Of a DNA stretch of 64,000 nucleotides, positions 1-64,000 are shown in pieces. The notes beneath the pieces were generated by a model. That model saw nothing but the letters and a program-made list of their open reading frames with translations, ran no database searches and was not told the origin of the DNA. Every line of letters starts with the position of its first letter. Position 1 is the stretch's first letter. Origin of the DNA: Actinomycetes bacterium (lineage in GTDB: Bacteria > Actinomycetota > Acidimicrobiia > Acidimicrobiales > Aldehydirespiratoraceae); the NCBI GenBank assembly GCA_024276495.1, contig JAJRXC010000061.1:28870-92869 (forward strand), written 5' to 3'. A program made the translations under genes and the position numbers.

Positions 1-789
1 CAAGACGGTGGCCTGGTCTCCGCGATCCTCATCTGGTGCCTCGAGAACGACATCATCAACGGCGCCCTCACCTCCGGCGTGGAAAACCTGCCGAACGGGG
101 ATCCGGGATGGAAGGCGTTCCCGATGGTGGCCACCAACCGCGACGAAGTCCTGCGCGGCGCGGGCAGTCGCTACACCTACTCGGCCAACACGATGGCCTT
201 CCCCGAAGCCAAGGAGCGCGGCCTCGATCGCCTCGCCCTCGTCGGGATGAGCTGTCAGACGTCGGTCGCCCCCGTGATGTGGCATCGCAAGATCGGCAAG
301 GTCTCCAAACCGTTCAAGCTCAACATCGGGCTGTTGTGCTCCAAGTCGTTCGACGACTCGCTGTTCGACGAGCTCTTCGAGGTCAAGTACGGCCTCAAGA
401 AGGAAGACATCGCCAAGATGAACATCAAGGGCGTCTTCCAGATCTGGACCAAGGACGGCGGGTATCACGAGATCAACCTGAAGGAGTGCCACGCCTGGAC
501 CCGCGAAGGATGCCACCACTGTCCCGACTTCGCGGCCGAGCACGCCGACATCTCCACCGGCGGAATCGGCAACACCACCGACTGGACCCTCACCATCATC
601 CGCACCGAGCTCGGCCGGGCGATCATCGACGCCATGGTGCGGGACGGCGTCATCGAGACCCGCCCCGGCGACGACGACCCCGGCGCGATCGCCTTGATGC
701 ACAAGCTCGCGGCGAAGAGTCGCGCCCGATGGCCGGAGTGGGCGCAGCCCGCGGCCCGGGTGGGAATACCGGAGAAGAAGTCGGGTTGA
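1..789 (+). CDS. FrhB-type coenzyme F420 hydrogenase/dehydrogenase beta subunit family protein (5' truncated)
   Basis: The frame is open from the first base, so the N-terminus lies outside the window; 262 residues are visible. The segment reads as the FrhB/FdhB family: a QDGG...SAIL opening typical of the N-terminal domain, a conserved GMSCQTS stretch and, around residue 180, CHHCPDF followed by a GGIGNTTDWT segment, as in the C-terminal domain with its Fe-S cysteines. Family members pass electrons between F420H2 and a partner through FAD and Fe-S clusters; the partner here is unknown. The stop lies 7 nt before the GTG of the DsbA-like gene, so the two may be co-transcribed. The family call is solid; the substrate is not determined. 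Confidence 0.85.
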   Translation, partial: QDGGLVSAILIWCLENDIINGALTSGVENLPNGDPGWKAFPMVATNRDEVLRGAGSRYTYSANTMAFPEAKERGLDRLALVGMSCQTSVAPVMWHRKIGKVSKPFKLNIGLLCSKSFDDSLFDELFEVKYGLKKEDIAKMNIKGVFQIWTKDGGYHEINLKECHAWTREGCHHCPDFAAEHADISTGGIGNTTDWTLTIIRTELGRAIIDAMVRDGVIETRPGDDDPGAIALMHKLAAKSRARWPEWAQPAARVGIPEKKSG

Positions 790-796
790 CAGACCC

Positions 797-1411
797 GTGC
801 ACATCGATTTCTGGGTGGATCCGATTTGACCCTGGTGTTGGGTGACGGCCCGTTGGGTCGTCGACGAGATCAAACCGGCCCGTGACCTCGACATCACGTG
901 GCAACCGATCAGCCTGCTGTTCAAGAACGAGCCCGATCCCGGCTCCGACTACTTCAAGGCGAGCGAGTTCACCCACAAACTGCTGCGGGTGATGGAGTCG
1001 GTGCGCGCCGCCGAGGGCGACGACGCCGTTTTCGACCTCTACTGGGAGTACGGCCGGCGCATCCACCACGACCAGACCCGTGACTTCACCGCGTTCGACG
1101 CCCTCGACGCGATCGGCCACGACACCGCCCACGCGGCGGCGTTCGACGACGAGTCGTGGGATGCCGAGATCCGCACCCGCATGGATGTCGGCCTCGCGCT
1201 TGCCGGCGACGACATCGGCACGCCGATCATCGCGTTCGACGACCGGGCCGGCGTGCAGCAGGCCTATTTCGGTCCGGTGATCACCCGGGTGCCGCCCACC
1301 GACGACTCTCTCGCCATGTGGGACGCCTTGATGACCATGATGAACATCGACGGCTTCTGGGAGCTCAAGCGGACCCGAACCGAACGGCCCTTCTTCGGCG
1401 AACGACCTTGA
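797..1411 (+). CDS. Rv2466c-family DsbA-like oxidoreductase, probable selenoprotein (in-frame TGA at 827-829 read as Sec)
   Basis: From GTG 797 the frame reads VHIDFWVDPI, then TGA at codon 11, then PWCWVTARW and 190 further residues with no other stop. The mycobacterial mycothiol-dependent nitroreductase Rv2466c has DFWFDPLCPWCWITSRW at the same place and ends in the same ELKRTRTE motif, so TGA replaces exactly the nucleophilic Cys of CPWC, giving UPWC with the second Cys at residue 14. The 204-residue length matches the family. Starting at GTG 842 instead would delete the active site and the first beta strand. A SECIS-like hairpin follows (844-862). The alternative is a TGC-to-TGA nonsense mutation or sequencing error. 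Its likely role is mycothiol-coupled thiol/nitro reduction in the cytosol. Sits 7 nt after the FrhB gene and overlaps the thioesterase start. Confidence 0.78.
844..862 (+). promoter_or_regulatory. candidate bacterial SECIS hairpin
   Basis: Bases 844-851 (GACGGCCC) pair with 855-862 (GGGTCGTC) in eight base pairs, one a G-U wobble, closing a 3-nt loop GTT at 852-854. The loop starts 22 nt after the TGA at 827-829, and its first base is G followed by U. Published bacterial SECIS rules ask for a 4-16 bp stem, a short loop with G in its first two positions and 16-37 nt spacing, all met here. Found by eye without a folding program; GC-rich coding DNA gives chance pairings. Confidence 0.6.
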
Positions 1412-1794
1412 CCCGACGGCCCGAACGAGATCGACCCGGACGAGACGGGGAGGACATCCTCGACCTTCTCGAACCGGAGGTCCTGGAGCAATCGGACGGA
1501 CACGTGGTGTTTCGATTCCGGTCCCAGCCTCGCCTGACGATCCCCGGGGGCATCGTACAGGGCGGCATCGTCGCGTCGATGCTCGACATGGGCATGGCGT
1601 TCGCGGCCGATCGGATCTCGACCGTGACACTTCACGTCGACTATCTGCGACCCGCGGTCGGACCCGTCTTGACGGTCACCGCCGACGTGACCCGGCGAGG
1701 CAGCCGGATCGTCTTCATCGAGGCGGTCATGGTCGACCAGGACGGTCGAGTCATCGCGAAGGGTCGTCAGACCGCCGTGCCGATCGACGACTGA
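1408..1794 (+). CDS. PaaI-type hotdog-fold thioesterase
   Basis: A 128-residue protein with a 4HBT hotdog domain: GGIVQGGIVASMLDMGMAFA forms the central helix, followed by TLHVDYLRPAVGPVLTVTADVTRRGSRIVFIEA, typical of PaaI/YdiI-like acyl-CoA thioesterases. The start is a TTG at 1408 whose last two bases are part of the preceding gene's TGA (1409-1411), so translation is probably coupled to the DsbA-like gene. No other plausible start precedes the domain. Presumed to hydrolyse an acyl- or aryl-CoA ester; the substrate is unknown. Confidence 0.8.
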   Translation: MTRRPERDRPGRDGEDILDLLEPEVLEQSDGHVVFRFRSQPRLTIPGGIVQGGIVASMLDMGMAFAADRISTVTLHVDYLRPAVGPVLTVTADVTRRGSRIVFIEAVMVDQDGRVIAKGRQTAVPIDD

Positions 1795-1981
1795 TCGGCC
1801 GGCGCGCTCGCCGACCCCGCGGGCGACGAGCAGATCCTCGAGCTCCTCGACCCAACGCCGCTGGGGCATGGCCGACCTGATGACGGTCGCGATGGACGAG
1901 CTGATGCAGGCATCGGGGCTCGGCCCGGCCACCACGACGATCGATCCGTTCGGCGCCTGAACCGCACGGGGCCCCGACGGC

Positions 1982-3214
1982 TCACAGCACCTCGTCGAGA
2001 ACGGTGAGGACGCGGGCGACGTCGTCGGCCCGGTTGTAGTGGACCATCGACACGCGCACGACGCCGTCGTCGGGATCGAGCCCGAGCGCGGTGATCAACC
2101 GGTGGGCGTAGAAGTGCCCGTGACCACACGCGACCCGCGCCGCGATCAGCGCGCCGTAGATCTCCGCCGACGACCGACGGCTCGAGTGAAACGACACGGT
2201 CGGCGCCCGCACAGCCGGGTCGGCGACGGGCGCACCGACCACCGTCACGTCGTCACGGTCGGCGAGAAAGGCGAGCAGCGGGGCGACGAGCTCCCGTTCG
2301 TGTCCGGCGAACAGGGCACCGACGGCTCGGATCCGTTCGACCGGGTCCGCCACCGGGTCGAGATGGTGGGCGTGGAGGAGGTCGTAGTAGTCGACGATGC
2401 CGGCGGTCGCGCCGATCACGGCGTGGTCGGGACCGGCAGGGGTCAGCCGCGTGTCGGGCCTGCCCTCGTTGAAGAAGTGACCCTGATGGGCCACCGCCTC
2501 GAGCAGAGAACCGCGGGTGTACATCATGCCGACGTGGGGACCGTAGGTCTTGTAGGCGCTGTAGAGATAGACGTCGCAGTCGAGCGCGTCGACGTCGACC
2601 GCGCCGTGGGGGGCGAACGACACACCATCGACGACGATGTGGCCACCGACGGCGTGGACGCGGGCCGCGACATCGGCCACCGGATTGATCGTCGCGGCGA
2701 CGTTCGAGGCATGGGTCATGGCAACGAGCCGGGTTCGTTCTCCGATCAGCTCGTCGAGGGCGTCGATGTCGAGGAGGCCGGTCGACGGGTCGACCCTCCA
2801 CTCCTTGACCACGATCCCGGTCTCGGCCAGTCGCCGCCACACACCCGAGTTCGCCTCGTGATCCTGTTCGGTGACGACGATCTCGTCACCGGCGAGCCAC
2901 ATCGGCCGCATCGCCCGAGCCAACACGTAGGTGTTCTGGCTCGTCGACGGCCCGAAGTGGATCTCGTCGGGCCCGGCGTTGAACGTGGCCGCCATGACCT
3001 GACGGGACCGCTCCATCGCCGCAGCAGCGACCTGAGACGGCGCCGACCCCCACCCGGGCTGCACCTTGGCCCGCGAGAACAACTCGGTGAGCAACTCGAC
3101 CACCGGCCCGGCCGCGTAGCTCCCGCCGGCGTTCTCCAGATGGGCCCACCGGGCCGTTTCCGGGTCGGCGAAGGCGGGAAACCGGGCGCGGACGAAGTCG
3201 AGGTCGAGCGTCAT
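1982..3214 (-). CDS. cysteine desulfurase-like class V aminotransferase family protein
   Basis: 410 residues, a PLP fold-type I enzyme related to SufS/CsdA and to the VC1184-like 'cysteine desulfurase-like' family. Features seen: HLENAGGSYAAGPVV near the N-terminus, the GPSTSQNTY region, TEQDHEANSGVWRRL, HASNVAATINPV, VVDGVSFAPHG with the PLP aspartate, and the lysine motif YSAYKTYGPHVG. No suf or isc genes are adjacent, so participation in Fe-S assembly is not shown; it may act on another substrate. The reverse-strand neighbour upstream (3231-3605) is an unrelated lipoprotein. Confidence 0.85.
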   Translation of the reverse strand: MTLDLDFVRARFPAFADPETARWAHLENAGGSYAAGPVVELLTELFSRAKVQPGWGSAPSQVAAAAMERSRQVMAATFNAGPDEIHFGPSTSQNTYVLARAMRPMWLAGDEIVVTEQDHEANSGVWRRLAETGIVVKEWRVDPSTGLLDIDALDELIGERTRLVAMTHASNVAATINPVADVAARVHAVGGHIVVDGVSFAPHGAVDVDALDCDVYLYSAYKTYGPHVGMMYTRGSLLEAVAHQGHFFNEGRPDTRLTPAGPDHAVIGATAGIVDYYDLLHAHHLDPVADPVERIRAVGALFAGHERELVAPLLAFLADRDDVTVVGAPVADPAVRAPTVSFHSSRRSSAEIYGALIAARVACGHGHFYAHRLITALGLDPDDGVVRVSMVHYNRADDVARVLTVLDEVL

Positions 3215-3230
3215 GCCCGACCGGCGTGCC

Positions 3231-3605
3231 TCACGTCAGGTTCTCCGTCGCACACTCCTCGAGGGCGAGCCGCAACGCCGCGGGGATCACCGTGCTGTCG
3301 TTGATCGCCGCGGGATCGGAGCGCAGGGCCGACTCGGCGTCTTTGAACGCCTCGAAGTCGTCGGCGTAGAAGTCGCGGATGACGCCGTAGGAGCACTCGC
3401 AGTACGCGGGCACGTCGCCGACACCATCCGAGTCGGCGTTGGCCTCCTCACACGACTCCTCGAAGTTCAGCCGGATCTTGTCGCCGTTCGCCTCGGCATC
3501 AGCCCAGGTCTCCGGGTCGGTGCTGGAGCTACACGCCGCGGCGACGAGGGCCAAACCCACGAGACCGGCGACCAGGGAAGAGCGAAAACTTTTTCGAGTC
3601 GACAT
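3231..3605 (-). CDS. small secreted lipoprotein of unknown function
   Basis: 124 residues. The N-terminus has a basic start (MSTRKSFRSS), a hydrophobic segment to about residue 23 and a lipobox ending AAAC-SSS, so it should be lipidated and anchored outside the membrane. The mature part is acidic with three further Cys (SCEE, CECSYG, EECATE). A repeated acidic-aromatic stretch (IRDFYADDFEAFKDAE) suggests a helical domain. I recognise no family with certainty. It is 16 nt upstream of the desulfurase-like gene and may share its transcript. Confidence 0.75.
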   Translation of the reverse strand: MSTRKSFRSSLVAGLVGLALVAAACSSSTDPETWADAEANGDKIRLNFEESCEEANADSDGVGDVPAYCECSYGVIRDFYADDFEAFKDAESALRSDPAAINDSTVIPAALRLALEECATENLT

Positions 3606-3650
3606 ACGGGGCCGAGGCTACCGGCCCGGGATCGACCAGAGGTGGTCGCG

Positions 3651-3887
3651 TCAGGCCGCGGTGCCGAACAGCGTCGCGAGCCGCCGATCCCCGGTCGCCC
3701 GGAAGACCGCCAGGTCGAAGACCGCCCCGGCGTCGGGCCCGTCGGAGACCTTCCTCGGCGAACCACCGACCGGCTTCAGCTGCAACGCCGAGAGAAGCTG
3801 CCGCACCCCTCGCGGGTCGTACTCGACCCGATCCTGCGCGAGGAGCCCGGGCTCATCGGTGAGGTCGAGGAGATCGTGCGATGCCAT
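3651..3887 (-). CDS. small hypothetical protein
   Basis: A 78-residue open frame from ATG 3887 (MASHDLLDLTDEPG) to TGA, lying between the UDG gene and the lipoprotein gene on the same strand. A longer in-frame start at 3938 would add 17 arginine-rich residues and seems less likely. Composition is ordinary and soluble, ending FRATGDRRLATLFGTAA. No motif is recognised, and at this length chance opening in GC-rich DNA cannot be excluded. Confidence 0.45.
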   Translation of the reverse strand: MASHDLLDLTDEPGLLAQDRVEYDPRGVRQLLSALQLKPVGGSPRKVSDGPDAGAVFDLAVFRATGDRRLATLFGTAA

Positions 3888-4019
3888 GGGGACAATGTCG
3901 TCGCGCCGCGGACCGCGGCCAAGAGTCGATCGGCCCATCGGGTCGGAATGGGTGCGCGCGGCCCACTTCTCCCGGCCAAAACCAGGCCGCGAGTCCTGCT
4001 TTCGACCGGCCCGTATGGT

Positions 4020-4706
4020 TCAGGCGGCCCCCAGCTCACGGGCCCGGGCGAACACGGCGTCGAGCATCGGCTCGGTCAGTCGTCCGGTGAACGTGTTCTG
4101 TTGGCTCACGTGGAAGCTGCACAGGAGGGTCCGGCCGTCGTCCAACGCCACCTCGACCCCGTGGCCGAACCGTGGTCGGGGACGGACGCCGAGCTCCCGA
4201 CACGCGACCTGGTATCCGAACGCGCCCAACACGACGATGACCCGTACCCCGCGGAGGGCCTCGAGCTCCCGGGCGAAGTACGGGCGGCAGGTGTCGCGCT
4301 CCTCGGTCGTCGGCTTGTTGGCGGGTGGCGCGCATTTGACCGGCGAGGTGATCCACGCCCCGGACAACGTCAGGCCGTCGTCGATCGTGGTCGACTCGGG
4401 CTGTGAGGCGTAGCCGGCCCGCCACAGGGCCCGGTACAACCAGTCGCCCGATCGGTCGCCGGTGAACATCCGACCGGTGCGGTTCGCCCCGTGGGCGGCC
4501 GGAGCCAGGCCGATGACGAGCAGGTGGGCCTCGGGATCACCGAAGCCGGGCACGGCCCGGGCCCAGTAGTCGTCGTCGCGAAACGCGGCGCGCTTCTCGC
4601 GGCCGACCTGCTCACGCCACGCGACCAGTCGCGGGCAGGCGCGACAGGAGACGACATCGCGCTCGAGCGCGGCGAGTTGCTCGGCGGGCTGATCGGGGAA
4701 AGCCAT
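4020..4706 (-). CDS. type 5 uracil-DNA glycosylase (UDGb)
   Basis: 228 residues. Motif A is GLAPAAHGANRTGR (about 66-79) followed by MFTGDRSG, the form typical of family 5 UDGb, which lacks the catalytic Asp/Asn of families 1 and 4. Four cysteines fit the 4Fe-4S ligands: C21 and C24 (CRAC), C125 (VKCAPP) and C140 (DTCRPY). The C-terminal HVSQQNTFTG is the second catalytic motif, with the leading His. It removes uracil and other deaminated bases in base-excision repair. ATG at 4706 is chosen because the FeS domain begins directly after it; the gene is divergent from the phosphatase at 4734, 27 nt away. Confidence 0.92.
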   Translation of the reverse strand: MAFPDQPAEQLAALERDVVSCRACPRLVAWREQVGREKRAAFRDDDYWARAVPGFGDPEAHLLVIGLAPAAHGANRTGRMFTGDRSGDWLYRALWRAGYASQPESTTIDDGLTLSGAWITSPVKCAPPANKPTTEERDTCRPYFARELEALRGVRVIVVLGAFGYQVACRELGVRPRPRFGHGVEVALDDGRTLLCSFHVSQQNTFTGRLTEPMLDAVFARARELGAA

Positions 4707-4733
4707 CACCCGCAGGGTACGTTGACGACAGCC

Positions 4734-5381
4734 ATGGCACGACGACACGAACCGCCGAAACCCACCCTCGTTCTGCTGGTGCGGCACGGCCAGACGCCGA
4801 CCACGGGTGCCTCGTTGCCCGGACGAGCCCCGAACCTCCACCTCGCCGACGAGGGCGTCGCCCAGGCCGAGGCCGCGGCGGCACGCGTGGCATCGCTGTC
4901 GCCGATCGCCGCCGTCTACGCCTCGCCGATGGAGCGCACCCGCGAGACCGCGGCCCCGATCGCCCGGTCCTGCGGACGCCGCGTGCGCCGCTCGAAGGGC
5001 CTCATCGAGTGCGATTTCGGCGACTGGACCGGCAAGAAGCTGTCGAAGCTGCGAACGCTCCCGGAGTGGCGCACCGTCCAGCGGTACCCGAGCGGCTTCC
5101 GTTTCCCCGGAGGGGAGTCGTTCGGCGAGATGCAGAGCCGTGCCGTCGACGCCGTCCACGAGCTCGTCGGGGCCCACCCGGGTGAGACCATCGTCGCCGT
5201 CTCCCATGCCGACGTCATCAAGGCGATCGTCGCCGCGGCCCTGGGCACCCACCTCGATCTCTTCCAACGGATCGTCATCTCGCCGTGTTCGATCACCGCG
5301 ATCCTCTACTCGACCGAAGGTCCGGTGGTGTTGGCCGTGAACTCCACCGGTGACGACCTGACCGCGCTGGCTCCGTCATGA
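4734..5381 (+). CDS. histidine phosphatase family protein (MSMEG_4193-type)
   Basis: 215 residues. LVRHGQT (about 15-21) carries the phospho-accepting His, SPMERTRETAAPIA the second motif, and VSHADVIKAIVAAAL the second catalytic His. Matches the phosphoglycerate mutase-like branch typed by MSMEG_4193. First gene of a conserved actinobacterial trio with DUF3090 and the SCO1664-type kinase-like protein; its stop overlaps the next ATG by 4 nt (ATGA). The function of the trio is unknown; in mycobacteria these genes lie near cysQ and mshC. Confidence 0.88.
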   Translation: MARRHEPPKPTLVLLVRHGQTPTTGASLPGRAPNLHLADEGVAQAEAAAARVASLSPIAAVYASPMERTRETAAPIARSCGRRVRRSKGLIECDFGDWTGKKLSKLRTLPEWRTVQRYPSGFRFPGGESFGEMQSRAVDAVHELVGAHPGETIVAVSHADVIKAIVAAALGTHLDLFQRIVISPCSITAILYSTEGPVVLAVNSTGDDLTALAPS

Positions 5382-5869
5382 GCGAGTCCTACGAGTTCGC
5401 CGAGCTCGACTTCCTCACGGTCGGCACCCTCGGGCCCAAGGGCCAGCGGGAGTTCTACCTCCAGGCCCGTGGCGACGGCCGACTGGTGTCGCTGAAGATC
5501 GAGAAGCAACAGGTTGCCGCGTTGGCCGACTATCTCGATCGAATCCTCGGCCAGCTTCCCGACGCGGAGACCGGCGCCATCCCCGACGACCTGGGTCTGC
5601 GCGAACCGGTCATCGCCTCGTGGGCGGTCGGATCGATCGGCCTCGCCTACGCGCAGGAGAGCGACCAGTTGATCGTCATGGCCGAGGAGCTCTCCGAGGC
5701 GGACGACGAGCGCGACACCGCCCACGCCCGGTTCGCGCTGAGCCGCGAGCAGGTCGCCGGACTCGTCGAGCGGGCCCGCCACCTCGTCGCCGCCGGCCGG
5801 GCGCCGTGCCCGTTTTGCGGGCAACCACTCGAACCCCGCAACCACGACTGGTGTCCGTGTCGGAACTGA
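5378..5869 (+). CDS. DUF3090 family protein
   Basis: 163 residues starting at ATG within the ATGA overlap with the phosphatase gene. The N-terminal half (FLTVGTLGPKGQREFYLQARG) and the C-terminal zinc-ribbon-like CPFCGQPLEP...WCPC are diagnostic for DUF3090. The four Cys near the C-terminus likely bind a metal. No enzyme activity is established for the family. Translation is coupled on both sides: overlap with the preceding gene and 13 nt with the following one. Confidence 0.9.
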   Translation: MSESYEFAELDFLTVGTLGPKGQREFYLQARGDGRLVSLKIEKQQVAALADYLDRILGQLPDAETGAIPDDLGLREPVIASWAVGSIGLAYAQESDQLIVMAEELSEADDERDTAHARFALSREQVAGLVERARHLVAAGRAPCPFCGQPLEPRNHDWCPCRN

Positions 5870-6603
5870 GTCCGTTTCGGGAACGTGAGCCGATCGAGAC
5901 GGCGCGGGCCCTCGAGCTGTTGCGCGAGGGAGCGCTCCACACGCTCGGTCGGATGCCCTACTCGTCGAACGCCACGTTCCTCGTGGACGTCGAGCATCGG
6001 GGGCTTCGCGCCCAGGCGATCTACAAACCCCACCGGGGAGAGCGGCCCCTGTGGGACTTTCCGGATGGCCTCTACCAACGTGAGGTCGCCGCGTTTCTCG
6101 TCGCCGAGGATCTCGGGTGGCGCGTCGTACCCCCCACCGTCGTCCGTCACGACGCGCCGCTCGACGTCGGCTCACTCCAACTGTTCGTGCCGGCCGTCTT
6201 CGAGGAGCACTACTTCACGCTGCACGAAGCGGATTCCACCCACGACGACGTCTTCCGCAAGATCTGTGCCCTCGACATCGTCATCAACAACACCGACCGG
6301 AAGTCGGGCCATTGTCTGCTCGGCAACGACGGCCGGATCTGGGCGATCGACCACGGCGTCGCCTTCCACCACGAGTACAAGCTGCGCACCGTGTTGTGGG
6401 ACTTCGCCGGTGAGCCGTTGCCCGACGACATCGCCGAGGCCCTCTGGCGATTCCTCGAGCGGGGCATCTCCGACGACGTGGCGGCCCTCCTCGATCCATT
6501 CGAGCGAGACGCGATCCTGGCCCGGACCCGGGCGTTGGCGACGGTCGGGCGGTTCCCCCACGACGACACCGGGGGCCGGCGCTACCCCTGGCCGCTTGTC
6601 TGA
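5857..6603 (+). CDS. SCO1664 family protein (PI3/PI4-kinase-like fold)
   Basis: 248 residues from GTG 5857; GTG 5851 is also in frame. Kinase-like landmarks: [16 protein letters not shown] (Lys-containing strand), [14 protein letters not shown] (catalytic-loop-like, Asn/Asp) and [10 protein letters not shown] (metal-binding Asp). This matches the SCO1664 family of actinobacterial proteins. Last gene of the phosphatase/DUF3090/SCO1664 trio, overlapping DUF3090 by 13 nt. A phosphotransferase acting opposite the phosphatase is a reasonable inference but not shown. Confidence 0.85.
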
Positions 6604-6888
6604 CGACCAGCCGCCACGGTGGGTGACATTCGCCCACGTCCGTTCACCCTCGGTGTTCAACAGGGGTGGACAAGGTTGTGGACAAGTCCGCCACGGCGCG
6701 GAATCACTGTGGAAACGCCGCCCCAGGACCGCGACAGAGCGTGAGAATCGGAAAATGGGCCGGATTGCCCATGCCGAAACCCGGCACGGAAAAAACATCT
6801 GTGCTATGGTTCGTTCACTTGATCGCCCCACCGGACACTCCGGTCGGGCGATTCGTGCGTTTCGGGCCGACACGCGGCCACGGGCCCC
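6604..6888. other. 285-bp gap between two convergent transcription units
   Basis: Lies between the 3' end of the SCO1664-type gene and the 3' end of etfA. It is less GC-rich than its surroundings, with an A-run at 6789-6795 and TATGGT at 6806-6811. No supported gene was found; the hairpin at 6822-6852 is the only clear structure. Confidence 0.5.
6822..6852. terminator. candidate bidirectional terminator hairpin
   Basis: ATCGCCC-C-ACCGGA pairs with TCCGGT-C-GGGCGAT around a CAC loop: 6 bp, one C/C mismatch, then 7 bp. It sits between convergent 3' ends, where a shared terminator is expected. No U-run follows directly on either strand (the nearest T-run for the etfA direction is about 26 nt further on), so it is not a classic intrinsic terminator. 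Confidence 0.4.
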
Positions 6889-7857
6889 TCAGCGGTCGAG
6901 CGCCTCGATCAGCTTCGGCAACACCTTGTGCACATCACCGATGATGCCGAGATCGGCGACCGCGAAGATCGGCGCCTCGGGATCCTTGTTGATCGCGATG
7001 ATGTGCTTCGACCCCTTCATGCCGACCAGGTGCTGGGTCGCCCCCGAGATCCCGGCGGCGATGTAGACGGTCGGCTTCACGACCTTGCCGGTCTGACCGA
7101 CCTGCTGCGAATAGGGCACCCAGCCGGCATCGACGATGGCACGACTCGCGCCGGCCGCGCCACCGAGCGACTTCGCGAGATCGACGATCATCGCGTAGGC
7201 ATCCTTCTCGCCGAGGCCACGACCGCCGGACACGACGATGTCGGCCTCGTCGAGCTTCGGACCGTCGGACTCCTCGGCGAACGTCGCGGTGACCTTCGCC
7301 CCACCGGCGTCGCCCAGATCCGGCACGTCGAGATCCTCGACATCGGCCTCGGCCCCACCGACCGACTCGGCCGTGAACGACTTCGGTCGGATCAAGAAGA
7401 TGCCCGGCTTGCCGGAGGTGTTCTTGGTCTTGACGTCGACCGTCCCACCGAAGATCGGTTCGTTGCCGATCACGGCGTCGCCGTCGACTTCGACATCGAC
7501 CACGTTGGTGATGACGGGGGCATCGAGCTTCACCGAGAGACGGGCCGCCACGTCGCGCCCGTCCTGGGTGGTGCCGAGGAAGAACACGTCGGGGGATTCG
7601 ACCTCGCCCCCGTCGATGGCGGACGCGACCGCGGACGCGACCGCGACACCCTGCATGGCCCCGTCGAGGTCGCCGGTCGCGTGGACTGCGGCCGCCCCAT
7701 GGTCACCGAGCTCCTCGGCGTAGTCGTCGCCATCGCCCGCCATGAACACCTCGACGGTGTCGGCGAGCTCGCGAGCCTTGGCCAACATCTCGAGAGTGAT
7801 GGAGGCGACCGATTCGCCGTTGCCCTCTCCGAACACCCAGATCTTTTCGAGTCCCAT
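6889..7857 (-). CDS. etfA: electron transfer flavoprotein alpha subunit
   Basis: 322 residues, the usual ETF-alpha length. The C-terminal FAD domain shows [43 protein letters not shown] and [13 protein letters not shown], all diagnostic. Forms the heterodimer with EtfB (gene 9 nt upstream) that takes electrons from acyl-CoA dehydrogenases, such as the one at 61723-62835, to ETF:quinone oxidoreductase. Last gene of a two-gene unit. Confidence 0.97.
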
Positions 7858-7866
7858 ATCAGCCCC

Positions 7867-8646
7867 TCACAGAACCTTGAGCTCTTCGAGGAAGGCCACG
7901 ATGGCCTCGTGGGCCTCGCCTTCGTCCTCGATCACTTCGCCGGCTTCGCGAGCCGGCGCGTCTTCGACGGAGACGATCTCCTGCCCGGCACCGGCCCAAC
8001 CCACGGAACCGGCATCGATGCCGAGATCACCGCAGGTGACCTCGTCGACCGGCTTCGACTTCGCCGCCATGATCCCCTTGAACGACGGGTAGCGGGGCTC
8101 GACCACCCCGGCCGTCACCGAGACGAGCGCGGGCAGCGGGCAGTCGACATCGTCGTAGCCCGCCTCGGTCTGGCGTTGCACCTTGGCGGTGCCGTCATCG
8201 ATCGCGACCGACTTGGCGAAGGTCACCGACGGAAGTCCGAGCAGCTCCGCGACCATCTCGGGCACGGTGCCGGTGTAGCCATCGGACGACTCGGTCGCGG
8301 CGAGCACGAGATCGGGTTCGGTACGAGCGATCGCCGCGGCGAGAATCTTGGCGGTGCCCAACGCGTCGCTCCCCGAGAGCGCATCGTCGCTGATGAGCGT
8401 GGCGCTCTCGGCGCCCATCGCCAGCGCGGTCCGCAAGCCGCCGACCTCGTTGTTCGGAGCCATCGAGACGAGGTGAACGGATCCCTCACCTGCGGTATCG
8501 ACGAGCTGGAGGGCCATTTCGACCCCGTAGGAGTCCGACTCGTCGAGGATGAGCTTCTGATCCCGGACGAGAGTCTTGCTCTCGGGATCGAGCGCACCGG
8601 GATCAGCCGGATCCGGGATCTGTTTCACGCAGACGACAACCTTCAT
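7867..8646 (-). CDS. etfB: electron transfer flavoprotein beta subunit
   Basis: 259 residues. Typical ETF-beta opening MKVVVCVKQIPDP, the LDESDSYGVEMALQL segment, the AMGAESATLISDDALSGSDALGTAKILA AMP-binding region, and the recognition-loop-like C-terminal half. First gene of the etfB-etfA pair, with a 9-nt spacer. Transcribed divergently from the diacylglycerol kinase-like gene, with about 75 nt between starts. Confidence 0.97.
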   Translation of the reverse strand: MKVVVCVKQIPDPADPGALDPESKTLVRDQKLILDESDSYGVEMALQLVDTAGEGSVHLVSMAPNNEVGGLRTALAMGAESATLISDDALSGSDALGTAKILAAAIARTEPDLVLAATESSDGYTGTVPEMVAELLGLPSVTFAKSVAIDDGTAKVQRQTEAGYDDVDCPLPALVSVTAGVVEPRYPSFKGIMAAKSKPVDEVTCGDLGIDAGSVGWAGAGQEIVSVEDAPAREAGEVIEDEGEAHEAIVAFLEELKVL

Positions 8647-8721
8647 AGGGGCACGAGTCTGCCAGCGGTGCCGGGGAATGCCTATTCGGGCGAACCAGAT
8701 TGTCGCGATAGCTTGGCGTTC

Positions 8722-9642
8722 TTGCGGATCCTGTTCATCGTGAACTCAGTGGCGTCGTCGGTCACGGCGCGGCGTCGCGTCGTCATTCACAAGGCCCTGT
8801 CGGCCGACCACGACGTCACCCTGGCCGAAACCAGTCGCCGTGGCCACGCGACCCGCCTGGCCCAGAGCGCGGCCCGCGACCTCTACGACATGGTGGTGGT
8901 CCTCGGGGGCGACGGCACCCTCAACGAGGCCGCCAACGGGCTCGCCGGGTCCACGACCGCGCTGGCGACGCTTCCGGGCGGCTCCACCAACGTCTTCGCC
9001 CGCATCCTCGGTCTACCCGACGACTCCGTCGACGCCGCCGGTGTGCTGCTCGACGCCATCGATGCCGACTCGATCCGGCGCATCGGGCTCGGTTCCGTCG
9101 AAGGTCGGTACTTCTTGTTCCACTGCGGCGTCGGGTTCGACGCGGCCGTCGTCGAACAGGTGGAGCGGCGGGGCCCATGGAAGCGGTGGGCCGGTCATCC
9201 GCTGTTCATCTACGCGGCCGTCGACACCTGGCTGCGGCGAACCGACCGACGTCATCCGCCGTTGCGCGTCATCGGTGCGAACGGGGAGGAGCTCGCCACC
9301 GGCTACTTCACGATCCTGATGAACGCGAACCCCTACACGTTCCTCGGCAACCGTCCCTTCGACATCGTGCCCGAGCTCACCCTCGACGATCCGCTCGCCG
9401 TGGTCACCCTCGAGCAGATCCGTCTCCGCAGTCTCGTCCCCGTCGCCGTCTCGGCCATCGGCCCGGGCGACGTTCGCGACCGTCGCGACATCGACATCCG
9501 CACCGGCATCCGGTCGGTGGTGGTCGAGTCGGATCCACCGGCGCCGTATCAGGTCGACGGTGATCACCTCGGTGCCAGCAAACGGCTCCGCATCACCTGG
9601 ACCCCCGAGCATCTGTCGCTGGTGGTGCCGACCGGGTCGTGA
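8722..9642 (+). CDS. diacylglycerol kinase-like lipid kinase (DagK/YegS fold)
   Basis: 306 residues. VVLGGDGTLNEAANGL (about 65-80) is the DAGK glycine-rich nucleotide motif, followed by LPGGSTNVFARILG (usually P-G-GTxN-FAR). The C-terminal domain contains GVGFDAAVVEQVE and YQVDGDHLG, as in YegS/BmrU. The TTG at 8722 is the best start: it is followed by the first beta strand RILFIVN and preceded, 7 nt upstream, by a TAGCTT -10-like box. Probably phosphorylates a membrane diacylglycerol or related lipid; the substrate is unassigned. Confidence 0.85.
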   Translation: MRILFIVNSVASSVTARRRVVIHKALSADHDVTLAETSRRGHATRLAQSAARDLYDMVVVLGGDGTLNEAANGLAGSTTALATLPGGSTNVFARILGLPDDSVDAAGVLLDAIDADSIRRIGLGSVEGRYFLFHCGVGFDAAVVEQVERRGPWKRWAGHPLFIYAAVDTWLRRTDRRHPPLRVIGANGEELATGYFTILMNANPYTFLGNRPFDIVPELTLDDPLAVVTLEQIRLRSLVPVAVSAIGPGDVRDRRDIDIRTGIRSVVVESDPPAPYQVDGDHLGASKRLRITWTPEHLSLVVPTGS

Positions 9643-9652
9643 CCCCGAGCCC

Positions 9653-10339
9653 TCAGGCGGCGTCGACAACCGCCCGGGCGACGTCGGGGAGGTTCGTGCA
9701 GATGCCGTCGACCCCCATCTCGACGAGGGCCGCCATCCGGTCGGGGTCGTCGACGGTCCACACGTTGACCAGGAGGCCCGCCTCGTGGGCCCGTCGGACG
9801 AGGGCGGCGTCGACGAGGGCGTCGTATGGGTGGATCGCCGCCATCTCGTGGGCGACGGCCCGGGCGACGAAGCTCGCGGGATCGGTCATCTCGAAGAAGA
9901 GCCACGCACAGGGAATCGACGGGTCGACCCGATGCAGCCGGTCGACACTGTCCATGTTGAACGACGACACCAGCGCCCGCTCGGGTCCGAGATACGCCTG
10001 CACGAGCCCGGCGACCGCATCGACCACGGCATGGTCGGCGTCGTAGTCGGGATCGTCGGGAAGGTTCTTGATCTCGATGTTGACCCCCATGCCCTCGCAC
10101 TCCTCGAGGGCTTCGGCGAGCGACGGGACCGACTCGGGAAGCTCGTCGCACGACAGTTCGGCGACCATGCGGCCATCGCCGAGATGGGCGTCGTGGTGGA
10201 CGACCACGACGCCATCGAGCGAGAGCCGGGCGTCGAGCTCGACCCAGTCGGCGCCAAGCTCACGGGCGAGCCGAAAGGCGGGCAACGTGTTCTCCGTCGC
10301 GGCGGCGCTGGCGCCCCGATGGGCCATCACATGGGTCAT
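9653..10339 (-). CDS. glycerophosphodiester phosphodiesterase
   Basis: 228 residues. Begins MTHVMAHRGASAAATENTLPAF with the catalytic HRG, then WVELDARLSLDGVVVVHHDAHL (metal-binding E/D and the general-acid His), and ends with VWTVDDPDRMAALVEMGVDGICTNLPD, the GDPD C-terminal signature. No signal peptide, so a cytosolic enzyme releasing glycerol-3-phosphate from phospholipid headgroups. Convergent with the diacylglycerol kinase-like gene, whose stop is 10 nt away. Confidence 0.92.
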   Translation of the reverse strand: MTHVMAHRGASAAATENTLPAFRLARELGADWVELDARLSLDGVVVVHHDAHLGDGRMVAELSCDELPESVPSLAEALEECEGMGVNIEIKNLPDDPDYDADHAVVDAVAGLVQAYLGPERALVSSFNMDSVDRLHRVDPSIPCAWLFFEMTDPASFVARAVAHEMAAIHPYDALVDAALVRRAHEAGLLVNVWTVDDPDRMAALVEMGVDGICTNLPDVARAVVDAA

Positions 10340-10463
10340 GGCCCGAGTCTCGCAGGCCGGAGGCGACAGTGGGTGGCACCGCGACCACAGTGCGAATGCC
10401 GCACACTACAGCCGGCCGCGGGAAGGACGCGGGGAGAAAACGAGAACCAGTTTCAAGTTTTGC

Positions 10464-10493
10464 TTGCGGGGAAGGAGAACCGGTTCCTATTAT
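10464..10493 (+). promoter_or_regulatory. candidate sigma-70-type promoter of whiB1 with an internal palindrome
   Basis: TTGCGG at 10464-10469 and TATTAT at 10488-10493 are separated by 18 nt, in an unusually AT-rich patch 75-100 nt before the whiB start. A perfect 10-bp palindrome, GAACCGGTTC, at 10477-10486 occupies the spacer, where a bound regulator would block polymerase. Boxes were placed by eye. Confidence 0.5.
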
Positions 10494-10568
10494 CACTCTC
10501 GGCTCCAGGGACCGGAGCCATCGCACATGGCCGGGAACCGATCACCGGACCGACTCACAGGGGGAATC

Positions 10569-10847
10569 GTGGCGCTCACCGCCGAGGCATTCGAAACAGC
10601 AGCAGAGTGGCAGGACAAGGCGGCCTGCCGCGACACCGATCCGTCGCTCTTCTTCCCGGTCGGCACAACCGGACCGGCGATCGACCAGATCGAATCGGCC
10701 AAACAGGTGTGTCTGGCCTGCCTGAGTCGCGATGCCTGCCTCGAGTTCGCCCTCACCACCAACCAGGACACCGGCGTGTGGGGCGGCACCTCCGAAGAAG
10801 AGCGGCGCGTCATCCGCCGCCGGCTCCGCGCCGTCGCCACCGTCTGA
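10569..10847 (+). CDS. whiB1: WhiB1-type Fe-S transcription factor
   Basis: 92 residues. Four cluster cysteines, C20, C48, C51 and C57 (C-x27-C-x2-C-x5-C), are followed by the beta-turn GVWGGT at 69-74 and a basic tail (RRVIRRRLR) for DNA binding. DPxLFFPVG after the first Cys closely resembles WhiB1 of mycobacteria, and the convergent PdtaS-type kinase next door repeats the whiB1/Rv3220c neighbourhood, which supports the paralogue call. GTG 10569 is preferred over ATG 10527 because AGGGGG lies 5 nt before it. WhiB1 proteins are NO-responsive regulators binding the principal sigma factor. Confidence 0.92.
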   Translation: MALTAEAFETAAEWQDKAACRDTDPSLFFPVGTTGPAIDQIESAKQVCLACLSRDACLEFALTTNQDTGVWGGTSEEERRVIRRRLRAVATV

Positions 10848-10877
10848 TCCCGCCGCGGCCGGCCGGGCCCGTGATCC

Positions 10878-12410
10878 TCAGCCGATCGAACGGCTCGTGA
10901 CGGTGCGCGGCACCCGAACCACCACCGCGGTGCCGTAGGGCGGCTCCGAGCGGACCCGACGAAAACTGATCGAACCGCCGAGATCGGCGACGACGAACGT
11001 CCGAACGATCGTGAGGCCCAGGCGGGCATCACGATCGAGGGCGAACCCCTCGGGCACACCCCGACCGGTGTCCTCGACTCGCATCTCGAGCTCTCTGGCC
11101 CCGGCCCGAAGCTGCACGGTGATCGTGCCGTCACCGCCCACGGCGTGATCGATCGCGTTCTGGAGGAGCTCGGTCAGGACCACGGCGAGCGGCATCGCGA
11201 CATCGCCGCCGAGATCACCGAGACACCCCTCGACCGACACCGAGACGGGCCGCTCGACCGAACCGAGACCTTCCTCGACCATTCGCACGACGCCGCCGAC
11301 GACCCCGTCGAAATCGACCACGTCGGCGGTCTCGACGGACAACGTCTCGTGAACGATCGCGATCGCCCCGATCCGACGGGCGGACTGCTCGACCGCCGCG
11401 ACCGCCTCGTCGGACTCGAGCCGTCGCGCCTGCAGGCGCAGCAACGCCTGCACCGTCTGCAGATTGTTCTTCACCCGATGGTGGATCTCCCGGATCGTCG
11501 CGTCCTTCGAGACGAGCAACCGATCCCGGCTCCGAAGCTCGGAGATGTCGCGCAACAACAGCACCGCCCCGCTCACGCGGGAATCGTCGAGCAACGGGTG
11601 GCAGCGGACGATCACCGACACGGCGTCGGCCCGTTCGAGCTCTTCCACCGTGCTGTGGCGAGAGGCGAACGCCCGCCGAACCGCGGTCTCGTCCACTCCC
11701 AGCTCCCCGAGCGTGCGCCCACCGACGTTGGCGAGAACGCCGAGTCGATGCAGCGCCGACATCGCGTTCGGCGAGGCGAACTCGATCCGCTGCTCACGAT
11801 CGACGATGAGCACGCCGTCGCCGACCCGCGGCTCACGGAACTCCCCGACCCGTTCGGAGCGGGCCGGCGGGAACTCCCCGGCCGACACCATCGTCGCGAA
11901 CCGCTCCCACACCGCCCGGTACCGACGCTCGACCGGGCTCGGATGGCGAAGCGAGGTCGGATCCGACTCCCGGGCCAGGACCGCGATGGTCTCACCCGCG
12001 CACACGACCGGCAGGTAGTCGACCGTCAAGCGGCCCCTCGGCCCCGGAAGCCGGACGTTCTCCTCGACCAGGGGATCATCACCGGAGCGAACGGTGATCG
12101 CGTCGCCTCGAGGCGTCACACCCTCGACCCGCCGCCCCTCGACGAGGGAGCGGGCCAACAGCGGACGACGCGCGGCCGAGATCTCGTTGCCGACCGGATC
12201 GGTGTCGTACACCGTCGACCCGGTCACCGATCGGGTGTGGCCGAGCACCACGAACCGGGACGCCGACGAATCGGTCGGCGCGTAGAGCAGCAGGTCCGAG
12301 AACGACAGGTCGCTCAGCAGCGACCAGGCGGAGACCAGGCGCTGAAGGTGGGCGATGGCCGCCTCGTCGAGCGATGTGGCCCGACGAGCGAGATCTGCCA
12401 GTCCGGCCAC
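10878..12410 (-). CDS. pdtaS: PdtaS-type sensor histidine kinase
   Basis: 510 residues without transmembrane segments. An N-terminal GAF-like sensor region and a PAS-like region (about 190-270, VLIVDREQRIEFASPNAMSAL) precede a HisKA_2 dimerisation helix with the phospho-acceptor motif HHRVKNNLQTVQALL and an HATPase domain with LTELLQNAIDHA, DTGRGVPEG and LGLTIVRTFV boxes. This is the layout of mycobacterial PdtaS, whose partner PdtaR is an ANTAR RNA-binding regulator; no such partner is in the window. Convergent with whiB1, as in mycobacteria. Confidence 0.85.
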   Translation of the reverse strand: MAGLADLARRATSLDEAAIAHLQRLVSAWSLLSDLSFSDLLLYAPTDSSASRFVVLGHTRSVTGSTVYDTDPVGNEISAARRPLLARSLVEGRRVEGVTPRGDAITVRSGDDPLVEENVRLPGPRGRLTVDYLPVVCAGETIAVLARESDPTSLRHPSPVERRYRAVWERFATMVSAGEFPPARSERVGEFREPRVGDGVLIVDREQRIEFASPNAMSALHRLGVLANVGGRTLGELGVDETAVRRAFASRHSTVEELERADAVSVIVRCHPLLDDSRVSGAVLLLRDISELRSRDRLLVSKDATIREIHHRVKNNLQTVQALLRLQARRLESDEAVAAVEQSARRIGAIAIVHETLSVETADVVDFDGVVGGVVRMVEEGLGSVERPVSVSVEGCLGDLGGDVAMPLAVVLTELLQNAIDHAVGGDGTITVQLRAGARELEMRVEDTGRGVPEGFALDRDARLGLTIVRTFVVADLGGSISFRRVRSEPPYGTAVVVRVPRTVTSRSIG

Positions 12411-12427
12411 GGCCCGTCCCGGCCGAG

Positions 12428-12655
12428 TCAGCCGAATCCGATGGGGCTACCGCCCTCGGGACCGATCTCGACGAAGGCGATCTTGGCGGCCGGGATACCG
12501 ACCTCCCCACCCTTGTCGTCGGTCAGCCACAAGGTGATCGAGCCGTCGGCGAGGGCCGCGTCGACCTCCGCCTTCACGGCGGCACGGTCGGTGCCCTCGG
12601 GCATCGTGACGCCGATCTCACGGGGGTGGTCGGTCACACCGATACGGATGTCCAC
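12428..12655 (-). CDS. DUF3107 family protein
   Basis: 75 residues, matching the family in length. MDIRIGVTDHPREIGV at the start and LTDDKGGEVGIPAAKIAFVEIGP near the end are characteristic of this actinobacteria-restricted small protein (relatives of mycobacterial TB9.4). Function unknown. It lies 17 nt upstream of the sensor kinase gene and 33 nt downstream of mrp on the same strand, suggesting one transcript. Confidence 0.85.
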   Translation of the reverse strand: MDIRIGVTDHPREIGVTMPEGTDRAAVKAEVDAALADGSITLWLTDDKGGEVGIPAAKIAFVEIGPEGGSPIGFG

Positions 12656-12688
12656 GGGGTGGTCTCCTCAGTCGGGCCCGAAGGCCGG

Positions 12689-13828
12689 TCAGTTGATCTT
12701 GAGCTCGGGATGGGTGCGCTTCGACGGCTTGTGAGCGTCGATCCACTCTGCCATCTCCGCGAACACCACGGACGCGGCATCGTCGGGATCCTCGGCCACC
12801 ACGGGCCGGCCCTGATCGGACCCTTCCCGAAGTGCCATCGTCATCGGAATCTGGCCGATGAGATCGACGTCGAGCTTCTCGGCCAGATCGGCGCCGCCCC
12901 CCGCCCCGAACAGGTGATAGCGGGTGCCGTCGTCGCCGGTGAACCACGACATGTTCTCGATCACGCCGGTCACCTTGATGTTGACCTGGTCGAACATGAA
13001 CGCCGACCGCTGGGCCACCGTCTGCGCCGCCGGGTTGGGAGTGGTGACGACGAACGCCTCCGAGGTCGGAAGGAACTGGGCCAACGAGAGCGAGATGTCG
13101 CCGGTGCCGGGCGGCAGGTCGATGAGCAGGAAGTCGGGCTCGTCCCAGTACACATCGGTGAGGAACTGCTCGAGCGCCTTGTGCAGCATCGGACCCCGCC
13201 AGATGACGGGCTGGTCCTCCTTCGCGAAGAACCCCATCGAGATGCATCGCACCCCGTGGGTCTCCGGAGGAACGATCATGTCGTCGATCAGGGTGGGCGG
13301 CTGATCCACACCGAGCATCCGCGGAATCGAGAACCCCCACACGTCGGCGTCGACGACGGCGACCTTGTGGCCCCGCTGGGCGAGGGCGATGCCGAGGTTC
13401 GCGGTCACGGAGGACTTGCCGACGCCGCCCTTCCCTGAAGCGATCAACATCACCCGGGTGCGGTTCCCGGCCTGGGCGAACGGGATCGCCCGACCCTCGG
13501 CGTGCCCGTGACTCGGCTGCGAACCCGCCGACGCGGCCGGGTCGCCGTGCAGCATCTCTCTCACCGCGGCCCGCTGCTCGTCGGTCATCACGCCGAACTC
13601 GATGGTGACGAGGTTGACCCCGTCGAGGTGACCGACCGCGTCGGTCACACTCCGTTGGATCTCGGCCCGAAGGGGGCAGCCCGCGATCGTGAGGTCGATG
13701 CCGACCTCCACGTGGCCGCCGTCGATCGCGGTGGAGCGAACCATGCCGAGGTCGACGATGCTGCGGTGGAGCTCGGGGTCCTGCACGGGACGCAGCGCAT
13801 CGATCACTTCGGCCTCGGTGACGGTCAT
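12689..13828 (-). CDS. mrp: Mrp/ApbC-family P-loop ATPase, Fe-S cluster carrier
   Basis: 379 residues. An N-terminal MIP18/DUF59 domain (about 1-90; EVIDALRPVQDPEL, IDLTIAGCPLRAEIQ) is fused to a ParA-type P-loop domain with the deviant Walker A GKGGVGKSSVTANLG, VDADVWGFS, and LIDLPPGTGD. The usual CxxC cluster motif near the C-terminus is not evident in this copy, as in several actinobacterial Mrp proteins. It transfers Fe-S clusters to apo-targets. Divergent, with only 17 nt between starts, from a SufR-like Fe-S sensing regulator. Confidence 0.92.
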   Translation of the reverse strand: MTVTEAEVIDALRPVQDPELHRSIVDLGMVRSTAIDGGHVEVGIDLTIAGCPLRAEIQRSVTDAVGHLDGVNLVTIEFGVMTDEQRAAVREMLHGDPAASAGSQPSHGHAEGRAIPFAQAGNRTRVMLIASGKGGVGKSSVTANLGIALAQRGHKVAVVDADVWGFSIPRMLGVDQPPTLIDDMIVPPETHGVRCISMGFFAKEDQPVIWRGPMLHKALEQFLTDVYWDEPDFLLIDLPPGTGDISLSLAQFLPTSEAFVVTTPNPAAQTVAQRSAFMFDQVNIKVTGVIENMSWFTGDDGTRYHLFGAGGGADLAEKLDVDLIGQIPMTMALREGSDQGRPVVAEDPDDAASVVFAEMAEWIDAHKPSKRTHPELKIN

Positions 13829-13833
13829 GCGGG

Positions 13834-13839
13834 TAGAAT
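13834..13839 (+). promoter_or_regulatory. -10 box TAGAAT of a leaderless promoter
   Basis: TAGAAT ends exactly 6 nt before the GTG at 13846, the spacing at which transcription would start on the start codon itself. It lies in the 17-nt gap between mrp and the regulator. No convincing -35 box is seen. Confidence 0.5.
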
Positions 13840-13845
13840 ACCGGC

Positions 13846-14583
13846 GTGAAAGGTGCTTCCTCGCAACCCGAGCCGGGTGAGTTGAGCCCGACGGAGTTCG
13901 CGTCGGCGGTCACCGCGATCACGTCCGCGTTCGGTGATCCGACCCGGCGCGAGATATATCTCTACGCTCACGAGAGCGAATCCGGGGTGACCGCGGGCGG
14001 AACCGCCGAACATTTCGACCTCCACGCCAACGTCGCCCGCCACCATCTCGACAAGCTCGTCGCCGGCGGCTACCTCGAGATCGACGCGGCGAAACCGGCC
14101 GGCGGCGTCGGTCGTCCGTCGAAGCGCTACCGAGCGACGAGTCCCCACGTCCGACTCGAGGTGTCGATCCGCCACGACGACATCCTCGTCTCCCTGCTCG
14201 GTCGGGCACTGGCCCTGCTGCCCCCGGAGACCGCGGAGAAGATGGCCGAGGACGTGGGGGTCGAGTACGGCAAGGCGATGGCGGCGGCCATCGACCCGTC
14301 CGAGACCCACCGCTCCTACCAGGGCGCCCTGCACGCGGTCGCCGACGCGTTGTCGGCCCACGGATTCGCGGCGAAAGCCGAGACCACCGACGACGACGAG
14401 TACCAGATCGTCGCCCAGAACTGCCCGTTCGGCGACGCCGTTGTCGAGCACCCGGTGATCTGCGCGGTCGATCGCGGCATCGTCTCGGGCATGCTCGGGC
14501 TGCTCTACGGTCCGGCCGGCACCGACACCGCGTCGTCGAAGCCCCAGGGCGACGACATCTGCGTCACCCACGTCACGTTGTAG
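13846..14583 (+). CDS. SufR-like winged-helix transcriptional regulator
   Basis: 245 residues. The N-terminal ArsR/DeoR-like winged helix (FGDPTRREIYLYAHE, LHANVARHHLDKLVAGGYLE, GRPSKRYRAT) is followed by a sensory domain with cysteines in AQNCPFGDAV, PVICAVDRG and DDICVTHV, resembling the C-x12/13-C cluster pattern of SufR repressors that bind an Fe-S cluster. It is divergent from mrp and probably reads cluster status to control it, an inference from position. The GTG follows a -10 box by 6 nt, so the mRNA is likely leaderless. Confidence 0.8.
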   Translation: MKGASSQPEPGELSPTEFASAVTAITSAFGDPTRREIYLYAHESESGVTAGGTAEHFDLHANVARHHLDKLVAGGYLEIDAAKPAGGVGRPSKRYRATSPHVRLEVSIRHDDILVSLLGRALALLPPETAEKMAEDVGVEYGKAMAAAIDPSETHRSYQGALHAVADALSAHGFAAKAETTDDDEYQIVAQNCPFGDAVVEHPVICAVDRGIVSGMLGLLYGPAGTDTASSKPQGDDICVTHVTL

Positions 14584-14608
14584 CGGCCCGGCCCGCGAGG
14601 CGACCGAT

Positions 14609-15103
14609 TCAGGCGGCGAGGGCCCGGCGTTCGCCGGCCCGACGCTCCCAACCGACCTTCGTCCAGTCCTGATGCCGTCGCCGGTCACGGCCGGTCCGAC
14701 GGTCGTGGTCCGCCGCCGTCTCGGCCTGATCGGCGATCCACGCGTCGACGCCACCGAGCTCGGTCACCAGCTCGCCGAGCCGGCTCCTCGTCACGACGGC
14801 GAACGCGCCGATCGACCCCAGGTCGCGGGGAGTCCAATCCTCGGTGACGACCAGGAGAACCGGCGTCGAGGGGCTCGCGGCACGCAACGCGGGGATCGAC
14901 TCCCACCCGCTGTGCCCCACGAGGTCGTTCTCGACGACAACCACGTCCGGTTCGAGAAGGCGGAGCAGGCGTTATCCGTTCACCGCGGTCTGCGCGATGC
15001 CGGCCACCTCGAATCCCGCGGCTTCGACCAGCGGCTCGAACATCTCACCGCGAGATGCCACGATCACCGCCCGACGATCCCGAACCTCGGTTCCCACGCC
15101 CAT
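14609..15103 (-). pseudogene. receiver-domain-like protein interrupted by an in-frame TAA
   Basis: From ATG 15103, preceded by a good Shine-Dalgarno (GAGGAG 5 nt before), the frame reads VIVASRGEMFEPLVEAAGFEVAGIAQTAVNG, then TAA (14972-14974) as codon 44, then RLLRLLEPDVVVVENDL and on to residue 164. The sequence on both sides is a single CheY-like receiver fold: the first helix, the PDVVVVE strand where the phospho-Asp should follow, and LLVVTEDW. The C-terminal tail is very basic (RRTGRDRRRHQDW). One base change from GAA/CAA would restore the gene. TAA rules out selenocysteine; re-initiation at GTG 14944 would leave only a partial fold. Either a recent pseudogene or a sequence error. Confidence 0.7.
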
Positions 15104-15227
15104 CACACTCCTCATCCAACAACCTCATTCCTAGTGGCCGGAGCCCCGCCGCACATGGGCCGAACGGCCCAATCCGGCTCGTCTCGACGATGAGGTTCAC
15201 GACGAGCCCGGCCTACACTTCACGCCA

Positions 15228-15704
15228 GTGGCCCTGTTTCTCGTTCGACACGCCTGCGCACTCACGCGAAGCAGTTGGTCCCTCGACGACCTCGAGCGGC
15301 CACTCGACGATCAGGGCCGACGGCAGGCCGAGTCGATCACCGCCTATTTCGACGGTCGCCCGGTGCGCGCGGTGTGGTCGTCTCGGGCCACCCGCTGTGT
15401 CGACACCATGACCGGTGTTGCCCGGGCCCACGAACTCGAGATCGGTGTCCGGGCGGAGCTCACGGAGGGCGCCCGCCCCGGCGACCTGCTCGAATCGATG
15501 CGGGCCGAGGCCGCGGTCGACGGCGACCTGGTGATGTGCAGCCACGGCGACCTGATCCCGGAGGTGCTCAACCGCCTGCTGCGAGAGGGCATGCGCATCG
15601 TGGGCCCCCGCGGCTGTGAGAAGGGCAGCGTCTGGGAGCTCGAGACCCGCGGCCGCGACATCACCCGGGGAACCTATGTCGCCGCCCCCGGATCGGCCGG
15701 CTGA
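15228..15704 (+). CDS. SixA-type phosphohistidine phosphatase family protein
   Basis: 158 residues, the short SixA-like histidine phosphatase form. MALFLVRHACAL carries the RHA variant of the RHG motif, LDDQGRRQAESI follows, SSRATRCVDTM is the second motif, and MCSHGDLIPEVL the C-terminal His. GTG 15228 is 8 nt after TACACT, a -10-like box. Its target (phosphohistidine proteins or a small molecule) is unknown. Convergent with the Crp/Fnr gene, with only 2 nt between stops. Confidence 0.85.
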   Translation: MALFLVRHACALTRSSWSLDDLERPLDDQGRRQAESITAYFDGRPVRAVWSSRATRCVDTMTGVARAHELEIGVRAELTEGARPGDLLESMRAEAAVDGDLVMCSHGDLIPEVLNRLLREGMRIVGPRGCEKGSVWELETRGRDITRGTYVAAPGSAG

Positions 15705-15706
15705 CC

Positions 15707-16393
15707 TCAGCGACTCGACAACATGTCGACGAGCCCGCTCGGGTCGACGACGGTGATCCGGCGATAGCCGGTCTCGATGTAGCCGTCGGATTCGAGCCGA
15801 CGAAGGGCCTGGTTCACGCTGGTGCGGCGGGCGCCGAGCAGCCGGGCCAGGGTGAGCTGGCTCACCGCGACCCCGTCGCCCCTGCCTTCCCGCAACAACC
15901 ACGAGGCCACCTGTCGATCGAGTCCCCCCGCCAACAGGTCGCTGACCCGGTCTTGCATCTCGGCCATGCGCCCGGCAACGCTCACGAGCCACCGCCGGGC
16001 CAGCATCGGGCGGCGACCGAGCAGCGAGAACAACGTCAGCGAGTCGATCGACAAGACGACACAATCGTCGACCGCGCGGGCTTCGGTCGGCTCGCCCGTT
16101 CGCAAGAACAGCGGCACGTCGCCGAACACCGCACCGGAGCGCAGCAGCTGCACGACGGCGTTGCGGCCGCCCAGGTCGCGGGTCAACTCCACCATGCCGG
16201 ACCGCAGGATGTAGACCCGTTCCGGAAGGGCGTCACGCGCGTAGATCGCCGTGCCGCCGGCGTAGCGGTCCTCGGACAGGTGGGCGGCAAGCTCCTCGAG
16301 ATCGTCGCAGGACAGCGGGGCGAGATCTCCTCGCCCGAGACAGCCGGCCAGCCACGTCACGAGCTCTGATGAATTCGTGGTTGCGATCGCCAT
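15707..16393 (-). CDS. Crp/Fnr family transcriptional regulator
   Basis: 228 residues. N-terminal cyclic-nucleotide-binding fold (RYAGGTAIYARDALPERVYILRSGMVEL, GAVFGDVPLFL), the long dimer helix (MLARRWLVSVAGRMAEMQ) and a C-terminal HTH (SQLTLARLLGARRTSVNQALRRLESDGYIE). The usual R-x-S/T of the cAMP pocket is not obvious (PTEAR instead), and no N-terminal Cys cluster typical of Fnr is present, so the ligand is unclear. ATG 16393 chosen as the nearest start before the domain. Confidence 0.87.
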   Translation of the reverse strand: MAIATTNSSELVTWLAGCLGRGDLAPLSCDDLEELAAHLSEDRYAGGTAIYARDALPERVYILRSGMVELTRDLGGRNAVVQLLRSGAVFGDVPLFLRTGEPTEARAVDDCVVLSIDSLTLFSLLGRRPMLARRWLVSVAGRMAEMQDRVSDLLAGGLDRQVASWLLREGRGDGVAVSQLTLARLLGARRTSVNQALRRLESDGYIETGYRRITVVDPSGLVDMLSSR

Positions 16394-16458
16394 GTCCTGG
16401 CAACCCGCCGGGGTCGTCCAGGCTTCCCGGAGAATCCCCGGCGGCCCCCGGGGCGCGG

Positions 16459-18600
16459 TCAGTCGGGCAGGACCGTCACCGACGAGAAGCACATCTCGTC
16501 GACCGTTCCCTCGTTCCAGGTGACGTAGCGGGGCTCGGGCAGGTCGACGCGGGTGCGGTCCCACCAGCACTCGAACCGGAGCACATCGGAGCGGTCGATG
16601 CGCACGTCCTCGACGAGGTCGTAGTTCAGCTGCCATTCGAAGTCCCAGTTCGGGATGTCGAGCAGGACCTTCTCCTCGGGGGTGTCGGGGTTCAGGGTCA
16701 TGCGATAGGCGCTCCCGAACTCGTGCATGTGACCGAGCACCGAGAAGATCGTGCCGACGTTTCGGGCGCGAAGGTCACACGAGCTGTACGCGATCGGACC
16801 GTCGAGATCGTCGTAGTCGTCGACGGTGCCACCGCAACGCCGGATCAACGCGTCGGGGATGAACGTGGCGAACAGGTCGTACTTCTCGCCGATCTCCTCG
16901 ATCACCTCGGCGCGGTCACACAAGTTGCGATAGCCCTCGATCGTCGCTTCGCGCTCATCGGCGATCGCCTGCTCCTCGGGTGTGCACGGGATCTCGGCCG
17001 GGGTCAGATAGGCGGATCCGGTGATGCTCCTGATAGTCGACCGCTGCGCCGGCGTCGCCTCCTGGAGGATGATCTCGGAATCGTCGGGCGGGGTCTCACC
17101 TGCGCCGAAGTTGAAGTGGATCTGGTTGATGACGACATAGCCCGGGGGAAGGAAGATCCCGTAGCCGTCGGGGTACCGGGTGGGTGACTGGCCCGGTGCC
17201 CAGCCCTGGATCGTGACCGCGTCGGCACTGCGCAGGTTGACGGTGCCGAAACAGGTCCAGCCCGGGCGGCCGTCGGCACCGGCGAGCTCGTTGATCTCGT
17301 CGAGCGCGGCCGCCGGCGCGATCGACACGATCGAGTGGTGCACGATCGTGGTCTCGTCGGGGCGGAACTCGAAGCCGGTCACCCAGGTGCCGTCGCCCTC
17401 GGGATCGTCGATCTCGTGGACCTGGCAGCGGTACTCGTCGACGAGCACGGGCCCGTTCTCGTCGCGCAGGCCGACGTACTCGCCGTCGCGTGGGGGGAGG
17501 ACCTGATCCTCGACGATCGGGATGATCGACTGCGCCCGTGCCACCAGCGGCGTGTCCGGGTCGACGTCGAGGCCGCCGCCGGCGGCCGCCCACTCACCGA
17601 GCGCCGCGATCTCCTCGTCGCTGAGCGACCAATCGTGCTCGAACGCGGGGCTGTCACCGCCGGGCAGCCAGGGGGGCATGTAGCCGATGTCGGCGACGAG
17701 GGCGATGTCGGCCGCGATCGCGGCGGCCTGGCCGGCGTTGTCGAACGCGACCGTGTCCCACCCGGGGCCACCCGAGGTGTGGCAGGAAACGCATTTCTGC
17801 TCGATGATCGGCTGGACGACACCGGCGAAGGCACCGTCGGCGAACTCGTCGGCGGGGAACCTCGTCGAGAGATCGGTGTCGGCGACGCTGTCGAGATCGA
17901 CCCGATCGGCGACCAGCGCGAACGACAAGGTGACCTCGTCGTCGGTGTACGCGAGACGGGCGATCTTGATCGGTCCGACGCCGTAGTCGGAACCGAGGAT
18001 CTCGGCGAAGACGTCGGCCACGAGCCGGTCACGTTCGATGGTCACCGTGCCCGAGAAGGTCTCCTCACGCGTGACGTCCTTGACGGTCAACATGCCGGTG
18101 AGCGAGATGTCGAAGCTCGTGCCCTCGGCGAACTCGACGTCGAGCCCCTCGATGGAGGTGGTCTCGAAACGGGCGAAGGGCCATCGGGTCGACTCGAGAA
18201 AGTCGCGCCGCAGCCGCTTGTCGCGCAGGTTCGAGTCGGAGTCGAACATCTCGACGTTGACCACGATCTCGCCGAGTCGGCTCTCGGTCGGATCGATCGT
18301 GTTGATCACGATGTCACCGGCGACGACCGTGGTGACACCGACCGTCAGCTGCTCGTTGCCGGCGAGCCGTTCGACCACCGCGTAGCCGACCTCCGAGCCG
18401 TTGCCCGGTGAGATCCGGTAGAGCCGCTCGGTCGCGTCGTCGACATCGGCGATGACCTCGGCGGACACGCCCTGGGTCCGTGCCTCGTCACTGTCGAACA
18501 CCCAGTCCCATTGGTCGCGGGTGAGCACGGCAACCGCGCCGATCAGCACAACCGCGAGGACCGAGAGGCGGCCGAAGTCCAAGGCGCGCAGACGAGACAT
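16459..18600 (-). CDS. three-domain fusion: YceI-like + cytochrome c + copper type II monooxygenase
   Basis: 713 residues. A single N-terminal membrane helix (about 10-26) precedes a YceI-like lipocalin domain (about 58-235). A c-type heme domain follows, with CVSCH at 270-274 and a candidate axial Met in YMPPW at 308. The rest resembles ascorbate-dependent copper type II monooxygenases (PHM/DBM): HH at 421-422 and H495 fit the first copper site; H624/H626 (GHMHEFG) and M703 (DEMCF) fit the second. The protein should act outside the membrane. It lies 68 nt downstream of ccmI on the same strand, so the operon that attaches its heme precedes it. The substrate is unknown. Confidence 0.85.
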   Translation of the reverse strand: MSRLRALDFGRLSVLAVVLIGAVAVLTRDQWDWVFDSDEARTQGVSAEVIADVDDATERLYRISPGNGSEVGYAVVERLAGNEQLTVGVTTVVAGDIVINTIDPTESRLGEIVVNVEMFDSDSNLRDKRLRRDFLESTRWPFARFETTSIEGLDVEFAEGTSFDISLTGMLTVKDVTREETFSGTVTIERDRLVADVFAEILGSDYGVGPIKIARLAYTDDEVTLSFALVADRVDLDSVADTDLSTRFPADEFADGAFAGVVQPIIEQKCVSCHTSGGPGWDTVAFDNAGQAAAIAADIALVADIGYMPPWLPGGDSPAFEHDWSLSDEEIAALGEWAAAGGGLDVDPDTPLVARAQSIIPIVEDQVLPPRDGEYVGLRDENGPVLVDEYRCQVHEIDDPEGDGTWVTGFEFRPDETTIVHHSIVSIAPAAALDEINELAGADGRPGWTCFGTVNLRSADAVTIQGWAPGQSPTRYPDGYGIFLPPGYVVINQIHFNFGAGETPPDDSEIILQEATPAQRSTIRSITGSAYLTPAEIPCTPEEQAIADEREATIEGYRNLCDRAEVIEEIGEKYDLFATFIPDALIRRCGGTVDDYDDLDGPIAYSSCDLRARNVGTIFSVLGHMHEFGSAYRMTLNPDTPEEKVLLDIPNWDFEWQLNYDLVEDVRIDRSDVLRFECWWDRTRVDLPEPRYVTWNEGTVDEMCFSSVTVLPD

Positions 18601-18668
18601 CGAACCAGTATTGCCGCCGGTGTGACCCCACGCAGGTCAGGAGAACGGGTGCGCCCCGCTCGAGTCGG

Positions 18669-19796
18669 TCACGGTGCCGCGGCGAGGTCGTCCCGCAGAC
18701 CCGTCTCGTCGATGAGGAACTCGAGATCGTCACGGCCGGCGTCGAGCGCGTCGAAGGCGTCGAGATCGGCCTGGCCCCCGGCGAAGTCCCCCTGCCACAG
18801 GCGCACGAACGCCCGATAGACGAGGGCGGGTGGATACGCCGGATCGATGTCCAACGCCTCGGTGAGGAGATCCTCCGCGGTCGCCATCGACTCCTCGAGC
18901 TCCGGCGGTCCGCTGAACGCGATCCGGCCCAGGAACCAACCCGCCTCCGTGGCGACCTCGATGTCGTCTCGTGCCTCGGTGAGCAACACGTCGTAGAGGG
19001 CGAGCGCCCGTCGGATCTCGGAATCGGTGAGGAGCGTGTCGGCGGCGCGGGCCACCTCGCCGACCGTGAGACCGGACGCGGCGAACGCATCGGGTTCGCC
19101 GGTCAGCAATCGTGCCTCCACCAACCGGACCCGGAGCCCCTGACCCTGGACGAGTTGTTCGATGAACGGTGGCGCGTCGAGGTCGTCGAGGGCCGCGAGG
19201 TGGGCGGTCGCCGCGTCGATGTCGCCCGCGTCGAGCGCGACGACCGCGGCGAACACCCGGGCGTCGGGATAGGTCGGATCGGCGAGCACCGAACGTTCGA
19301 GGAAGTCGCCCGCGGTCTCGACATCGCCTTCGAGCTTGGAGAGCCAGCCCCGATACGCGAGCGCCTCGGCATTCGACGGTGCCTCTTGCAGGACCGCGTC
19401 GTAGAGCTCCATCGCCCGATCCGGTTCGGTTCCGAGGAGCTGGCCCGCCTCGAAGAGCTGCTGGCGAACCGATTGGCGGGCACTCCCGGTGATCGTTCCA
19501 CCGACGGCGCGGCTCCCGGAGAACTCCGCCACCAAGAGGCCGGCCAGCCCGGAGACCACGACGATCAGGAGGGTCCACAGGGCGACCCTCGACCACGACC
19601 GCCGCGGCGGCGCCGAGGGCGGTGTCGCCCGCTCGAGCGCCCGGATCGCGGCCGCCGCCCTCGACACGTAGTCGGAACGCAACGCCAGATAGTCGGCCTC
19701 GTCGAGATCGCCGGCCTCGAACTCCGCATCGAGATCATCGAGCGACGCGAGCAGGAAATCGCGTTCCTCCCGTCGGGTCGTCTCCAGATCAGCCAT
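18669..19796 (-). CDS. ccmI: CcmI-like cytochrome c biogenesis protein with TPR region
   Basis: 375 residues. The N-terminus (RREERDFLLASLDDLDAEFEAGDLDEADYLALRSDY) is the CcmI-type cytoplasmic helical segment, followed by one membrane helix (about 74-92) and an extracytoplasmic TPR-like region (for example LYDAVLQEAPSNAEALAYRGWL). CcmI holds apocytochrome c for heme ligation. The start at 19796 overlaps the ccmH stop by 8 nt. This is the last of nine contiguous ccm genes. Confidence 0.8.
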   Translation of the reverse strand: MADLETTRREERDFLLASLDDLDAEFEAGDLDEADYLALRSDYVSRAAAAIRALERATPPSAPPRRSWSRVALWTLLIVVVSGLAGLLVAEFSGSRAVGGTITGSARQSVRQQLFEAGQLLGTEPDRAMELYDAVLQEAPSNAEALAYRGWLSKLEGDVETAGDFLERSVLADPTYPDARVFAAVVALDAGDIDAATAHLAALDDLDAPPFIEQLVQGQGLRVRLVEARLLTGEPDAFAASGLTVGEVARAADTLLTDSEIRRALALYDVLLTEARDDIEVATEAGWFLGRIAFSGPPELEESMATAEDLLTEALDIDPAYPPALVYRAFVRLWQGDFAGGQADLDAFDALDAGRDDLEFLIDETGLRDDLAAAP

Positions 19797-20256
19797 CTCG
19801 ACCGACCGCCGCCCGAGCAGCCTCCACGGCCGCCCGATCTTCCACCGACGCCTCCAGGTCGTCTTCGTCGCTCCAGCGGCGGAACACCAGGAACAAGCCG
19901 GCGATGGCCCCGGCACCGCCGACCACCGGAAGGATCCAGACGAGCGCGGTGACGCCCGAAGCCGACGGCGTGTAGTCGACCGCCTCACCGAATCGGTCGA
20001 CGAGCGCGCTGCGGATGAACGCGTCGCTGCGCCCTTCGTCGATCCAGATCGCGATCGACGCCCGAATGCTCTTGGCGACGGTGGCGTCGGACTCGGCCAC
20101 CGACTGACCCCGACAGACCGGACAGCCGATCGTCTTGGCCATCTCGTAGGCCCGATCCGCGTCGGTTCGCGGCGCGCCCTCGTCGATCGCGCCGTAGAGC
20201 AGGGCGGCCACGCCGATGGTGGCGACCGCGACCCACGACAACAGGCGGCGGGTCAC
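19789..20256 (-). CDS. ccmH: CcmH-type cytochrome c maturation thiol reductase
   Basis: 155 residues from GTG 20256, which shares GTGA with the preceding stop. An N-terminal membrane helix, then the CPVCRGQSVAES motif equivalent to LRCPxCQ of CcmH/CcmL, the SIRASIAIWIDEGRSDAFIRSALVDRFGEAV segment, and a second membrane helix (ALVWILPVVGGAGAIAGLFLVF). It reduces the disulfide of the apocytochrome CXXCH before heme attachment. Confidence 0.93.
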   Translation of the reverse strand: MTRRLLSWVAVATIGVAALLYGAIDEGAPRTDADRAYEMAKTIGCPVCRGQSVAESDATVAKSIRASIAIWIDEGRSDAFIRSALVDRFGEAVDYTPSASGVTALVWILPVVGGAGAIAGLFLVFRRWSDEDDLEASVEDRAAVEAARAAVGRDG

Positions 20257-20836
20257 GGGCTCGACTCCGATTGTGTCCCGACCGGCTGCTCCTGCTCCGC
20301 CAACCAACTCGCCATCACCGCTTCGATGTCGGACTTGCGCACGCCACCGATCAGCTTGCGGATCACGATTCCGTTGGGCGCCACGATCGCGCTCTCGGGC
20401 ACCAACGGGACGCCGTAGTCGACCGCGATGGGCAGGGAGTCCTCGGCGATGATCGGCCAGTCGCCGCCGAACTCGTCGAAGAAGGCCCGGATGTTGGCCT
20501 CGGTGTCATCGAACACGATCGAGACGACGCTCCCGACCCCGGTCGGCGCGTACTGCTCCTGGAAGGCCACCAGCTCGGGGTGCTCCTGGCGGCAGGGAAT
20601 GCACGAGGTCTGGAAGAAGTTGACCACCACGAAGCTGCCGCGCAGCTCATCGAGATCGAAGGGCTCGCCGTCGATGGTCGTGCGAACGATCGGGGGGGCC
20701 AGTTGGCCGTCGATGTCGCCGCTGATGAAGCCCGTCCCGCCACCATCGCGGGTCGCGAGCAGCACGAGGAACAACACCATGACGATCGCGACCGGCGCCA
20801 CGATCCAGAGCGTCCGGTGTGAGGTCGACTCCGACG

Positions 20837-20840
<4 letters not shown>
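20253..20840 (-). CDS. ccmG: CcmG/ResA-type membrane thioredoxin
   Basis: 195 residues. One N-terminal membrane helix (about 14-31) and a thioredoxin-like AhpC/TSA domain with the redox motif CIPC in FFQTSCIPCRQEHPEL and the cis-Pro region YGVPLVPES. Reduces CcmH or the apocytochrome. GTG 20840 shares GTGA with the ccmF stop and has AGGAGG 8 nt upstream. Could be called ResA, but its location between ccmF and ccmH supports CcmG. Confidence 0.88.
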
Positions 20841-22809
<1,969 letters not shown>

Positions 22810-22813
<4 letters not shown>

Positions 22814-23355
22814 GTTCCGCACACCTCACTGGCGATCTGCGATTGGGACCGGCTCTCGGCGAGACGGCTGTCGTACTCGTCTTCGTTGATGTAGTCCTCG
22901 TCGTGCTTCACCCGCATGCGGTCCGACGAGTAGTACCACCCGTCGTTCGCAAGCCCGTCGAACCCGGCCACACCCGGGTCGCCCTCGACCCAGGCGCCGT
23001 CGAGCACCACCGAGACGCCACCCTTGAAGAGCTCGGCGGGATCGCCGCGATGCACGACATCGACGATCGCGCCGCCGAACGAGACACTGAACGCGGTGAC
23101 GACCTCGTCGCCGATCGTTCCCTTGGTGATCGAGCACTCGATCGGGATCCCCTGCAGGGTGAAACGGTCGTCGCCGAGATCGCTTCGCTGCTCGATCGCC
23201 TCGTCGACGTTGTAGAAGAACAACGCGCCGGTGAAGAGGTTCAGGACCAAGACGACCACCGCGGCCAGCACCCCGACGGCGATGATCGCGGGCAGCCACC
23301 GTCGCGATCCCCGGCGACCGGTCCGGGGGGCCCGGGGGGAGAGGGTGTCGGTCAT
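22810..23355 (-). CDS. ccmE: CcmE heme chaperone
   Basis: 181 residues. Basic N-terminus, one membrane helix (about 22-44), then the OB-fold domain with VDVVHRGDPAELFKGG and the C-terminal VKHDEDY motif; its His is the covalent heme-binding residue of CcmE (H-x3-Y form). GTVTL-like IPIECSITKG differs from the proteobacterial type. Starts at ATG 23355, overlapping ccmD by 3 nt. Confidence 0.93.
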
Positions 23356-23501
23356 TCGTCCTCCGTCGTCATCCATCGGCGACGCGCCGCCGGCACCCGG
23401 GCCGCCAGACGGCGGCCTCGTCGAATCAAGCTCGCGGCGTAGATCGCGCCGACCCCGAGGGTCACGCCCCAACCCACGAGGAGGTAGCCCAGATGTGTCA
23501 T
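23352..23501 (-). CDS. ccmD: CcmD-like small heme exporter protein
   Basis: A 49-residue frame (MTHLGYLLVGWGVTLGVG... ending MTTEDE) with one membrane helix of about 20 residues followed by a basic cytoplasmic stretch (RRGRRLAAR), the CcmD layout. It sits between ccmC and ccmE, with ATGA overlaps on both sides, so the entire gap is this gene. Too short for most gene callers. CcmD helps release holo-CcmE from CcmABC. Confidence 0.85.
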   Translation of the reverse strand: MTHLGYLLVGWGVTLGVGAIYAASLIRRGRRLAARVPAARRRWMTTEDE

Positions 23502-24232
23502 ACGCGGTGTCCTTCGGCTCGGCGATCACGCAAGGCCTGATCGAGATCGGTCGTACGCAGCTCGCGCTCCAGCCAGGAGATCCGGAATCGGTGGATCAAC
23601 GACCAGGCGAAGAAGAGCCCCCAGACGACGATGCCCACGAACAACGTGAACAAGGTCATGCCCTCGAGCTTGCCGTCGGTCAACGACGACTTCTGATGCA
23701 ACGTGTTGTTCTCCCACCACTCGACGGAGCGGTTGATGATCGGCAGCAGCGCCGCGCCGAGCACGCCGACGACGGCCGCCCGGGTCGCGGTCGCCTCGAC
23801 ACTGCCCCCGAGAGATCGCACCGACAGGTAGCCGATCATCATCAGGAAGAGGATGAGGGTCGTGACGAGCCGGACGTCGCCCCAGTCCCAGTAGGTGTTC
23901 CAGGTCGGCCGGCCCCAGACCGAACCGGTGAAGAGGGTGAGTCCGCAGAACAGGACACCGATCTCGGCGGCCGCGCCGGCAACGGTGTCCCACCAGATCG
24001 ACCGGCGCAGCAACCACATGACCGAACCGATCGCGGTGGTGACGAAGGCGACATAGGTGAAGATGGCCGACGGCACGTGGATGAAGATCATGCGGACGGC
24101 GTCGAGCTGATCGTCGTCGGGCGGCGCGACGAAGAAACCGAGAAGGACCAACGCGACGAGCCCGACGAACACGGACGCGCCCAGGAGTCGCGTGGTTCGA
24201 CTCCCGGTGTGTTCGACGATGTCGGATTCCAT
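23498..24232 (-). CDS. ccmC: CcmC heme transporter/handling protein
   Basis: 244 residues with six membrane helices. The WWD-type signature TWNTYWDWGDVRLVTTLILFL and conserved His in IHVPSAIFTYVAF and WWENNTLHQ are the heme-coordinating positions of CcmC. Loads heme on CcmE. Start at ATG 24232 shares one base with the ccmB stop (TGATG); the stop overlaps ccmD. Confidence 0.95.
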   Translation of the reverse strand: MESDIVEHTGSRTTRLLGASVFVGLVALVLLGFFVAPPDDDQLDAVRMIFIHVPSAIFTYVAFVTTAIGSVMWLLRRSIWWDTVAGAAAEIGVLFCGLTLFTGSVWGRPTWNTYWDWGDVRLVTTLILFLMMIGYLSVRSLGGSVEATATRAAVVGVLGAALLPIINRSVEWWENNTLHQKSSLTDGKLEGMTLFTLFVGIVVWGLFFAWSLIHRFRISWLERELRTTDLDQALRDRRAEGHRV

Positions 24233-24900
24233 CAGGTCTCCTCGAGAAGAACGCCGTAGGCCAATGCTCCCAGCACGACGTTGATCATGCCGAACCCGGC
24301 GAGCAGGCCGAGCCAGGCCCATCCGTCGACGGCAGCGGTGCCGAGAGCGTCGTCAAACGCCCGGGTGGCACCGATCAACACCGGGGCAAGGACCGGGAGC
24401 AGGAGAATCGGCAGCACCGTCTCCCGCGCCCGAACACCGGCAACCAGCGCGCCGAGAAGAGTACCGGTCGCGGCGATGCCAATGGTCGCGGCCAGCAGCG
24501 TGGCCACCAACAGCGGAAACGACTCCACTGCCGCGTTGTAGAGGATGATCACCCCACCAACGAGAACGACCTCGACGAAGAGGAGCTGAACGGCGACGGC
24601 CAGGGCCTTCCCGAGGAACACCGCAGCGGGTTCGACACCGGCGAGCAGGAGGGCACGACGGGCACCGTCGGTCGTCTCCAGAGAGGTCGAGCGCTGCACG
24701 GCCGTCAACGCGACGAACAACACGGTGATCCAGAAGAGTCCCGATGTCGCGGCGTCGAGCACGGGGCGGTTGGCGTCGAGCGCGAACCCGAACAACACCA
24801 ACACGAGCAGCGCGAAGGGGAGCACCTGGGAGAAGGTCACCCGCGACCGCCACTCGATCCGCAGGTCCTTGCCGGCGACCAGCCACACGTCATTCCACAT
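24232..24900 (-). CDS. ccmB: CcmB heme ABC transporter permease
   Basis: 222 residues with six predicted membrane helices. Typical opening (VWLVAGKDLRIEWRSR) and LLAGVEPAAVFLGKAL motif, then LPILLLPVLAPVLIGATRA. Partners CcmA. Start overlaps the ccmA stop by 11 nt. Confidence 0.93.
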   Translation of the reverse strand: MWNDVWLVAGKDLRIEWRSRVTFSQVLPFALLVLVLFGFALDANRPVLDAATSGLFWITVLFVALTAVQRSTSLETTDGARRALLLAGVEPAAVFLGKALAVAVQLLFVEVVLVGGVIILYNAAVESFPLLVATLLAATIGIAATGTLLGALVAGVRARETVLPILLLPVLAPVLIGATRAFDDALGTAAVDGWAWLGLLAGFGMINVVLGALAYGVLLEET

Positions 24901-25543
24901 CGGCCACGTCCTTCACGATGGTGCCCCCGGCGACGACGACCCGACGGGTCGCGAGATCGAGGGTCCGGTCGACCTCGTGTGAGGCGACGAGCACGGTCGC
25001 CCCGGCCCGGGCGGCATCGCCCACCAGCTCGTCGACGAGGTCCCTGCCGTCCGGGTCGAGACCGGCGTGGGGTTCGTCGAGCAACCAGACCTGCGGGCGA
25101 CGGACGACGACCGCGGCGAGCGCCACCCGTCGACGCTGTCCGGCCGACAGGAGCCCGACGCTCACGTCGTGAAGCCGGTCTGCCACGCCGATCCGGTCCA
25201 TCGCCGGGGTGACCGATGCGACATCGGCGCGCGACGCCGCGGCCCAGAACTCGAGGTTCTCCCGCACGGTCAGATCGTCGTAGAGCGCCGTGTCGTGGCC
25301 GAGCAGGCCGACCGACCGGCGAATCGCCGGCCGCGACGTCCGCAGGTCGTGGCCGAGCACCTCACCCTCGCCGGACTCGAGACGAACGAGGCCCGCGCAC
25401 AGGCGCAACAACGTCGACTTGCCGGCGCCGTTGGGCCCCTGGAGCAGCACGACCTCGCCCTCACCGACCTCGAGATCGATTCCCGCGAGCGCCGGGAATC
25501 GACCGATCAGCGCGACCGCGGCGCGTAGCCGGATGATGGACAC
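24890..25543 (-). CDS. ccmA: CcmA ABC transporter ATP-binding protein
   Basis: 217 residues from GTG 25543. Walker A GPNGAGKSTLL, signature LSAGQRRRVAL, Walker B VWLLDEP and the switch His (VLVASHEVD). With CcmB it drives release of holo-CcmE. First gene of the nine-gene ccm unit (25543 to 18669). Another in-frame GTG lies 30 nt upstream; no strong Shine-Dalgarno decides. Divergent from the sortase gene. Confidence 0.93.
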   Translation of the reverse strand: MSIIRLRAAVALIGRFPALAGIDLEVGEGEVVLLQGPNGAGKSTLLRLCAGLVRLESGEGEVLGHDLRTSRPAIRRSVGLLGHDTALYDDLTVRENLEFWAAASRADVASVTPAMDRIGVADRLHDVSVGLLSAGQRRRVALAAVVVRRPQVWLLDEPHAGLDPDGRDLVDELVGDAARAGATVLVASHEVDRTLDLATRRVVVAGGTIVKDVADVE

Positions 25544-25593
25544 GATCGTGACGCTATCGGCGGGGGCGCTCACGATGCCTCGGGGACGACCGA

Positions 25594-25599
25594 TAAGGT
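25594..25599 (+). promoter_or_regulatory. -10 box TAAGGT of a leaderless promoter (sortase)
   Basis: TAAGGT is 6 nt before ATG 25606. Identical box and spacing occur before the TetR gene (30740-30745). Confidence 0.5.
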
Positions 25600-25605
25600 T
25601 CGTGA

Positions 25606-26835
25606 ATGATCGACCCGACGGGAGTCCCGACGAGTTCCAGGTCCGAGATCCCACGGAGCGCGCGCGTGCTCGGGCGCATCGGACGGTCGCTCATCACGAC
25701 CGGTGTGGTCGTCTTGCTCTTCGTCGTCTTCCAACTCTGGGGCACCAACGTCTTGGAGTCGCGAGCCCAAGACGACCTTCGCGACGAGTTCGACAACACC
25801 CTTTTCGAGGCCCAGACCCGGCTGGCGGAGATCGACCGGGGCGAACCCGCGCCGATCGACGCGGGAGACGCCACCCCCGTGTCGGTCGACGAGACCGACG
25901 TCGAGACGACCGCACCGCCGACGACCTCGACCCTCCCCGGCGGCTTCGATCCCGAGGTGCTGGCCTTCTTCTTCCCGGAGGACGGCGACGCCGTCGCCCG
26001 CATCGAGATCCCCGCGATCGGTCTCGACAAGATCGTCGTCAGCGGCGTCCAGGTCGTCGATCTCCGAAAGGGTCCCGGGCAGTACCCGGGGACCGCCCAG
26101 GTCGGGACCGAGGGCAACACCGCCATCGCCGGACACCGAACGACCTACGGTGCGCCGTTCAACCGGATCGACGAGTTGCAGCCCGGCGACGAGATTCGCA
26201 TCACGAGCATTCTCGGCAGCTTCACGTACGAGGTCATGACCCCCGAGGCTGCGTTTCCCGATCGGCTCTCCGACATCGTCTCGCAGGGAAACGGGCACAT
26301 CATCGTGCGGCCCGATGCCACCTGGGTGCTCGACAACTTCGGCGAGAACCGGGTCACGTTGACCGCCTGCCATCCGAAGTTCTCGGCCCGACGGCGCATC
26401 ATCGTCGCCGCCGAGTTGGTCCAGGCGCCGACACCTCTCCCGGACTTCGACCCGGCGATGGTCGCGGCCGCCGCCGGCGGGGGCCCCGAGACGCCGCAGC
26501 TCCCCGGTGAGCAGATCGCGGATCCGGGCGAAGACGTCGAGGCCCGCGAGGCCGAGACCGACCCGGCCTCCGTGATCCCGAGCTCGACCGCGGAGATGGC
26601 CGGGACCAGCGTCACCCTCGACGAGGGGCTACGGGGCGAACGAAGCGCCATCCCCGGCGCGATCGCCTGGATGGTCGCCGCCGCCGCGATCTGGGGTGCC
26701 TCAGGGGTGATCGGCACTCGGCGCTTCGACCGGAGAAGCCATCGCATCGCCGTCCGACTCGTCGGGCTGGTACCCGCCGCCACCTTCATGTGGTTCTCGT
26801 TCGAGATGATCGACCGGGCCCTCCCCGCCGCCTGA
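25606..26835 (+). CDS. class E-type sortase with C-terminal membrane helices
   Basis: 409 residues. N-terminal membrane helix (about 28-44), a linker rich in Thr/Pro (TTAPPTTSTLP, 101-111), the sortase barrel (130-270) with H177 in AGHRTTYGAPF, C255 in TACHPKFSARRR and Arg 262-264 completing the triad. A long linker and two more membrane helices (about 347-365 and 382-400) follow. Sortases join surface proteins to the cell wall; no LPXTG-type substrate was recognised in the window. Leaderless promoter 6 nt before the ATG. Confidence 0.9.
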   Translation: MIDPTGVPTSSRSEIPRSARVLGRIGRSLITTGVVVLLFVVFQLWGTNVLESRAQDDLRDEFDNTLFEAQTRLAEIDRGEPAPIDAGDATPVSVDETDVETTAPPTTSTLPGGFDPEVLAFFFPEDGDAVARIEIPAIGLDKIVVSGVQVVDLRKGPGQYPGTAQVGTEGNTAIAGHRTTYGAPFNRIDELQPGDEIRITSILGSFTYEVMTPEAAFPDRLSDIVSQGNGHIIVRPDATWVLDNFGENRVTLTACHPKFSARRRIIVAAELVQAPTPLPDFDPAMVAAAAGGGPETPQLPGEQIADPGEDVEAREAETDPASVIPSSTAEMAGTSVTLDEGLRGERSAIPGAIAWMVAAAAIWGASGVIGTRRFDRRSHRIAVRLVGLVPAATFMWFSFEMIDRALPAA

Positions 26836-26854
26836 TCCATCTAACCTCCTCGGC

Positions 26855-27472
26855 GTGTCACTCCCGTTCGCGGTTCGCTTTCTCCTCAGCACGACGATCG
26901 GTGCCCTGATCGCCGCCGGGTGCAGCACCGACACCGCCGACCCGGCCCCTGCCACCGACCCCGCCGAGTTCGCGTCGGAATCGCTCGACGCGGCCGCAGA
27001 GACACCGCGCGTCCACGACGACTCGACCCCGACCACCGAGGTCCACGACGTCGCCCCGGTCCTGACCGACGTGCCCGGCGAGCCGATCAACAAGTTCACA
27101 CTCGAGACAGGTGACTGCTTCGACCTCGTCGAGGCGCTGCAGGACGGCCGGCCGGCGACGATCACCACCCGGCTGCCCTGTGAGGACCCTCACGACTTCG
27201 AGGTGTTCGCCACCCTCTTGTACCCGGCCGAGCACCCGTCGATCTATCCGGGCGAGGACGTCGTGCGCGACTACGCCCTCCAGAGCTGCTACCGGAGGTT
27301 CGAACCCTGGGTCGGCCGGGAATACGAGCTCTCGGCCCTGGAGATCGACGTCATCATCCCGCCCCGCGAGAACTTCGAGGACGATGTCGCCCGCTATCGG
27401 GGCATCCACTGTCTGGTCGAACGAGCCGACGGCGACCCGATGGTCGGCTCCTCGGCCCGTTCCGGCTGGTAG
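26855..27472 (+). CDS. lipoprotein with septum formation-like domain
   Basis: 205 residues. Hydrophobic signal ending IAAGC, a lipobox, then a Thr/Asp/Ala-rich linker and a domain starting GDCFDLVEAL with paired cysteines (LPCEDPHDFEVFATLLYP, LQSCYRRFEPWVG, GIHCLVE). This resembles the actinobacterial 'septum formation' family (PF13845). GTG 26855 is 7 nt after TAACCT. 19 nt after the sortase gene, so possibly co-expressed from the same strand. Confidence 0.78.
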   Translation: MSLPFAVRFLLSTTIGALIAAGCSTDTADPAPATDPAEFASESLDAAAETPRVHDDSTPTTEVHDVAPVLTDVPGEPINKFTLETGDCFDLVEALQDGRPATITTRLPCEDPHDFEVFATLLYPAEHPSIYPGEDVVRDYALQSCYRRFEPWVGREYELSALEIDVIIPPRENFEDDVARYRGIHCLVERADGDPMVGSSARSGW

Positions 27473-27504
27473 CGACCCTCCACCGGCCCGTCACGGCCTG
27501 TCAC

Positions 27505-27510
27505 TAGCCT
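27505..27510 (+). promoter_or_regulatory. -10 box TAGCCT of a leaderless promoter
   Basis: TAGCCT lies 6 nt before GTG 27517, matching the spacing at 13834, 25594 and 30740. Confidence 0.45.
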
Positions 27511-27516
27511 CGCGTC

Positions 27517-28245
27517 GTGGCTGTGCTGCCGATTCTCCTCGCGTTGGTGGCCGGGCTCGGCGTGGGCGGACTGCGCCGAGGCCGGCTCCGTGCGATCGCC
27601 CGCACCCGGGTCCGCCACCCCGAGTTCCTGGTGGTGGCCGTCGTCGGCAGCCTCGTCGTCGACGCGACCGACACCGGCCCGTCGGGAACGATCGCCCTCG
27701 TCGCGCTGATCGGCGCGCTCGCCTTCGCGGCCGTCAACCTTCATCTCGCCGGGATGGCGGTGGTCGCCGTGGGGATCACCGCGAACCTTCTTCCCGTCGC
27801 GCTCAACGGCGCGATGCCGGTGCGACCCGAGGCCCTCGTCGAGGCCGAGATGATCACCGTCGACCAACTCGACCGGGTCTCGCTCAGCGGCGCCCGCGAG
27901 CTCGCGACCGACGACACGATCCTCGCGGCGCTCGGCGACACCTACCCGGTGCGCTGGACCGGTCAGGTCGTCTCGCTCGGGGATCTGATCATGATGGTCG
28001 GACTGGCTGACGTGGTCGCCAACCTGATGCTGCAACGGCGACGCCGACGACTGCCCCCGAGCGCGTTGCCGTCGCTGGCAGCGCTGGGCTGGGTCGAGCG
28101 GGCACCGGCCGGCGCCGGAGACCGCGTCGAGATCGATCTTCGAGACCACCACACCATCGATCTGGTCGCCGACGACCCGACCGAACCGACCGCGGCGCCT
28201 CAACCGGCTCGGTCGAGCACCAGCGCCAGCCCGGTCCAGGACTGA
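27517..28245 (+). CDS. DUF5317 family membrane protein
   Basis: 242 residues. Four to five hydrophobic segments in the first 180 residues (LPILLALVAGLGVGGLRRG, FLVVAVVGSLVV, IALVALIGALAFAAVNLHLAGMAVVAVGITANLLPVALNGAMPV), with the conserved NGAMPV loop, then a soluble polar tail. The pattern, including LGDLIMMVGLADVVANLML, fits DUF5317. No function known. Its last 46 nt overlap the 3' end of the convergent glucosidase-like gene. Confidence 0.8.
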   Translation: MAVLPILLALVAGLGVGGLRRGRLRAIARTRVRHPEFLVVAVVGSLVVDATDTGPSGTIALVALIGALAFAAVNLHLAGMAVVAVGITANLLPVALNGAMPVRPEALVEAEMITVDQLDRVSLSGARELATDDTILAALGDTYPVRWTGQVVSLGDLIMMVGLADVVANLMLQRRRRRLPPSALPSLAALGWVERAPAGAGDRVEIDLRDHHTIDLVADDPTEPTAAPQPARSSTSASPVQD

Positions 28246-29372
28246 GGAGTCGCACCCAGGCCCCGTCCGGTCCCGCTCTCCCAGTACTCGGCCAGGCCCG
28301 ATTCGATCGCGCCGGCGATCGTCGAGCGGCGAACGGTCTCGGCCGCCGCCGACTCCTCGCCGCCGGCTCGCGACAGCGCAACCCACAGCAGGTATGCGAG
28401 CTGGGGCCAGACCGGACCCCGCCAATACGACGAGACGGCGTGGGTCGGTTCGTCGAGGTGCACTCCCCTCGGCCCGAACGCCGACGCGAACGCCCCTTCG
28501 TCGACCAGCTCGGAGATGGCCGCCCGGCGCACACCCACGTCTCGGCACGTGAGGAGCGCCGTCAACGCGCCGGCGGTGCGCACGCGACCCGAACCCTGCT
28601 CGGAGGATCCGGCGTCGACCCACGTGCGCAGGCCCGGATCGAACCGGTCGTCGAGACGGGCCGCCAACTCGTCGGCTTCCCCGGCGAGAGACGAGTCGTG
28701 GGTCACCGACGCCAGCTCGGAGGCGTTCCACGCGACCAGGGCGTTGAACCCCACCGGCGCGACGGCGAACCCGGGATTGTGCAGCGGTTCGCCGTCCGGT
28801 CCCCGTTCGATCGTCGTCAACAGCGCCATCTTGTGGGACCGCCACCGGTCGAGCGCGAAGCCGTCGGGACAGAAATCGTCCCAGCGGGGAGAATCGTCAC
28901 AGCCGGTCTCCCACGGGTGCACGACCTCGATGAGCCCGTCGATGCGGGGACGCCGATCGAGCAGGAATCGCAGGCCCCGGGCCGCCCGTTCGATCAGCCG
29001 GTCCGGCACATCGACACCGGCCCGGACGAGCTCGGCGAGCGCATGGCCGTACATCGGGGGTTGGGTGATCGACGACGACCCCCGACGTCCCCACAGCTCG
29101 ACGGCTCGTTCGGGCTCGCGGCCGTAGCCCATGTGGGGGACGAAGCCGGTCTCGTCGATCGTCGAGAGCGCCGTCTCCATCTCACGCAGTCCCCGGGCCG
29201 CGTCGTCGAGCGCCAACCAGACGATCGAGTGGAAGCAGCTGTCCCACAGCCACAGCCACGGATAGACCGTGGTGTTCGGCGCGGTGTACCCGTCGGGTAC
29301 CCACGCGGCGCGCAGCGCGGCCTCCACGTCGCGGCGAAGCGGTGAGGTGGGGTCGGCCGGATCTGCGGGCAT
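28200..29372 (-). CDS. MGH1-like glycoside hydrolase (GH63/mannosylglycerate hydrolase-type)
   Basis: 390 residues from ATG 29372; ATG 29384 would add four. An (alpha/alpha)6-barrel glycosidase: YPWLWLWDSCFHSIVWLAL near the N-terminus with the acid-containing WLWDSCFH motif, FVPHMGYG, SSITQPPMYGHAL, HPWETGCDDSPRWD and SSYWRGPVWPQLAYLLW, all typical of the MGH/GH63 family. It probably hydrolyses a small glycoside such as a glucosyl- or mannosylglycerate; specificity is not visible. Divergent from a glycosyltransferase at the same point, so the two may handle the same compatible solute. Confidence 0.82.
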   Translation of the reverse strand: MPADPADPTSPLRRDVEAALRAAWVPDGYTAPNTTVYPWLWLWDSCFHSIVWLALDDAARGLREMETALSTIDETGFVPHMGYGREPERAVELWGRRGSSSITQPPMYGHALAELVRAGVDVPDRLIERAARGLRFLLDRRPRIDGLIEVVHPWETGCDDSPRWDDFCPDGFALDRWRSHKMALLTTIERGPDGEPLHNPGFAVAPVGFNALVAWNASELASVTHDSSLAGEADELAARLDDRFDPGLRTWVDAGSSEQGSGRVRTAGALTALLTCRDVGVRRAAISELVDEGAFASAFGPRGVHLDEPTHAVSSYWRGPVWPQLAYLLWVALSRAGGEESAAAETVRRSTIAGAIESGLAEYWESGTGRGLGATPQSWTGLALVLDRAG

Positions 29373-29382
29373 CGTGTCGGGC

Positions 29383-30432
29383 ATGGCCAGCTGTGCGATC
29401 GTCTCGTTCCGACTCGGGATGGCCGACGGCGTGTCGGTCGTGGCCCGGAACTGGCAACGGGCCCTCGAACAACTCGGTTTCGAGGTGTGCACCGTCGCCG
29501 GCGAAGGGCCGGTGGACCGGACCGTACCCGGACTCGCGATCGGCGCCACATCTCCCGCCGCCACGGCCGCGGCCGGATTGACCGGCGAGGTGCACGAGGC
29601 GCTGGCCGACGCCGACCTCGTCGTGGTCGAGAACCTGTGCACCATTCCGCTCAACCTTCCCGCGGCCCGGGCCGTCGCCGAGGTCCTCGCCGGCCGCCCG
29701 GCGGTTCTCCACCACCACGACCCGCCGTGGCAACGCGCCCAGTGGGCCCACATCACCGAGCTCCCGCCGCACGATCCGGCCTGGCGGCACGTCACCATCA
29801 ACCGTCTCACCCGAGCAGAGATGCACGACCGCGGATTCGATGCCACGTGCATCTACAACGGGTTTCCGGTCGACACCGGCCATGCGGACCGAGCCGGCGT
29901 CCGGCAGCGGCTCGGGATCGGCGACGACGACCTCGTGTTGGCCCACCCGGTCCGCGCCATTCCCCGCAAGGACGTCCCGACCGCGGTCCGGATGGCCGAG
30001 GAGCTCGGCGGCACCTACTGGCTGTGGGGCCCGGCCGAGGACGGCTACGACGCCGAGCTGCGCCGGATCCTGGCCAACGCACGCTGCCCGGTCATCGAAG
30101 GCACCAACGGCGAGGGCGCGGCCGATCTGTACGGCGCAGCCGATGCCGTGCTGTACCCCAGCACCTGGGAGGGCTTCGGCAATCCGCCGGTCGAAGCCGC
30201 GATCCATCGCCGACCGGCTGCCGTCGGGCCCTACCCGGTCGCGCGGGAGCTGGCCGGGCTCGGTCTGCGTTGGTATCCGACCACCGAGGTCGAGTCGATC
30301 CGGGCGGCGATCGCCCGACCCGACGCGGAACGCCTCGAGCACAATCGCCGGGTCGCGGTGGAGCATCTGTCACTCGACACGATGCGACGACGGATCGCCG
30401 CGCTGCTCGACGATGCCGGTTGGCTAGCGTGA
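29383..30432 (+). CDS. glycosyltransferase family 4-like protein
   Basis: 349 residues. GT-B fold: an N-terminal domain with AIVSFRLGMADGVSVVARNW and VVVENLCTIPLN, HHHDPPWQR, and a C-terminal GT1 domain with YPSTWEGFGNPPVEAAIHRRPAAVGPYPVARE, where EGFGNPPVEA carries the E-x7-E motif. No membrane segment. ATG 29383 starts within the same CATG that contains a possible start of the opposite-strand hydrolase. A small membrane protein gene follows with a GTGA overlap. Confidence 0.88.
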   Translation: MASCAIVSFRLGMADGVSVVARNWQRALEQLGFEVCTVAGEGPVDRTVPGLAIGATSPAATAAAGLTGEVHEALADADLVVVENLCTIPLNLPAARAVAEVLAGRPAVLHHHDPPWQRAQWAHITELPPHDPAWRHVTINRLTRAEMHDRGFDATCIYNGFPVDTGHADRAGVRQRLGIGDDDLVLAHPVRAIPRKDVPTAVRMAEELGGTYWLWGPAEDGYDAELRRILANARCPVIEGTNGEGAADLYGAADAVLYPSTWEGFGNPPVEAAIHRRPAAVGPYPVARELAGLGLRWYPTTEVESIRAAIARPDAERLEHNRRVAVEHLSLDTMRRRIAALLDDAGWLA

Positions 30433-30722
30433 CGACCGTGCCGAAGGACCCGGACCCCGTCGTCGTCGATCCCATCTTGGTGACGCGGGCCCGGGCCTCG
30501 CGGCTCGCCGGCCTCGGCCGCCGCGTCGGCTACGGGCTCTACGCGGCGTCGATCGTGGCGTTCGCGATCGGTCTGTCCACCGGTTTCAGTGGCGCCGTGT
30601 CCACCATCGCGACGATCGGCATCATCTCGGGCTCGGTCGTGCTCGCCCCGGCGATCATCGCGGGCTACGCGGTGAAAGCCGCGGTGCGCGACGATCTCGA
30701 GCACGGTCGCGACATCGGTTGA
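30429..30722 (+). CDS. small two-helix membrane protein
   Basis: 97 residues from GTG 30429 (GTGA overlap with the glycosyltransferase stop). Two hydrophobic segments, GYGLYAASIVAFAIGLSTGF and IATIGIISGSVVLAPAIIAGYAV, joined by a short loop. No family recognised; translational coupling suggests a role with the glycosyltransferase or simple co-expression. Confidence 0.75.
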   Translation: MTTVPKDPDPVVVDPILVTRARASRLAGLGRRVGYGLYAASIVAFAIGLSTGFSGAVSTIATIGIISGSVVLAPAIIAGYAVKAAVRDDLEHGRDIG

Positions 30723-30739
30723 GTCCCTCGATCCCTGGG

Positions 30740-30745
30740 TAAGGT
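30740..30745 (+). promoter_or_regulatory. -10 box TAAGGT of a leaderless promoter (tetR)
   Basis: TAAGGT is 6 nt before ATG 30752, in the 29-nt gap after the small membrane protein gene. Confidence 0.5.
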
Positions 30746-30751
30746 GCCGCG

Positions 30752-31345
30752 ATGACCGTTCGTCTTCCCGCCGCCGAACGTCGGGTGCAGCTCCTCGACG
30801 CCGCGCTCGGGGTGTTTGCCGCCGAGGGGTTCCAGACGGCGACGATGGAGGCGGTGGCCACCGTCGCCGGAGTGACCAAACCGGTGCTGTACCAGCACTT
30901 TCCGTCGAAGCGCGACCTGTTCCTCGAACTGTTGCGCGACGTCGGCACCCGGCTGGTGGAAACGGTCGGGGCCGCCACCACGGCCGCGACGTCGGCCGAG
31001 GCCCAGGTGGTCGACGGGTTCGCCGCCTACTTCCATTTCGTCGCCGCCCACCCCGACCAGTTCCGTCTGCTGTTCGGTGAGGGGGTCCGCACCGACACCG
31101 AGTTCGCCGATGCCGTCGCCGTCGTCGAGGACGAGCTGGCCCGCTTCATCGCCGCGCTGATCGAGATCGAGGGGCTCGACGACAACGAGCGCCTCCTCCT
31201 CGCCTACGGGATCCTGGGTCTGGCCGAGGGCACCGGTCGACATTGGATCGCCGCGGGCGCGACCGGCGATGTCGATGCCCTCGCGGCCCGGGTCGCCGAT
31301 CTCGCCTGGCTCGGCCTGCGCGGCCGACGGGGCCCGATCAGCTGA
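30752..31345 (+). CDS. TetR/AcrR family transcriptional regulator
   Basis: 197 residues. N-terminal HTH: RRVQLLDAALGVFAAEGFQTATMEAVATVAGVTKPVLYQHFPSKRDLF; the YQHFPSK helix is typical of TetR. The C-terminal ligand domain is all-helical with no diagnostic motif. Target unknown; the NUDIX gene converges on it and overlaps by 8 nt. Confidence 0.92.
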   Translation: MTVRLPAAERRVQLLDAALGVFAAEGFQTATMEAVATVAGVTKPVLYQHFPSKRDLFLELLRDVGTRLVETVGAATTAATSAEAQVVDGFAAYFHFVAAHPDQFRLLFGEGVRTDTEFADAVAVVEDELARFIAALIEIEGLDDNERLLLAYGILGLAEGTGRHWIAAGATGDVDALAARVADLAWLGLRGRRGPIS

Positions 31346-31850
31346 TCCGGCCGCCGTGTTCGGGCGGCGGGGTGATGTCGATCGGCACTTCGGGGATGTC
31401 GCCGGCGACGAGGGCGGGGAGGAACTCCCGCAGCCGGAACGGGATGGTCGGTTCGTCGTTGGCGAGCAGCGCGTCGAGTTCCCACCATCGGGCGCCCCGA
31501 AACGCCGCCGCTTCGAGCGCTTCGAGCCCGCGGGGGTCGTAGACGCCCCCGTCGCACCACGCGACGTGGATGTGGTCGTCGGACTCGAAGTGGTAGCCGG
31601 CGAAGGTGTACTCGGTTTGTTGGCGCCACACGCACGGACCCATCTCGACGTCGGGAATGCCGGTCTCCTCGTGGAGCTCACGAAGCGCCGCGTGGGCCGA
31701 TTCCTCGCCTCTCGCCATGCCGCCTCCCGGGATCTCCCACCACTCCGGCTTGTAGGGATCGACGGGATCCTCCGCTCGGATCAAGAAGATGCGGCCCTCC
31801 CGGTCGAGCAGCACCGTACGAGCGGCTGGACGGCGAAAGCTGAAGGACAT
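31338..31850 (-). CDS. NUDIX hydrolase
   Basis: 170 residues. The Nudix box is GGGMARGEESAHAALRELHEETGI (G-x5-E-x7-RELxEExGI, with all metal-binding Glu). Begins MSFSFRRPAARTVLLDREGRIFLIR. The substrate may be a nucleoside diphosphate derivative; nothing more specific is visible. ATG 31850 is 10 nt after the tesB stop on the same strand, suggesting a two-gene unit. Confidence 0.9.
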   Translation of the reverse strand: MSFSFRRPAARTVLLDREGRIFLIRAEDPVDPYKPEWWEIPGGGMARGEESAHAALRELHEETGIPDVEMGPCVWRQQTEYTFAGYHFESDDHIHVAWCDGGVYDPRGLEALEAAAFRGARWWELDALLANDEPTIPFRLREFLPALVAGDIPEVPIDITPPPEHGGRIS

Positions 31851-31860
31851 CGGGGCGAAC

Positions 31861-32679
31861 CTAATCGGCGGGGCGGGCTTCGCGCAGCAACACTTCCTGG
31901 GCGATCGACGCGACATGGATCCCGTCGGCCGACCAGATCTCCCCGAACGCCAACCCGCGGGAGCTGGAGACGCCCGACGAACGCAGGTCGTGCAGACACC
32001 ACTCGTCGGCGCGGGCCTGGCGGTGGAACCACACGGTGTGGTCGAGGCTGGCCCCCATGTACGGGTGCTCGTGCTCCTCGAAACCGCTGTGCGGGGGTCG
32101 ACCCCGCGGATGGACCAGTTCGACCGCCTCGGTCGGCATGTCGTCGCTCGCGTACACGTGGGCGAGGACGTGGACCAGCGGATCATCAGCCAGCGGGCCC
32201 GGAACCCGCACCCACGCCCGGGCTCGTTCCTCCTCCCGGGCAACCGGTCGCCGTTCGAGGAACGGGCCCCAGTTCAACGGCTCGAGCGCCGCCGGCGGGG
32301 TGACGTTCGCCGGTCGCTCGATCGCGGTCACGTCGGGCGCGTCCTCGCGGATGTGAAACGACGCCGACAGGTTGAGGATGGCGCCGCTCGATTGACGGGC
32401 CACCACCCGGCGGGTGACGAACGAGCGACCGTCTCGGATGCGGTCGACCTCGAACCGGATCGGCTCGTCGGAATCGCCGCCACGGATGAAGTACGCGTGC
32501 AATGAGTGGGGCGCGTGGTCTGCCGGAACGGTCTGGGCCGCAGCCCACAGGCCCTGGGCGGCCACCTGGCCGCCGTAGACGCGGCCCCACGGGTAGCGGG
32601 CGCTCCCGGCCACCCACACGTCGGGCCCGTGGGTCGCCATGTCGAAGAGGTCGGAGAACCGGCTGATGTCGCTGTGCAC
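31861..32679 (-). CDS. tesB: acyl-CoA thioesterase II (TesB-like, double hotdog)
   Basis: 272 residues. Two hotdog repeats: VYGGQVAAQGLWAAAQTV with LHAYFIRGGDSDEPIRFEVDRIRDGRSFVTRRV in the first, and ASLDHTVWFHRQARADEWCLHD with SRGLAFGEIWSADGIHVASIAQE in the second, the TesB signature. Hydrolyses medium/long-chain acyl-CoA. GTG 32679 follows a TAGGGT box by 8 nt, so probably leaderless. Confidence 0.93.
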   Translation of the reverse strand: MHSDISRFSDLFDMATHGPDVWVAGSARYPWGRVYGGQVAAQGLWAAAQTVPADHAPHSLHAYFIRGGDSDEPIRFEVDRIRDGRSFVTRRVVARQSSGAILNLSASFHIREDAPDVTAIERPANVTPPAALEPLNWGPFLERRPVAREEERARAWVRVPGPLADDPLVHVLAHVYASDDMPTEAVELVHPRGRPPHSGFEEHEHPYMGASLDHTVWFHRQARADEWCLHDLRSSGVSSSRGLAFGEIWSADGIHVASIAQEVLLREARPAD

Positions 32680-32738
32680 AGGTCGGGACCCTAGTGGGGT
32701 GCCCGGCGGTCGCGGCCGGCCCGTGTCACCATCAACCG

Positions 32739-33374
32739 GTGACCTCTCGGCCGTTCCGACTTCAGGCGATCACCATCGGCGACGAACCGTCGGCGTGGGC
32801 TGCGGCGGGATTCGCGGTCGACGGGAACCGCGTCACCATCGGCGACACGGTGATCGAGCTCGCCGGTGCCGACCCCACCCGCGGGATCCTTCGCGCCACC
32901 GTCGACGGTCTCGGCACCGACGTCGACGGATTGCCCCTCGGCGGCACGTCGACACCGCGACCTCGGCCCGTCGTGCATCCCAACCGTGTGGTTCGTCTCG
33001 ACCATCTCGTCGCCACGAGCCCGGACATCGAGCGCACCGCCACCGCCCTCGTCGCGGCCGGCCTCGACGATCGCCGGACCCGCAGGTTCGCCGCGTCGGG
33101 CCGGACCCGGCGACAGGACTTCTTCTGGCTGGGCGACGTGATCCTGGAGCTCGTCGGCGACGACGACCAACGCGGCACCGGACCCGCCATGCTGTGGGGT
33201 CTGGCCCTGACCTGCGCCGATCTCGACGCCGCCGCCCGTCGTCTCGGCGACGGCCTCGGACCGGCGAAGCCCGCCGTGCAGCCCGGCCGGCGCATCGCCA
33301 CGCTCCGTACCCGGACCCTCGACATCTCGATTCCGATCGCGCTCATGTCGCCCCACCGGGGCGCGGCGCACTGA
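32739..33374 (+). CDS. VOC/glyoxalase-like domain protein
   Basis: 211 residues. Two beta-alpha-beta-beta-beta-type modules; the centre reads VVRLDHLVATSPDIERTATALVAAGL followed by RRQDFFWLGDVILELVGDD, the glyoxalase-like arrangement with H and E as likely metal ligands. No enzyme known. GTG 32739 is the first plausible start; the stop shares one base with the next ATG (TGATG). Confidence 0.7.
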   Translation: MTSRPFRLQAITIGDEPSAWAAAGFAVDGNRVTIGDTVIELAGADPTRGILRATVDGLGTDVDGLPLGGTSTPRPRPVVHPNRVVRLDHLVATSPDIERTATALVAAGLDDRRTRRFAASGRTRRQDFFWLGDVILELVGDDDQRGTGPAMLWGLALTCADLDAAARRLGDGLGPAKPAVQPGRRIATLRTRTLDISIPIALMSPHRGAAH

Positions 33375-33691
33375 TGGGGACGACCTCTCGCCGCGGTTCG
33401 AGACGCCGTCTCGGCGGCCGCGTCGCCGTCGCGGTGACATTGACAACGGCCGTGATCACCGGGTGCGGCGCCGGGGTGGACCGGCCGGAGCCGGCCCCGC
33501 CGACGACCGCCGGGCCGACACCATCCATCGCGTCGACCACGACCGGTCCCGGCGGCGAACCCGCCCCGGTGCCGTCGACCGTCACCTCGTCCACGACGAC
33601 CGTGGCCCCACCGCTCGACCCGACCAGCCCGAGCTATCCGACGACGCCACCCCGTCCGGTGCCCACCTATCCGACGACGGTCTCCGACTGA
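33374..33691 (+). CDS. short proline/threonine-rich lipoprotein
   Basis: 105 residues. Basic N-terminus, hydrophobic helix and lipobox VITGC near residue 31. The rest is low-complexity Pro/Thr/Ser (TTTVAPP, PTYPTTVS), consistent with a wall-spanning linker with no folded domain. Probably a cell-envelope protein; function unknown. Overlaps the preceding gene by one base. Confidence 0.7.
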   Translation: MGTTSRRGSRRRLGGRVAVAVTLTTAVITGCGAGVDRPEPAPPTTAGPTPSIASTTTGPGGEPAPVPSTVTSSTTTVAPPLDPTSPSYPTTPPRPVPTYPTTVSD

Positions 33692-33692
33692 G

Positions 33693-34025
33693 CTACGACG
33701 GCGCCGGCCGGTGGCGCACCGCACCGATCGCACGGACCCGCATATCGCCGCCGTCCGGGTCGACCGGGTCGACGACCTCACCATCGACGATGAGGCTCAT
33801 CGATTGATCGCTCGTGGCCGGCCACAGCACACACACCTCGGGGTTGGCGGCGAGAGCGGCCGCGGCCCGTCGTCCGATCGACACGACGAAGTCCACACCG
33901 TCGAATCGCACGGACGAGTGGGTGACCCGCGGAGGCCCCTGTGCTGCCCCCACCAACACGTAGGCGGCAGCGCCGTAGTCGGCGGCACATGACTCGAGAT
34001 CGGCGATCGGCACCTGGATGCTCAT
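33693..34025 (-). CDS. pyridoxamine 5'-phosphate oxidase-like split-barrel protein
   Basis: 110 residues, one small split barrel. VTHSSVRFDGVDFVVSIGRRAAAALAANPEVCVLWPA and SLIVDGEVV match the PNPOx-like/FMN-binding split-barrel family. Whether it binds FMN, F420 or heme cannot be told. Convergent with the lipoprotein gene, with one base between stops. Confidence 0.75.
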   Translation of the reverse strand: MSIQVPIADLESCAADYGAAAYVLVGAAQGPPRVTHSSVRFDGVDFVVSIGRRAAAALAANPEVCVLWPATSDQSMSLIVDGEVVDPVDPDGGDMRVRAIGAVRHRPAPS

Positions 34026-34065
34026 CTCAGAAAGCTAGCAAGACTGCTTTTGCCGTCGCCCCGAC

Positions 34066-35520
34066 GTGCCGATGGGAACCATCGTGCACGCCATCAAGAT
34101 TCCCTCGGTCTCGTACCGGGCGATGACCGTTCTCCTCGGCTTGTTCCTCGTCGTCTCCACGGCGGTCGTGGGTGCCCAGGCCGAACCCGCACCGACGTAC
34201 CCGGAGGTGGCGGTGCTCGCCACGAACGGTGAGGCGATCGAGGCCGTCCTCGCCGAGGTCGGTCTCGACGCGGCCTGGCGATCGGTCATCGACTTGCATC
34301 CCGCGGCGCGGCTGATGACCGTGGAGTACCGAAGCGACGAGGGTGGGGCGGTCGCCGCTCTCCTCCAGGCGGGTCTCGACCTCTCGGCCATCACCGTGCG
34401 ACGCGAGCAGGTGGTGGCGGATCTGCGAACCGCCGCGGTCGACCTGGACGAGGCGCGCCGGGTCGAACGCGAACGGGAGATCGACCGCAACCGGGCCGAC
34501 GCCTACTTCCGCGGCATCCACGCCCTGACCCAGGCCGTCGCGATCGATGTGTTCGCCGGCCAGGACCCGTCGCTCGATGCCCTCCTGGGGCTCGACGGCG
34601 AAGCCCTGGTCGTCGCCCAACGTGAGTTCAAGCTGACCAACGCGACCCTCGACGAGATGATGGAGCTGCGCAACCGGGCCGAGACGGATCTCGCCGACGC
34701 GATCGACGACCTCGACGCCTCGACGCGGAGACGAATCGAGCTCGAGGACCGGCACGAGCGACTCGACCGGGAGGCCGCCGAGCTCGCCGGAGAACGCCGG
34801 GCCCTCGACGCGTCGGCCCGGGCGATCCTCCCCGCCGCGGCCGAGGCCTTCACCCTCGCCGAAGTTCCGGGCCAGACGGGCCTGACCCCCCGGGCGCTCA
34901 ACGCCTACGTACGAGCCGAGCTGACGATGACGGAGCTGGCTCCCCGCTGTGCGGTGTCGTGGCGCACGCTCGCCGCGATCGGGTCGGTCGAGGGTCTTCA
35001 CGGTGAGTACGGCAACCGCCGACTCGGTCTCGACGGCCGACCCGACACCCCGATCATCGGCATCTCCCTCAACGGCGTGACCGTCGACAACTTCGGACAG
35101 GTCACCGCCAACCTCTCCGACACCGACGGCGGCCGCTACGACCGCGACCCCGTGTACGACCGGGCCGTCGGCCCGATGCAGTTCATCCCCGAGACGTGGA
35201 CCCGATGGCGCCTCGACGGCGATGGCGACGGCGAACGGGATCCACAAGACATCGACGACGCCGCGCTCACCACCGCCGCCTACCTCTGCAACTACGGATC
35301 GCTGCGCAACTGGACGGGCTGGTCGACCGCGGTGTTCGGCTACAACCAGTCGGGCGCGTACGTGAACTCGGTCAAGGCCTCGCTCGACCGGATCCTTCGG
35401 CTCGTTCTGCCCGAGTTCGAAGGTGACGACGAGCTCCGTCAGCGTCGCCCGTGGGGCACCTGGGTTCCGCTGCCCGATCCCCCTCCCGAACCCGACGAGG
35501 TCAGCGAAGGCGGCGAATGA
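34066..35520 (+). CDS. lytic murein transglycosylase (MltB-like) with long coiled coil
   Basis: 484 residues. A signal/anchor helix at about 21-38, a predicted coiled coil from roughly 125 to 270 (rich in Glu/Arg/Leu: ARRVEREREIDRNRADAYFRG, ELEDRHERLDREAAEL), then the catalytic domain: AIGSVEGLHGEYG with the acid Glu, VGPMQFIPETW, DIDDAALTTAAYLC and VFGYNQSGAYV. It cleaves peptidoglycan glycan strands outside the membrane. The stop overlaps the convergent YcaQ-like gene by 20 nt. The coiled coil may tether it to a division or secretion complex (inference). Confidence 0.88.
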   Translation: MPMGTIVHAIKIPSVSYRAMTVLLGLFLVVSTAVVGAQAEPAPTYPEVAVLATNGEAIEAVLAEVGLDAAWRSVIDLHPAARLMTVEYRSDEGGAVAALLQAGLDLSAITVRREQVVADLRTAAVDLDEARRVEREREIDRNRADAYFRGIHALTQAVAIDVFAGQDPSLDALLGLDGEALVVAQREFKLTNATLDEMMELRNRAETDLADAIDDLDASTRRRIELEDRHERLDREAAELAGERRALDASARAILPAAAEAFTLAEVPGQTGLTPRALNAYVRAELTMTELAPRCAVSWRTLAAIGSVEGLHGEYGNRRLGLDGRPDTPIIGISLNGVTVDNFGQVTANLSDTDGGRYDRDPVYDRAVGPMQFIPETWTRWRLDGDGDGERDPQDIDDAALTTAAYLCNYGSLRNWTGWSTAVFGYNQSGAYVNSVKASLDRILRLVLPEFEGDDELRQRRPWGTWVPLPDPPPEPDEVSEGGE

Positions 35521-36694
35521 GATCTCCCTTGTCGCCGTCGACGGCCCAGCCGTCGACGCCGACGAAACGGGCGAGATCATCGAGCGCACACCGAAGCCCA
35601 CCGGCCACCTCCGCCGCGTCGGTTCCCTCCTCGGAGAACGCCGCCCGGACCAATAGCACCCCGGCGCCCCGGTCGGTCTTGAGGTCGACGCGGCCGACCA
35701 GCCGGTCGCCGAGCAGGAACGGCAGCACGTAGTAGCCGTACACCCGCTTCTCGGCCGGGGTGTAGATCTCGATCCGGTACTCGAAGCCGAACACGCGAGA
35801 CGCCCGTTCCCGAAACCAGACGACCGGATCGAACGGCGACACGAGGGTGCACGTGTCGACCGCTCGAGGGGTCACCGCGTCGGGGTGCAAGAGGGCGGGG
35901 CGATTCCAGCCCTCGACCTCCGCGTCGAGCAGCTGCCCGTCCTCGACCAGCTCCGCGACCCGGGCCCTGGCCGGCACCTTGGGGAGCCGGTGGTAGTCCA
36001 CGAGGTCGGCCACGGTCGCCACGCCGTGGCTCGCCGCGGCCCGCAGCAGCAAGCAGCGGTGGGCGTCCTCCTCGCTCGGGGTGGCCCGTTCGAGGATCTC
36101 GGCGGGCACGATCCGATCGAAGACGTCGAACTCCTTCACGAAGCCCGGCTTTCGTCGGATGCCCACCTCACCGACCCGGAACAACCAGTCGAGCGCGACC
36201 GCGCCGAGGGACCGGTCGCCCCACCACTCCCCGTTCCGGGGCCGCGGCTCGCGCAGCTCGCCCGGGGCCAGCGGGCGCTCGCGCACCTGGGCCAACACAT
36301 CGCTCACATAGGCCGCGTCGTTCGCCGCGAACTCGGCGAGGTGCTTCCACGTCTCTCCCCGTCGGGCTCTCGCCTTCGACCAGCGCAGGAGTGGCTCGTC
36401 GTCGATCGCCAGCAGCGACGCCTCGTGGCACCAGGCCTCGAACCACTCGTCGTCGCGGTAGGCGATCCGGTCGAGAAGCTCGGGCTCGTAGGGGCCGAGC
36501 CGCGAGAACGCAGGCATGTACTGGGTCCGCATCACAACGGGTACCGAGTCGAGCTGCAACAGCTGAAGCCGCGCCATGACCCGACGGAGATGTCGACGAT
36601 CGACCGCGCCGGTCGGGCGCGGATCGCGAAACCCCTGCGCGGCGAGCGCGATCCGACGGGCGGCCGGGGCCGAGATCCGGACGGGTCGGGTCAT
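35501..36694 (-). CDS. YcaQ-like winged-helix protein (crosslink-repair DNA glycosylase family, HTH_42)
   Basis: 397 residues. The family opening SAPAARRIALAAQGF, LQLDSVPVVMRTQYMPAFSRLGPYEP with the conserved QLD, AWCHEASLL, and near the C-terminus CTLVSPFDPVVWFRERASRVFGFEYRIEIYTP are typical of YcaQ/AlkX glycosylases that remove alkylated or crosslinked bases. Whether this copy is active is unknown. ATG 36694 lies in an ATGA overlap with the HAD gene, so the pair is co-translated. Confidence 0.87.
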   Translation of the reverse strand: MTRPVRISAPAARRIALAAQGFRDPRPTGAVDRRHLRRVMARLQLLQLDSVPVVMRTQYMPAFSRLGPYEPELLDRIAYRDDEWFEAWCHEASLLAIDDEPLLRWSKARARRGETWKHLAEFAANDAAYVSDVLAQVRERPLAPGELREPRPRNGEWWGDRSLGAVALDWLFRVGEVGIRRKPGFVKEFDVFDRIVPAEILERATPSEEDAHRCLLLRAAASHGVATVADLVDYHRLPKVPARARVAELVEDGQLLDAEVEGWNRPALLHPDAVTPRAVDTCTLVSPFDPVVWFRERASRVFGFEYRIEIYTPAEKRVYGYYVLPFLLGDRLVGRVDLKTDRGAGVLLVRAAFSEEGTDAAEVAGGLRCALDDLARFVGVDGWAVDGDKGDLIRRLR

Positions 36695-37419
36695 CCGAGG
36701 TGATCGGCCAGCGCGACCACATCGGGAAGTCGCCAGTGGGCGTGGCCGACGTGGTGGTCGAACGGGTCGAGTTGGACCACCGGCATTCCCGCAGCTCCCG
36801 CCCCCCGAACATCGGCGTGGACCGTGTCGCCGACATAGAGGGTGCGGGAGGCGTCGGTCCCGAGCGCCTCGAGGGCGGGGGCGAATATCCGCGGGTCGGG
36901 TTTGGCGACGCCGACGATGCCGGAGTCGACGATGGCCGCTACCTCCAGAAGCGGTCCGGGTCCCACCTGACAGAGCTCCAGATCGCGACATTGCTCCACC
37001 GCGGTGCCGTTGTTGTTGGTCACGACCGCCACGGGTCGGGTGGAGGCGATCCGGCCGAACGCCGCCGTGTTCTCCGGCAGCGTGTGAGACCAGATCGCGG
37101 CGGAGTCACCCGTCGCCCGCGCGTCGCGACGGGCGTCGATCGCGGTCCGCAACCCGGCGCCGGAAAGGCCGGCCGCGCCGAAGAACGCGGCGTCGTAGGC
37201 GGCCCACACCTCAGGATCCGACTCGTCGATGTCACCGACCGCGAGCCGTTCGGTGATCGCGGCGATCCCGGCGTAGTGGGCGCGGCGGGCCGCGGCGTCG
37301 TCGAGCTCGAGCGGCACACCGGCGCGAACCACGAGGGCGGAGATCGGCTCCGGTGCGGGGATCACGAAGACGCCACCCATGTCGAAGACGACCGCGTCGA
37401 TCAAGTCGGCGGAGATCAT
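36691..37419 (-). CDS. HAD superfamily hydrolase
   Basis: 242 residues. Nucleophile Asp in VVFDMGGVF, second motif VTNNNG, Lys in GVAKPDPRIF, and YVGDTVHADVRGAGAAGMPVVQLDP with the metal acids. A phosphatase-type HAD (subfamily IA-like); substrate unknown. ATG 37419 is used; another in-frame ATG 15 nt upstream exists. Situated between leuS and the YcaQ-like gene on the same strand. Confidence 0.88.
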   Translation of the reverse strand: MISADLIDAVVFDMGGVFVIPAPEPISALVVRAGVPLELDDAAARRAHYAGIAAITERLAVGDIDESDPEVWAAYDAAFFGAAGLSGAGLRTAIDARRDARATGDSAAIWSHTLPENTAAFGRIASTRPVAVVTNNNGTAVEQCRDLELCQVGPGPLLEVAAIVDSGIVGVAKPDPRIFAPALEALGTDASRTLYVGDTVHADVRGAGAAGMPVVQLDPFDHHVGHAHWRLPDVVALADHLG

Positions 37420-37454
37420 CGCCGGACCGTACACCGCGTCGACCGACGAGCCGA

Positions 37455-40310
37455 TCAGACGACCAGGTTCACCATCCGCGCCGGGACCACGATCGACTTC
37501 CGCAGTGTCTTCCCGTCGATGTGGGCCTGCACGTTCGGCTCGGCGAGCGCGGCAGCGATGACCGTGTCGTCGTCCGCATCGACCGCGACGAGGATCCGGG
37601 CCCGAACCTTTCCGTTGACCTGCACCGGCAACTCGACCGTGTCGTCCACCAGACAGTCGGGATCGGCGACCGGGAACTCGGCGCGAACGACGGAACCGGC
37701 GCCGCCCATCCGGCTCCAGAGCTCCTCGGCGACATGGGGGACCAGCGGCGACAGCATGCGCACCAGCGCGTCGGCCACCTCACGAGGCGTCGCCGCGTCC
37801 CGCTTGGTGAGCTCGTTGTTGAGCTCGGTGATCTTCGCGATGGCCGTGTTGAACCGCAGCGCGTCCATGTCGGCTCGCACCCCGTCGATCGTGCGGTGCA
37901 GCACGCGGCGGAGCTCGTCGTCGGCGGGTTCGTCGACGACCGACGACTCGCCGGATTCCTCGTCGACGAGGTTGCGCCACACCCGTTGCAGCAGCCGGTG
38001 GGAGCCGACGACCGAACGGGTCTCCCACGGCCGGTCCTGGTCGATCGGCCCCATCGACATCTCGTAGAGCCGAAGTGTGTCGGCGCCGTAGGCGGCGTAC
38101 ATGTCGTCGGGAGTGACCGAGTTCTTCAGCGACTTCCCCATCTTCCCGTAGGTCCGGGTCACGGGCTTTCCGTCGTGGGTGAACCCGCGGGCGGCATCAC
38201 CCTCCACCTCCTCGGCGCTCACGTAGAACCCGCGATCGTCCTGGAACGCGGCGGCCTGGATGTAGCCCTGGTTGATGAGCCGTTTGAACGGCTCGGGGCC
38301 CGACACGTGCCCGAGGTCGTAGAGGACCTTGTGCCAGAACCGGGCGTAGAGCAGGTGCAGCACGGCGTGTTCCACCCCACCGACATAGAGGTCGACGCCA
38401 CCGACCCGGCCCGGGTCGGGGTCGGTCATCCAGTACTTCTCGACGGCCGGATCGACCATCGCGGTCTCGTTGGTCGGGTCGAGATAGCGCAGGTAGTACC
38501 AACAAGATCCGGCCCATTGCGGCATCGTGTTGAGCTCGCGGCGATACGTGCGGGTGCCGTCACCGAGGTCGAGCTCGACCTCCCGCCACTGCGCGACCCG
38601 CCCGAGCGGTGGCTCCGGCTCGGAGTCCTCCCCGAGAGTTCGCGGCGCCCAGTCGATCAGGTCGGGGAGCACCACCGGCAGCTCGGATTCGGGAACCGCC
38701 CGCGGGAGGTCGTCGTCGCCGTAGACGATCGGGAACGGCTCACCCCAGTAGCGCTGCCGGCTGAAGAGCCAGTCCCGTAACTTGTAGGTGACCGTGCCCT
38801 CGCCCGTCCCCTGCGCCTCGAGCCACTCGATGATCGTCCGCTTGGCCTCGTCGACCTCGAGCCCGTCGAGGAAACCGGAGTTGATCGCCCGCCCGGCGCC
38901 GACATAGGCCCCGTCGCCGGGAATGGCGTCGTCGAACCCGTCGGGCGGCTGCACCGTACGGATGATCTCCAGACCGAACTCGACGGCGAACTCCCAATCG
39001 CGCTCGTCCTGGCCGGGCACGGCCATGATCGCGCCGGTGCCGTAGCCCATGAGGACGTAGTCGGAGATGAACACCGGGATCTCGCGACCGTCGACCGGGT
39101 TCACCACGTGGGCCCCGATGAACACACCGGTCTTGTCCTTGTCCTCCTGACGTTCCCGCTCCGTCCGGCCGGCGACGACCGCTCGATAGGCGGCGACCGC
39201 CTCGGCCGGCGTCGCGTGACCGCCCGTCCAGCGGGCGTCGGTGCCGTCGGGCCACTCGGCCATGGTGAGCTCGTCGACCAGTTGGTGTTCGGGGGCGAGC
39301 ACCATGTAGGTCGCCCCGAACAAGGTGTCGGGCCGGGTGGTGAACACCCGGATCGGTCCGCAGTCGTGTCCGGTGTCGAAGTCGACGAGCGCGCCCTCGC
39401 TGCGACCGATCCAGTTCCGCTGCATCGTCTTGATCGAGTCGGTCCAGTCGAGCAGGTCGAGATCGTCGAGCAGACGATCGGCGTAGGCGGTGATGCGCAT
39501 CATCCACTGACGGAGCGGACGCCGGAACACCGGATGGTTCCCCCGCTCGGACCGGCCGTCGGCGGTGATCTCCTCGTTGGCGAGCACGGTGCCGAGCCCC
39601 GGGCACCAGTTGACGGGCGCGTCGTCGACATAGGCGAGGCGGTACTGCGACAGGATCGCCCGCCGCGCCGACTCGTCGGCGCTCTTCCAGTCCTCCCCGC
39701 CCCGGGGGACGCGGGTGCCGGCCTCGAGCTCGGCGACCAACTCGGCGATGGGCCGGCCGACGCCGCGGTCCTCGTCGAACCACGCATCGAAGAGCTGCAG
39801 GAAGATCCACTGGGTCCAGCGGTAGAACCCGACATCGGTGGTGGCGACGCTTCGTCGTTCGTCGTGCCCGAGACCGAGGCGATCGAGCTGACGGGTCATG
39901 TTGGCGATGTTCTTCTCGGTGTTGACCCGCGGGTGCTCGCCGGTCTGACGGGCGTGCTCCTCTGCCGGAAGCCCGAACGCGTCGAACCCCATCGCGTGGA
40001 GCACGTTGTAGCCGGTCATGCGTTTGAAACGGGCATAGACGTCGGTCGCGATGAAGCCGAGCGGATGTCCGACGTGCAGCCCCGTACCCGAGGGGTACGG
40101 GAACATGTCCATGACGAACAGCTTCGGCCGCTCGACCAGACCGAACGGGTCCTCCGACAGCAGACCGACCGGGTTCGGCGCGTGATAGGTGCCGTCGGCC
40201 CGCCAACTCGCCTGCCATCGGGTCTCGATCTCGTCGGCGAGACCGGCGTTGTAGCGATGACGGGGGAGCTCATCGCCACCGGCGGACGAGGGCAGGGATT
40301 CGGCAGGCAT
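37455..40310 (-). CDS. leuS: leucyl-tRNA synthetase
   Basis: 951 residues, full length. HIGH-type motif [13 protein letters not shown], the editing domain with the usual T-rich loop ([20 protein letters not shown]) and [21 protein letters not shown], then [12 protein letters not shown] and the [10 protein letters not shown] form of KMSKS. ATG 40310 follows TAGTCT by 7 nt. An in-frame upstream extension is improbable. Confidence 0.97.
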
Positions 40311-40347
40311 GGCGGCCAGACTAGGGACTCCGATGCGCCACGGCGCA

Positions 40348-40371
40348 CATGATCGGGCCCATGATCGGGCC
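40348..40371. repeat. two tandem 12-bp direct repeats upstream of the corrinoid operon
   Basis: CATGATCGGGCC occurs twice head-to-tail (40348-40359, 40360-40371) in the 175-bp divergent gap between leuS and the corrinoid gene. A related ACGATCG follows. The repeats could be a regulator binding site; they could also be chance in GC-rich DNA. Confidence 0.55.
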
Positions 40372-40485
40372 ACACGATCGACGGCCGGTCGGGCACGCCC
40401 ACGCCACGACGGCGAGTCGATGCCGTCGCGTTTCGAGATACCGTACGGCACCACGATGCGGGACGCCGCACGCAGCGAGGGAACC

Positions 40486-41223
40486 ATGTCCGAACAACCA
40501 GCGCCGGAAGAGTCGGTGTCGGAGCAACCAGTGCCCGAGGGCGACGACGACCTCGACCTCGACGCGCTGAACGACGAGGATCTCACCGCCCAGATGCACG
40601 ACGACCTCTACGACGGTCTCGCCGACGAGATCGCCGAGGGCACCAACATCTTGCTCGGCCGGGGATGGAGTGCCGACAAGGTCCTCAACGACGCACTGGT
40701 CGAGGGCATGCGCATCGTCGGCATCGACTTTCGCGACGGCATCCTGTTCGTGCCCGAGGTGCTGCTCGCCGCCAACGCGATGAAGGCGGGCATGGCCATC
40801 CTCCGGCCCCTGCTCGCCGAGACCGGCGCCCAGCCGATCGGGACGGTGATCATCGGCACGGTGAAGGGCGACATCCACGACATCGGGAAGAACCTCGTCG
40901 CGATGATGCTCGAAGGGGCCGGCTTCGAGGTCTTCAATCTGGGCATCAACACCGACGTCGACGAGTTTCTCGCCGCGATCGACGCCCACCAGCCCGACAT
41001 CATCGGCATGTCGGCCCTTCTCACCACGACGATGCCCTACATGAAGGTGGTCATCGACACGCTGGTCGAGAAGGGGATGCGAGACGACTACATCGTCATG
41101 GTCGGCGGCGCGCCGCTCAACGAGGAGTTCGCCGAAGCCATCGGCGCCGACGCCTACTGCCGCGACGCGGCCGTCGCCGCGGAGACGGCCTCGGCGCTCG
41201 TCGCGGCGCGACGGGTGGCATGA
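40486..41223 (+). CDS. corrinoid (B12-binding) methyltransferase carrier protein, MttC/MtgC-like
   Basis: 245 residues. An N-terminal low-complexity leader with repeated SEQPxPE, then the helical cap (about 40-110) and the Rossmann B12 domain with DxHxxG (D129, H131, G134 in [10 protein letters not shown]), followed by [14 protein letters not shown] and VGGAP. It carries methyl-Co between a methyltransferase and the pterin enzyme. ATG 40486 has GAGGG 4 nt before it. First gene of the cluster; its stop overlaps the next ATG (ATGA). Confidence 0.92.
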
Positions 41224-41867
41224 ACGGCGCGGCAGCCCGGGCCGCCACGCCGCCCCGCGTCCTGATCCTCGCCTGTGGCGCGCTGGCCCGGGAGATCCGC
41301 GACATCGCCCGGCTGCACGAGCTCGGCAACGTCACCCTCGAATGTCTCCCCGCCTCGTTGCACATGACCCCGGACCGAATCCCCGATGCCGTCCGCGCGC
41401 GACTGCGCCGGGCCCGCGGCCGCTACGACCGCATCCTCGTGGGCTACGCGGACTGTGGCACCGCCGGCCGGCTCGTCGACGTCTGCGAGGAGATGAGCGC
41501 CGACACCCCGACCGAGATGATGCCGGGCGCCCACTGCTACCAGTTCTTCGCGGGCGCCGAGGCCTTCACCGAGATGCACGACGACGACCCGACCGCCTTC
41601 TACCTGACCGACTATCTCGTGACCCACTTCGACCGGCTCGTCATCGGCGGGCTCGGCATCGCCGATCATCCGGAGCTGCGGGCCGTCTACTTCGCGAACT
41701 ACACGAAGATCGTGCATCTCGCCCAGACCGACGACGCGACGCTCGACCGGAGGGCTCGCGCCGCGGCCGATCGACTCGGACTCGACTACGTGCGCCGTCG
41801 CACCGGCTACGGCGAGCTGGAGTCCGAGGTCGTGCGGGTCGCGCGTCGCCAGGAGATCGACGTATGA
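41220..41867 (+). CDS. DUF1638 family protein
   Basis: 215 residues. Conserved LILACGALAREI opening, LPASLHMTPDRIPDAV, VGYADCGTAG, and PGAHCYQFFAG with several Cys that could bind a metal or cofactor. DUF1638 genes recur beside MttB-type methyltransferases in alphaproteobacteria and actinobacteria; function unknown. It overlaps both neighbours by 4 nt, implying tight translational coupling in the corrinoid cluster. Confidence 0.88.
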   Translation: MNGAAARAATPPRVLILACGALAREIRDIARLHELGNVTLECLPASLHMTPDRIPDAVRARLRRARGRYDRILVGYADCGTAGRLVDVCEEMSADTPTEMMPGAHCYQFFAGAEAFTEMHDDDPTAFYLTDYLVTHFDRLVIGGLGIADHPELRAVYFANYTKIVHLAQTDDATLDRRARAAADRLGLDYVRRRTGYGELESEVVRVARRQEIDV

Positions 41868-42244
41868 CCCGCGCGGGTCGGCGACGGGCCCGAGGAGGCC
41901 CCGGCCTCGTCGTCATCCACTGGCGCGACATCCCCGCCCAGGTCAGCGGCACCAGTCCCGGCGGGCACACCGAGAAGGTGCTGCTCGAACCGCGCTTCCA
42001 ACACGCCATCGACCGCGCCGCCCATGTCGCCGGCCTCACCGACACCGACGACTATGTCGCCCAGTGGCGCCGGGTCGACCACACCGACGGCGTCGACGAC
42101 GACATCGCGGCCGCGGCGAGGGCCGCGGCCGACCGCATCCATCGCGAGTACCCCCGCGAACGACTCGAAGCGCTCGTCGCCTCGGGCGGGCTCGCCCCGA
42201 TCGACCAGACCGCGACCGACCGGACCGTCGGCGACCAACAGTGA
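41864..42244 (+). CDS. 'virulence factor' family small protein of the corrinoid cluster
   Basis: 126 residues. GPGLVVIHWRDIPAQVSG near the N-terminus and a helix-rich rest (EPRFQHAIDRAAHVAGLTDTDDYVAQWRR) match the PF13769-type family found next to DUF1638 and MttB genes. The name is historical; no link to virulence is implied. Arg-rich first 11 residues. Function unknown, perhaps a scaffold or activator. Confidence 0.78.
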   Translation: MTRAGRRRARGGPGLVVIHWRDIPAQVSGTSPGGHTEKVLLEPRFQHAIDRAAHVAGLTDTDDYVAQWRRVDHTDGVDDDIAAAARAAADRIHREYPRERLEALVASGGLAPIDQTATDRTVGDQQ

Positions 42245-42254
42245 GTGAGAACCA

Positions 42255-43163
42255 GTGACCGAGACCGTGATCAGCTCCGCGACCAAAGAGGTCGTGATCG
42301 GCTTCGACCGGCCGTTCGTCATGATCGGCGAACGCATCAACCCGACCGGGCGAAAGTTGCTCGCCGAAGAGATGAAGAACGGCGACTTCAGTCGGGTCCA
42401 AGCCGACGCGATCGCCCAGGTCGAAGCCGGCGCCCAGATGCTCGACGTCAACGCCGGCATTCCCCTCGCCGACGAACCGGCGTTGCTGGCCGAGGCCATC
42501 AAGCTCGTGCAGTCGGTGACCGACGTGCCCCTCTCGATCGACTCCTCGATCATCGAGGCCCTCGAGGCCGGCATCGCCGTGTACCAGGGCAAGCCGCTGA
42601 TCAACTCGGTGACCGGCGAGAACGAGGTGATGGAACGGGTGCTCCCGCTGGTGGCCAAGCACGGCGCCGCGGTCGTCGCGATCTCGAATGACGAGACCGG
42701 GATCAGTGAGGACCCCGACGTGCGATTCGAGGTCGCGAAGAAGATCGTGCACGCCGCCGCCGACCACGGCATCGCCCGAAGTGATGTCGTCGTCGATCCG
42801 CTCGTGATGCCGATCGGGGCGATGGGCACGGCCGGTCGTCAGGTCTTCGCCCTCGTGCGCCGTCTCCGCGAGGAGTTGGGCGTCAACACCACCTGCGGGG
42901 CCTCCAATGTCAGCTTCGGGCTCCCCAACCGACACGCGATCACCGGGACGTTCCTCTCGATGGCGATCGCGTCCGGCATGCCCTCTGCGATCATCAGCCC
43001 CATGCACGCGGAGGTGCAGACCGCGATCATGGCGGCCGATGTCCTCGCCGGTCACGACCAGGACTGCCGATCATGGATCCAGGAGTACCGAGATCCCAAC
43101 GCCGGTGGCGGCGAGGGTGGGGCCCGACGGCGAGGCGGTCGGCGTCGCGGCAACGCGAGCTGA
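42255..43163 (+). CDS. methyltetrahydrofolate:corrinoid methyltransferase (MtgA/AcsE-like)
   Basis: 302 residues. A dihydropteroate-synthase-like TIM barrel: MIGERINPTGRKLLAEEM, AGAQMLDVNAGIP, LSIDSSIIEALEAG, LINSVTGE and CGASNVSFGLPNR, all typical of pterin methyltransferases. It moves the methyl group from methyl-Co(III) corrinoid to tetrahydrofolate (or back). A Gly/Arg-rich tail (EGGARRRGGRRRG) ends the protein. Fifth-last gene of the cluster; GTG start 10 nt after the previous stop. Confidence 0.92.
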   Translation: MTETVISSATKEVVIGFDRPFVMIGERINPTGRKLLAEEMKNGDFSRVQADAIAQVEAGAQMLDVNAGIPLADEPALLAEAIKLVQSVTDVPLSIDSSIIEALEAGIAVYQGKPLINSVTGENEVMERVLPLVAKHGAAVVAISNDETGISEDPDVRFEVAKKIVHAAADHGIARSDVVVDPLVMPIGAMGTAGRQVFALVRRLREELGVNTTCGASNVSFGLPNRHAITGTFLSMAIASGMPSAIISPMHAEVQTAIMAADVLAGHDQDCRSWIQEYRDPNAGGGEGGARRRGGRRRGNAS

Positions 43164-43174
43164 CCCGAGGCGAC

Positions 43175-45220
43175 ATGACGGCCGACGCTGCGACGGTGAT
43201 CTTCACCCCTTCGGGGGCGCAGGCCCACGTGCCGATCGGAACCACGCTGCTCGACGCGGCCCGCCTGGTCGCCGTCGACATCGACTCGACGTGTGGCGGA
43301 CGCGGCCTGTGCGGCCGTTGCCAGGTCGCGCCCTCGTTCGGGGAGTTCAGCAAATGGGAGGTCACCTCCACCGAGACCGCCGTCAGCGTCGCCACCTCGA
43401 CGGAGACCGGGTACCGCGGCCGGCGACCGCTGACGAGCGGCAACCGGCTCGGCTGCCAGGCCCGCGTCCACGGTGACCTGGTCGTCGATGTCCCACCCGA
43501 GAGCCAGGTCCATCGGCCGGTGGTTCGCAAGTCCGTCGACCTCACCGGCTTGACCCTCGATCCGCTGATCACCGCCCGCTACGTCGAGCTGGCGGTGCTC
43601 GAGTTGGGCGATGAACAAACCGATGCCGAGGTGCTGGCCGATGCCCTCCTCGCCGACTGGGGAATCGAGGCGCGCCGGGTCGATGCCCGCGCCCTCCCCG
43701 ACCTCCAGCGGGCGATTCGGGAGGGGAAGCGAGCGGTCACCGCGATCGTCCACGCCGACGGCACGGTGCTCGCCGTCCGCCCCGGCTTCGACGAGACGAT
43801 CTACGGCATCGCGATCGACGTGGGGTCGACGACGATCGCCGGCTACCTCGTCGACCTCGCGACCGGCGAGGTCGTCGTCGACACCGGCGCGATGAACCCG
43901 CAGATCCGATTCGGCGAGGATCTCATGAGTCGGGTCTCGTACGTGATGATGAACCCGGGCGGGGAACACGACCTCACCGCCGCGGTCCGCGGCGCGCTCG
44001 ACGCGATCGTCGACGATTTCGCGGCCGAGCTCGATGCCGGCACCGACGAGCTCCGCCGTCGCATCCACGACGTCGTCCTCGTCGGCAACCCTGTGATGCA
44101 TCACCTCCTGCTCGGCATCGACCCCACACCGCTCGGCGCCGCCCCGTTCACCCTGACCGTCGGCGCCCCCGTCGATCTCCGGGCCGACGAGCTCGACCTC
44201 GATCTCCGTTTCGCGCGGGCCCATGTCGGGCCGTGCATCGCCGGCCACGTCGGCGCCGACGCGGCCGCCGCCACCCTCAACGAAGGGACCCATCGCAGCA
44301 CCGTCCCCCAGTTGCTGGTCGACGTGGGGACCAACGCCGAGATCGTGCTCGGGACCGACACCGCGACCTACGCGGCATCCTCCCCGACCGGTCCCGCCTT
44401 CGAAGGCGCGCAGATCTCGTGTGGCATACGGGCAACGGCCGGAGCGATCGAGCGGGTTCGCATCGACCGCCGAACGCTCGAGCCCCGCTACAAGGTGATC
44501 GGGTCGGAGCTCTGGAGCGACGATCCGGCCTTCGCCGACGACACCCGCTCACTCGACATCGCCGGCCTCTGTGGGTCGGCCATCATCGAGGTCATCGGGG
44601 AGATGTACCTCGCCGGGGTCTGCGACCACAACGGCGTCGTCCAGGGATCACTCGTCGAACGAACGGCCCGGGTGCAGCCCGACGAGCGCACGTTTCGCTA
44701 CGTGATCAGGGCCGCCGACGGCGACCGGCCCGAGCTGGCCATCACCCAAAACGACGTTCGCCAGATCCAATTGGCCGGATCGGCCCTGCGAGCCGGGATC
44801 GACCTCCTGATGGAACACGCGAACATCGACGAGGTCCACGACGTTCGCCTCGCGGGCGCGTTCGGCGCCCACATCGATCCTTTCTACGCCCTGGTGCTCG
44901 GGCTGGTGCCGGACTGCCCGGTCGACGGGGTCCGCGCCGTCGGCAACTCCTCCGGAGCCGGAGCGATCCGCATGCTCGTCTCGGCCGAGCAGCGCCGGGA
45001 GGTCGCCCGGCTCGTACAGTCGATCGAGAAGATCGAAACCGCGACCGAACCACGTTTTCAGGACCTCTTCGTCGCGGCGATGGCCTTCCCCCACGACACT
45101 GCGCCCACGCCGCACCTCGCCGAACTGGTCGAGCTCCCACCCCGAACCGCCTCGTCCGCCGACGGGCGCCCCCGCCGCCGCCGACGTGCCGGCGCCACCC
45201 GGCCGGAGCAGACCGGGTGA
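43175..45220 (+). CDS. corrinoid activation protein (RACo/ASKHA, DUF4445) with 2Fe-2S domain
   Basis: 681 residues. An N-terminal ferredoxin-like domain with C40, C46, C49 and a fourth Cys near 95 (LGCQARV), a linker, then the ASKHA domain: GIAIDVGSTTIAGYLVDL, HDVVLVGNPVMHHLLLG, LLVDVGTNAEIVLG. This is the reductive activator that uses ATP to restore Co(II) to Co(I) in corrinoid proteins. The stop overlaps the MttB homologue's GTG by 4 nt. Confidence 0.92.
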   Translation: MTADAATVIFTPSGAQAHVPIGTTLLDAARLVAVDIDSTCGGRGLCGRCQVAPSFGEFSKWEVTSTETAVSVATSTETGYRGRRPLTSGNRLGCQARVHGDLVVDVPPESQVHRPVVRKSVDLTGLTLDPLITARYVELAVLELGDEQTDAEVLADALLADWGIEARRVDARALPDLQRAIREGKRAVTAIVHADGTVLAVRPGFDETIYGIAIDVGSTTIAGYLVDLATGEVVVDTGAMNPQIRFGEDLMSRVSYVMMNPGGEHDLTAAVRGALDAIVDDFAAELDAGTDELRRRIHDVVLVGNPVMHHLLLGIDPTPLGAAPFTLTVGAPVDLRADELDLDLRFARAHVGPCIAGHVGADAAAATLNEGTHRSTVPQLLVDVGTNAEIVLGTDTATYAASSPTGPAFEGAQISCGIRATAGAIERVRIDRRTLEPRYKVIGSELWSDDPAFADDTRSLDIAGLCGSAIIEVIGEMYLAGVCDHNGVVQGSLVERTARVQPDERTFRYVIRAADGDRPELAITQNDVRQIQLAGSALRAGIDLLMEHANIDEVHDVRLAGAFGAHIDPFYALVLGLVPDCPVDGVRAVGNSSGAGAIRMLVSAEQRREVARLVQSIEKIETATEPRFQDLFVAAMAFPHDTAPTPHLAELVELPPRTASSADGRPRRRRRAGATRPEQTG

Positions 45221-46743
45221 ACGACTCGACCCGCCGCGGGGGCCGGGCGGCCCGGCGAGCGGCCCGGGCCGAGCGGTCGAGCGAGACGGCGGCCTACCTG
45301 ACGCGCACATTGGCACCGGTGGAGATGCTCGACGAGGAGGGCCTCGTCCGGATCGAGGAGAACGCCGACACGATCCTCGCCGAGATCGGCATCGCGTTCC
45401 AGGGGACCCCCACCGCCCTCGAACGCTGGCGCGAGGCCGGCGCCGATGTCGACGGCGAGTTGGTCCGCTTTCCGCGGGGGATGTGTCGCGAGCTGGTGCG
45501 GGCCTCGGCCCCGAGGAGCTTCGTCCAACATGCCCGCAACCCGGCCCGCAGCGTGAAGATCGGGGAGAACTGCACCGTGTTCGCCCCCACGTACGGCTCG
45601 CCGTTCGTGATGGACCTCGACCACGGCCGCCGCTACGCCACCCTCGCCGACTTCGAGAACGCGGTCCGGCTCACCTATCGCCTCCCCCACCTGCACCATT
45701 CGGGCGGCACGGTGTGCGAACCCGTCGACGTTCCGGTCGACACCCGCCACCTCGACATGGTCTACGCCCACATCAAGTACAGCGACAAACCGTTCATGGG
45801 CTCCGTCACCTCACGCGAACGGGCCCGCGACTCGATCGAGCTCTCGCGGCTCGCGTTCGGAGGCGACCTCGAGGGCCGCACCGTGCTGATCTCGCTGATC
45901 AACGCGTCGTCGCCGCTCCGCTGGGACGCGACGATGCTCGGCGCGGCCACCGAGTACGTCCGGGCCAACCAGGCCGTCATCATCTCGCCGTTCATCCTCG
46001 CCGGCGCGATGTCGCCGGTCACGGTGGCCGGCCTCGCCGCCCAGGCCCTCGCCGAGGCGCTGTCGGGGATGGCGTACTGTCAGCTCGTCCGGCCGGGCGC
46101 GCCGGTCGTCTTCGGCACCTTCGCATCCTCCATGTCGATGGCCAGCGGTGCGCCCACCTTCGGAACGCCCGAAGCCGGCCAGGCGATCCACCTCATGGCG
46201 GCGCTCGCCCGACGGGTCGGTGTGCCGTTCCGGTCGGGCGGTCAGCTCACCTCCTCGAAGCATCCCGACGCCCAGGCTGCCTACGAGTCGGCGTCGACCC
46301 TGCTGCCGACCGTCGCGGCCGGCGTCAACTTCGTCCTCCACGCGGCGGGTTGGCAGGAAGGCGGCCTCACCCTCGGGTTCGAGAAGCTCGTGATGGATGC
46401 CGATCAGCTCGGGATGATGAGCGTCTACGCGAAGGGGATCGACCTGTCGGAGAACGGCCAGGCGATGGAGGCGTTTCGCACCAACCCCCACGGCGACCAC
46501 TTCCTCGGCAACGCCCACACCCTGGCCAACTTCGAGACGGCGTTCCATCGTTCGACGGTCGCCGACAACAACAGCTTCGAGCAGTGGGAGGCAGAGGGGA
46601 GCCGAACCGCGGCGATGCGGGCGAACGCCCAGTGGAAGGAGATGCTCGCGTCCTACGAGCCTCCACCACTCGACGACGCGGTCGACGAGGCGCTCGTCGA
46701 GTTCATCGAGCGCCGCCGGGCCGAGCGGTCCGCCGGCGACTGA
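45217..46743 (+). CDS. MttB-family methyltransferase, non-pyrrolysine
   Basis: 508 residues. Family landmarks: LVRIEENADTILAEIGI, GMCRELVRASAPRSFVQHARNP, FAPTYGSPFVMDLD, HHSGGTVCEPVDVPVDTRHLDM and GTPEAGQAIHL. The frame runs full length with no in-frame TAG, so unlike archaeal MttB it lacks pyrrolysine and resembles the glycine betaine-type MtgB group. It moves a methyl group from a quaternary amine to the corrinoid protein. Last plus-strand gene of the cluster. Confidence 0.88.
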   Translation: MNDSTRRGGRAARRAARAERSSETAAYLTRTLAPVEMLDEEGLVRIEENADTILAEIGIAFQGTPTALERWREAGADVDGELVRFPRGMCRELVRASAPRSFVQHARNPARSVKIGENCTVFAPTYGSPFVMDLDHGRRYATLADFENAVRLTYRLPHLHHSGGTVCEPVDVPVDTRHLDMVYAHIKYSDKPFMGSVTSRERARDSIELSRLAFGGDLEGRTVLISLINASSPLRWDATMLGAATEYVRANQAVIISPFILAGAMSPVTVAGLAAQALAEALSGMAYCQLVRPGAPVVFGTFASSMSMASGAPTFGTPEAGQAIHLMAALARRVGVPFRSGGQLTSSKHPDAQAAYESASTLLPTVAAGVNFVLHAAGWQEGGLTLGFEKLVMDADQLGMMSVYAKGIDLSENGQAMEAFRTNPHGDHFLGNAHTLANFETAFHRSTVADNNSFEQWEAEGSRTAAMRANAQWKEMLASYEPPPLDDAVDEALVEFIERRRAERSAGD

Positions 46744-46773
46744 AGGACCGGTCGACCGCGCCACCACGCGGGT

Positions 46774-47937
46774 CTACTCGAGGTGCGGCTTCTCGACGAC
46801 CGTCGCGGCGAGGGGGCCGTGGATCGGGTGCGGCACGGTCAACGCGGTCCCCGGATCACCGTGTTCGACACCGACCTTCGCGAACCCGATGTTGCGCCGA
46901 AGCCGCGGGGAACGACAGGCCGAGGTGAGCGTGCCGACCACCGCGCCGTCGCGGAGAACGGGAAGCACCGTCGGCATGGCACCGTCGGTGAACGTGCCGA
47001 GATCGGGGCCGTCGAGATCGACACCGACGATGCGGCGGGTCGGCCCGATCGTCCGACGTGCCTCCAACGCGGCCTTTCCCACGAAGTCGTCGGGTTGATC
47101 GAGGTCGACCATCCATTCGAATCCCGGACCGACCTCGAACGGGTTGGTCTGCTCGTCGATGTCGCAGCCGAACGCCAACATCCCCGACTCGATCCGGCGA
47201 ACGTGGCTCGGGGCCGCGGCGACGATGCCGTGGCGTTCGCCCGCTCGCATCACGATGTCCCACCACCGCTCGGCTCGGGCCGCGTCGTCGGCCCTCGCCG
47301 CATCCACGTACACCTCGTAGCCGTCGGTCCCGCCCCACCCGGTCCGGGAGATCACGAGATCGAGCCCGTCGTGGCGGCGACGAACGAGCCGGTAGTAGCC
47401 GAGATCGGGGAAGTCGTCGCCGAAGATGTCGGCCATGACCGCCGACGCACGGGGTCCCTGGATCTGGACCGGCGCGACATCGGGCACTGTGACGTCGACA
47501 TCGAAGTCGCCGACATGCGCGATGCCACGACACCACAACCAGATGTCGGCCGCCGCCGCGTTGAGCCAGAACCGGTCGTCGGCGAGGCGCAGCACCACCG
47601 GGTCGCCGATGATCCCGCCGTCGGGGTCGACCATGAAGGTGTACTTGCACTGGCCGGTCTCGTGGCCCGAGAGATCCCGGGTCACGAGCTGCTGCATGAA
47701 CGCCATCGCATCTGGACCGGCGACCTGCACCTGGCGCTGCGACGAGGCATCCCACAGCGCCACGCCCTCGACCAGTGACCAGTACTCGGCGACCGGGTCT
47801 CCGTAGTGCAGCAGGTGATAGGTCCGGTTGTCGACGCTGAGCGCATGGCGCTGCGGGTCCGCTGACCGGAGGGCACGGCGAAGATACGGCGACGCACCGA
47901 TCCGGGCATATCGAGTCAGGGGCACAGGCCGCTCCAC
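46774..47937 (-). CDS. GcvT-family aminomethyltransferase, DmdA-like
   Basis: 387 residues. Folate-binding GcvT fold with EYWSLVEGVALWDASSQRQV, GQCKYTFMVDPDGGIIGDPVVLRL, DIWLWCRGIA, DVAPVQIQGPRA and SRTGWGGTDGYEVYVD. These resemble DMSP demethylase DmdA more than glycine cleavage T protein, but the substrate cannot be fixed from sequence (DMSP, dimethylglycine and sarcosine are options). Start GTG 47937 is used; GTG 47925 is also in frame. Placed opposite the corrinoid cluster, both ending in methyl- or methylene-THF. Confidence 0.75.
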   Translation of the reverse strand: MERPVPLTRYARIGASPYLRRALRSADPQRHALSVDNRTYHLLHYGDPVAEYWSLVEGVALWDASSQRQVQVAGPDAMAFMQQLVTRDLSGHETGQCKYTFMVDPDGGIIGDPVVLRLADDRFWLNAAAADIWLWCRGIAHVGDFDVDVTVPDVAPVQIQGPRASAVMADIFGDDFPDLGYYRLVRRRHDGLDLVISRTGWGGTDGYEVYVDAARADDAARAERWWDIVMRAGERHGIVAAAPSHVRRIESGMLAFGCDIDEQTNPFEVGPGFEWMVDLDQPDDFVGKAALEARRTIGPTRRIVGVDLDGPDLGTFTDGAMPTVLPVLRDGAVVGTLTSACRSPRLRRNIGFAKVGVEHGDPGTALTVPHPIHGPLAATVVEKPHLE

Positions 47938-47997
47938 ACCGGGAAAAGGGTAGCTCCCGCCCCGCCGGCGAGGGTCGGATTGGCATACTGCTGCGGT

Positions 47998-49794
47998 ATG
48001 TCGATCGACGCCACCTCTGCACCCGGCGACGGACTCCGCATCCGTCGGGCCATGGTTCGCCACTCGACGGCGCGCGGCCGGCGCTGGATCTCGTTGTCCG
48101 ATCCGGTCGCACAGTTCACGGCCGGGAGCCTCGACGAGGTGGGCCCCGTCCTCGACGCGGCCGAGACGGCCGCGCTCGACGGCATGTGGGTGGTCGGCTT
48201 CGTGAGCTACGACGCCGGGCCGGCGTTCGACCGGGCGTTGTCGAGCCACCGGGAGGCGACGACGCCGCTGGTGGCGATGGCGGCCTTCTCCGAGGCTCGG
48301 CCGTCGCGGGGACCGGCCGGTCGCACCTTCACCACCGGCGACTGGGTGCCATCGGTCGATCAGGGCCGGTTCGAGGCCGCGGTTCGTTCGATCCGCGAAC
48401 ACATCGCGGCCGGCGACACGTATCAGGTCAACTACACGATGCGGCTCCGGGCCGACTTCGAGGGCGACCCCGAGGGGCTCTTCGCGGCCCTCTGTCGGGC
48501 CCAGCGAGCCGACCACCTCGCCTTCATCGATCTCGGCGACGCCGCGGTCTGCTCGGCCTCACCCGAGCTGTTCATCCGCCGCGTCGGCCGCGACCTCGAG
48601 ACCAGACCGATGAAGGGCACCCGTCCCCGCCATCCCGACCCCGTCGTCGACCGCGACCTCGCCGACGAGCTGGTCGCGAGCGAAAAGGACCGGGCCGAGA
48701 ACACGATGATCGTCGACATGGCCCGCAACGACCTCGGACGAGTCGCCGACATCGGGTCGGTCCGGACCACCGCGCTCCACACGATCGAGAGCTACCCGAC
48801 CGTGCATCAGCTCACCTCGACCGTCGTCGCCCGCTCCGACGCGACCCTCCGGGAGCTGTTCGGGGCCACGTTCCCGGGGGCCTCGATCACCGGCGCCCCG
48901 AAGGTCGCGACGACCCGCCTCGTCACCGAGCTCGAATCCGAGCCACGTGGGGTCTACACGGGGGCAGTCGGGTTGATCGAACCGCGGGGCGACTTCGAGT
49001 TCAACATCGCCATTCGCACCGCGTGGGTCGATCGCCGGCACGGCACCGCGACCTATGGCGTCGGCGGGGGGATCATCTGGGACTCCGACGAGACCGAGGA
49101 ATGGCACGAGGCCCACGACAAGGCACGGGTCCTCCATTGGGCGACCCGTCCGTTTCGCCTCCTCGAGACCCTCGCCTGGGATCCGGGGGCCGGGCCGATC
49201 CTGCTCGATCGTCACCTCACGCGGCTCGCGGCGTCGGCGAGCCACTTCGGTTTCGACTGCGACATCGAGGAGGTCCGACGGCGACTCGGCGCGATCCGAG
49301 CCGAGCAACCTCGCCGACTCCGGGTGCTCCTCTCCCCCGACGGTGCCCTCGAGATCCAGGTCCTCGACCCTCCGACGCCGCGGACGGGGCCGTGGCGACT
49401 GGCGCTCGACACCGTCCCCGTACGCAGCGACGACGAGTTTCTCCGACACAAGACCACGCGGCGCGACCGCTACGACGAAGCCCTCGGCCGGGCCCCGGAA
49501 GCCGACGACGTCATCTTGTGGAACGAGCGGCGGGAGCTCACCGAGACCTCCATCGCCAACCTCGTGATCGAGATCGACGGCGTCGCGCTCACCCCGGCCG
49601 ACTCCGCCGGCCTGCTCCCCGGCACGCTGCGGGCCGAGCTGCTCGCCAACCACCGCATCCACGAATCGGTCCTCACGATCGACGACCTCGACCGGGCCGA
49701 CGCGATCTGGGGGATCAACTCACTCCGGGGCTGGATGTCGGCCGAGCTGGTCGCCGCGCCGGTGCCGGTGGAAGTCGACGGTCTCGGGCGGTAG
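47998..49794 (+). CDS. pabBC: aminodeoxychorismate synthase component I fused to aminodeoxychorismate lyase (PabB-PabC)
   Basis: 598 residues. N-terminal chorismate-binding domain: [60 protein letters not shown], and ending [12 protein letters not shown] PabC-like PLP domain occupies about 405-590: [41 protein letters not shown] with the likely Schiff-base Lys, and [15 protein letters not shown]. Makes p-aminobenzoate for folate, which fits the neighbouring one-carbon genes. ATG 47998 chosen over ATG 47980. Confidence 0.9.
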
Positions 49795-51399
49795 CGGCTC
49801 GTTGCCGAGAACCAGGTCGGCCCCCTTCTCGGCCAGCATCATGACCGGGGCGTAGATGTTGCCGTTGGTCACGTAGGGCATCGACGACGCGTCGACCACC
49901 CGCAGCCCCTCCACGCCGTGGACCCCCATCGTGCGCGGATCCAGCACCGCGTCGTCGCCGACTCCCATCTTCGCGGTGCACGACGGGTGCAGCGCCGTCT
50001 CGGCGTCGTTGCGCACCCAGTCGAGGATCTCCTCGTCGGTCTCGACGCCGGGCCCGGGCGACACCTCGCCGCCGTTGAACCGGTCCATGGCCGGCTGGTT
50101 GAGGAGGCGCCGGGCGTGACGGACCGCCTCGACCCACTCGCGCCGGTCGTTCTCGGTCGACAGATAGTTGAACCGCAGCGCCGGTTTCTCGCGGGGGTCG
50201 GCGCTCTTGATCTCGACCGATCCACGGGTGTCGGCGTACATGGGGCCGACGTGGACCTGGTAGCCGTGGCCGCCGGCCGGCGTCGAACCGTCGTAGCGGA
50301 TCGCGATCGGCAGGAAGTGGAACATGAGGTTCGGGTAGTCGACGTCGTCGTTGCTGCGGATGAACCCACCGGCCTCGAAGTGATTCGAGGCGCCCGGCCC
50401 TCTCCGCGCCAGCCACTGCAGCCCGATCCACGGTCGTCTCCAGCGCGCGAGGTTCGGTTGCAGCGACACCGGTTCGGTACACGCGTACTGCACATAGACC
50501 TCGAGATGGTCCTGGAGATTGCGACCGACGCCGGGCACGTCGGCGACGACCGGGATTCCGTGTCGCTCCAAGAGCGCGGCCGGGCCGACCCCGGAGAGTT
50601 GCAGGAGCTGCGGCGAGTTGATCGCGCCGCCGCACAAGATCACCTCTGCGGCGTCGACGACCCGGGCCCGTCCTCGGTGTCGGAACTCGACCCCGGTGGC
50701 GCGGGTGCCGTCGAAGCGAATCCTGGTGACGTTCGCCTTCGTCGCCAGATCGAGATTGGGGCGGCCGAGGACCGGATGGAGATAGGCGCGGGACGCGCTG
50801 AGGCGGCGGCCCCGATGGACGTTGCGGTCGAACGCGTTGAATCCCTCCTGGCGATAGCCGTTGACATCGGTCGTGCGGGAATGACCCGCCTGCACCGTCG
50901 CCGCGAGGAACGCCTCGAACAACGGACTCGTCGCCGGGCCGCGCTCCAACACCAACGGGCCGTCGTCACCGCGATAGGTCGCCCCGTCGTCGGGCGCCAG
51001 ACAGTTCTCCATGCGTTTGAAGTACGGAAGACAATGGGCGAAGTCCCAGCTCGCCATGCCCGGGTCGGCGCCCCACCGCTCGTAGTCGAGCGGGTTTCCC
51101 CGTTGGAAGATCATCCCGTTGATGCTCGACGACCCACCGAGCACCTTTCCGCGGGCGTGGGCGATCCGCCGACCGCACAGGTGAGGTTCCGGTTCGGACT
51201 CGTACTTCCAGTCGTAGAACCGGTTTCCGATCGCGAACGAGAGCGCGGCGGGCATGTGGATGTAGACGTCGACCTTCCAGTCGCGCCGTCCGGCTTCGAG
51301 CACCAGCACCGTGGTCTGCGGATCGGCCGATAGCCGGTTGGCCATCGCCGACCCGGCCGAGCCGCCACCGACGATGACGTAGTCGTAACGTGCGCGCAT
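49720..51399 (-). CDS. betA: GMC-family choline dehydrogenase-like oxidoreductase
   Basis: 559 residues. FAD motif [58 protein letters not shown] (GMC signature 2) and HPSCTAKMG with the active-site His near the end. Similarity to BetA (choline to betaine aldehyde) is strong, but other GMC alcohols are possible. Its last 75 nt overlap the end of pabBC on the opposite strand. The C-terminal tail after the last conserved segment is polar and specific to this copy. Near the betaine-type methyltransferase cluster. Confidence 0.85.
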
Positions 51400-51408
51400 G
51401 GGCCGACT

Positions 51409-52584
51409 CTAGGGCCCGCCCCGCGAATCCCGGGACGCCCGGAGCTCCACGACGAGCCGCGCCGGCTTGCGAAACACCAGGCCCGTCGGCGGGTCGAACC
51501 CCGCCTCCGCCACGCATGTCGCCACGGGGCGATCCAGGACCGCGTCGAGAGCGGCTCGGGCCTCCATGCGGGCCAGATGGGCGCCGATGCACACGTGGGG
51601 GCCGGTGGCGAACGCGAGGTGGGGCGGCTCGTCGTCTCGGTCCAGCGAGAAGCGATCGGGGTCCCGGTGGGCGGCCGGGTCGCGGTTGGCTGCGCTGAGC
51701 GAGACCGTGACCTTGTCGCCGGCTGCGATCCCGACGCCGCCGATCTCGGTCGGACCGACCGAGAATCGATCGACGATCGCGGCGCCCGGCTCGAGCCGCA
51801 GCGACTCGTCCACCGCACGATCCCGCAGCCCCGGCGAGGCCCGAAGGCGATCGCCGAGATCCGCGTCGCCGAGCACCCACCACATCAGGTTCGTGATCAT
51901 CGCCTCCGACGTCTCGAGCGCGCCGAACAACACGACGGCGACGTTGGCGGTGAACTCGTGGTCGGTCAGGTCCGCGTCGTCCCGGATTCCCGCCAACGGA
52001 GACCCCGCGACCGCCACCGTCCGTCGGACCGCTTCCTTGATCCCGCCCATCAGGGAGGTGTCGACGGTCGCGCCGGGGTCGGACCCGAGCGCGGTCACCT
52101 CGGCGACGATCGCCGCATACCATTCGAGAACCTCCGCGGGGGTCGTGTCGACGAGGCCGAGGACGGCGATCGCGGATCGTGCCGCGAGGGGCGCGGCGAG
52201 CGCGGTCCGCAGGTCGACCGGCCCGATGCCGACCATCGACGTCACGAGACCGACCGCGATCTCCGGTACCCGTTCGGACATCTGCGCCCGGGTCAGGGCC
52301 GGGCGGAACGCCGAGGCGAACGCGGCTCGGTGGCGCTTGTGGTCGGCGCCGTCGAGCGACAACATCGACGGTCCGACGACCCGCCCGGTCGAGAACCGGG
52401 GGTCGTCGACGGTGAACCGCCGATCGTCGCGCATCACCTCGACTGCAGGCGCCCGTCCGGTCACCAGCCACGCGTCCAACGCCGGGACCCACGCGACGGA
52501 GGACTCGGCCCGCAGCCGGGCGAGGTGGGGGTGGGGGTTCCCGGAGAGCTGCTCGACGGTCGGCACCCGCGCGAGGTTACGCAC
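51409..52584 (-). CDS. cytochrome P450
   Basis: 391 residues, short bacterial P450. Helix K ESLRLEP, heme loop FATGPHVCIGAHLA with the Cys ligand, and an I-helix FGALETSEAM in place of the usual AGxxT, so oxygen activation may differ. No ferredoxin or reductase is adjacent. Ends 10 nt from the betA start on the same strand, so the two may share a transcript. Substrate unknown. Confidence 0.9.
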   Translation of the reverse strand: MRNLARVPTVEQLSGNPHPHLARLRAESSVAWVPALDAWLVTGRAPAVEVMRDDRRFTVDDPRFSTGRVVGPSMLSLDGADHKRHRAAFASAFRPALTRAQMSERVPEIAVGLVTSMVGIGPVDLRTALAAPLAARSAIAVLGLVDTTPAEVLEWYAAIVAEVTALGSDPGATVDTSLMGGIKEAVRRTVAVAGSPLAGIRDDADLTDHEFTANVAVVLFGALETSEAMITNLMWWVLGDADLGDRLRASPGLRDRAVDESLRLEPGAAIVDRFSVGPTEIGGVGIAAGDKVTVSLSAANRDPAAHRDPDRFSLDRDDEPPHLAFATGPHVCIGAHLARMEARAALDAVLDRPVATCVAEAGFDPPTGLVFRKPARLVVELRASRDSRGGP

Positions 52585-52673
52585 CCCTCGTCATCGCCGA
52601 CCGCTCGACGCTCGCCGACCGGCCCGCCACTCTGGTTGACTGAGACCCGGGACGCGACCAGGGAGGGCTCACG

Positions 52674-54860
52674 ATGGCGGTCGTGAGGGAGAACGATTGG
52701 CTCGATTGCGACCTGCACGATCCGTCCGCGTTCGTCCGGTGGCGCTCGGGGATGATCGCCGGCTTCGTGGTGCTCGTCGGCTTCTCGGTGTTGACCGCGG
52801 CGGGCACGACGCTCGGCTGGCCCGACTGGGGGCAGTGGCTCACCACCTGGCTCGGCCTGCCCGTGGCGGTCTGGTGGGTGGCCAACGTGATGAAGCGCTT
52901 TCGTGTCGTCGCGCGAGATGACGGCCGCCGGGCCCGACTCGCGCTGATCGGCGTCGTCGCGACGTCGGGTGCCGTGTTGCTCCTGGCGTGGTGGCGCTAC
53001 AACGATCCCGCGCCGGAGGACGGTGCGGCGATCAGTCGCCGGATCGTGGAGACGTTGGGCGTCGGGTTCCTCGGCGTGTTGTTGGTGTTTCTCACCGCGT
53101 CGTTCCTCGTCGCCGAGTTCCGGGAGTCGACCTGGCTGGGGAACTTCCGCGGCACGTTCCTGCTCGGGGTCTGTGTGAGCACGACCGCGCTGGCCGTGAG
53201 CCCGTTGTTCGACGGTTCCCCGGAACCGGCGCTCGTGTTGATCGCCGCGGGCTTCGTGGCCGGCCAGGCCGGGGTCGTCACCGGCACCCAGACGTTGCTC
53301 GGTCGCGCGCCGGGAATGCGACCGCGACGGTTCGCCCCCTCCTCACGATGGAGCTGGCTGATCGTCGGACTCACGCTCTTCCTCGCGTCGATCGGACTGT
53401 TCAATCTCTGGACCGACATGACCTGGACCCTTCGGATCGCCCTGCCGGTCCTCATCCTGTTGGCGTTGACGGCGTCGAGGGGAGAGTGGGATTCGATCCT
53501 CCTCGTCGCGCTGTTCGCGGTCGCGTTCACGTGGGGCCCGGCGACCGCGGCGCCGGGACTCGAGCTGCAGGTCTCGAGTGAGACCCCCGTCTTCGCCGTG
53601 TTCGGCGATTCCTACATCTCGGGTGAGGGGGCCGAGGTCTTTTACGAGGGAACGAACCAGAAAGGCGTCAACGAGTGTCGCCGTTCCCCGGGCGCGTGGG
53701 CGCCGGTGCTCGCCCGGGAAGGGCTTCCCGGCGGACCGGATCGGCTGGCGTTCTTCGCGTGCAGCGGGGCGAAGGCGCGCGAGATCTGGCAAATCGACCA
53801 GGCTGCCCAGGGACCGGCCGCCGCGGCCCGACACGAGTTCGGGCAGGGCCAGCTGGCGGAGTTCCGTTCGGTCGACCCGGGTCCGGTCGAGTTCTCGTTC
53901 GTGAGCATCGGTGGCAACGACTCCCTTTTCTCCGAGATCGGCCAGACCTGCATGGGCCCCGGTGACTGCACCGACATCGCCCAGACCTGGCTCGACGCGC
54001 TCGATTCGCCCCGCGACTTCGGTGGACCGGATCCGACGACGCTCCGAGACGAGCTGGTCGCGGCCTACACCGCGATCGCCGACGCCACCGGTGCCCCGGT
54101 CGTCGCCGTGCCCTACCCACTGCCGGTGACCGACGCCGGGTGCGACAGCACCCTGCTCACGGAGAACGAACATCGGTTCATCAACGAGTTCGTCGTCGAA
54201 CTGAACCGGGTCGTGCGGAGCGCGGCGGCCGTGGCCGGCGCCCACTATGTCGACACGGTGGAATCGGCCCTCGCCGGACAACGGGTGTGCGGTCCCGGCG
54301 CCGCGGGACTGAACTTCATCACCCTGAGCCCGGTTCCCGGATCGATCGAGGACACGCTGGCGCCGGTGAACTGGATCCACAACAGCGTCCACCCCAACGA
54401 GATCGGTCACGCCCTGCTCGCCGATGCGGTGCGCGAATGGCTCGTGGTCAACGACCCGCGGGTCGCTCCGGCCCCGACCGATCCGGGCCTGCTCGTCGCC
54501 CGCGACATCGACGAGTTGGCGGTCCCCGGTGCCCGACCGTGCCGCCCCGGAGATCCCCGCGAGAGCTGCGACCGGGCCGGGGACCCCGGCGCCTGGGTGT
54601 TCAGCGAGCTCCGGCTCCTCGGCCGGGACCTCTACGTGCCCGTCGCGATGCTGTTCGCCGGGGCCGGCCTCATCTCGCTCTTCTTCGTCGAGCGGGCCGA
54701 GCGAGGCGCCCGAGAGGTCGCCCGTCGACGCGGCGGCGTGGTGGGCTACGCCCCGTCGTGGATCGAACGTCTGATCTTCGATCTCCTCGATCGGCTCGGC
54801 CTGCGCTGGGCTGTCGACCGACTCGACCCGCGTCGCGGAACCGCCCCCGGTTCCCCCTGA
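52674..54860 (+). CDS. membrane protein with extracytoplasmic SGNH/GDSL hydrolase domain
   Basis: 728 residues. Seven or eight hydrophobic segments in residues about 25-300, then an SGNH hydrolase domain with FGDSYISGEG (nucleophile Ser), SIGGNDS and HPNEIGHALL (catalytic Asp/His region), one more membrane helix near 660 (VPVAMLFAGAGLISLFFV) and a basic cytoplasmic tail. Paired cysteines (ECRR...FACSGA, TCMGPGDC, GCDS, RVCGPG) fit an oxidising extracytoplasmic location. Probably an ester hydrolase acting on envelope polymers; substrate unknown. Confidence 0.83.
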   Translation: MAVVRENDWLDCDLHDPSAFVRWRSGMIAGFVVLVGFSVLTAAGTTLGWPDWGQWLTTWLGLPVAVWWVANVMKRFRVVARDDGRRARLALIGVVATSGAVLLLAWWRYNDPAPEDGAAISRRIVETLGVGFLGVLLVFLTASFLVAEFRESTWLGNFRGTFLLGVCVSTTALAVSPLFDGSPEPALVLIAAGFVAGQAGVVTGTQTLLGRAPGMRPRRFAPSSRWSWLIVGLTLFLASIGLFNLWTDMTWTLRIALPVLILLALTASRGEWDSILLVALFAVAFTWGPATAAPGLELQVSSETPVFAVFGDSYISGEGAEVFYEGTNQKGVNECRRSPGAWAPVLAREGLPGGPDRLAFFACSGAKAREIWQIDQAAQGPAAAARHEFGQGQLAEFRSVDPGPVEFSFVSIGGNDSLFSEIGQTCMGPGDCTDIAQTWLDALDSPRDFGGPDPTTLRDELVAAYTAIADATGAPVVAVPYPLPVTDAGCDSTLLTENEHRFINEFVVELNRVVRSAAAVAGAHYVDTVESALAGQRVCGPGAAGLNFITLSPVPGSIEDTLAPVNWIHNSVHPNEIGHALLADAVREWLVVNDPRVAPAPTDPGLLVARDIDELAVPGARPCRPGDPRESCDRAGDPGAWVFSELRLLGRDLYVPVAMLFAGAGLISLFFVERAERGAREVARRRGGVVGYAPSWIERLIFDLLDRLGLRWAVDRLDPRRGTAPGSP

Positions 54861-54878
54861 GACCTCACCGATTCGGAG

Positions 54879-55700
54879 TCAGGCGGGTTCGGCGAGGAAG
54901 CCCACGGTCTCGCCGGGTTCACCGATGAACGTCAGCCGGTTCTCGTCGATCATGAACCCGGTGGCGTCGACCAGGCCGGCCAGCGCATCGCCGACGATCG
55001 CGCATTCCTCACTGGTGACGAGATCCCCACCGGCTCCGGTTCGGAACTCCCCCTCGGAGCCGCCGTCGTACTCGACGCTGATGACGGTGCCGACGCATCC
55101 CGGACCGACGAGCGTCGCCTCGCTGCCGTCGATGGTCAGGGTCACGCCGGCCATCTTCGACCGGTTCGTCGCCGCCCGATCGACACCGACTCCCTCGTAG
55201 ATCGTGTCGAAGTTCCAGACCGTCCCGACGAGCGGGAGGTTCACCGCGGGTGGTGCCGATCGGTAGCGGATCTCGACCGTGTCGGAGGAGAGTGTCAGCC
55301 CGGCCGGGTCGACCGCCCAGGCCCGCACCGACGACAGCGCCTGCCCGTAGGTGGCCTCGAACTCCATCCGATCCTCCTCCATGCAGGCCATCTCGGTCTG
55401 CCCGAGCGCACCCATCGTCACCGAGCCGTCGTCGGCTGCGTCGATCGAGCCGAAGAAGGAGTTGCAGCCGAGGGTGCCGTTGATCTCGCCGCCCGCGATG
55501 GTCATGTCGATGTCGCCGTCGGGCAGGGTCGTGGCCTCGCCGTCGACGACCAGCGCGGCGATGATCCAGTCGCCGGCCACCGACGGCCGCGTGCCCCCGG
55601 CCCCCGGGTCGGCGCCGATGCTGCGGTCGCTCCCGGAGTCGGTGCCGCAGGCCGCAGCCAGCACGGTGAGCGTGACGATGAGAACCACGAGGCGTGTCAT
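54879..55700 (-). CDS. META domain lipoprotein
   Basis: 273 residues. Signal peptide with lipobox LAAAC near residue 18. The first META-like module (IAGGEINGTLGCNSFFGSI, LGQTEMACMEEDRMEFEATY) is the classical HslJ/META signature; a second, degenerate module follows (VGTVWNFDTIYEG, ATLVGPGCVGT). Anchored outside the membrane, function unknown. Start ATG 55700 includes the whole signal peptide. Confidence 0.87.
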   Translation of the reverse strand: MTRLVVLIVTLTVLAAACGTDSGSDRSIGADPGAGGTRPSVAGDWIIAALVVDGEATTLPDGDIDMTIAGGEINGTLGCNSFFGSIDAADDGSVTMGALGQTEMACMEEDRMEFEATYGQALSSVRAWAVDPAGLTLSSDTVEIRYRSAPPAVNLPLVGTVWNFDTIYEGVGVDRAATNRSKMAGVTLTIDGSEATLVGPGCVGTVISVEYDGGSEGEFRTGAGGDLVTSEECAIVGDALAGLVDATGFMIDENRLTFIGEPGETVGFLAEPA

Positions 55701-55746
55701 GTCTCTCCGACGTTCGACCGGCCCGGTTGGTTCCCGGGTCGGCGAA

Positions 55747-56637
55747 TCAGTCGAGCATCTCGAGGCGTGCCTCACGACGGATGACCTCCATCAACGCGCC
55801 GAGCACGACGGCGATGCCTGCCACCTGCGCGATGTCGACCGGTTCGTCGAGGAACACCGCACCGCCGATGGTTGTGAGCACCGGGACACCCAACGTCAGC
55901 ATGCCGGACACCGTGAGCTTGACGTGGGGGTGGGCCCAGTTCATCAACAGATGACCGGTGCCGGGCACCAACAACAGGCCGATGAGCCACAACCAGTTCC
56001 GCGCGGTCGGAACATCGACCCCACCCGCGTCGATCAGGGCGACCGGGAACAACACGACGGTGCCGACGAGCCACAACGCGGCCTGGAACTCGAGGGCGGG
56101 CACGTCCTGGCGGGCCGATTTGGCCAGCGCGAAGTAGGCCGCGAAGAAGACGAGGGCGACGACCGACAGAAGATCGCCGCGAAGGCTCCACGTCGCCTCC
56201 GAGGACGAGCCGTACATCACCAGGGCCACACCGGCGAGCGACACGACAGCGGTGCCGACCAGGAACCGGGTGATGATCTCACCGAACCGACGGCTGGCCA
56301 CCCCCATGAGGAGCAGCGGCACCAGCGACCCGATGACGGTCGCGTTGGCGACGGTCGTCGACTTGATCGCGACGAAGAACACCGCGATCTCGACCCCGAT
56401 GACGATGCCGGTGGGAATCGTTCGTTTGATGTGGGTCCACGTGAGGCGACGACCCGAGAGTCGGACCGCGACGGCGTAGACGACGGCGGCGAGAAGAATC
56501 CGCCAGAACGCGATCTGCAGACCCGACATCGGCACCTGCCGCACCATGATGTTGCCCGCCGACCACGCGAGGATCGCCCCGACCGCGGCCGAGAGGCCGA
56601 ACCGTGAGGCCCGAGGCGTAGTGGCGGTGTCGGTCAC
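55747..56637 (-). CDS. EamA/DMT family transporter
   Basis: 296 residues with ten predicted membrane helices in two EamA repeats (AAVGAILAWSAGNIMVRQVP at the start; PVLTTIGGAVFLDEPVDIAQVAGIAVVLGALM at the end). A drug/metabolite-type exporter; the substrate is not predictable. Divergent from an MFS gene. Confidence 0.87.
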   Translation of the reverse strand: MTDTATTPRASRFGLSAAVGAILAWSAGNIMVRQVPMSGLQIAFWRILLAAVVYAVAVRLSGRRLTWTHIKRTIPTGIVIGVEIAVFFVAIKSTTVANATVIGSLVPLLLMGVASRRFGEIITRFLVGTAVVSLAGVALVMYGSSSEATWSLRGDLLSVVALVFFAAYFALAKSARQDVPALEFQAALWLVGTVVLFPVALIDAGGVDVPTARNWLWLIGLLLVPGTGHLLMNWAHPHVKLTVSGMLTLGVPVLTTIGGAVFLDEPVDIAQVAGIAVVLGALMEVIRREARLEMLD

Positions 56638-56708
56638 GCCCTAATCTTTCATGACCGACCACTGATGTGCGCGATGAGCCGCACGGTGGACATCCCTCGT
56701 GAGGCCCC

Positions 56709-57959
56709 GTGACCGCTGTTCTCGACCGTGCCGGCCTTCAGCGCCGCACCCTGATCGTGTTGATGACCGCCGCCGGCCCGGCCGGCATGGGAATGGCGGG
56801 AGGTTTCGCGGCGACGACGCTGGCTTCGAAGGACATCGTCGACAACGCGAGTCTGGCGACGCTCGCGGCGACGATGATCAGCATCGGTGGTGCCGTCACC
56901 ACCGTTCCCCTCTCCCGGTACATGGCCCGCCGAGGTCGACGACCGGGCCTGCGGATCGGGTGGTCCGTTGCCGCGTCCGGGGCCCTGCTCGCCGTTCTCG
57001 CGGTCGAGACCGACCTCTATGTCCTGTTGGTGCTCGGCAGCGCGATGATCGGCGCCGGCAACGGCACCAACCTCGCCGCCCGTTACGCCGCGGCCGATCT
57101 GGCCGAGCCGGATCGCCGGGCCCGGTCCATCGGCATTCTCGTGTGGGCGGCGTCGATCGGGTCGATCCTCGGTCCGACCGTGGCCCTCGGGGCAACCGAG
57201 CGTCCGGCCGAGTGGTTCGGCTTCGAGGCGCTCTCGGGCCCGTATCTCATGGCGATCGCCGTGTTCGCGACCGCCGCGATCGTCGTCGAGGTGTTCCTCC
57301 GCCCCGATCCACTCCTCGTCGCCACCGGAGGCGATGGTCACAGCGCACCGGCCCGCCCGAGCCTGCGCGAGTCGTTCGGTCACATCGGGAGGAACCGGCT
57401 CGCGGTGATCGCGGTCGGCGCGATGGCCGTGGGCCAGGGCGTCATGGTGGCCGTGATGACCGTCACGCCGATCCACATGGGCGACGGCAACCAGGACAAG
57501 GAGATCATCGGGCTGGTGATCTCGCTCCACATCGTCGGGATGTACCTGTTCGCGCCGCTCGTCGGATGGCTGGTCGATCGTCTGCCGAGCAGCGTCATCG
57601 TCGCCACGGCCGGCATCGTGCTGTCGGTCGGCGGCGTCGTCGCATCGAGGACAGCGGCCGAGGACAGCGCCGGTGTCTTCGTCGGGCTGTTCCTCATCGG
57701 GCTGGGCTGGTCGTTCGCCATGATCTCGGGCAGCTCGTTGCTCACCGGCGCGTTCTCCGCCGACGAACGGGCGGCCGTGCAGGGTGCGGCCGACTTCACC
57801 ATGACCGCCGCCGGGGCCACCGCAGGGATCGCTTCGGGTGTGGTCGTCGAGGTGAGCAGCTTCCAGATGCTCAGCCAGGTTGCCGCCGTCGCCGCGCTGG
57901 CGCTGGTCGCGGCCGCGGTGTACTCCGTGAACCACCTTCACCGGGTCCGGGCCCGATGA
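56709..57959 (+). CDS. MFS transporter
   Basis: 416 residues, twelve membrane helices, with the MFS loop motif RYMARRGRRPGLRIGW (G-x4-RxGRR type) between helices 2 and 3 and GWLVDRLPSSVI in the second half. GTG 56709 is used. Fit is to the small-molecule drug exporter type; substrate unknown. Convergent with the aldehyde dehydrogenase gene, 19 nt between stops. Confidence 0.88.
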   Translation: MTAVLDRAGLQRRTLIVLMTAAGPAGMGMAGGFAATTLASKDIVDNASLATLAATMISIGGAVTTVPLSRYMARRGRRPGLRIGWSVAASGALLAVLAVETDLYVLLVLGSAMIGAGNGTNLAARYAAADLAEPDRRARSIGILVWAASIGSILGPTVALGATERPAEWFGFEALSGPYLMAIAVFATAAIVVEVFLRPDPLLVATGGDGHSAPARPSLRESFGHIGRNRLAVIAVGAMAVGQGVMVAVMTVTPIHMGDGNQDKEIIGLVISLHIVGMYLFAPLVGWLVDRLPSSVIVATAGIVLSVGGVVASRTAAEDSAGVFVGLFLIGLGWSFAMISGSSLLTGAFSADERAAVQGAADFTMTAAGATAGIASGVVVEVSSFQMLSQVAAVAALALVAAAVYSVNHLHRVRAR

Positions 57960-57978
57960 GCCCCGGGGCCGCGGGTGC

Positions 57979-59406
57979 TCACCAGCCGACGGCGATGTAC
58001 TGGGTCTCGCAGAACTCGTAGATCCCTTCGCTCGCCCCTTCGCGGCCGAGGCCCGACTGCTTCATGCCGCCGAACGGCGCGGCCGGGTCCGACATGGCGC
58101 CGCGGTTGAGACCGACCATGCCCGCTTCGAGCCGTTCGGCCGTTCGGAGGCCCTTGGCGAGGTCCCGGGTGTAGACGTAGGCGGCCAGACCCATCTCGGT
58201 GTCGTTGGCCTGGTCGATCATCTCGTCGTGGTCGGTGAAGGGGATCACCGGCGCCACCGGTCCGAAGATCTCCTGTCGGGTGATCGGTGACGACGCCCGG
58301 ACATCGGCCAACACGGTCGGCTCGTAGAAGAATCCGGGTCCGTCGATCGGCGCCCCGCCCAGGGCGACCGACGCGCCGTCGTCGACCGCCGCGGTGACGA
58401 GCGACCCGATCGACTCGATGGCCGCCGCGTTGATCATCGGGCCACACGTCACGCCGTCGTCGACACCGCGGCCGACCTTCACCGTGGCCATCGCGGCGGC
58501 CAGCTTCTCGGTGAACTCGGCCGCCACCGCGGCCTCGGCGAAGAAGCGGTTGGCCGCCGTGCACGTCTCGGCCGAATGGCGCATCTTGGCCACCATCGCG
58601 CCCTCGACGGCCGCGTCGATGTCGGCATCGTCGAACACGACGAACGGGGCGTTGCCGCCGAGCTCCATGGCGACCTTCAGGACACGGTCCGCGCAGCGCC
58701 GCAACAGCATGCGCCCGACCTCCGTCGAGCCCGTGAACGACACCATCCGGGTCGCCCGGTGCGCGGTGGCCGCGTCGAACCAGGAACCGGAGTCCTGCGT
58801 GGGCACGACGTTGACGACGCCGTCGGGAACCCCGGCCCGCTGGAGCAGGTCGGCGACCCTCAGCGCGGTGAGCGGGGCCTCCTTCGGCGGCTTGATGACG
58901 ACGGCGTTTCCGGCGGCGAGCGCCGGGGCGACCTTGCGGGTGATCATCGCGGCCGGGAAGTTCCAGGGCGTGACCATGACGACGACCCCGATCGGCGGAT
59001 GGCGGACGAGTATCCGGTTGGCCCCGGAGGGGGCGATGCCGATGGAACCGTGGATTCGCACCGCCTCCTCGCTGTTCCATCGGAAGAACTCCGCGGCGTA
59101 GGTGATCTCACCGGCGGCGTCGGCGATCGGTTTGCCGTGCTCGCGGGTGATCAGACCGGCCAGCTCGTCGCGATGGTCGAGCAGGGTCTGCCAGCAGGCC
59201 CGCAACACCTCGGCCCGCTCGCGGGGGGCGACGCGGGCCCAGTCCCGTTGCGCGCGGTCGGCGGCGTCGACCGCCGCGGTCGCGTCGTCGGGTGTCCCCG
59301 CGGCGACCGTGGTGATCTCCTCACCGGTGGCCGGGTCGAGGATCGGGATGCGGGCGCCGTCGGCGCCGTCACGCCACTCGCCTCCGATGAGAATCTGGTC
59401 CTGCAC
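57979..59406 (-). CDS. NAD(P)-dependent aldehyde dehydrogenase, succinate-semialdehyde-type
   Basis: 475 residues. VTPWNFPAAMITRKVAPALAAGNAVVIKPP, FTGSTEVGR, ELGGNAPFVVFDDAD with the general base Glu, and SAETCTAANRFF with the catalytic Cys. The end (NRGAMSDPAAPFGGMKQSGLGREG) is GabD-like. Start GTG 59406 is preferred over GTG 59412 because GGAGG lies about 5 nt before it. Betaine aldehyde could be a substrate given betA nearby, but the sequence favours succinate-semialdehyde-type. Confidence 0.85.
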   Translation of the reverse strand: MQDQILIGGEWRDGADGARIPILDPATGEEITTVAAGTPDDATAAVDAADRAQRDWARVAPRERAEVLRACWQTLLDHRDELAGLITREHGKPIADAAGEITYAAEFFRWNSEEAVRIHGSIGIAPSGANRILVRHPPIGVVVMVTPWNFPAAMITRKVAPALAAGNAVVIKPPKEAPLTALRVADLLQRAGVPDGVVNVVPTQDSGSWFDAATAHRATRMVSFTGSTEVGRMLLRRCADRVLKVAMELGGNAPFVVFDDADIDAAVEGAMVAKMRHSAETCTAANRFFAEAAVAAEFTEKLAAAMATVKVGRGVDDGVTCGPMINAAAIESIGSLVTAAVDDGASVALGGAPIDGPGFFYEPTVLADVRASSPITRQEIFGPVAPVIPFTDHDEMIDQANDTEMGLAAYVYTRDLAKGLRTAERLEAGMVGLNRGAMSDPAAPFGGMKQSGLGREGASEGIYEFCETQYIAVGW

Positions 59407-59424
59407 GCACACCTCCGAGAGTCA

Positions 59425-59448
59425 CGTGCGGCCCGCTCGGGTCGCACG
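59425..59448. promoter_or_regulatory. inverted repeat in the divergent gap between ald and FAD-oxidase genes
   Basis: CGTGCGGCCC pairs with GGGTCGCACG (one G-T wobble) around a 4-nt GCTC centre. It lies between the starts of the two divergent genes, in a 82-nt gap, so it may be a regulator operator. No regulator is adjacent. Confidence 0.4.
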
Positions 59449-59488
59449 GTGTTGCCGCCCATCGACTCGTCACCCACACTGGGCGACG

Positions 59489-60871
59489 ATGACGCTGCCC
59501 GACTCCACGTTCACCGACGAGCTGAGGGTAGTCCTGGACGTCGGGTCGGCGATCATCGAGGGCCAGCCGCCGCGGCTGGTGGTCCGGCCGAGATCCACCG
59601 TCGAGGTCTCCCGCGTCGTCGAGGCCTGTGTCGCCGCCGATGTCGCGATCGTCCCACTCGGTGGCGACACCGGCCTGTCGAGAGGGACCGAATCCCCGAC
59701 CGACCGACCATCGCTCCTGCTGTCGACGGCTCGTATGCGCCGCATCGAGTCGATCGATCCCGACCGGTGGACGATCACCGCCCAGGCCGGCGTCACGGTG
59801 CAAGAGGTCCAGGAGGCCGCAGCCGCGGTCGACCGCCGGTTCGCGCCCGACTGGGGGGCTCGCGGCACCGCGACCATCGGCGGAGCGATCGCGACGAACG
59901 CCGGGGGCAACAATGTCGTGCGCGACGGGACCTTTCGCGAGAACGTGCTCGGTCTCGAGGTCGTCTTGGCCGACGGTCGGGTGTGGGACGGCCGCCGGGC
60001 CCTCCACAAGGACGCGTCGGGGTATGACCTCGTCCAACTCTTCACCGGCAGCGAGGGGACGCTCGGGATCGTCACGTCCGCCGTTTTGAAGCTCGTTCCC
60101 GCCACTGCCCATCGACAGTCGGCGCTCGCCGCGATCAACGGACTCGACGATCTGATCGCGCTCCTCGCGCTCGCCCACGACGCCGCGGCCGGCACCCTGA
60201 GCGCGTTCGAGTTGATCCCCGATCTCGGCATCGAACGCGTCACCGAGATCCACGATCTGGCCCGTCCGATCCGCTCTCTCTCCGAGTACTGCGTGCTCGT
60301 GAGGTTCGCGTCGTCCGAACCGGTCACCGACCGTCTGGCCCGCTTCTTGTCGGAGGGCGTCGACGCCGGTCACATCGTCGATGCCGTGATGGCCGCCACC
60401 CCGGAACAGGAGTCGACGTTGTGGATGCTGCGCGACGAGCTCCGACCACCCCGCATATTCGCGCCGTTTCACCAACACGGGCTCAAGCTCGACGTCGCCG
60501 TTCCCCTCGACCGCATCGCCCGCCTCATCGTCGGTGTCGAGGAGATCGCGGCCGGCATCGCCCCGACGGCGCGCAGCTACGCCTTCGGCCACGTCGGCGA
60601 CGGCAACATCCACATGATGGTCCTGCCGACGACGGACGAGACGGTCGCCGCGTTTCTCGCGGCGCGGCCGGGGCTCGAGACCGCGATCGATGCGCTCGTG
60701 TTCGAGCTCGGGGGTACGCTCAGCGCCGAGCACGGCCTCGGTCTCCTGCTCCGGGATCGGGCCCGGCCACAAAAGCCCGAGATCGAGTGGGAGCTCATGC
60801 GGGCGATCAAGGCGGCGCTCGATCCCGACGACCGCCTCAACCCGGGCAAGACCCTTCCACCGGCCCGCTAG
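59489..60871 (+). CDS. FAD-linked oxidase, GlcD/D-2-hydroxyacid dehydrogenase type
   Basis: 460 residues. PCMH-type FAD domain: VRPRSTVEVSRVVEACVAADVAIVPLGGDTGLSRGT, GGAIATNAGGNNVVRDGTFRENVLGLEVVLADG, and TGSEGTLGIVTSAVLKLVP. The C-terminal domain has RSYAFGHVGDGNIHMMV, the metal/substrate-binding GHVGDGN-H motif, and LSAEHGLGLLLRD. Oxidises a 2-hydroxyacid such as glycolate, D-lactate or D-2-hydroxyglutarate. Stop overlaps the following minus-strand gene by 4 nt. Confidence 0.9.
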   Translation: MTLPDSTFTDELRVVLDVGSAIIEGQPPRLVVRPRSTVEVSRVVEACVAADVAIVPLGGDTGLSRGTESPTDRPSLLLSTARMRRIESIDPDRWTITAQAGVTVQEVQEAAAAVDRRFAPDWGARGTATIGGAIATNAGGNNVVRDGTFRENVLGLEVVLADGRVWDGRRALHKDASGYDLVQLFTGSEGTLGIVTSAVLKLVPATAHRQSALAAINGLDDLIALLALAHDAAAGTLSAFELIPDLGIERVTEIHDLARPIRSLSEYCVLVRFASSEPVTDRLARFLSEGVDAGHIVDAVMAATPEQESTLWMLRDELRPPRIFAPFHQHGLKLDVAVPLDRIARLIVGVEEIAAGIAPTARSYAFGHVGDGNIHMMVLPTTDETVAAFLAARPGLETAIDALVFELGGTLSAEHGLGLLLRDRARPQKPEIEWELMRAIKAALDPDDRLNPGKTLPPAR

Positions 60872-61695
60872 CCGATCCCGATCAGCACGACTCCCGACAC
60901 CACCCCGACCAGTCCGGCGATCTGCCACCACCAGAGTCGGACACGATCAACGACGGCGACGAGCACGACCGTCACCGCCGGGAACATCGAGGCGGTGACC
61001 GTGATCTCGCTCAACGATCCCCGCTGGGCGCCGTAGACGAACGCCGCCACCCCGGCTCCGGTGAGGATCCCTCCGGCCACACCCCGACCGAGGTTCTCCC
61101 GGTCGACGAAACGCGGAATCCCCCGGGCCGTCGCGATGGCGCCGAGGACGAGGAACGCGGAGAACCGTTGGGCGACACCGGCCCACATGCCACTTTCCGG
61201 TGAGACCTCCCCGAGGAACACGAACCCGACACCGAAACACGTCCCCGCCGCGATGCCCCAGCCGAGCGCGGCGACGACATGGTCGCCGAGATCCGGCGAG
61301 AGGGTGGTGGCCAGCAGGCCGAGCAGGGCGACGACCATGCCGATGACGACCGGGGCGACGAGCTGCTCACCGGTGGCCAAGCCCCACACAACCGGGATCA
61401 CCGCGGTGACCACGGCGGCCGTCGGTGACGCCACGACCGGCGACGACACCGCCATCCCGTGGTAGAGCAGCACGAGCGCGGCCGCGGCGAACACCCCCGA
61501 TGCGGCCCCGAACGCGAGATCGACCGCGAGCAGGTCGCTGGACACGACCACCATGAGGGCGGCCGACGTGAGCGCCCCGATCAGCATGTAGGTCATCACC
61601 ACGGTGAAGGCCTGGAGCCGCCGGGAGAGGTGGAGGCCGAAATAGTCGCCGGTGCCGATGGCCAACGAGAAGAAGATCCCGAGCGCCCAGGTCAA
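60868..61695 (-). CDS. EamA/DMT family transporter (second copy)
   Basis: 275 residues, about ten membrane helices. Opening IFFSLAIGTGDYFGLHLSRR, then two repeats (LLYHGMAVSSPVVASPTAAVVTAVIPVVWGLATGEQ; AFVYGAQRGSLSEITVTASMFPAVTVVLVAVVDRVRLWWWQIAG). Distinct from the copy at 55747. Substrate unknown. Lies 27 nt downstream of the acyl-CoA dehydrogenase gene on the same strand. Confidence 0.85.
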   Translation of the reverse strand: MTWALGIFFSLAIGTGDYFGLHLSRRLQAFTVVMTYMLIGALTSAALMVVVSSDLLAVDLAFGAASGVFAAAALVLLYHGMAVSSPVVASPTAAVVTAVIPVVWGLATGEQLVAPVVIGMVVALLGLLATTLSPDLGDHVVAALGWGIAAGTCFGVGFVFLGEVSPESGMWAGVAQRFSAFLVLGAIATARGIPRFVDRENLGRGVAGGILTGAGVAAFVYGAQRGSLSEITVTASMFPAVTVVLVAVVDRVRLWWWQIAGLVGVVSGVVLIGIG

Positions 61696-61722
61696 CCTCT
61701 CCTCCCGGGTCCGGTCACGCGG

Positions 61723-62835
61723 TCACGGGCGGGGCTCCCGGGGCAGGCCCAGCAGCCGCTCCCCGAGGATGTTGCGCATCACGTTGGAGGTTCCGCCCAT
61801 GATCGTGTAGCCCGGCGCGTAGTCGATCGCCCGGGCCAGATCGGAATCGGCCGCGGCCGCCATGCCGAGGGTACGGGCCGCGAAGTCGGCGACCCGCTGC
61901 TCGTGTTCGGTGCAGAAACATTTCGTGGCCGCGCTGAAACCGGCCGGCGCCTGCTTGAGCGACTCCCGGTAGACGAGGATGCGGCCGAGCCGGTAGCCGA
62001 TCTCGAGCCGGGCGATCTCCTGGCGCACGACAGGGTTCTCGGTGTCGGCCTCGGCGACCGCGAGGTCGTAGAGCGGCTTGTTGCTGACCAGGCGGTCGAT
62101 GCCGCCCCGTTCGTGTTCGAGCTGGCTCATCGTCTGTTTGAAGGCGTCGCCCTCGACCCCGACGAGGTTCTCGATCGGCACCCGGACATCGGTGAAGAAC
62201 ACCTCGCAGAAGTGCTCGTTGCCGGCCATGTCCTTGATCCGGCGAACCTCGATCCCGTCGAGGTCCATCGGGACGATGATCTCGCTGACCCCACGGTGGG
62301 GCGGACCGTCCGACGACGTGCGGCAGATCAGGCAGCAGTAGTCGGCGATGGCGGCGAACGAGGTCCAGATCTTCTGACCGTTGATCACCCAATGGGACCC
62401 GTCGCGCACCGCGGAGGTCTCGAGGACGGCGAGATCGGAGCCCGCATCGGGCTCGCTCATGCCGATGCACCAGGTGGTCTCGCCGTTGAGCATCCCCGGG
62501 AGGAACTCGGCTTGTTGGTCGGGCGAACCGTAGGCGATCAGGCCCGGCCCCATCTGCCGGTCGGCGAACCAGCTCGCGGCGATGGGTACCCCCACCGAGA
62601 TCATCTCCTCGCCCATGATCATGCGTTCGATGTTGGGGCGCCCACCCCCACCATGCTCGACGGGCCAGGTCATCCCGATCCAACCGTGTTCGGCCAGGGT
62701 CTTCGAGAACTCCGCGGAGTAGCCGTTGATCCACGAGTCGGTGAAGGCGCCGTAGGTGGCGACCCCTTCCCGGGCCACCTCGCGGGCCCGGGCCCGCAGC
62801 TCCTCCTGTTCGGAGGTGAAGGCGAAATCCAACAT
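61723..62835 (-). CDS. acyl-CoA dehydrogenase
   Basis: 370 residues. N-terminal FTSEQEELRARAREVAREGV, the WCIGMSEPDAGSDLAVLETSAVRDGSHWVINGQKIWTSFA middle-domain FAD loop, and C-terminal GYTIMGGTSNVMRNILGERLLGLPREP. Typical of the long-tail branch used for branched or steroid side-chain CoA esters; the catalytic Glu of the short-chain type is not obvious. EtfAB (6889-8646) would accept its electrons. ATG 62835 is 10 nt after the upstream Fe-S gene stop. Confidence 0.92.
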   Translation of the reverse strand: MLDFAFTSEQEELRARAREVAREGVATYGAFTDSWINGYSAEFSKTLAEHGWIGMTWPVEHGGGGRPNIERMIMGEEMISVGVPIAASWFADRQMGPGLIAYGSPDQQAEFLPGMLNGETTWCIGMSEPDAGSDLAVLETSAVRDGSHWVINGQKIWTSFAAIADYCCLICRTSSDGPPHRGVSEIIVPMDLDGIEVRRIKDMAGNEHFCEVFFTDVRVPIENLVGVEGDAFKQTMSQLEHERGGIDRLVSNKPLYDLAVAEADTENPVVRQEIARLEIGYRLGRILVYRESLKQAPAGFSAATKCFCTEHEQRVADFAARTLGMAAAADSDLARAIDYAPGYTIMGGTSNVMRNILGERLLGLPREPRP

Positions 62836-62845
62836 CGCCCGCAGG

Positions 62846-63703
62846 CTATTGCGGCTGCACGTAGGTCCACCCGAAACGACCCTTGATGCAGAGATGACCG
62901 TGGGTGACCGAGTGGTCGGCCGGTGAGGTGACCTTCACGATGCGGTCGTCTCGGGTGTGGACCTCGAGGTTGCAGCCCACCCCGCAGAACGAACAGATGG
63001 TGGTGGTGATGTCGTGCTCCTCCGGCCGCCAGTCACCGGCGGCCCGCAGGTCGAACTCGCTCTTGAACTGGATCGCTCCGGTCGGACACACACCGATGCA
63101 GTTGCCGCAGTACACACAGGCAGACTCGGGCAGGCTCACGTCGAACTCGGTGGAGATGCGGGCGTCGAACCCCCGACCGCGCACCGCGAGGGCGAAGGTG
63201 TGCTGGGCGTCGTCACCGCAGGCCTCGACGCACTTGTAGCAGAGCACGCACTTGTCGTAGTCGCGGATGTAGAGGTCGTCCTGGATCTTCGGTTCCTCGT
63301 CGATCCGGGCGGCCGGTCGGTCGGGCTGGTCGTAGCGGTCGAGATCGGCGCCGTAGTGGTCGATCCAGTGGGCCAGCTCGTCGGTCTGGCTCAGGTCGAC
63401 CCCGCTGCCGAGGAACTCGAGCACCATGCGTCGGCTGTGACGGACCCGCTCGGAATCGGTCTGCACGACCATGCCGTCTTCGACGGGCCGGGCGCATGAC
63501 GGCACGAGGGCCCGCGACCCCTCAACCTCGACCACGCAGACCCGGCACACGTTGACGGGGGTGAGGTTCTCGGCCCAGCACAGGGTGGGCGTGTCGATCC
63601 CGACCGACTCGCAGGCCTTGTGGATCGACGTCCCCGCGGGGACCTCGGCCGCGCGACCGTCGATCGTCAACGTCACCTCCGTCGTCTTCCCGGCGGCGGT
63701 CAC
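62846..63703 (-). CDS. formate dehydrogenase alpha/NuoG-like Fe-S protein lacking the molybdopterin domain
   Basis: 285 residues. A 2Fe-2S ferredoxin domain (TLCWAENLTPVNVCRVCVVEV, SCARPV), a His-Cys 4Fe-4S region, an 8-Fe ferredoxin pair (CVLCYKCVEACGDD, CVYCGNCIGVCPTG), then the Fe4S4 domain of the catalytic subunit (ICSFCGVGCNLEV, GHLCIKGRFGW). The frame ends in TAG five residues later, exactly where the catalytic molybdopterin domain should begin, and an unrelated gene starts 10 nt on. Either a split subunit or a truncated remnant. GTG 63703 overlaps the NuoF-like stop. Confidence 0.85.
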   Translation of the reverse strand: MTAAGKTTEVTLTIDGRAAEVPAGTSIHKACESVGIDTPTLCWAENLTPVNVCRVCVVEVEGSRALVPSCARPVEDGMVVQTDSERVRHSRRMVLEFLGSGVDLSQTDELAHWIDHYGADLDRYDQPDRPAARIDEEPKIQDDLYIRDYDKCVLCYKCVEACGDDAQHTFALAVRGRGFDARISTEFDVSLPESACVYCGNCIGVCPTGAIQFKSEFDLRAAGDWRPEEHDITTTICSFCGVGCNLEVHTRDDRIVKVTSPADHSVTHGHLCIKGRFGWTYVQPQ

Positions 63704-64000
63704 GGCGCCTCCCCGATCAGGCCGAGGGCGAGGGCCGAGTCGATCGCCGACGCGGCGGTGTGGCCGAGCCCGCAGATCGACGCGTCGACCATCACCCGGG
63801 AGATGTCGGCGGCGAGGGCCCGCCGCTCGGTGGTGAGCGAACCGGATCGGCGGAGCTGCAGCATCGTCTCGTGTTGACGAACGGTGCCGACCCGACACGG
63901 CACACACTGGCCGCACGACTCGTTGCGGAAGAACTCGGCGATGCGCACACACACCGCGGTCATGTCGATCTCGTCGGTGAACGCCATCACGACCCCCGAC
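63700..64000 (-). CDS. NuoF/FdsB-like NADH-binding subunit, C-terminal part (runs off the right edge)
   Basis: The visible frame ends with SCGQCVPCRVG (C-x2-C-x2-C) and DASICGLGHTA, the N3 4Fe-4S cluster ligands of complex I 51-kDa/FdsB-type proteins. The frame is open to the window edge, so at least two thirds of the protein is missing; a start at 63990 would leave out the FMN and NAD domains. Its stop overlaps the Fe-S gene start by 4 nt (GTGA), so both belong to one NAD-linked dehydrogenase operon. Confidence 0.85.
   Translation of the reverse strand, partial: SGVVMAFTDEIDMTAVCVRIAEFFRNESCGQCVPCRVGTVRQHETMLQLRRSGSLTTERRALAADISRVMVDASICGLGHTAASAIDSALALGLIGEAP

What the first reader, a model, noticed from the sequence alone, without database searches (positions are those of the whole stretch)
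797..1411. Probable selenoprotein: UPWC version of the mycothiol-dependent nitroreductase Rv2466c family
Direct observation: one frame from GTG 797 to TGA 1411 is interrupted only by TGA at 827-829, and translates on both sides as one Rv2466c-type protein. The TGA sits exactly at the first Cys of CPWC, the nucleophile, and the remaining 190 codons are intact. A gene caller would report either a truncated protein from GTG 842 without its active site, or nothing. Family knowledge: DsbA-like and other thioredoxin-fold proteins often exchange this Cys for Sec. Inference: the organism encodes Sec insertion (SelA, SelB, SelC, SelD) and this is a target. I do not recall a described Sec form of this family, but cannot search.
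Basis: partly seen in the sequence, partly recalled or inferred. Interest (0 to 1): 0.93.

Follow-up and report, generated by a model that had tools for sequence, protein, structure and literature searches.

The report
Selenium version of Rv2466c-type enzyme
In this bacterium and many relatives, a gene for a redox enzyme of the Rv2466c family (named after the enzyme that activates certain tuberculosis prodrugs) has a UGA stop codon exactly where the catalytic cysteine is normally encoded, followed by a conserved sequence predicted to fold into a hairpin, so the enzyme is very likely made with selenocysteine, and most of its closest database entries lack the active site.

Summary
Window 797-1411 encodes an Rv2466c-type protein (PF22234) whose only internal stop is TGA 827-829, at the first Cys of CPWC. 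The genome has selA, selB, tRNA-Sec and selD; selD itself carries an in-frame TGA. Of 112 distinct loci collected, 50 have TGA at this codon and 62 have Cys; all 50 stay open beyond it. In 49 of 50, one fixed place fits the published bacterial SECIS rule; among Cys genes 1 of 62 does, probably a fossil. Codons in the hairpin are nearly frozen. On a tree the Sec form lies inside the Cys family, with Cys forms nested in it again (at least 5 changes). Of the 120 best database proteins, 76 begin just after the active site. The 2026 catalogue I consulted lists broad "DsbA-like" selenoproteins but no Rv2466c, PF22234 or mycothiol family; that some of its DsbA-like sequences belong here is not excluded. 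Mycothiol dependence is inferred: MshA-like and MshC-like genes are present but below curated cut-offs. Sec insertion itself is untested.

The parts
797..1411 (+). Rv2466c-type gene, read through the UGA: 204 residues, U11-P-W-C14
   Evidence: codon 1 aligns with ATG, GTG or TTG in 46 of 50 TGA rows
827..829 (+). in-frame TGA, codon 11, predicted selenocysteine at the nucleophile position
   Evidence: TGA in 50 of 112 distinct loci, TGC or TGT in 62
836..838 (+). TGT, Cys14, predicted resolving cysteine
   Evidence: Cys in 50 of 50 TGA rows; role by alignment with Cys22 of Rv2466c
844..862 (+). bacterial SECIS-type hairpin: arms 844-850 and 856-862, loop 851-855 (CGUUG), 21 bases after the UGA
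   Evidence: published rule met at this place in 49 of 50 TGA rows and 1 of 62 Cys rows; pairs kept in 99.7% of cells against 41.9%; same helix from RNAalifold
842..1411 (+). truncated ORF from GTG 842 that gene callers report, without the active site
   Evidence: P0002
1..789 (+). upstream neighbour, end of a 391-residue FrhB/FdhB-like protein that begins 387 bases before the window
   Evidence: PF04432 112.4 bits and PF04422 63.7 bits; conserved near 17 of 49 other TGA loci and 1 of 62 Cys loci
1408..1794 (+). downstream neighbour, 4HBT thioesterase-type protein; the TTG start, overlapping the stop of the Sec gene, is my choice
   Evidence: PF03061 37.1 bits, cut-off 20.6; found near 4 of 49 other TGA loci

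Best explanation
This gene is predicted to encode a selenoprotein, an Rv2466c-type oxidoreductase in which the UGA at the catalytic cysteine position is likely read as selenocysteine, directed by a conserved predicted hairpin that begins 14 bases after it. Seen in sequence: the UGA, the hairpin sequence, the intact frame, the Cys forms in relatives, and selA, selB, selD and tRNA-Sec in the genome. Inferred: SelB brings Sec-tRNA-Sec to the UGA; Sec11 acts as the nucleophile and Cys14 resolves it; the selenenylsulfide is reduced by a low-molecular-weight thiol, probably mycothiol; the enzyme reduces mixed or internal disulfides, and perhaps nitro compounds, under oxidative stress, as its Cys relatives do.
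For: Family match with the UGA exactly at the first Cys of CPWC. tRNA-Sec, selA, selB and selD over their cut-offs in the same genome; ARAGORN calls the tRNA-Sec with anticodon TCA; selD has its own in-frame TGA in HGAGUGCK. TGA in 50 of 112 distinct loci, all open for 194-203 codons afterwards. In the class sample 25 of 51 matches carry a TGA, 0 carry TAA or TAG. None of the 25 TGA genomes lacks both selA and tRNA-Sec, six of 25 Cys genomes do. SECIS rule 49 of 50 against 1 of 62. Synonymous constraint on codons 16-19, 21, 22. Sec form nested in the Cys family. dN/dS 0.16-0.20. Rv2466c relatives: nucleophilic and resolving Cys, mycothiol as reductant (passages of PMC8280269 and PMC11841060).
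Against: No protein or selenium data. selB matches its model only over positions 2-338 of 581 (275 bits, cut-off 242; open frame 624 aa). Covariation in the hairpin is thin: one two-sided change, in three related rows. Mean folding energy does not separate the TGA from the Cys set. In single-sequence folds the helix appears in 27 of 30 TGA rows; L024, L041 and L042 prefer another fold. Codon 39 and a few others outside the hairpin are also biased. selA alone is weakly associated (p 0.098), the class being rich in selA (200 of 296); G342 (TGA) has no selA at E 1e-40, G282 (TGA) no tRNA-Sec. The MshC-like and MshA-like genes fall below the curated cut-offs, and the MshC-like one passes the cut-off for cysteine--tRNA ligase.
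Confidence: 0.92

Rival explanations
1. The UGA really stops translation and an internal start at GTG 842 yields a functional 189-residue protein without the active site.
For: Gene callers choose this start in 76 of the 120 listed database proteins; codon 16 is GTG in 47 of 50 TGA rows.
Against: Codons 1-15 keep the protein sequence in 50 TGA rows (W6, D8, P9, P12, W13, C14, W15 in 50 of 50); the stop is never TAA or TAG in 25 class matches; a GTG at codon 16 also belongs to the frozen hairpin region; such a protein would have lost the catalytic motif.
Confidence: 0.04
2. The UGA is read as an amino acid other than Sec, for instance Cys or Trp by a suppressor or altered tRNA.
For: Relatives have Cys at this position; Sec insertion was not measured.
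Against: The tRNA-Sec, selA, selB and selD are present, the SECIS rule is met, and genes here otherwise end at TGA, such as this gene itself and selD.
Confidence: 0.02
3. Nonsense mutation, pseudogene or sequencing error.
For: In a single sequence an in-frame stop alone would look like this.
Against: The same TGA in 50 distinct loci from many genomes, two of them single contigs; open frames after it; dN/dS 0.16-0.20.
Confidence: 0.01
4. On novelty, not on mechanism: this is already catalogued, as part of the broad DsbA-like UxxC selenoprotein family.
For: The protein also passes the PF01323 cut-off (28.2 against 25.6 bits). The catalogue lists DsbA-like form 1, PF01323, UxxC, NIP15863.1, first found in Sargasso Sea data with 9 sequences filed under COG2761 (passages of PMC1088965). 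Whether Rv2466c-type proteins fall under COG2761 I did not test.
Against: No hit for Rv2466, mycothiol or nitroreductase in the 2026 review's main text and no PF22234 in its table; NCBIfam of June 2026 has no model that matches at 1e-3; the bacterial DsbA-like hosts named in the passages of PMC1794560 are Deltaproteobacteria and Clostridia.
Confidence: 0.3

Closest known systems
Rv2466c / Mrx2, mycothiol-dependent reductase and nitroreductase (PF22234)
   Same: Same family by profile and by solved relatives; same CPWC site, with the first Cys as nucleophile (passages)
   Different: First Cys encoded by UGA with a SECIS-type hairpin; activity and thiol partner untested here
DsbA-like selenoprotein form 1 (PF01323, UxxC; catalogue entry NIP15863.1)
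   Same: DsbA-type thioredoxin fold family with a UxxC motif
   Different: Catalogue does not file it under PF22234; kinship of its representative with this clade not tested
SelD selenoprotein (selenide, water dikinase) of the same genome
   Same: In-frame TGA at a catalytic loop position, same decoding machinery
   Different: Unrelated enzyme, well-known selenoprotein

Membership tests
Bacterial selenoprotein | in-frame UGA aligned with a redox Cys of homologues | tested here: met
Bacterial selenoprotein | bSECIS hairpin downstream: loop 3-9 nt, stem 4-16 bp, G in the first two loop positions, spacing 16-37 nt, MFE -7.5 or lower (rule as in PMC13188914) | tested here: met
   49 of 50 TGA rows, 1 of 62 Cys rows
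Bacterial selenoprotein | selA, selB, selD and tRNA-Sec in the genome | tested here: met
   each over its curated cut-off
Bacterial selenoprotein | selenium in the protein | not testable with these tools
   needs mass spectrometry or 75Se labelling
Rv2466c-like (PF22234) | match over the curated cut-off | tested here: met
   125.8 bits, cut-off 27
Rv2466c-like (PF22234) | CPW/FC active-site motif | tested here: inconclusive
   UPWC by sequence; CPWC only with Sec read as Cys
Rv2466c-like (PF22234) | mycothiol as reductant: mycothiol pathway in the host | tested here: inconclusive
   MshC-like 418 of 485 bits, MshA-like 384 of 462 bits, both below cut-off; best solved relatives MshC and 3c48
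Rv2466c-like (PF22234) | nitroreductase or demycothiolating activity | not testable with these tools
   needs enzyme assays
DsbA-like selenoprotein form 1 of the catalogue | PF01323 domain with UxxC | tested here: met
   28.2 bits, cut-off 25.6; PF22234 scores far higher
DsbA-like selenoprotein form 1 of the catalogue | same clade as the representative NIP15863.1 | not testable with these tools
   no look-up by that accession

The most novel reading that the evidence does not exclude
The first selenoenzyme of the mycothiol redox system: a Sec-based Mrx2 that arose within the Cys lineage of Acidimicrobiia, was kept across several of their families, and has reverted to Cys several times, once leaving a fossil SECIS hairpin (L129) in a genome that still has the Sec machinery.
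Probability: 0.55. Interest if true: 0.75.

Novelty: new variant of a known kind. Interest (0 to 1): 0.62.

Why it matters
It would give a Sec form to the enzyme family that activates thienopyrimidine prodrugs in mycobacteria, tie selenium to the mycothiol system, and offer a natural Sec/Cys comparison with repeated changes on one tree. It also means that most of the nearest database entries lack their active site, which annotation can correct once the UGA is recognised.

Tried and rejected
Mean folding energy against synonymous recoding as a SECIS test: not specific, the Cys set scored as low (z -2.6 and -3.9 for TGA, -4.2 and -3.6 for Cys); not used as evidence. selA presence alone: weak, since 200 of 296 genomes of the class have it over the cut-off (p 0.098). 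TGA forms outside the class: in 396 sampled genomes of the phylum 77 had matches at E 1e-25 or better; 14 matches were flagged with a stop. Three (G000, G125, G052) are of the class with TGA at codon 11; the other 11 have Cys at codon 11, and in my realignment three of their stops lie at query positions 195, 202 and 203, one in a column without a query residue, and seven beyond the end of the alignment. Viral contigs: no relative. Structure prediction and fold search were not run; sequence similarity to Rv2466c was enough. Pseudogene and sequencing error rejected.

Full report
OBSERVATION. Searches show a frame from GTG 797 to TGA 1409-1411 with one internal stop, TGA 827-829, at codon 11. The read-through protein matches PF22234, Mycothiol-dependent nitroreductase Rv2466c, at 125.8 bits (cut-off 27), and PF01323 at 28.2 bits (cut-off 25.6). 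phmmer aligns it to four solved sequences (E 8.5e-33 to 2.8e-31), U11-P-W-C14 on CPWC, or CPWS in entry 5xur, named Rv2466c. In Rv2466c Cys19 is the nucleophile and Cys22 the resolving residue (passages of PMC8280269; see also PMC11841060). No NCBIfam model matches at 1e-3.

MACHINERY. The window's own genome (4.33 Mb, 111 contigs, 97.4% complete, 4.0% contamination) has tRNA-Sec over the cut-off, which ARAGORN also calls, anticodon TCA. selB and selA are over their cut-offs and adjacent on contig 79; the selB match covers model positions 2-338 of 581 in an open frame of 624 residues. selD is over its cut-off with one in-frame TGA, HGAGUGCK. So the genome has a second, textbook Sec target. It also has two weaker paralogues with Cys at codon 11 and no second Cys, CPFA and CPWA.

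RELATIVES. One scan of genome contigs gave 79 loci (98 relatives found, best 80 kept). In 78 the site could be read: 29 TGA and 49 Cys codons; L063 lacks the site. In a sample of 296 genomes of the class, 50 had a match at E 1e-40 or better, 51 matches in all: 25 with one TGA, 26 without a stop, none with TAA or TAG. I fetched 40 of these: all 24 TGA matches besides the window's own, and 16 of the 26 without a stop. With duplicates removed there are 112 distinct loci: 50 TGA, 45 TGC, 17 TGT. The named TGA loci are titled Acidimicrobiia, Acidimicrobiales, Acidimicrobiaceae, Actinomycetes or Actinomycetota, one of them Ferrithrix. In a phylum sample of 396 genomes TGA at codon 11 was seen only in three genomes, all of the class.

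HOSTS. Of the 25 TGA genomes of the class sample, selA was found in 24 (not G342) and tRNA-Sec in 24 (not G282); none lacks both. Of 25 Cys genomes, selA was found in 19 and tRNA-Sec in 18; six lack both. Fisher p: lacking both 0.022, selA alone 0.098, tRNA-Sec alone 0.049, without correction for kinship. Among 50 genomes of named loci, selA was over the cut-off in 28 of 29 TGA genomes (G013 has a fragment at a contig edge) and 16 of 21 Cys genomes. Cys forms thus also occur in Sec users; the association is one-sided and the class is rich in Sec users (selA in 200 of 296).

SECIS. The bases after the UGA are nearly frozen in TGA rows and varied in Cys rows. A stem of bases 18-24 with 30-36, counted from the U of UGA, is paired in 99.7% of cells in TGA rows (42 distinct) and 41.9% in Cys rows (61 distinct); RNAalifold finds the same helix. 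One pair has a two-sided change, in three related rows; covariation is thin and the case rests on conservation. The apical loop is CGUUG (34), CGGUG (12) or AGGUG (4), which fits the published pattern N1-G-[G/U]-N-N2 (PMC13188914 section 5); spacing is 21 nt. The rule is met at this place in 49 of 50 TGA rows (not L024) and 1 of 62 Cys rows, and anywhere in range in 49 of 50 and 7 of 62. Single-sequence folds of 30 TGA rows show the helix in 27. Against the set's own codon usage, codons 16-19, 21 and 22 are more uniform than expected (pair identity 1.00, 0.85, 1.00, 0.53, 0.82, 0.96 against 0.37, 0.52, 0.41, 0.29, 0.37, 0.37), while codons 7, 9, 24 and 25 are not; codon 39 and, less so, 37 and 41 are also biased for no reason I know. 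Folding energy against synonymous recoding did not separate the sets.

EVOLUTION. With codon 11 masked, a tree of 112 proteins puts all 50 Sec rows in one 59-row group (support 95/90) beside the rest of the Cys family, with nine Cys rows nested in it; at least 5 changes (starred branches force 2; bootstrap 4-6), against 36.9 in shuffles. The root is a midpoint and forks inside the group are partly open, so one gain with about four reversions is my reading, not forced. One nested Cys row, L129, from G077, which has selA and tRNA-Sec, keeps all seven pairs and fits the SECIS rule: a likely fossil. The other eight keep 2 to 6; the 53 further Cys rows keep 0 to 5.

ANNOTATION. Of 1961 database proteins found, 120 are listed; 76 begin at residue 16, just after the active site, 42 have CPWC or CPFC, 2 begin later still. 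That the 76 come from TGA genes is inferred; their DNA was not checked one by one.

FUNCTION. Cys relatives reduce mycothiolated and intramolecular disulfides with mycothiol as reductant, and Rv2466c activates nitro prodrugs (passages). Here an MshC-like gene scores 418 bits (cut-off 485); it scores 414 for MshC and 355 for cysteine--tRNA ligase, whose cut-off of 340 it passes, but a separate cysS lies beside it and its best solved relatives are MshC, 353.6 bits, ahead of cysteine--tRNA ligase, 296.8. An MshA-like gene scores 384 bits (cut-off 462; next hit 106), best solved relative 3c48, which I recall to be MshA. I infer a host with mycothiol or a close kin. An FrhB/FdhB-like protein lies just upstream here and near 17 of 49 other TGA loci but 1 of 62 Cys loci (p 2e-6 without correction for kinship); its ferredoxin-type matches are below cut-offs. 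A link of electrons to F420 is possible but untested.

NOVELTY. The 2026 review (PMC13188914: section 5 and parts 1-2 of 3 of section 7 read, rest by term search) counts 119 families and subfamilies and lists DsbA-like forms 1 and 2, but its main text has no hit for Rv2466, mycothiol or nitroreductase. My eight paper searches (listings only, apart from passages of papers named here) listed no paper that describes this. A table of PMC5029168 gives 41 and 45 for DsbA-like protein (passage; column heads not seen), and some of those could be these. Hence: new variant of a known kind.

Noticed in passing
L018 1480-2520 (own genome, contig C48): selD has an in-frame TGA at codon 18 in HGAGUGCK: SelD is itself predicted to be a selenoprotein here.
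   Followed up: partly
L129 (Cys form, from G077): Cys gene that keeps all seven pairs of the SECIS-type stem in a genome with selA and tRNA-Sec: likely fossil of a Sec to Cys change.
   Followed up: partly
G132, G194, G226, G239, G318, G322, G324, G342 (family f45): The Sec gene lies 7.3-10.2 kb from the tRNA-Sec gene in 8 of the 10 TGA genomes of this family; in the other two, G187 and G263, they are on different contigs.
   Followed up: no
window 1-789 and L164 7614-8789: Upstream FrhB/FdhB-like F420 protein, found near 17 of 49 other TGA loci and 1 of 62 Cys loci.
   Followed up: partly
L100, L101 (own genome, contigs C99 and C111): Two paralogues with CPFA and CPWA in place of CPWC, so without the resolving Cys.
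   Followed up: no
codon 39 of the TGA rows (window 911-913): Serine codon more uniform than the set's usage (AGC in 38 of 50), well outside the hairpin and unexplained.
   Followed up: no
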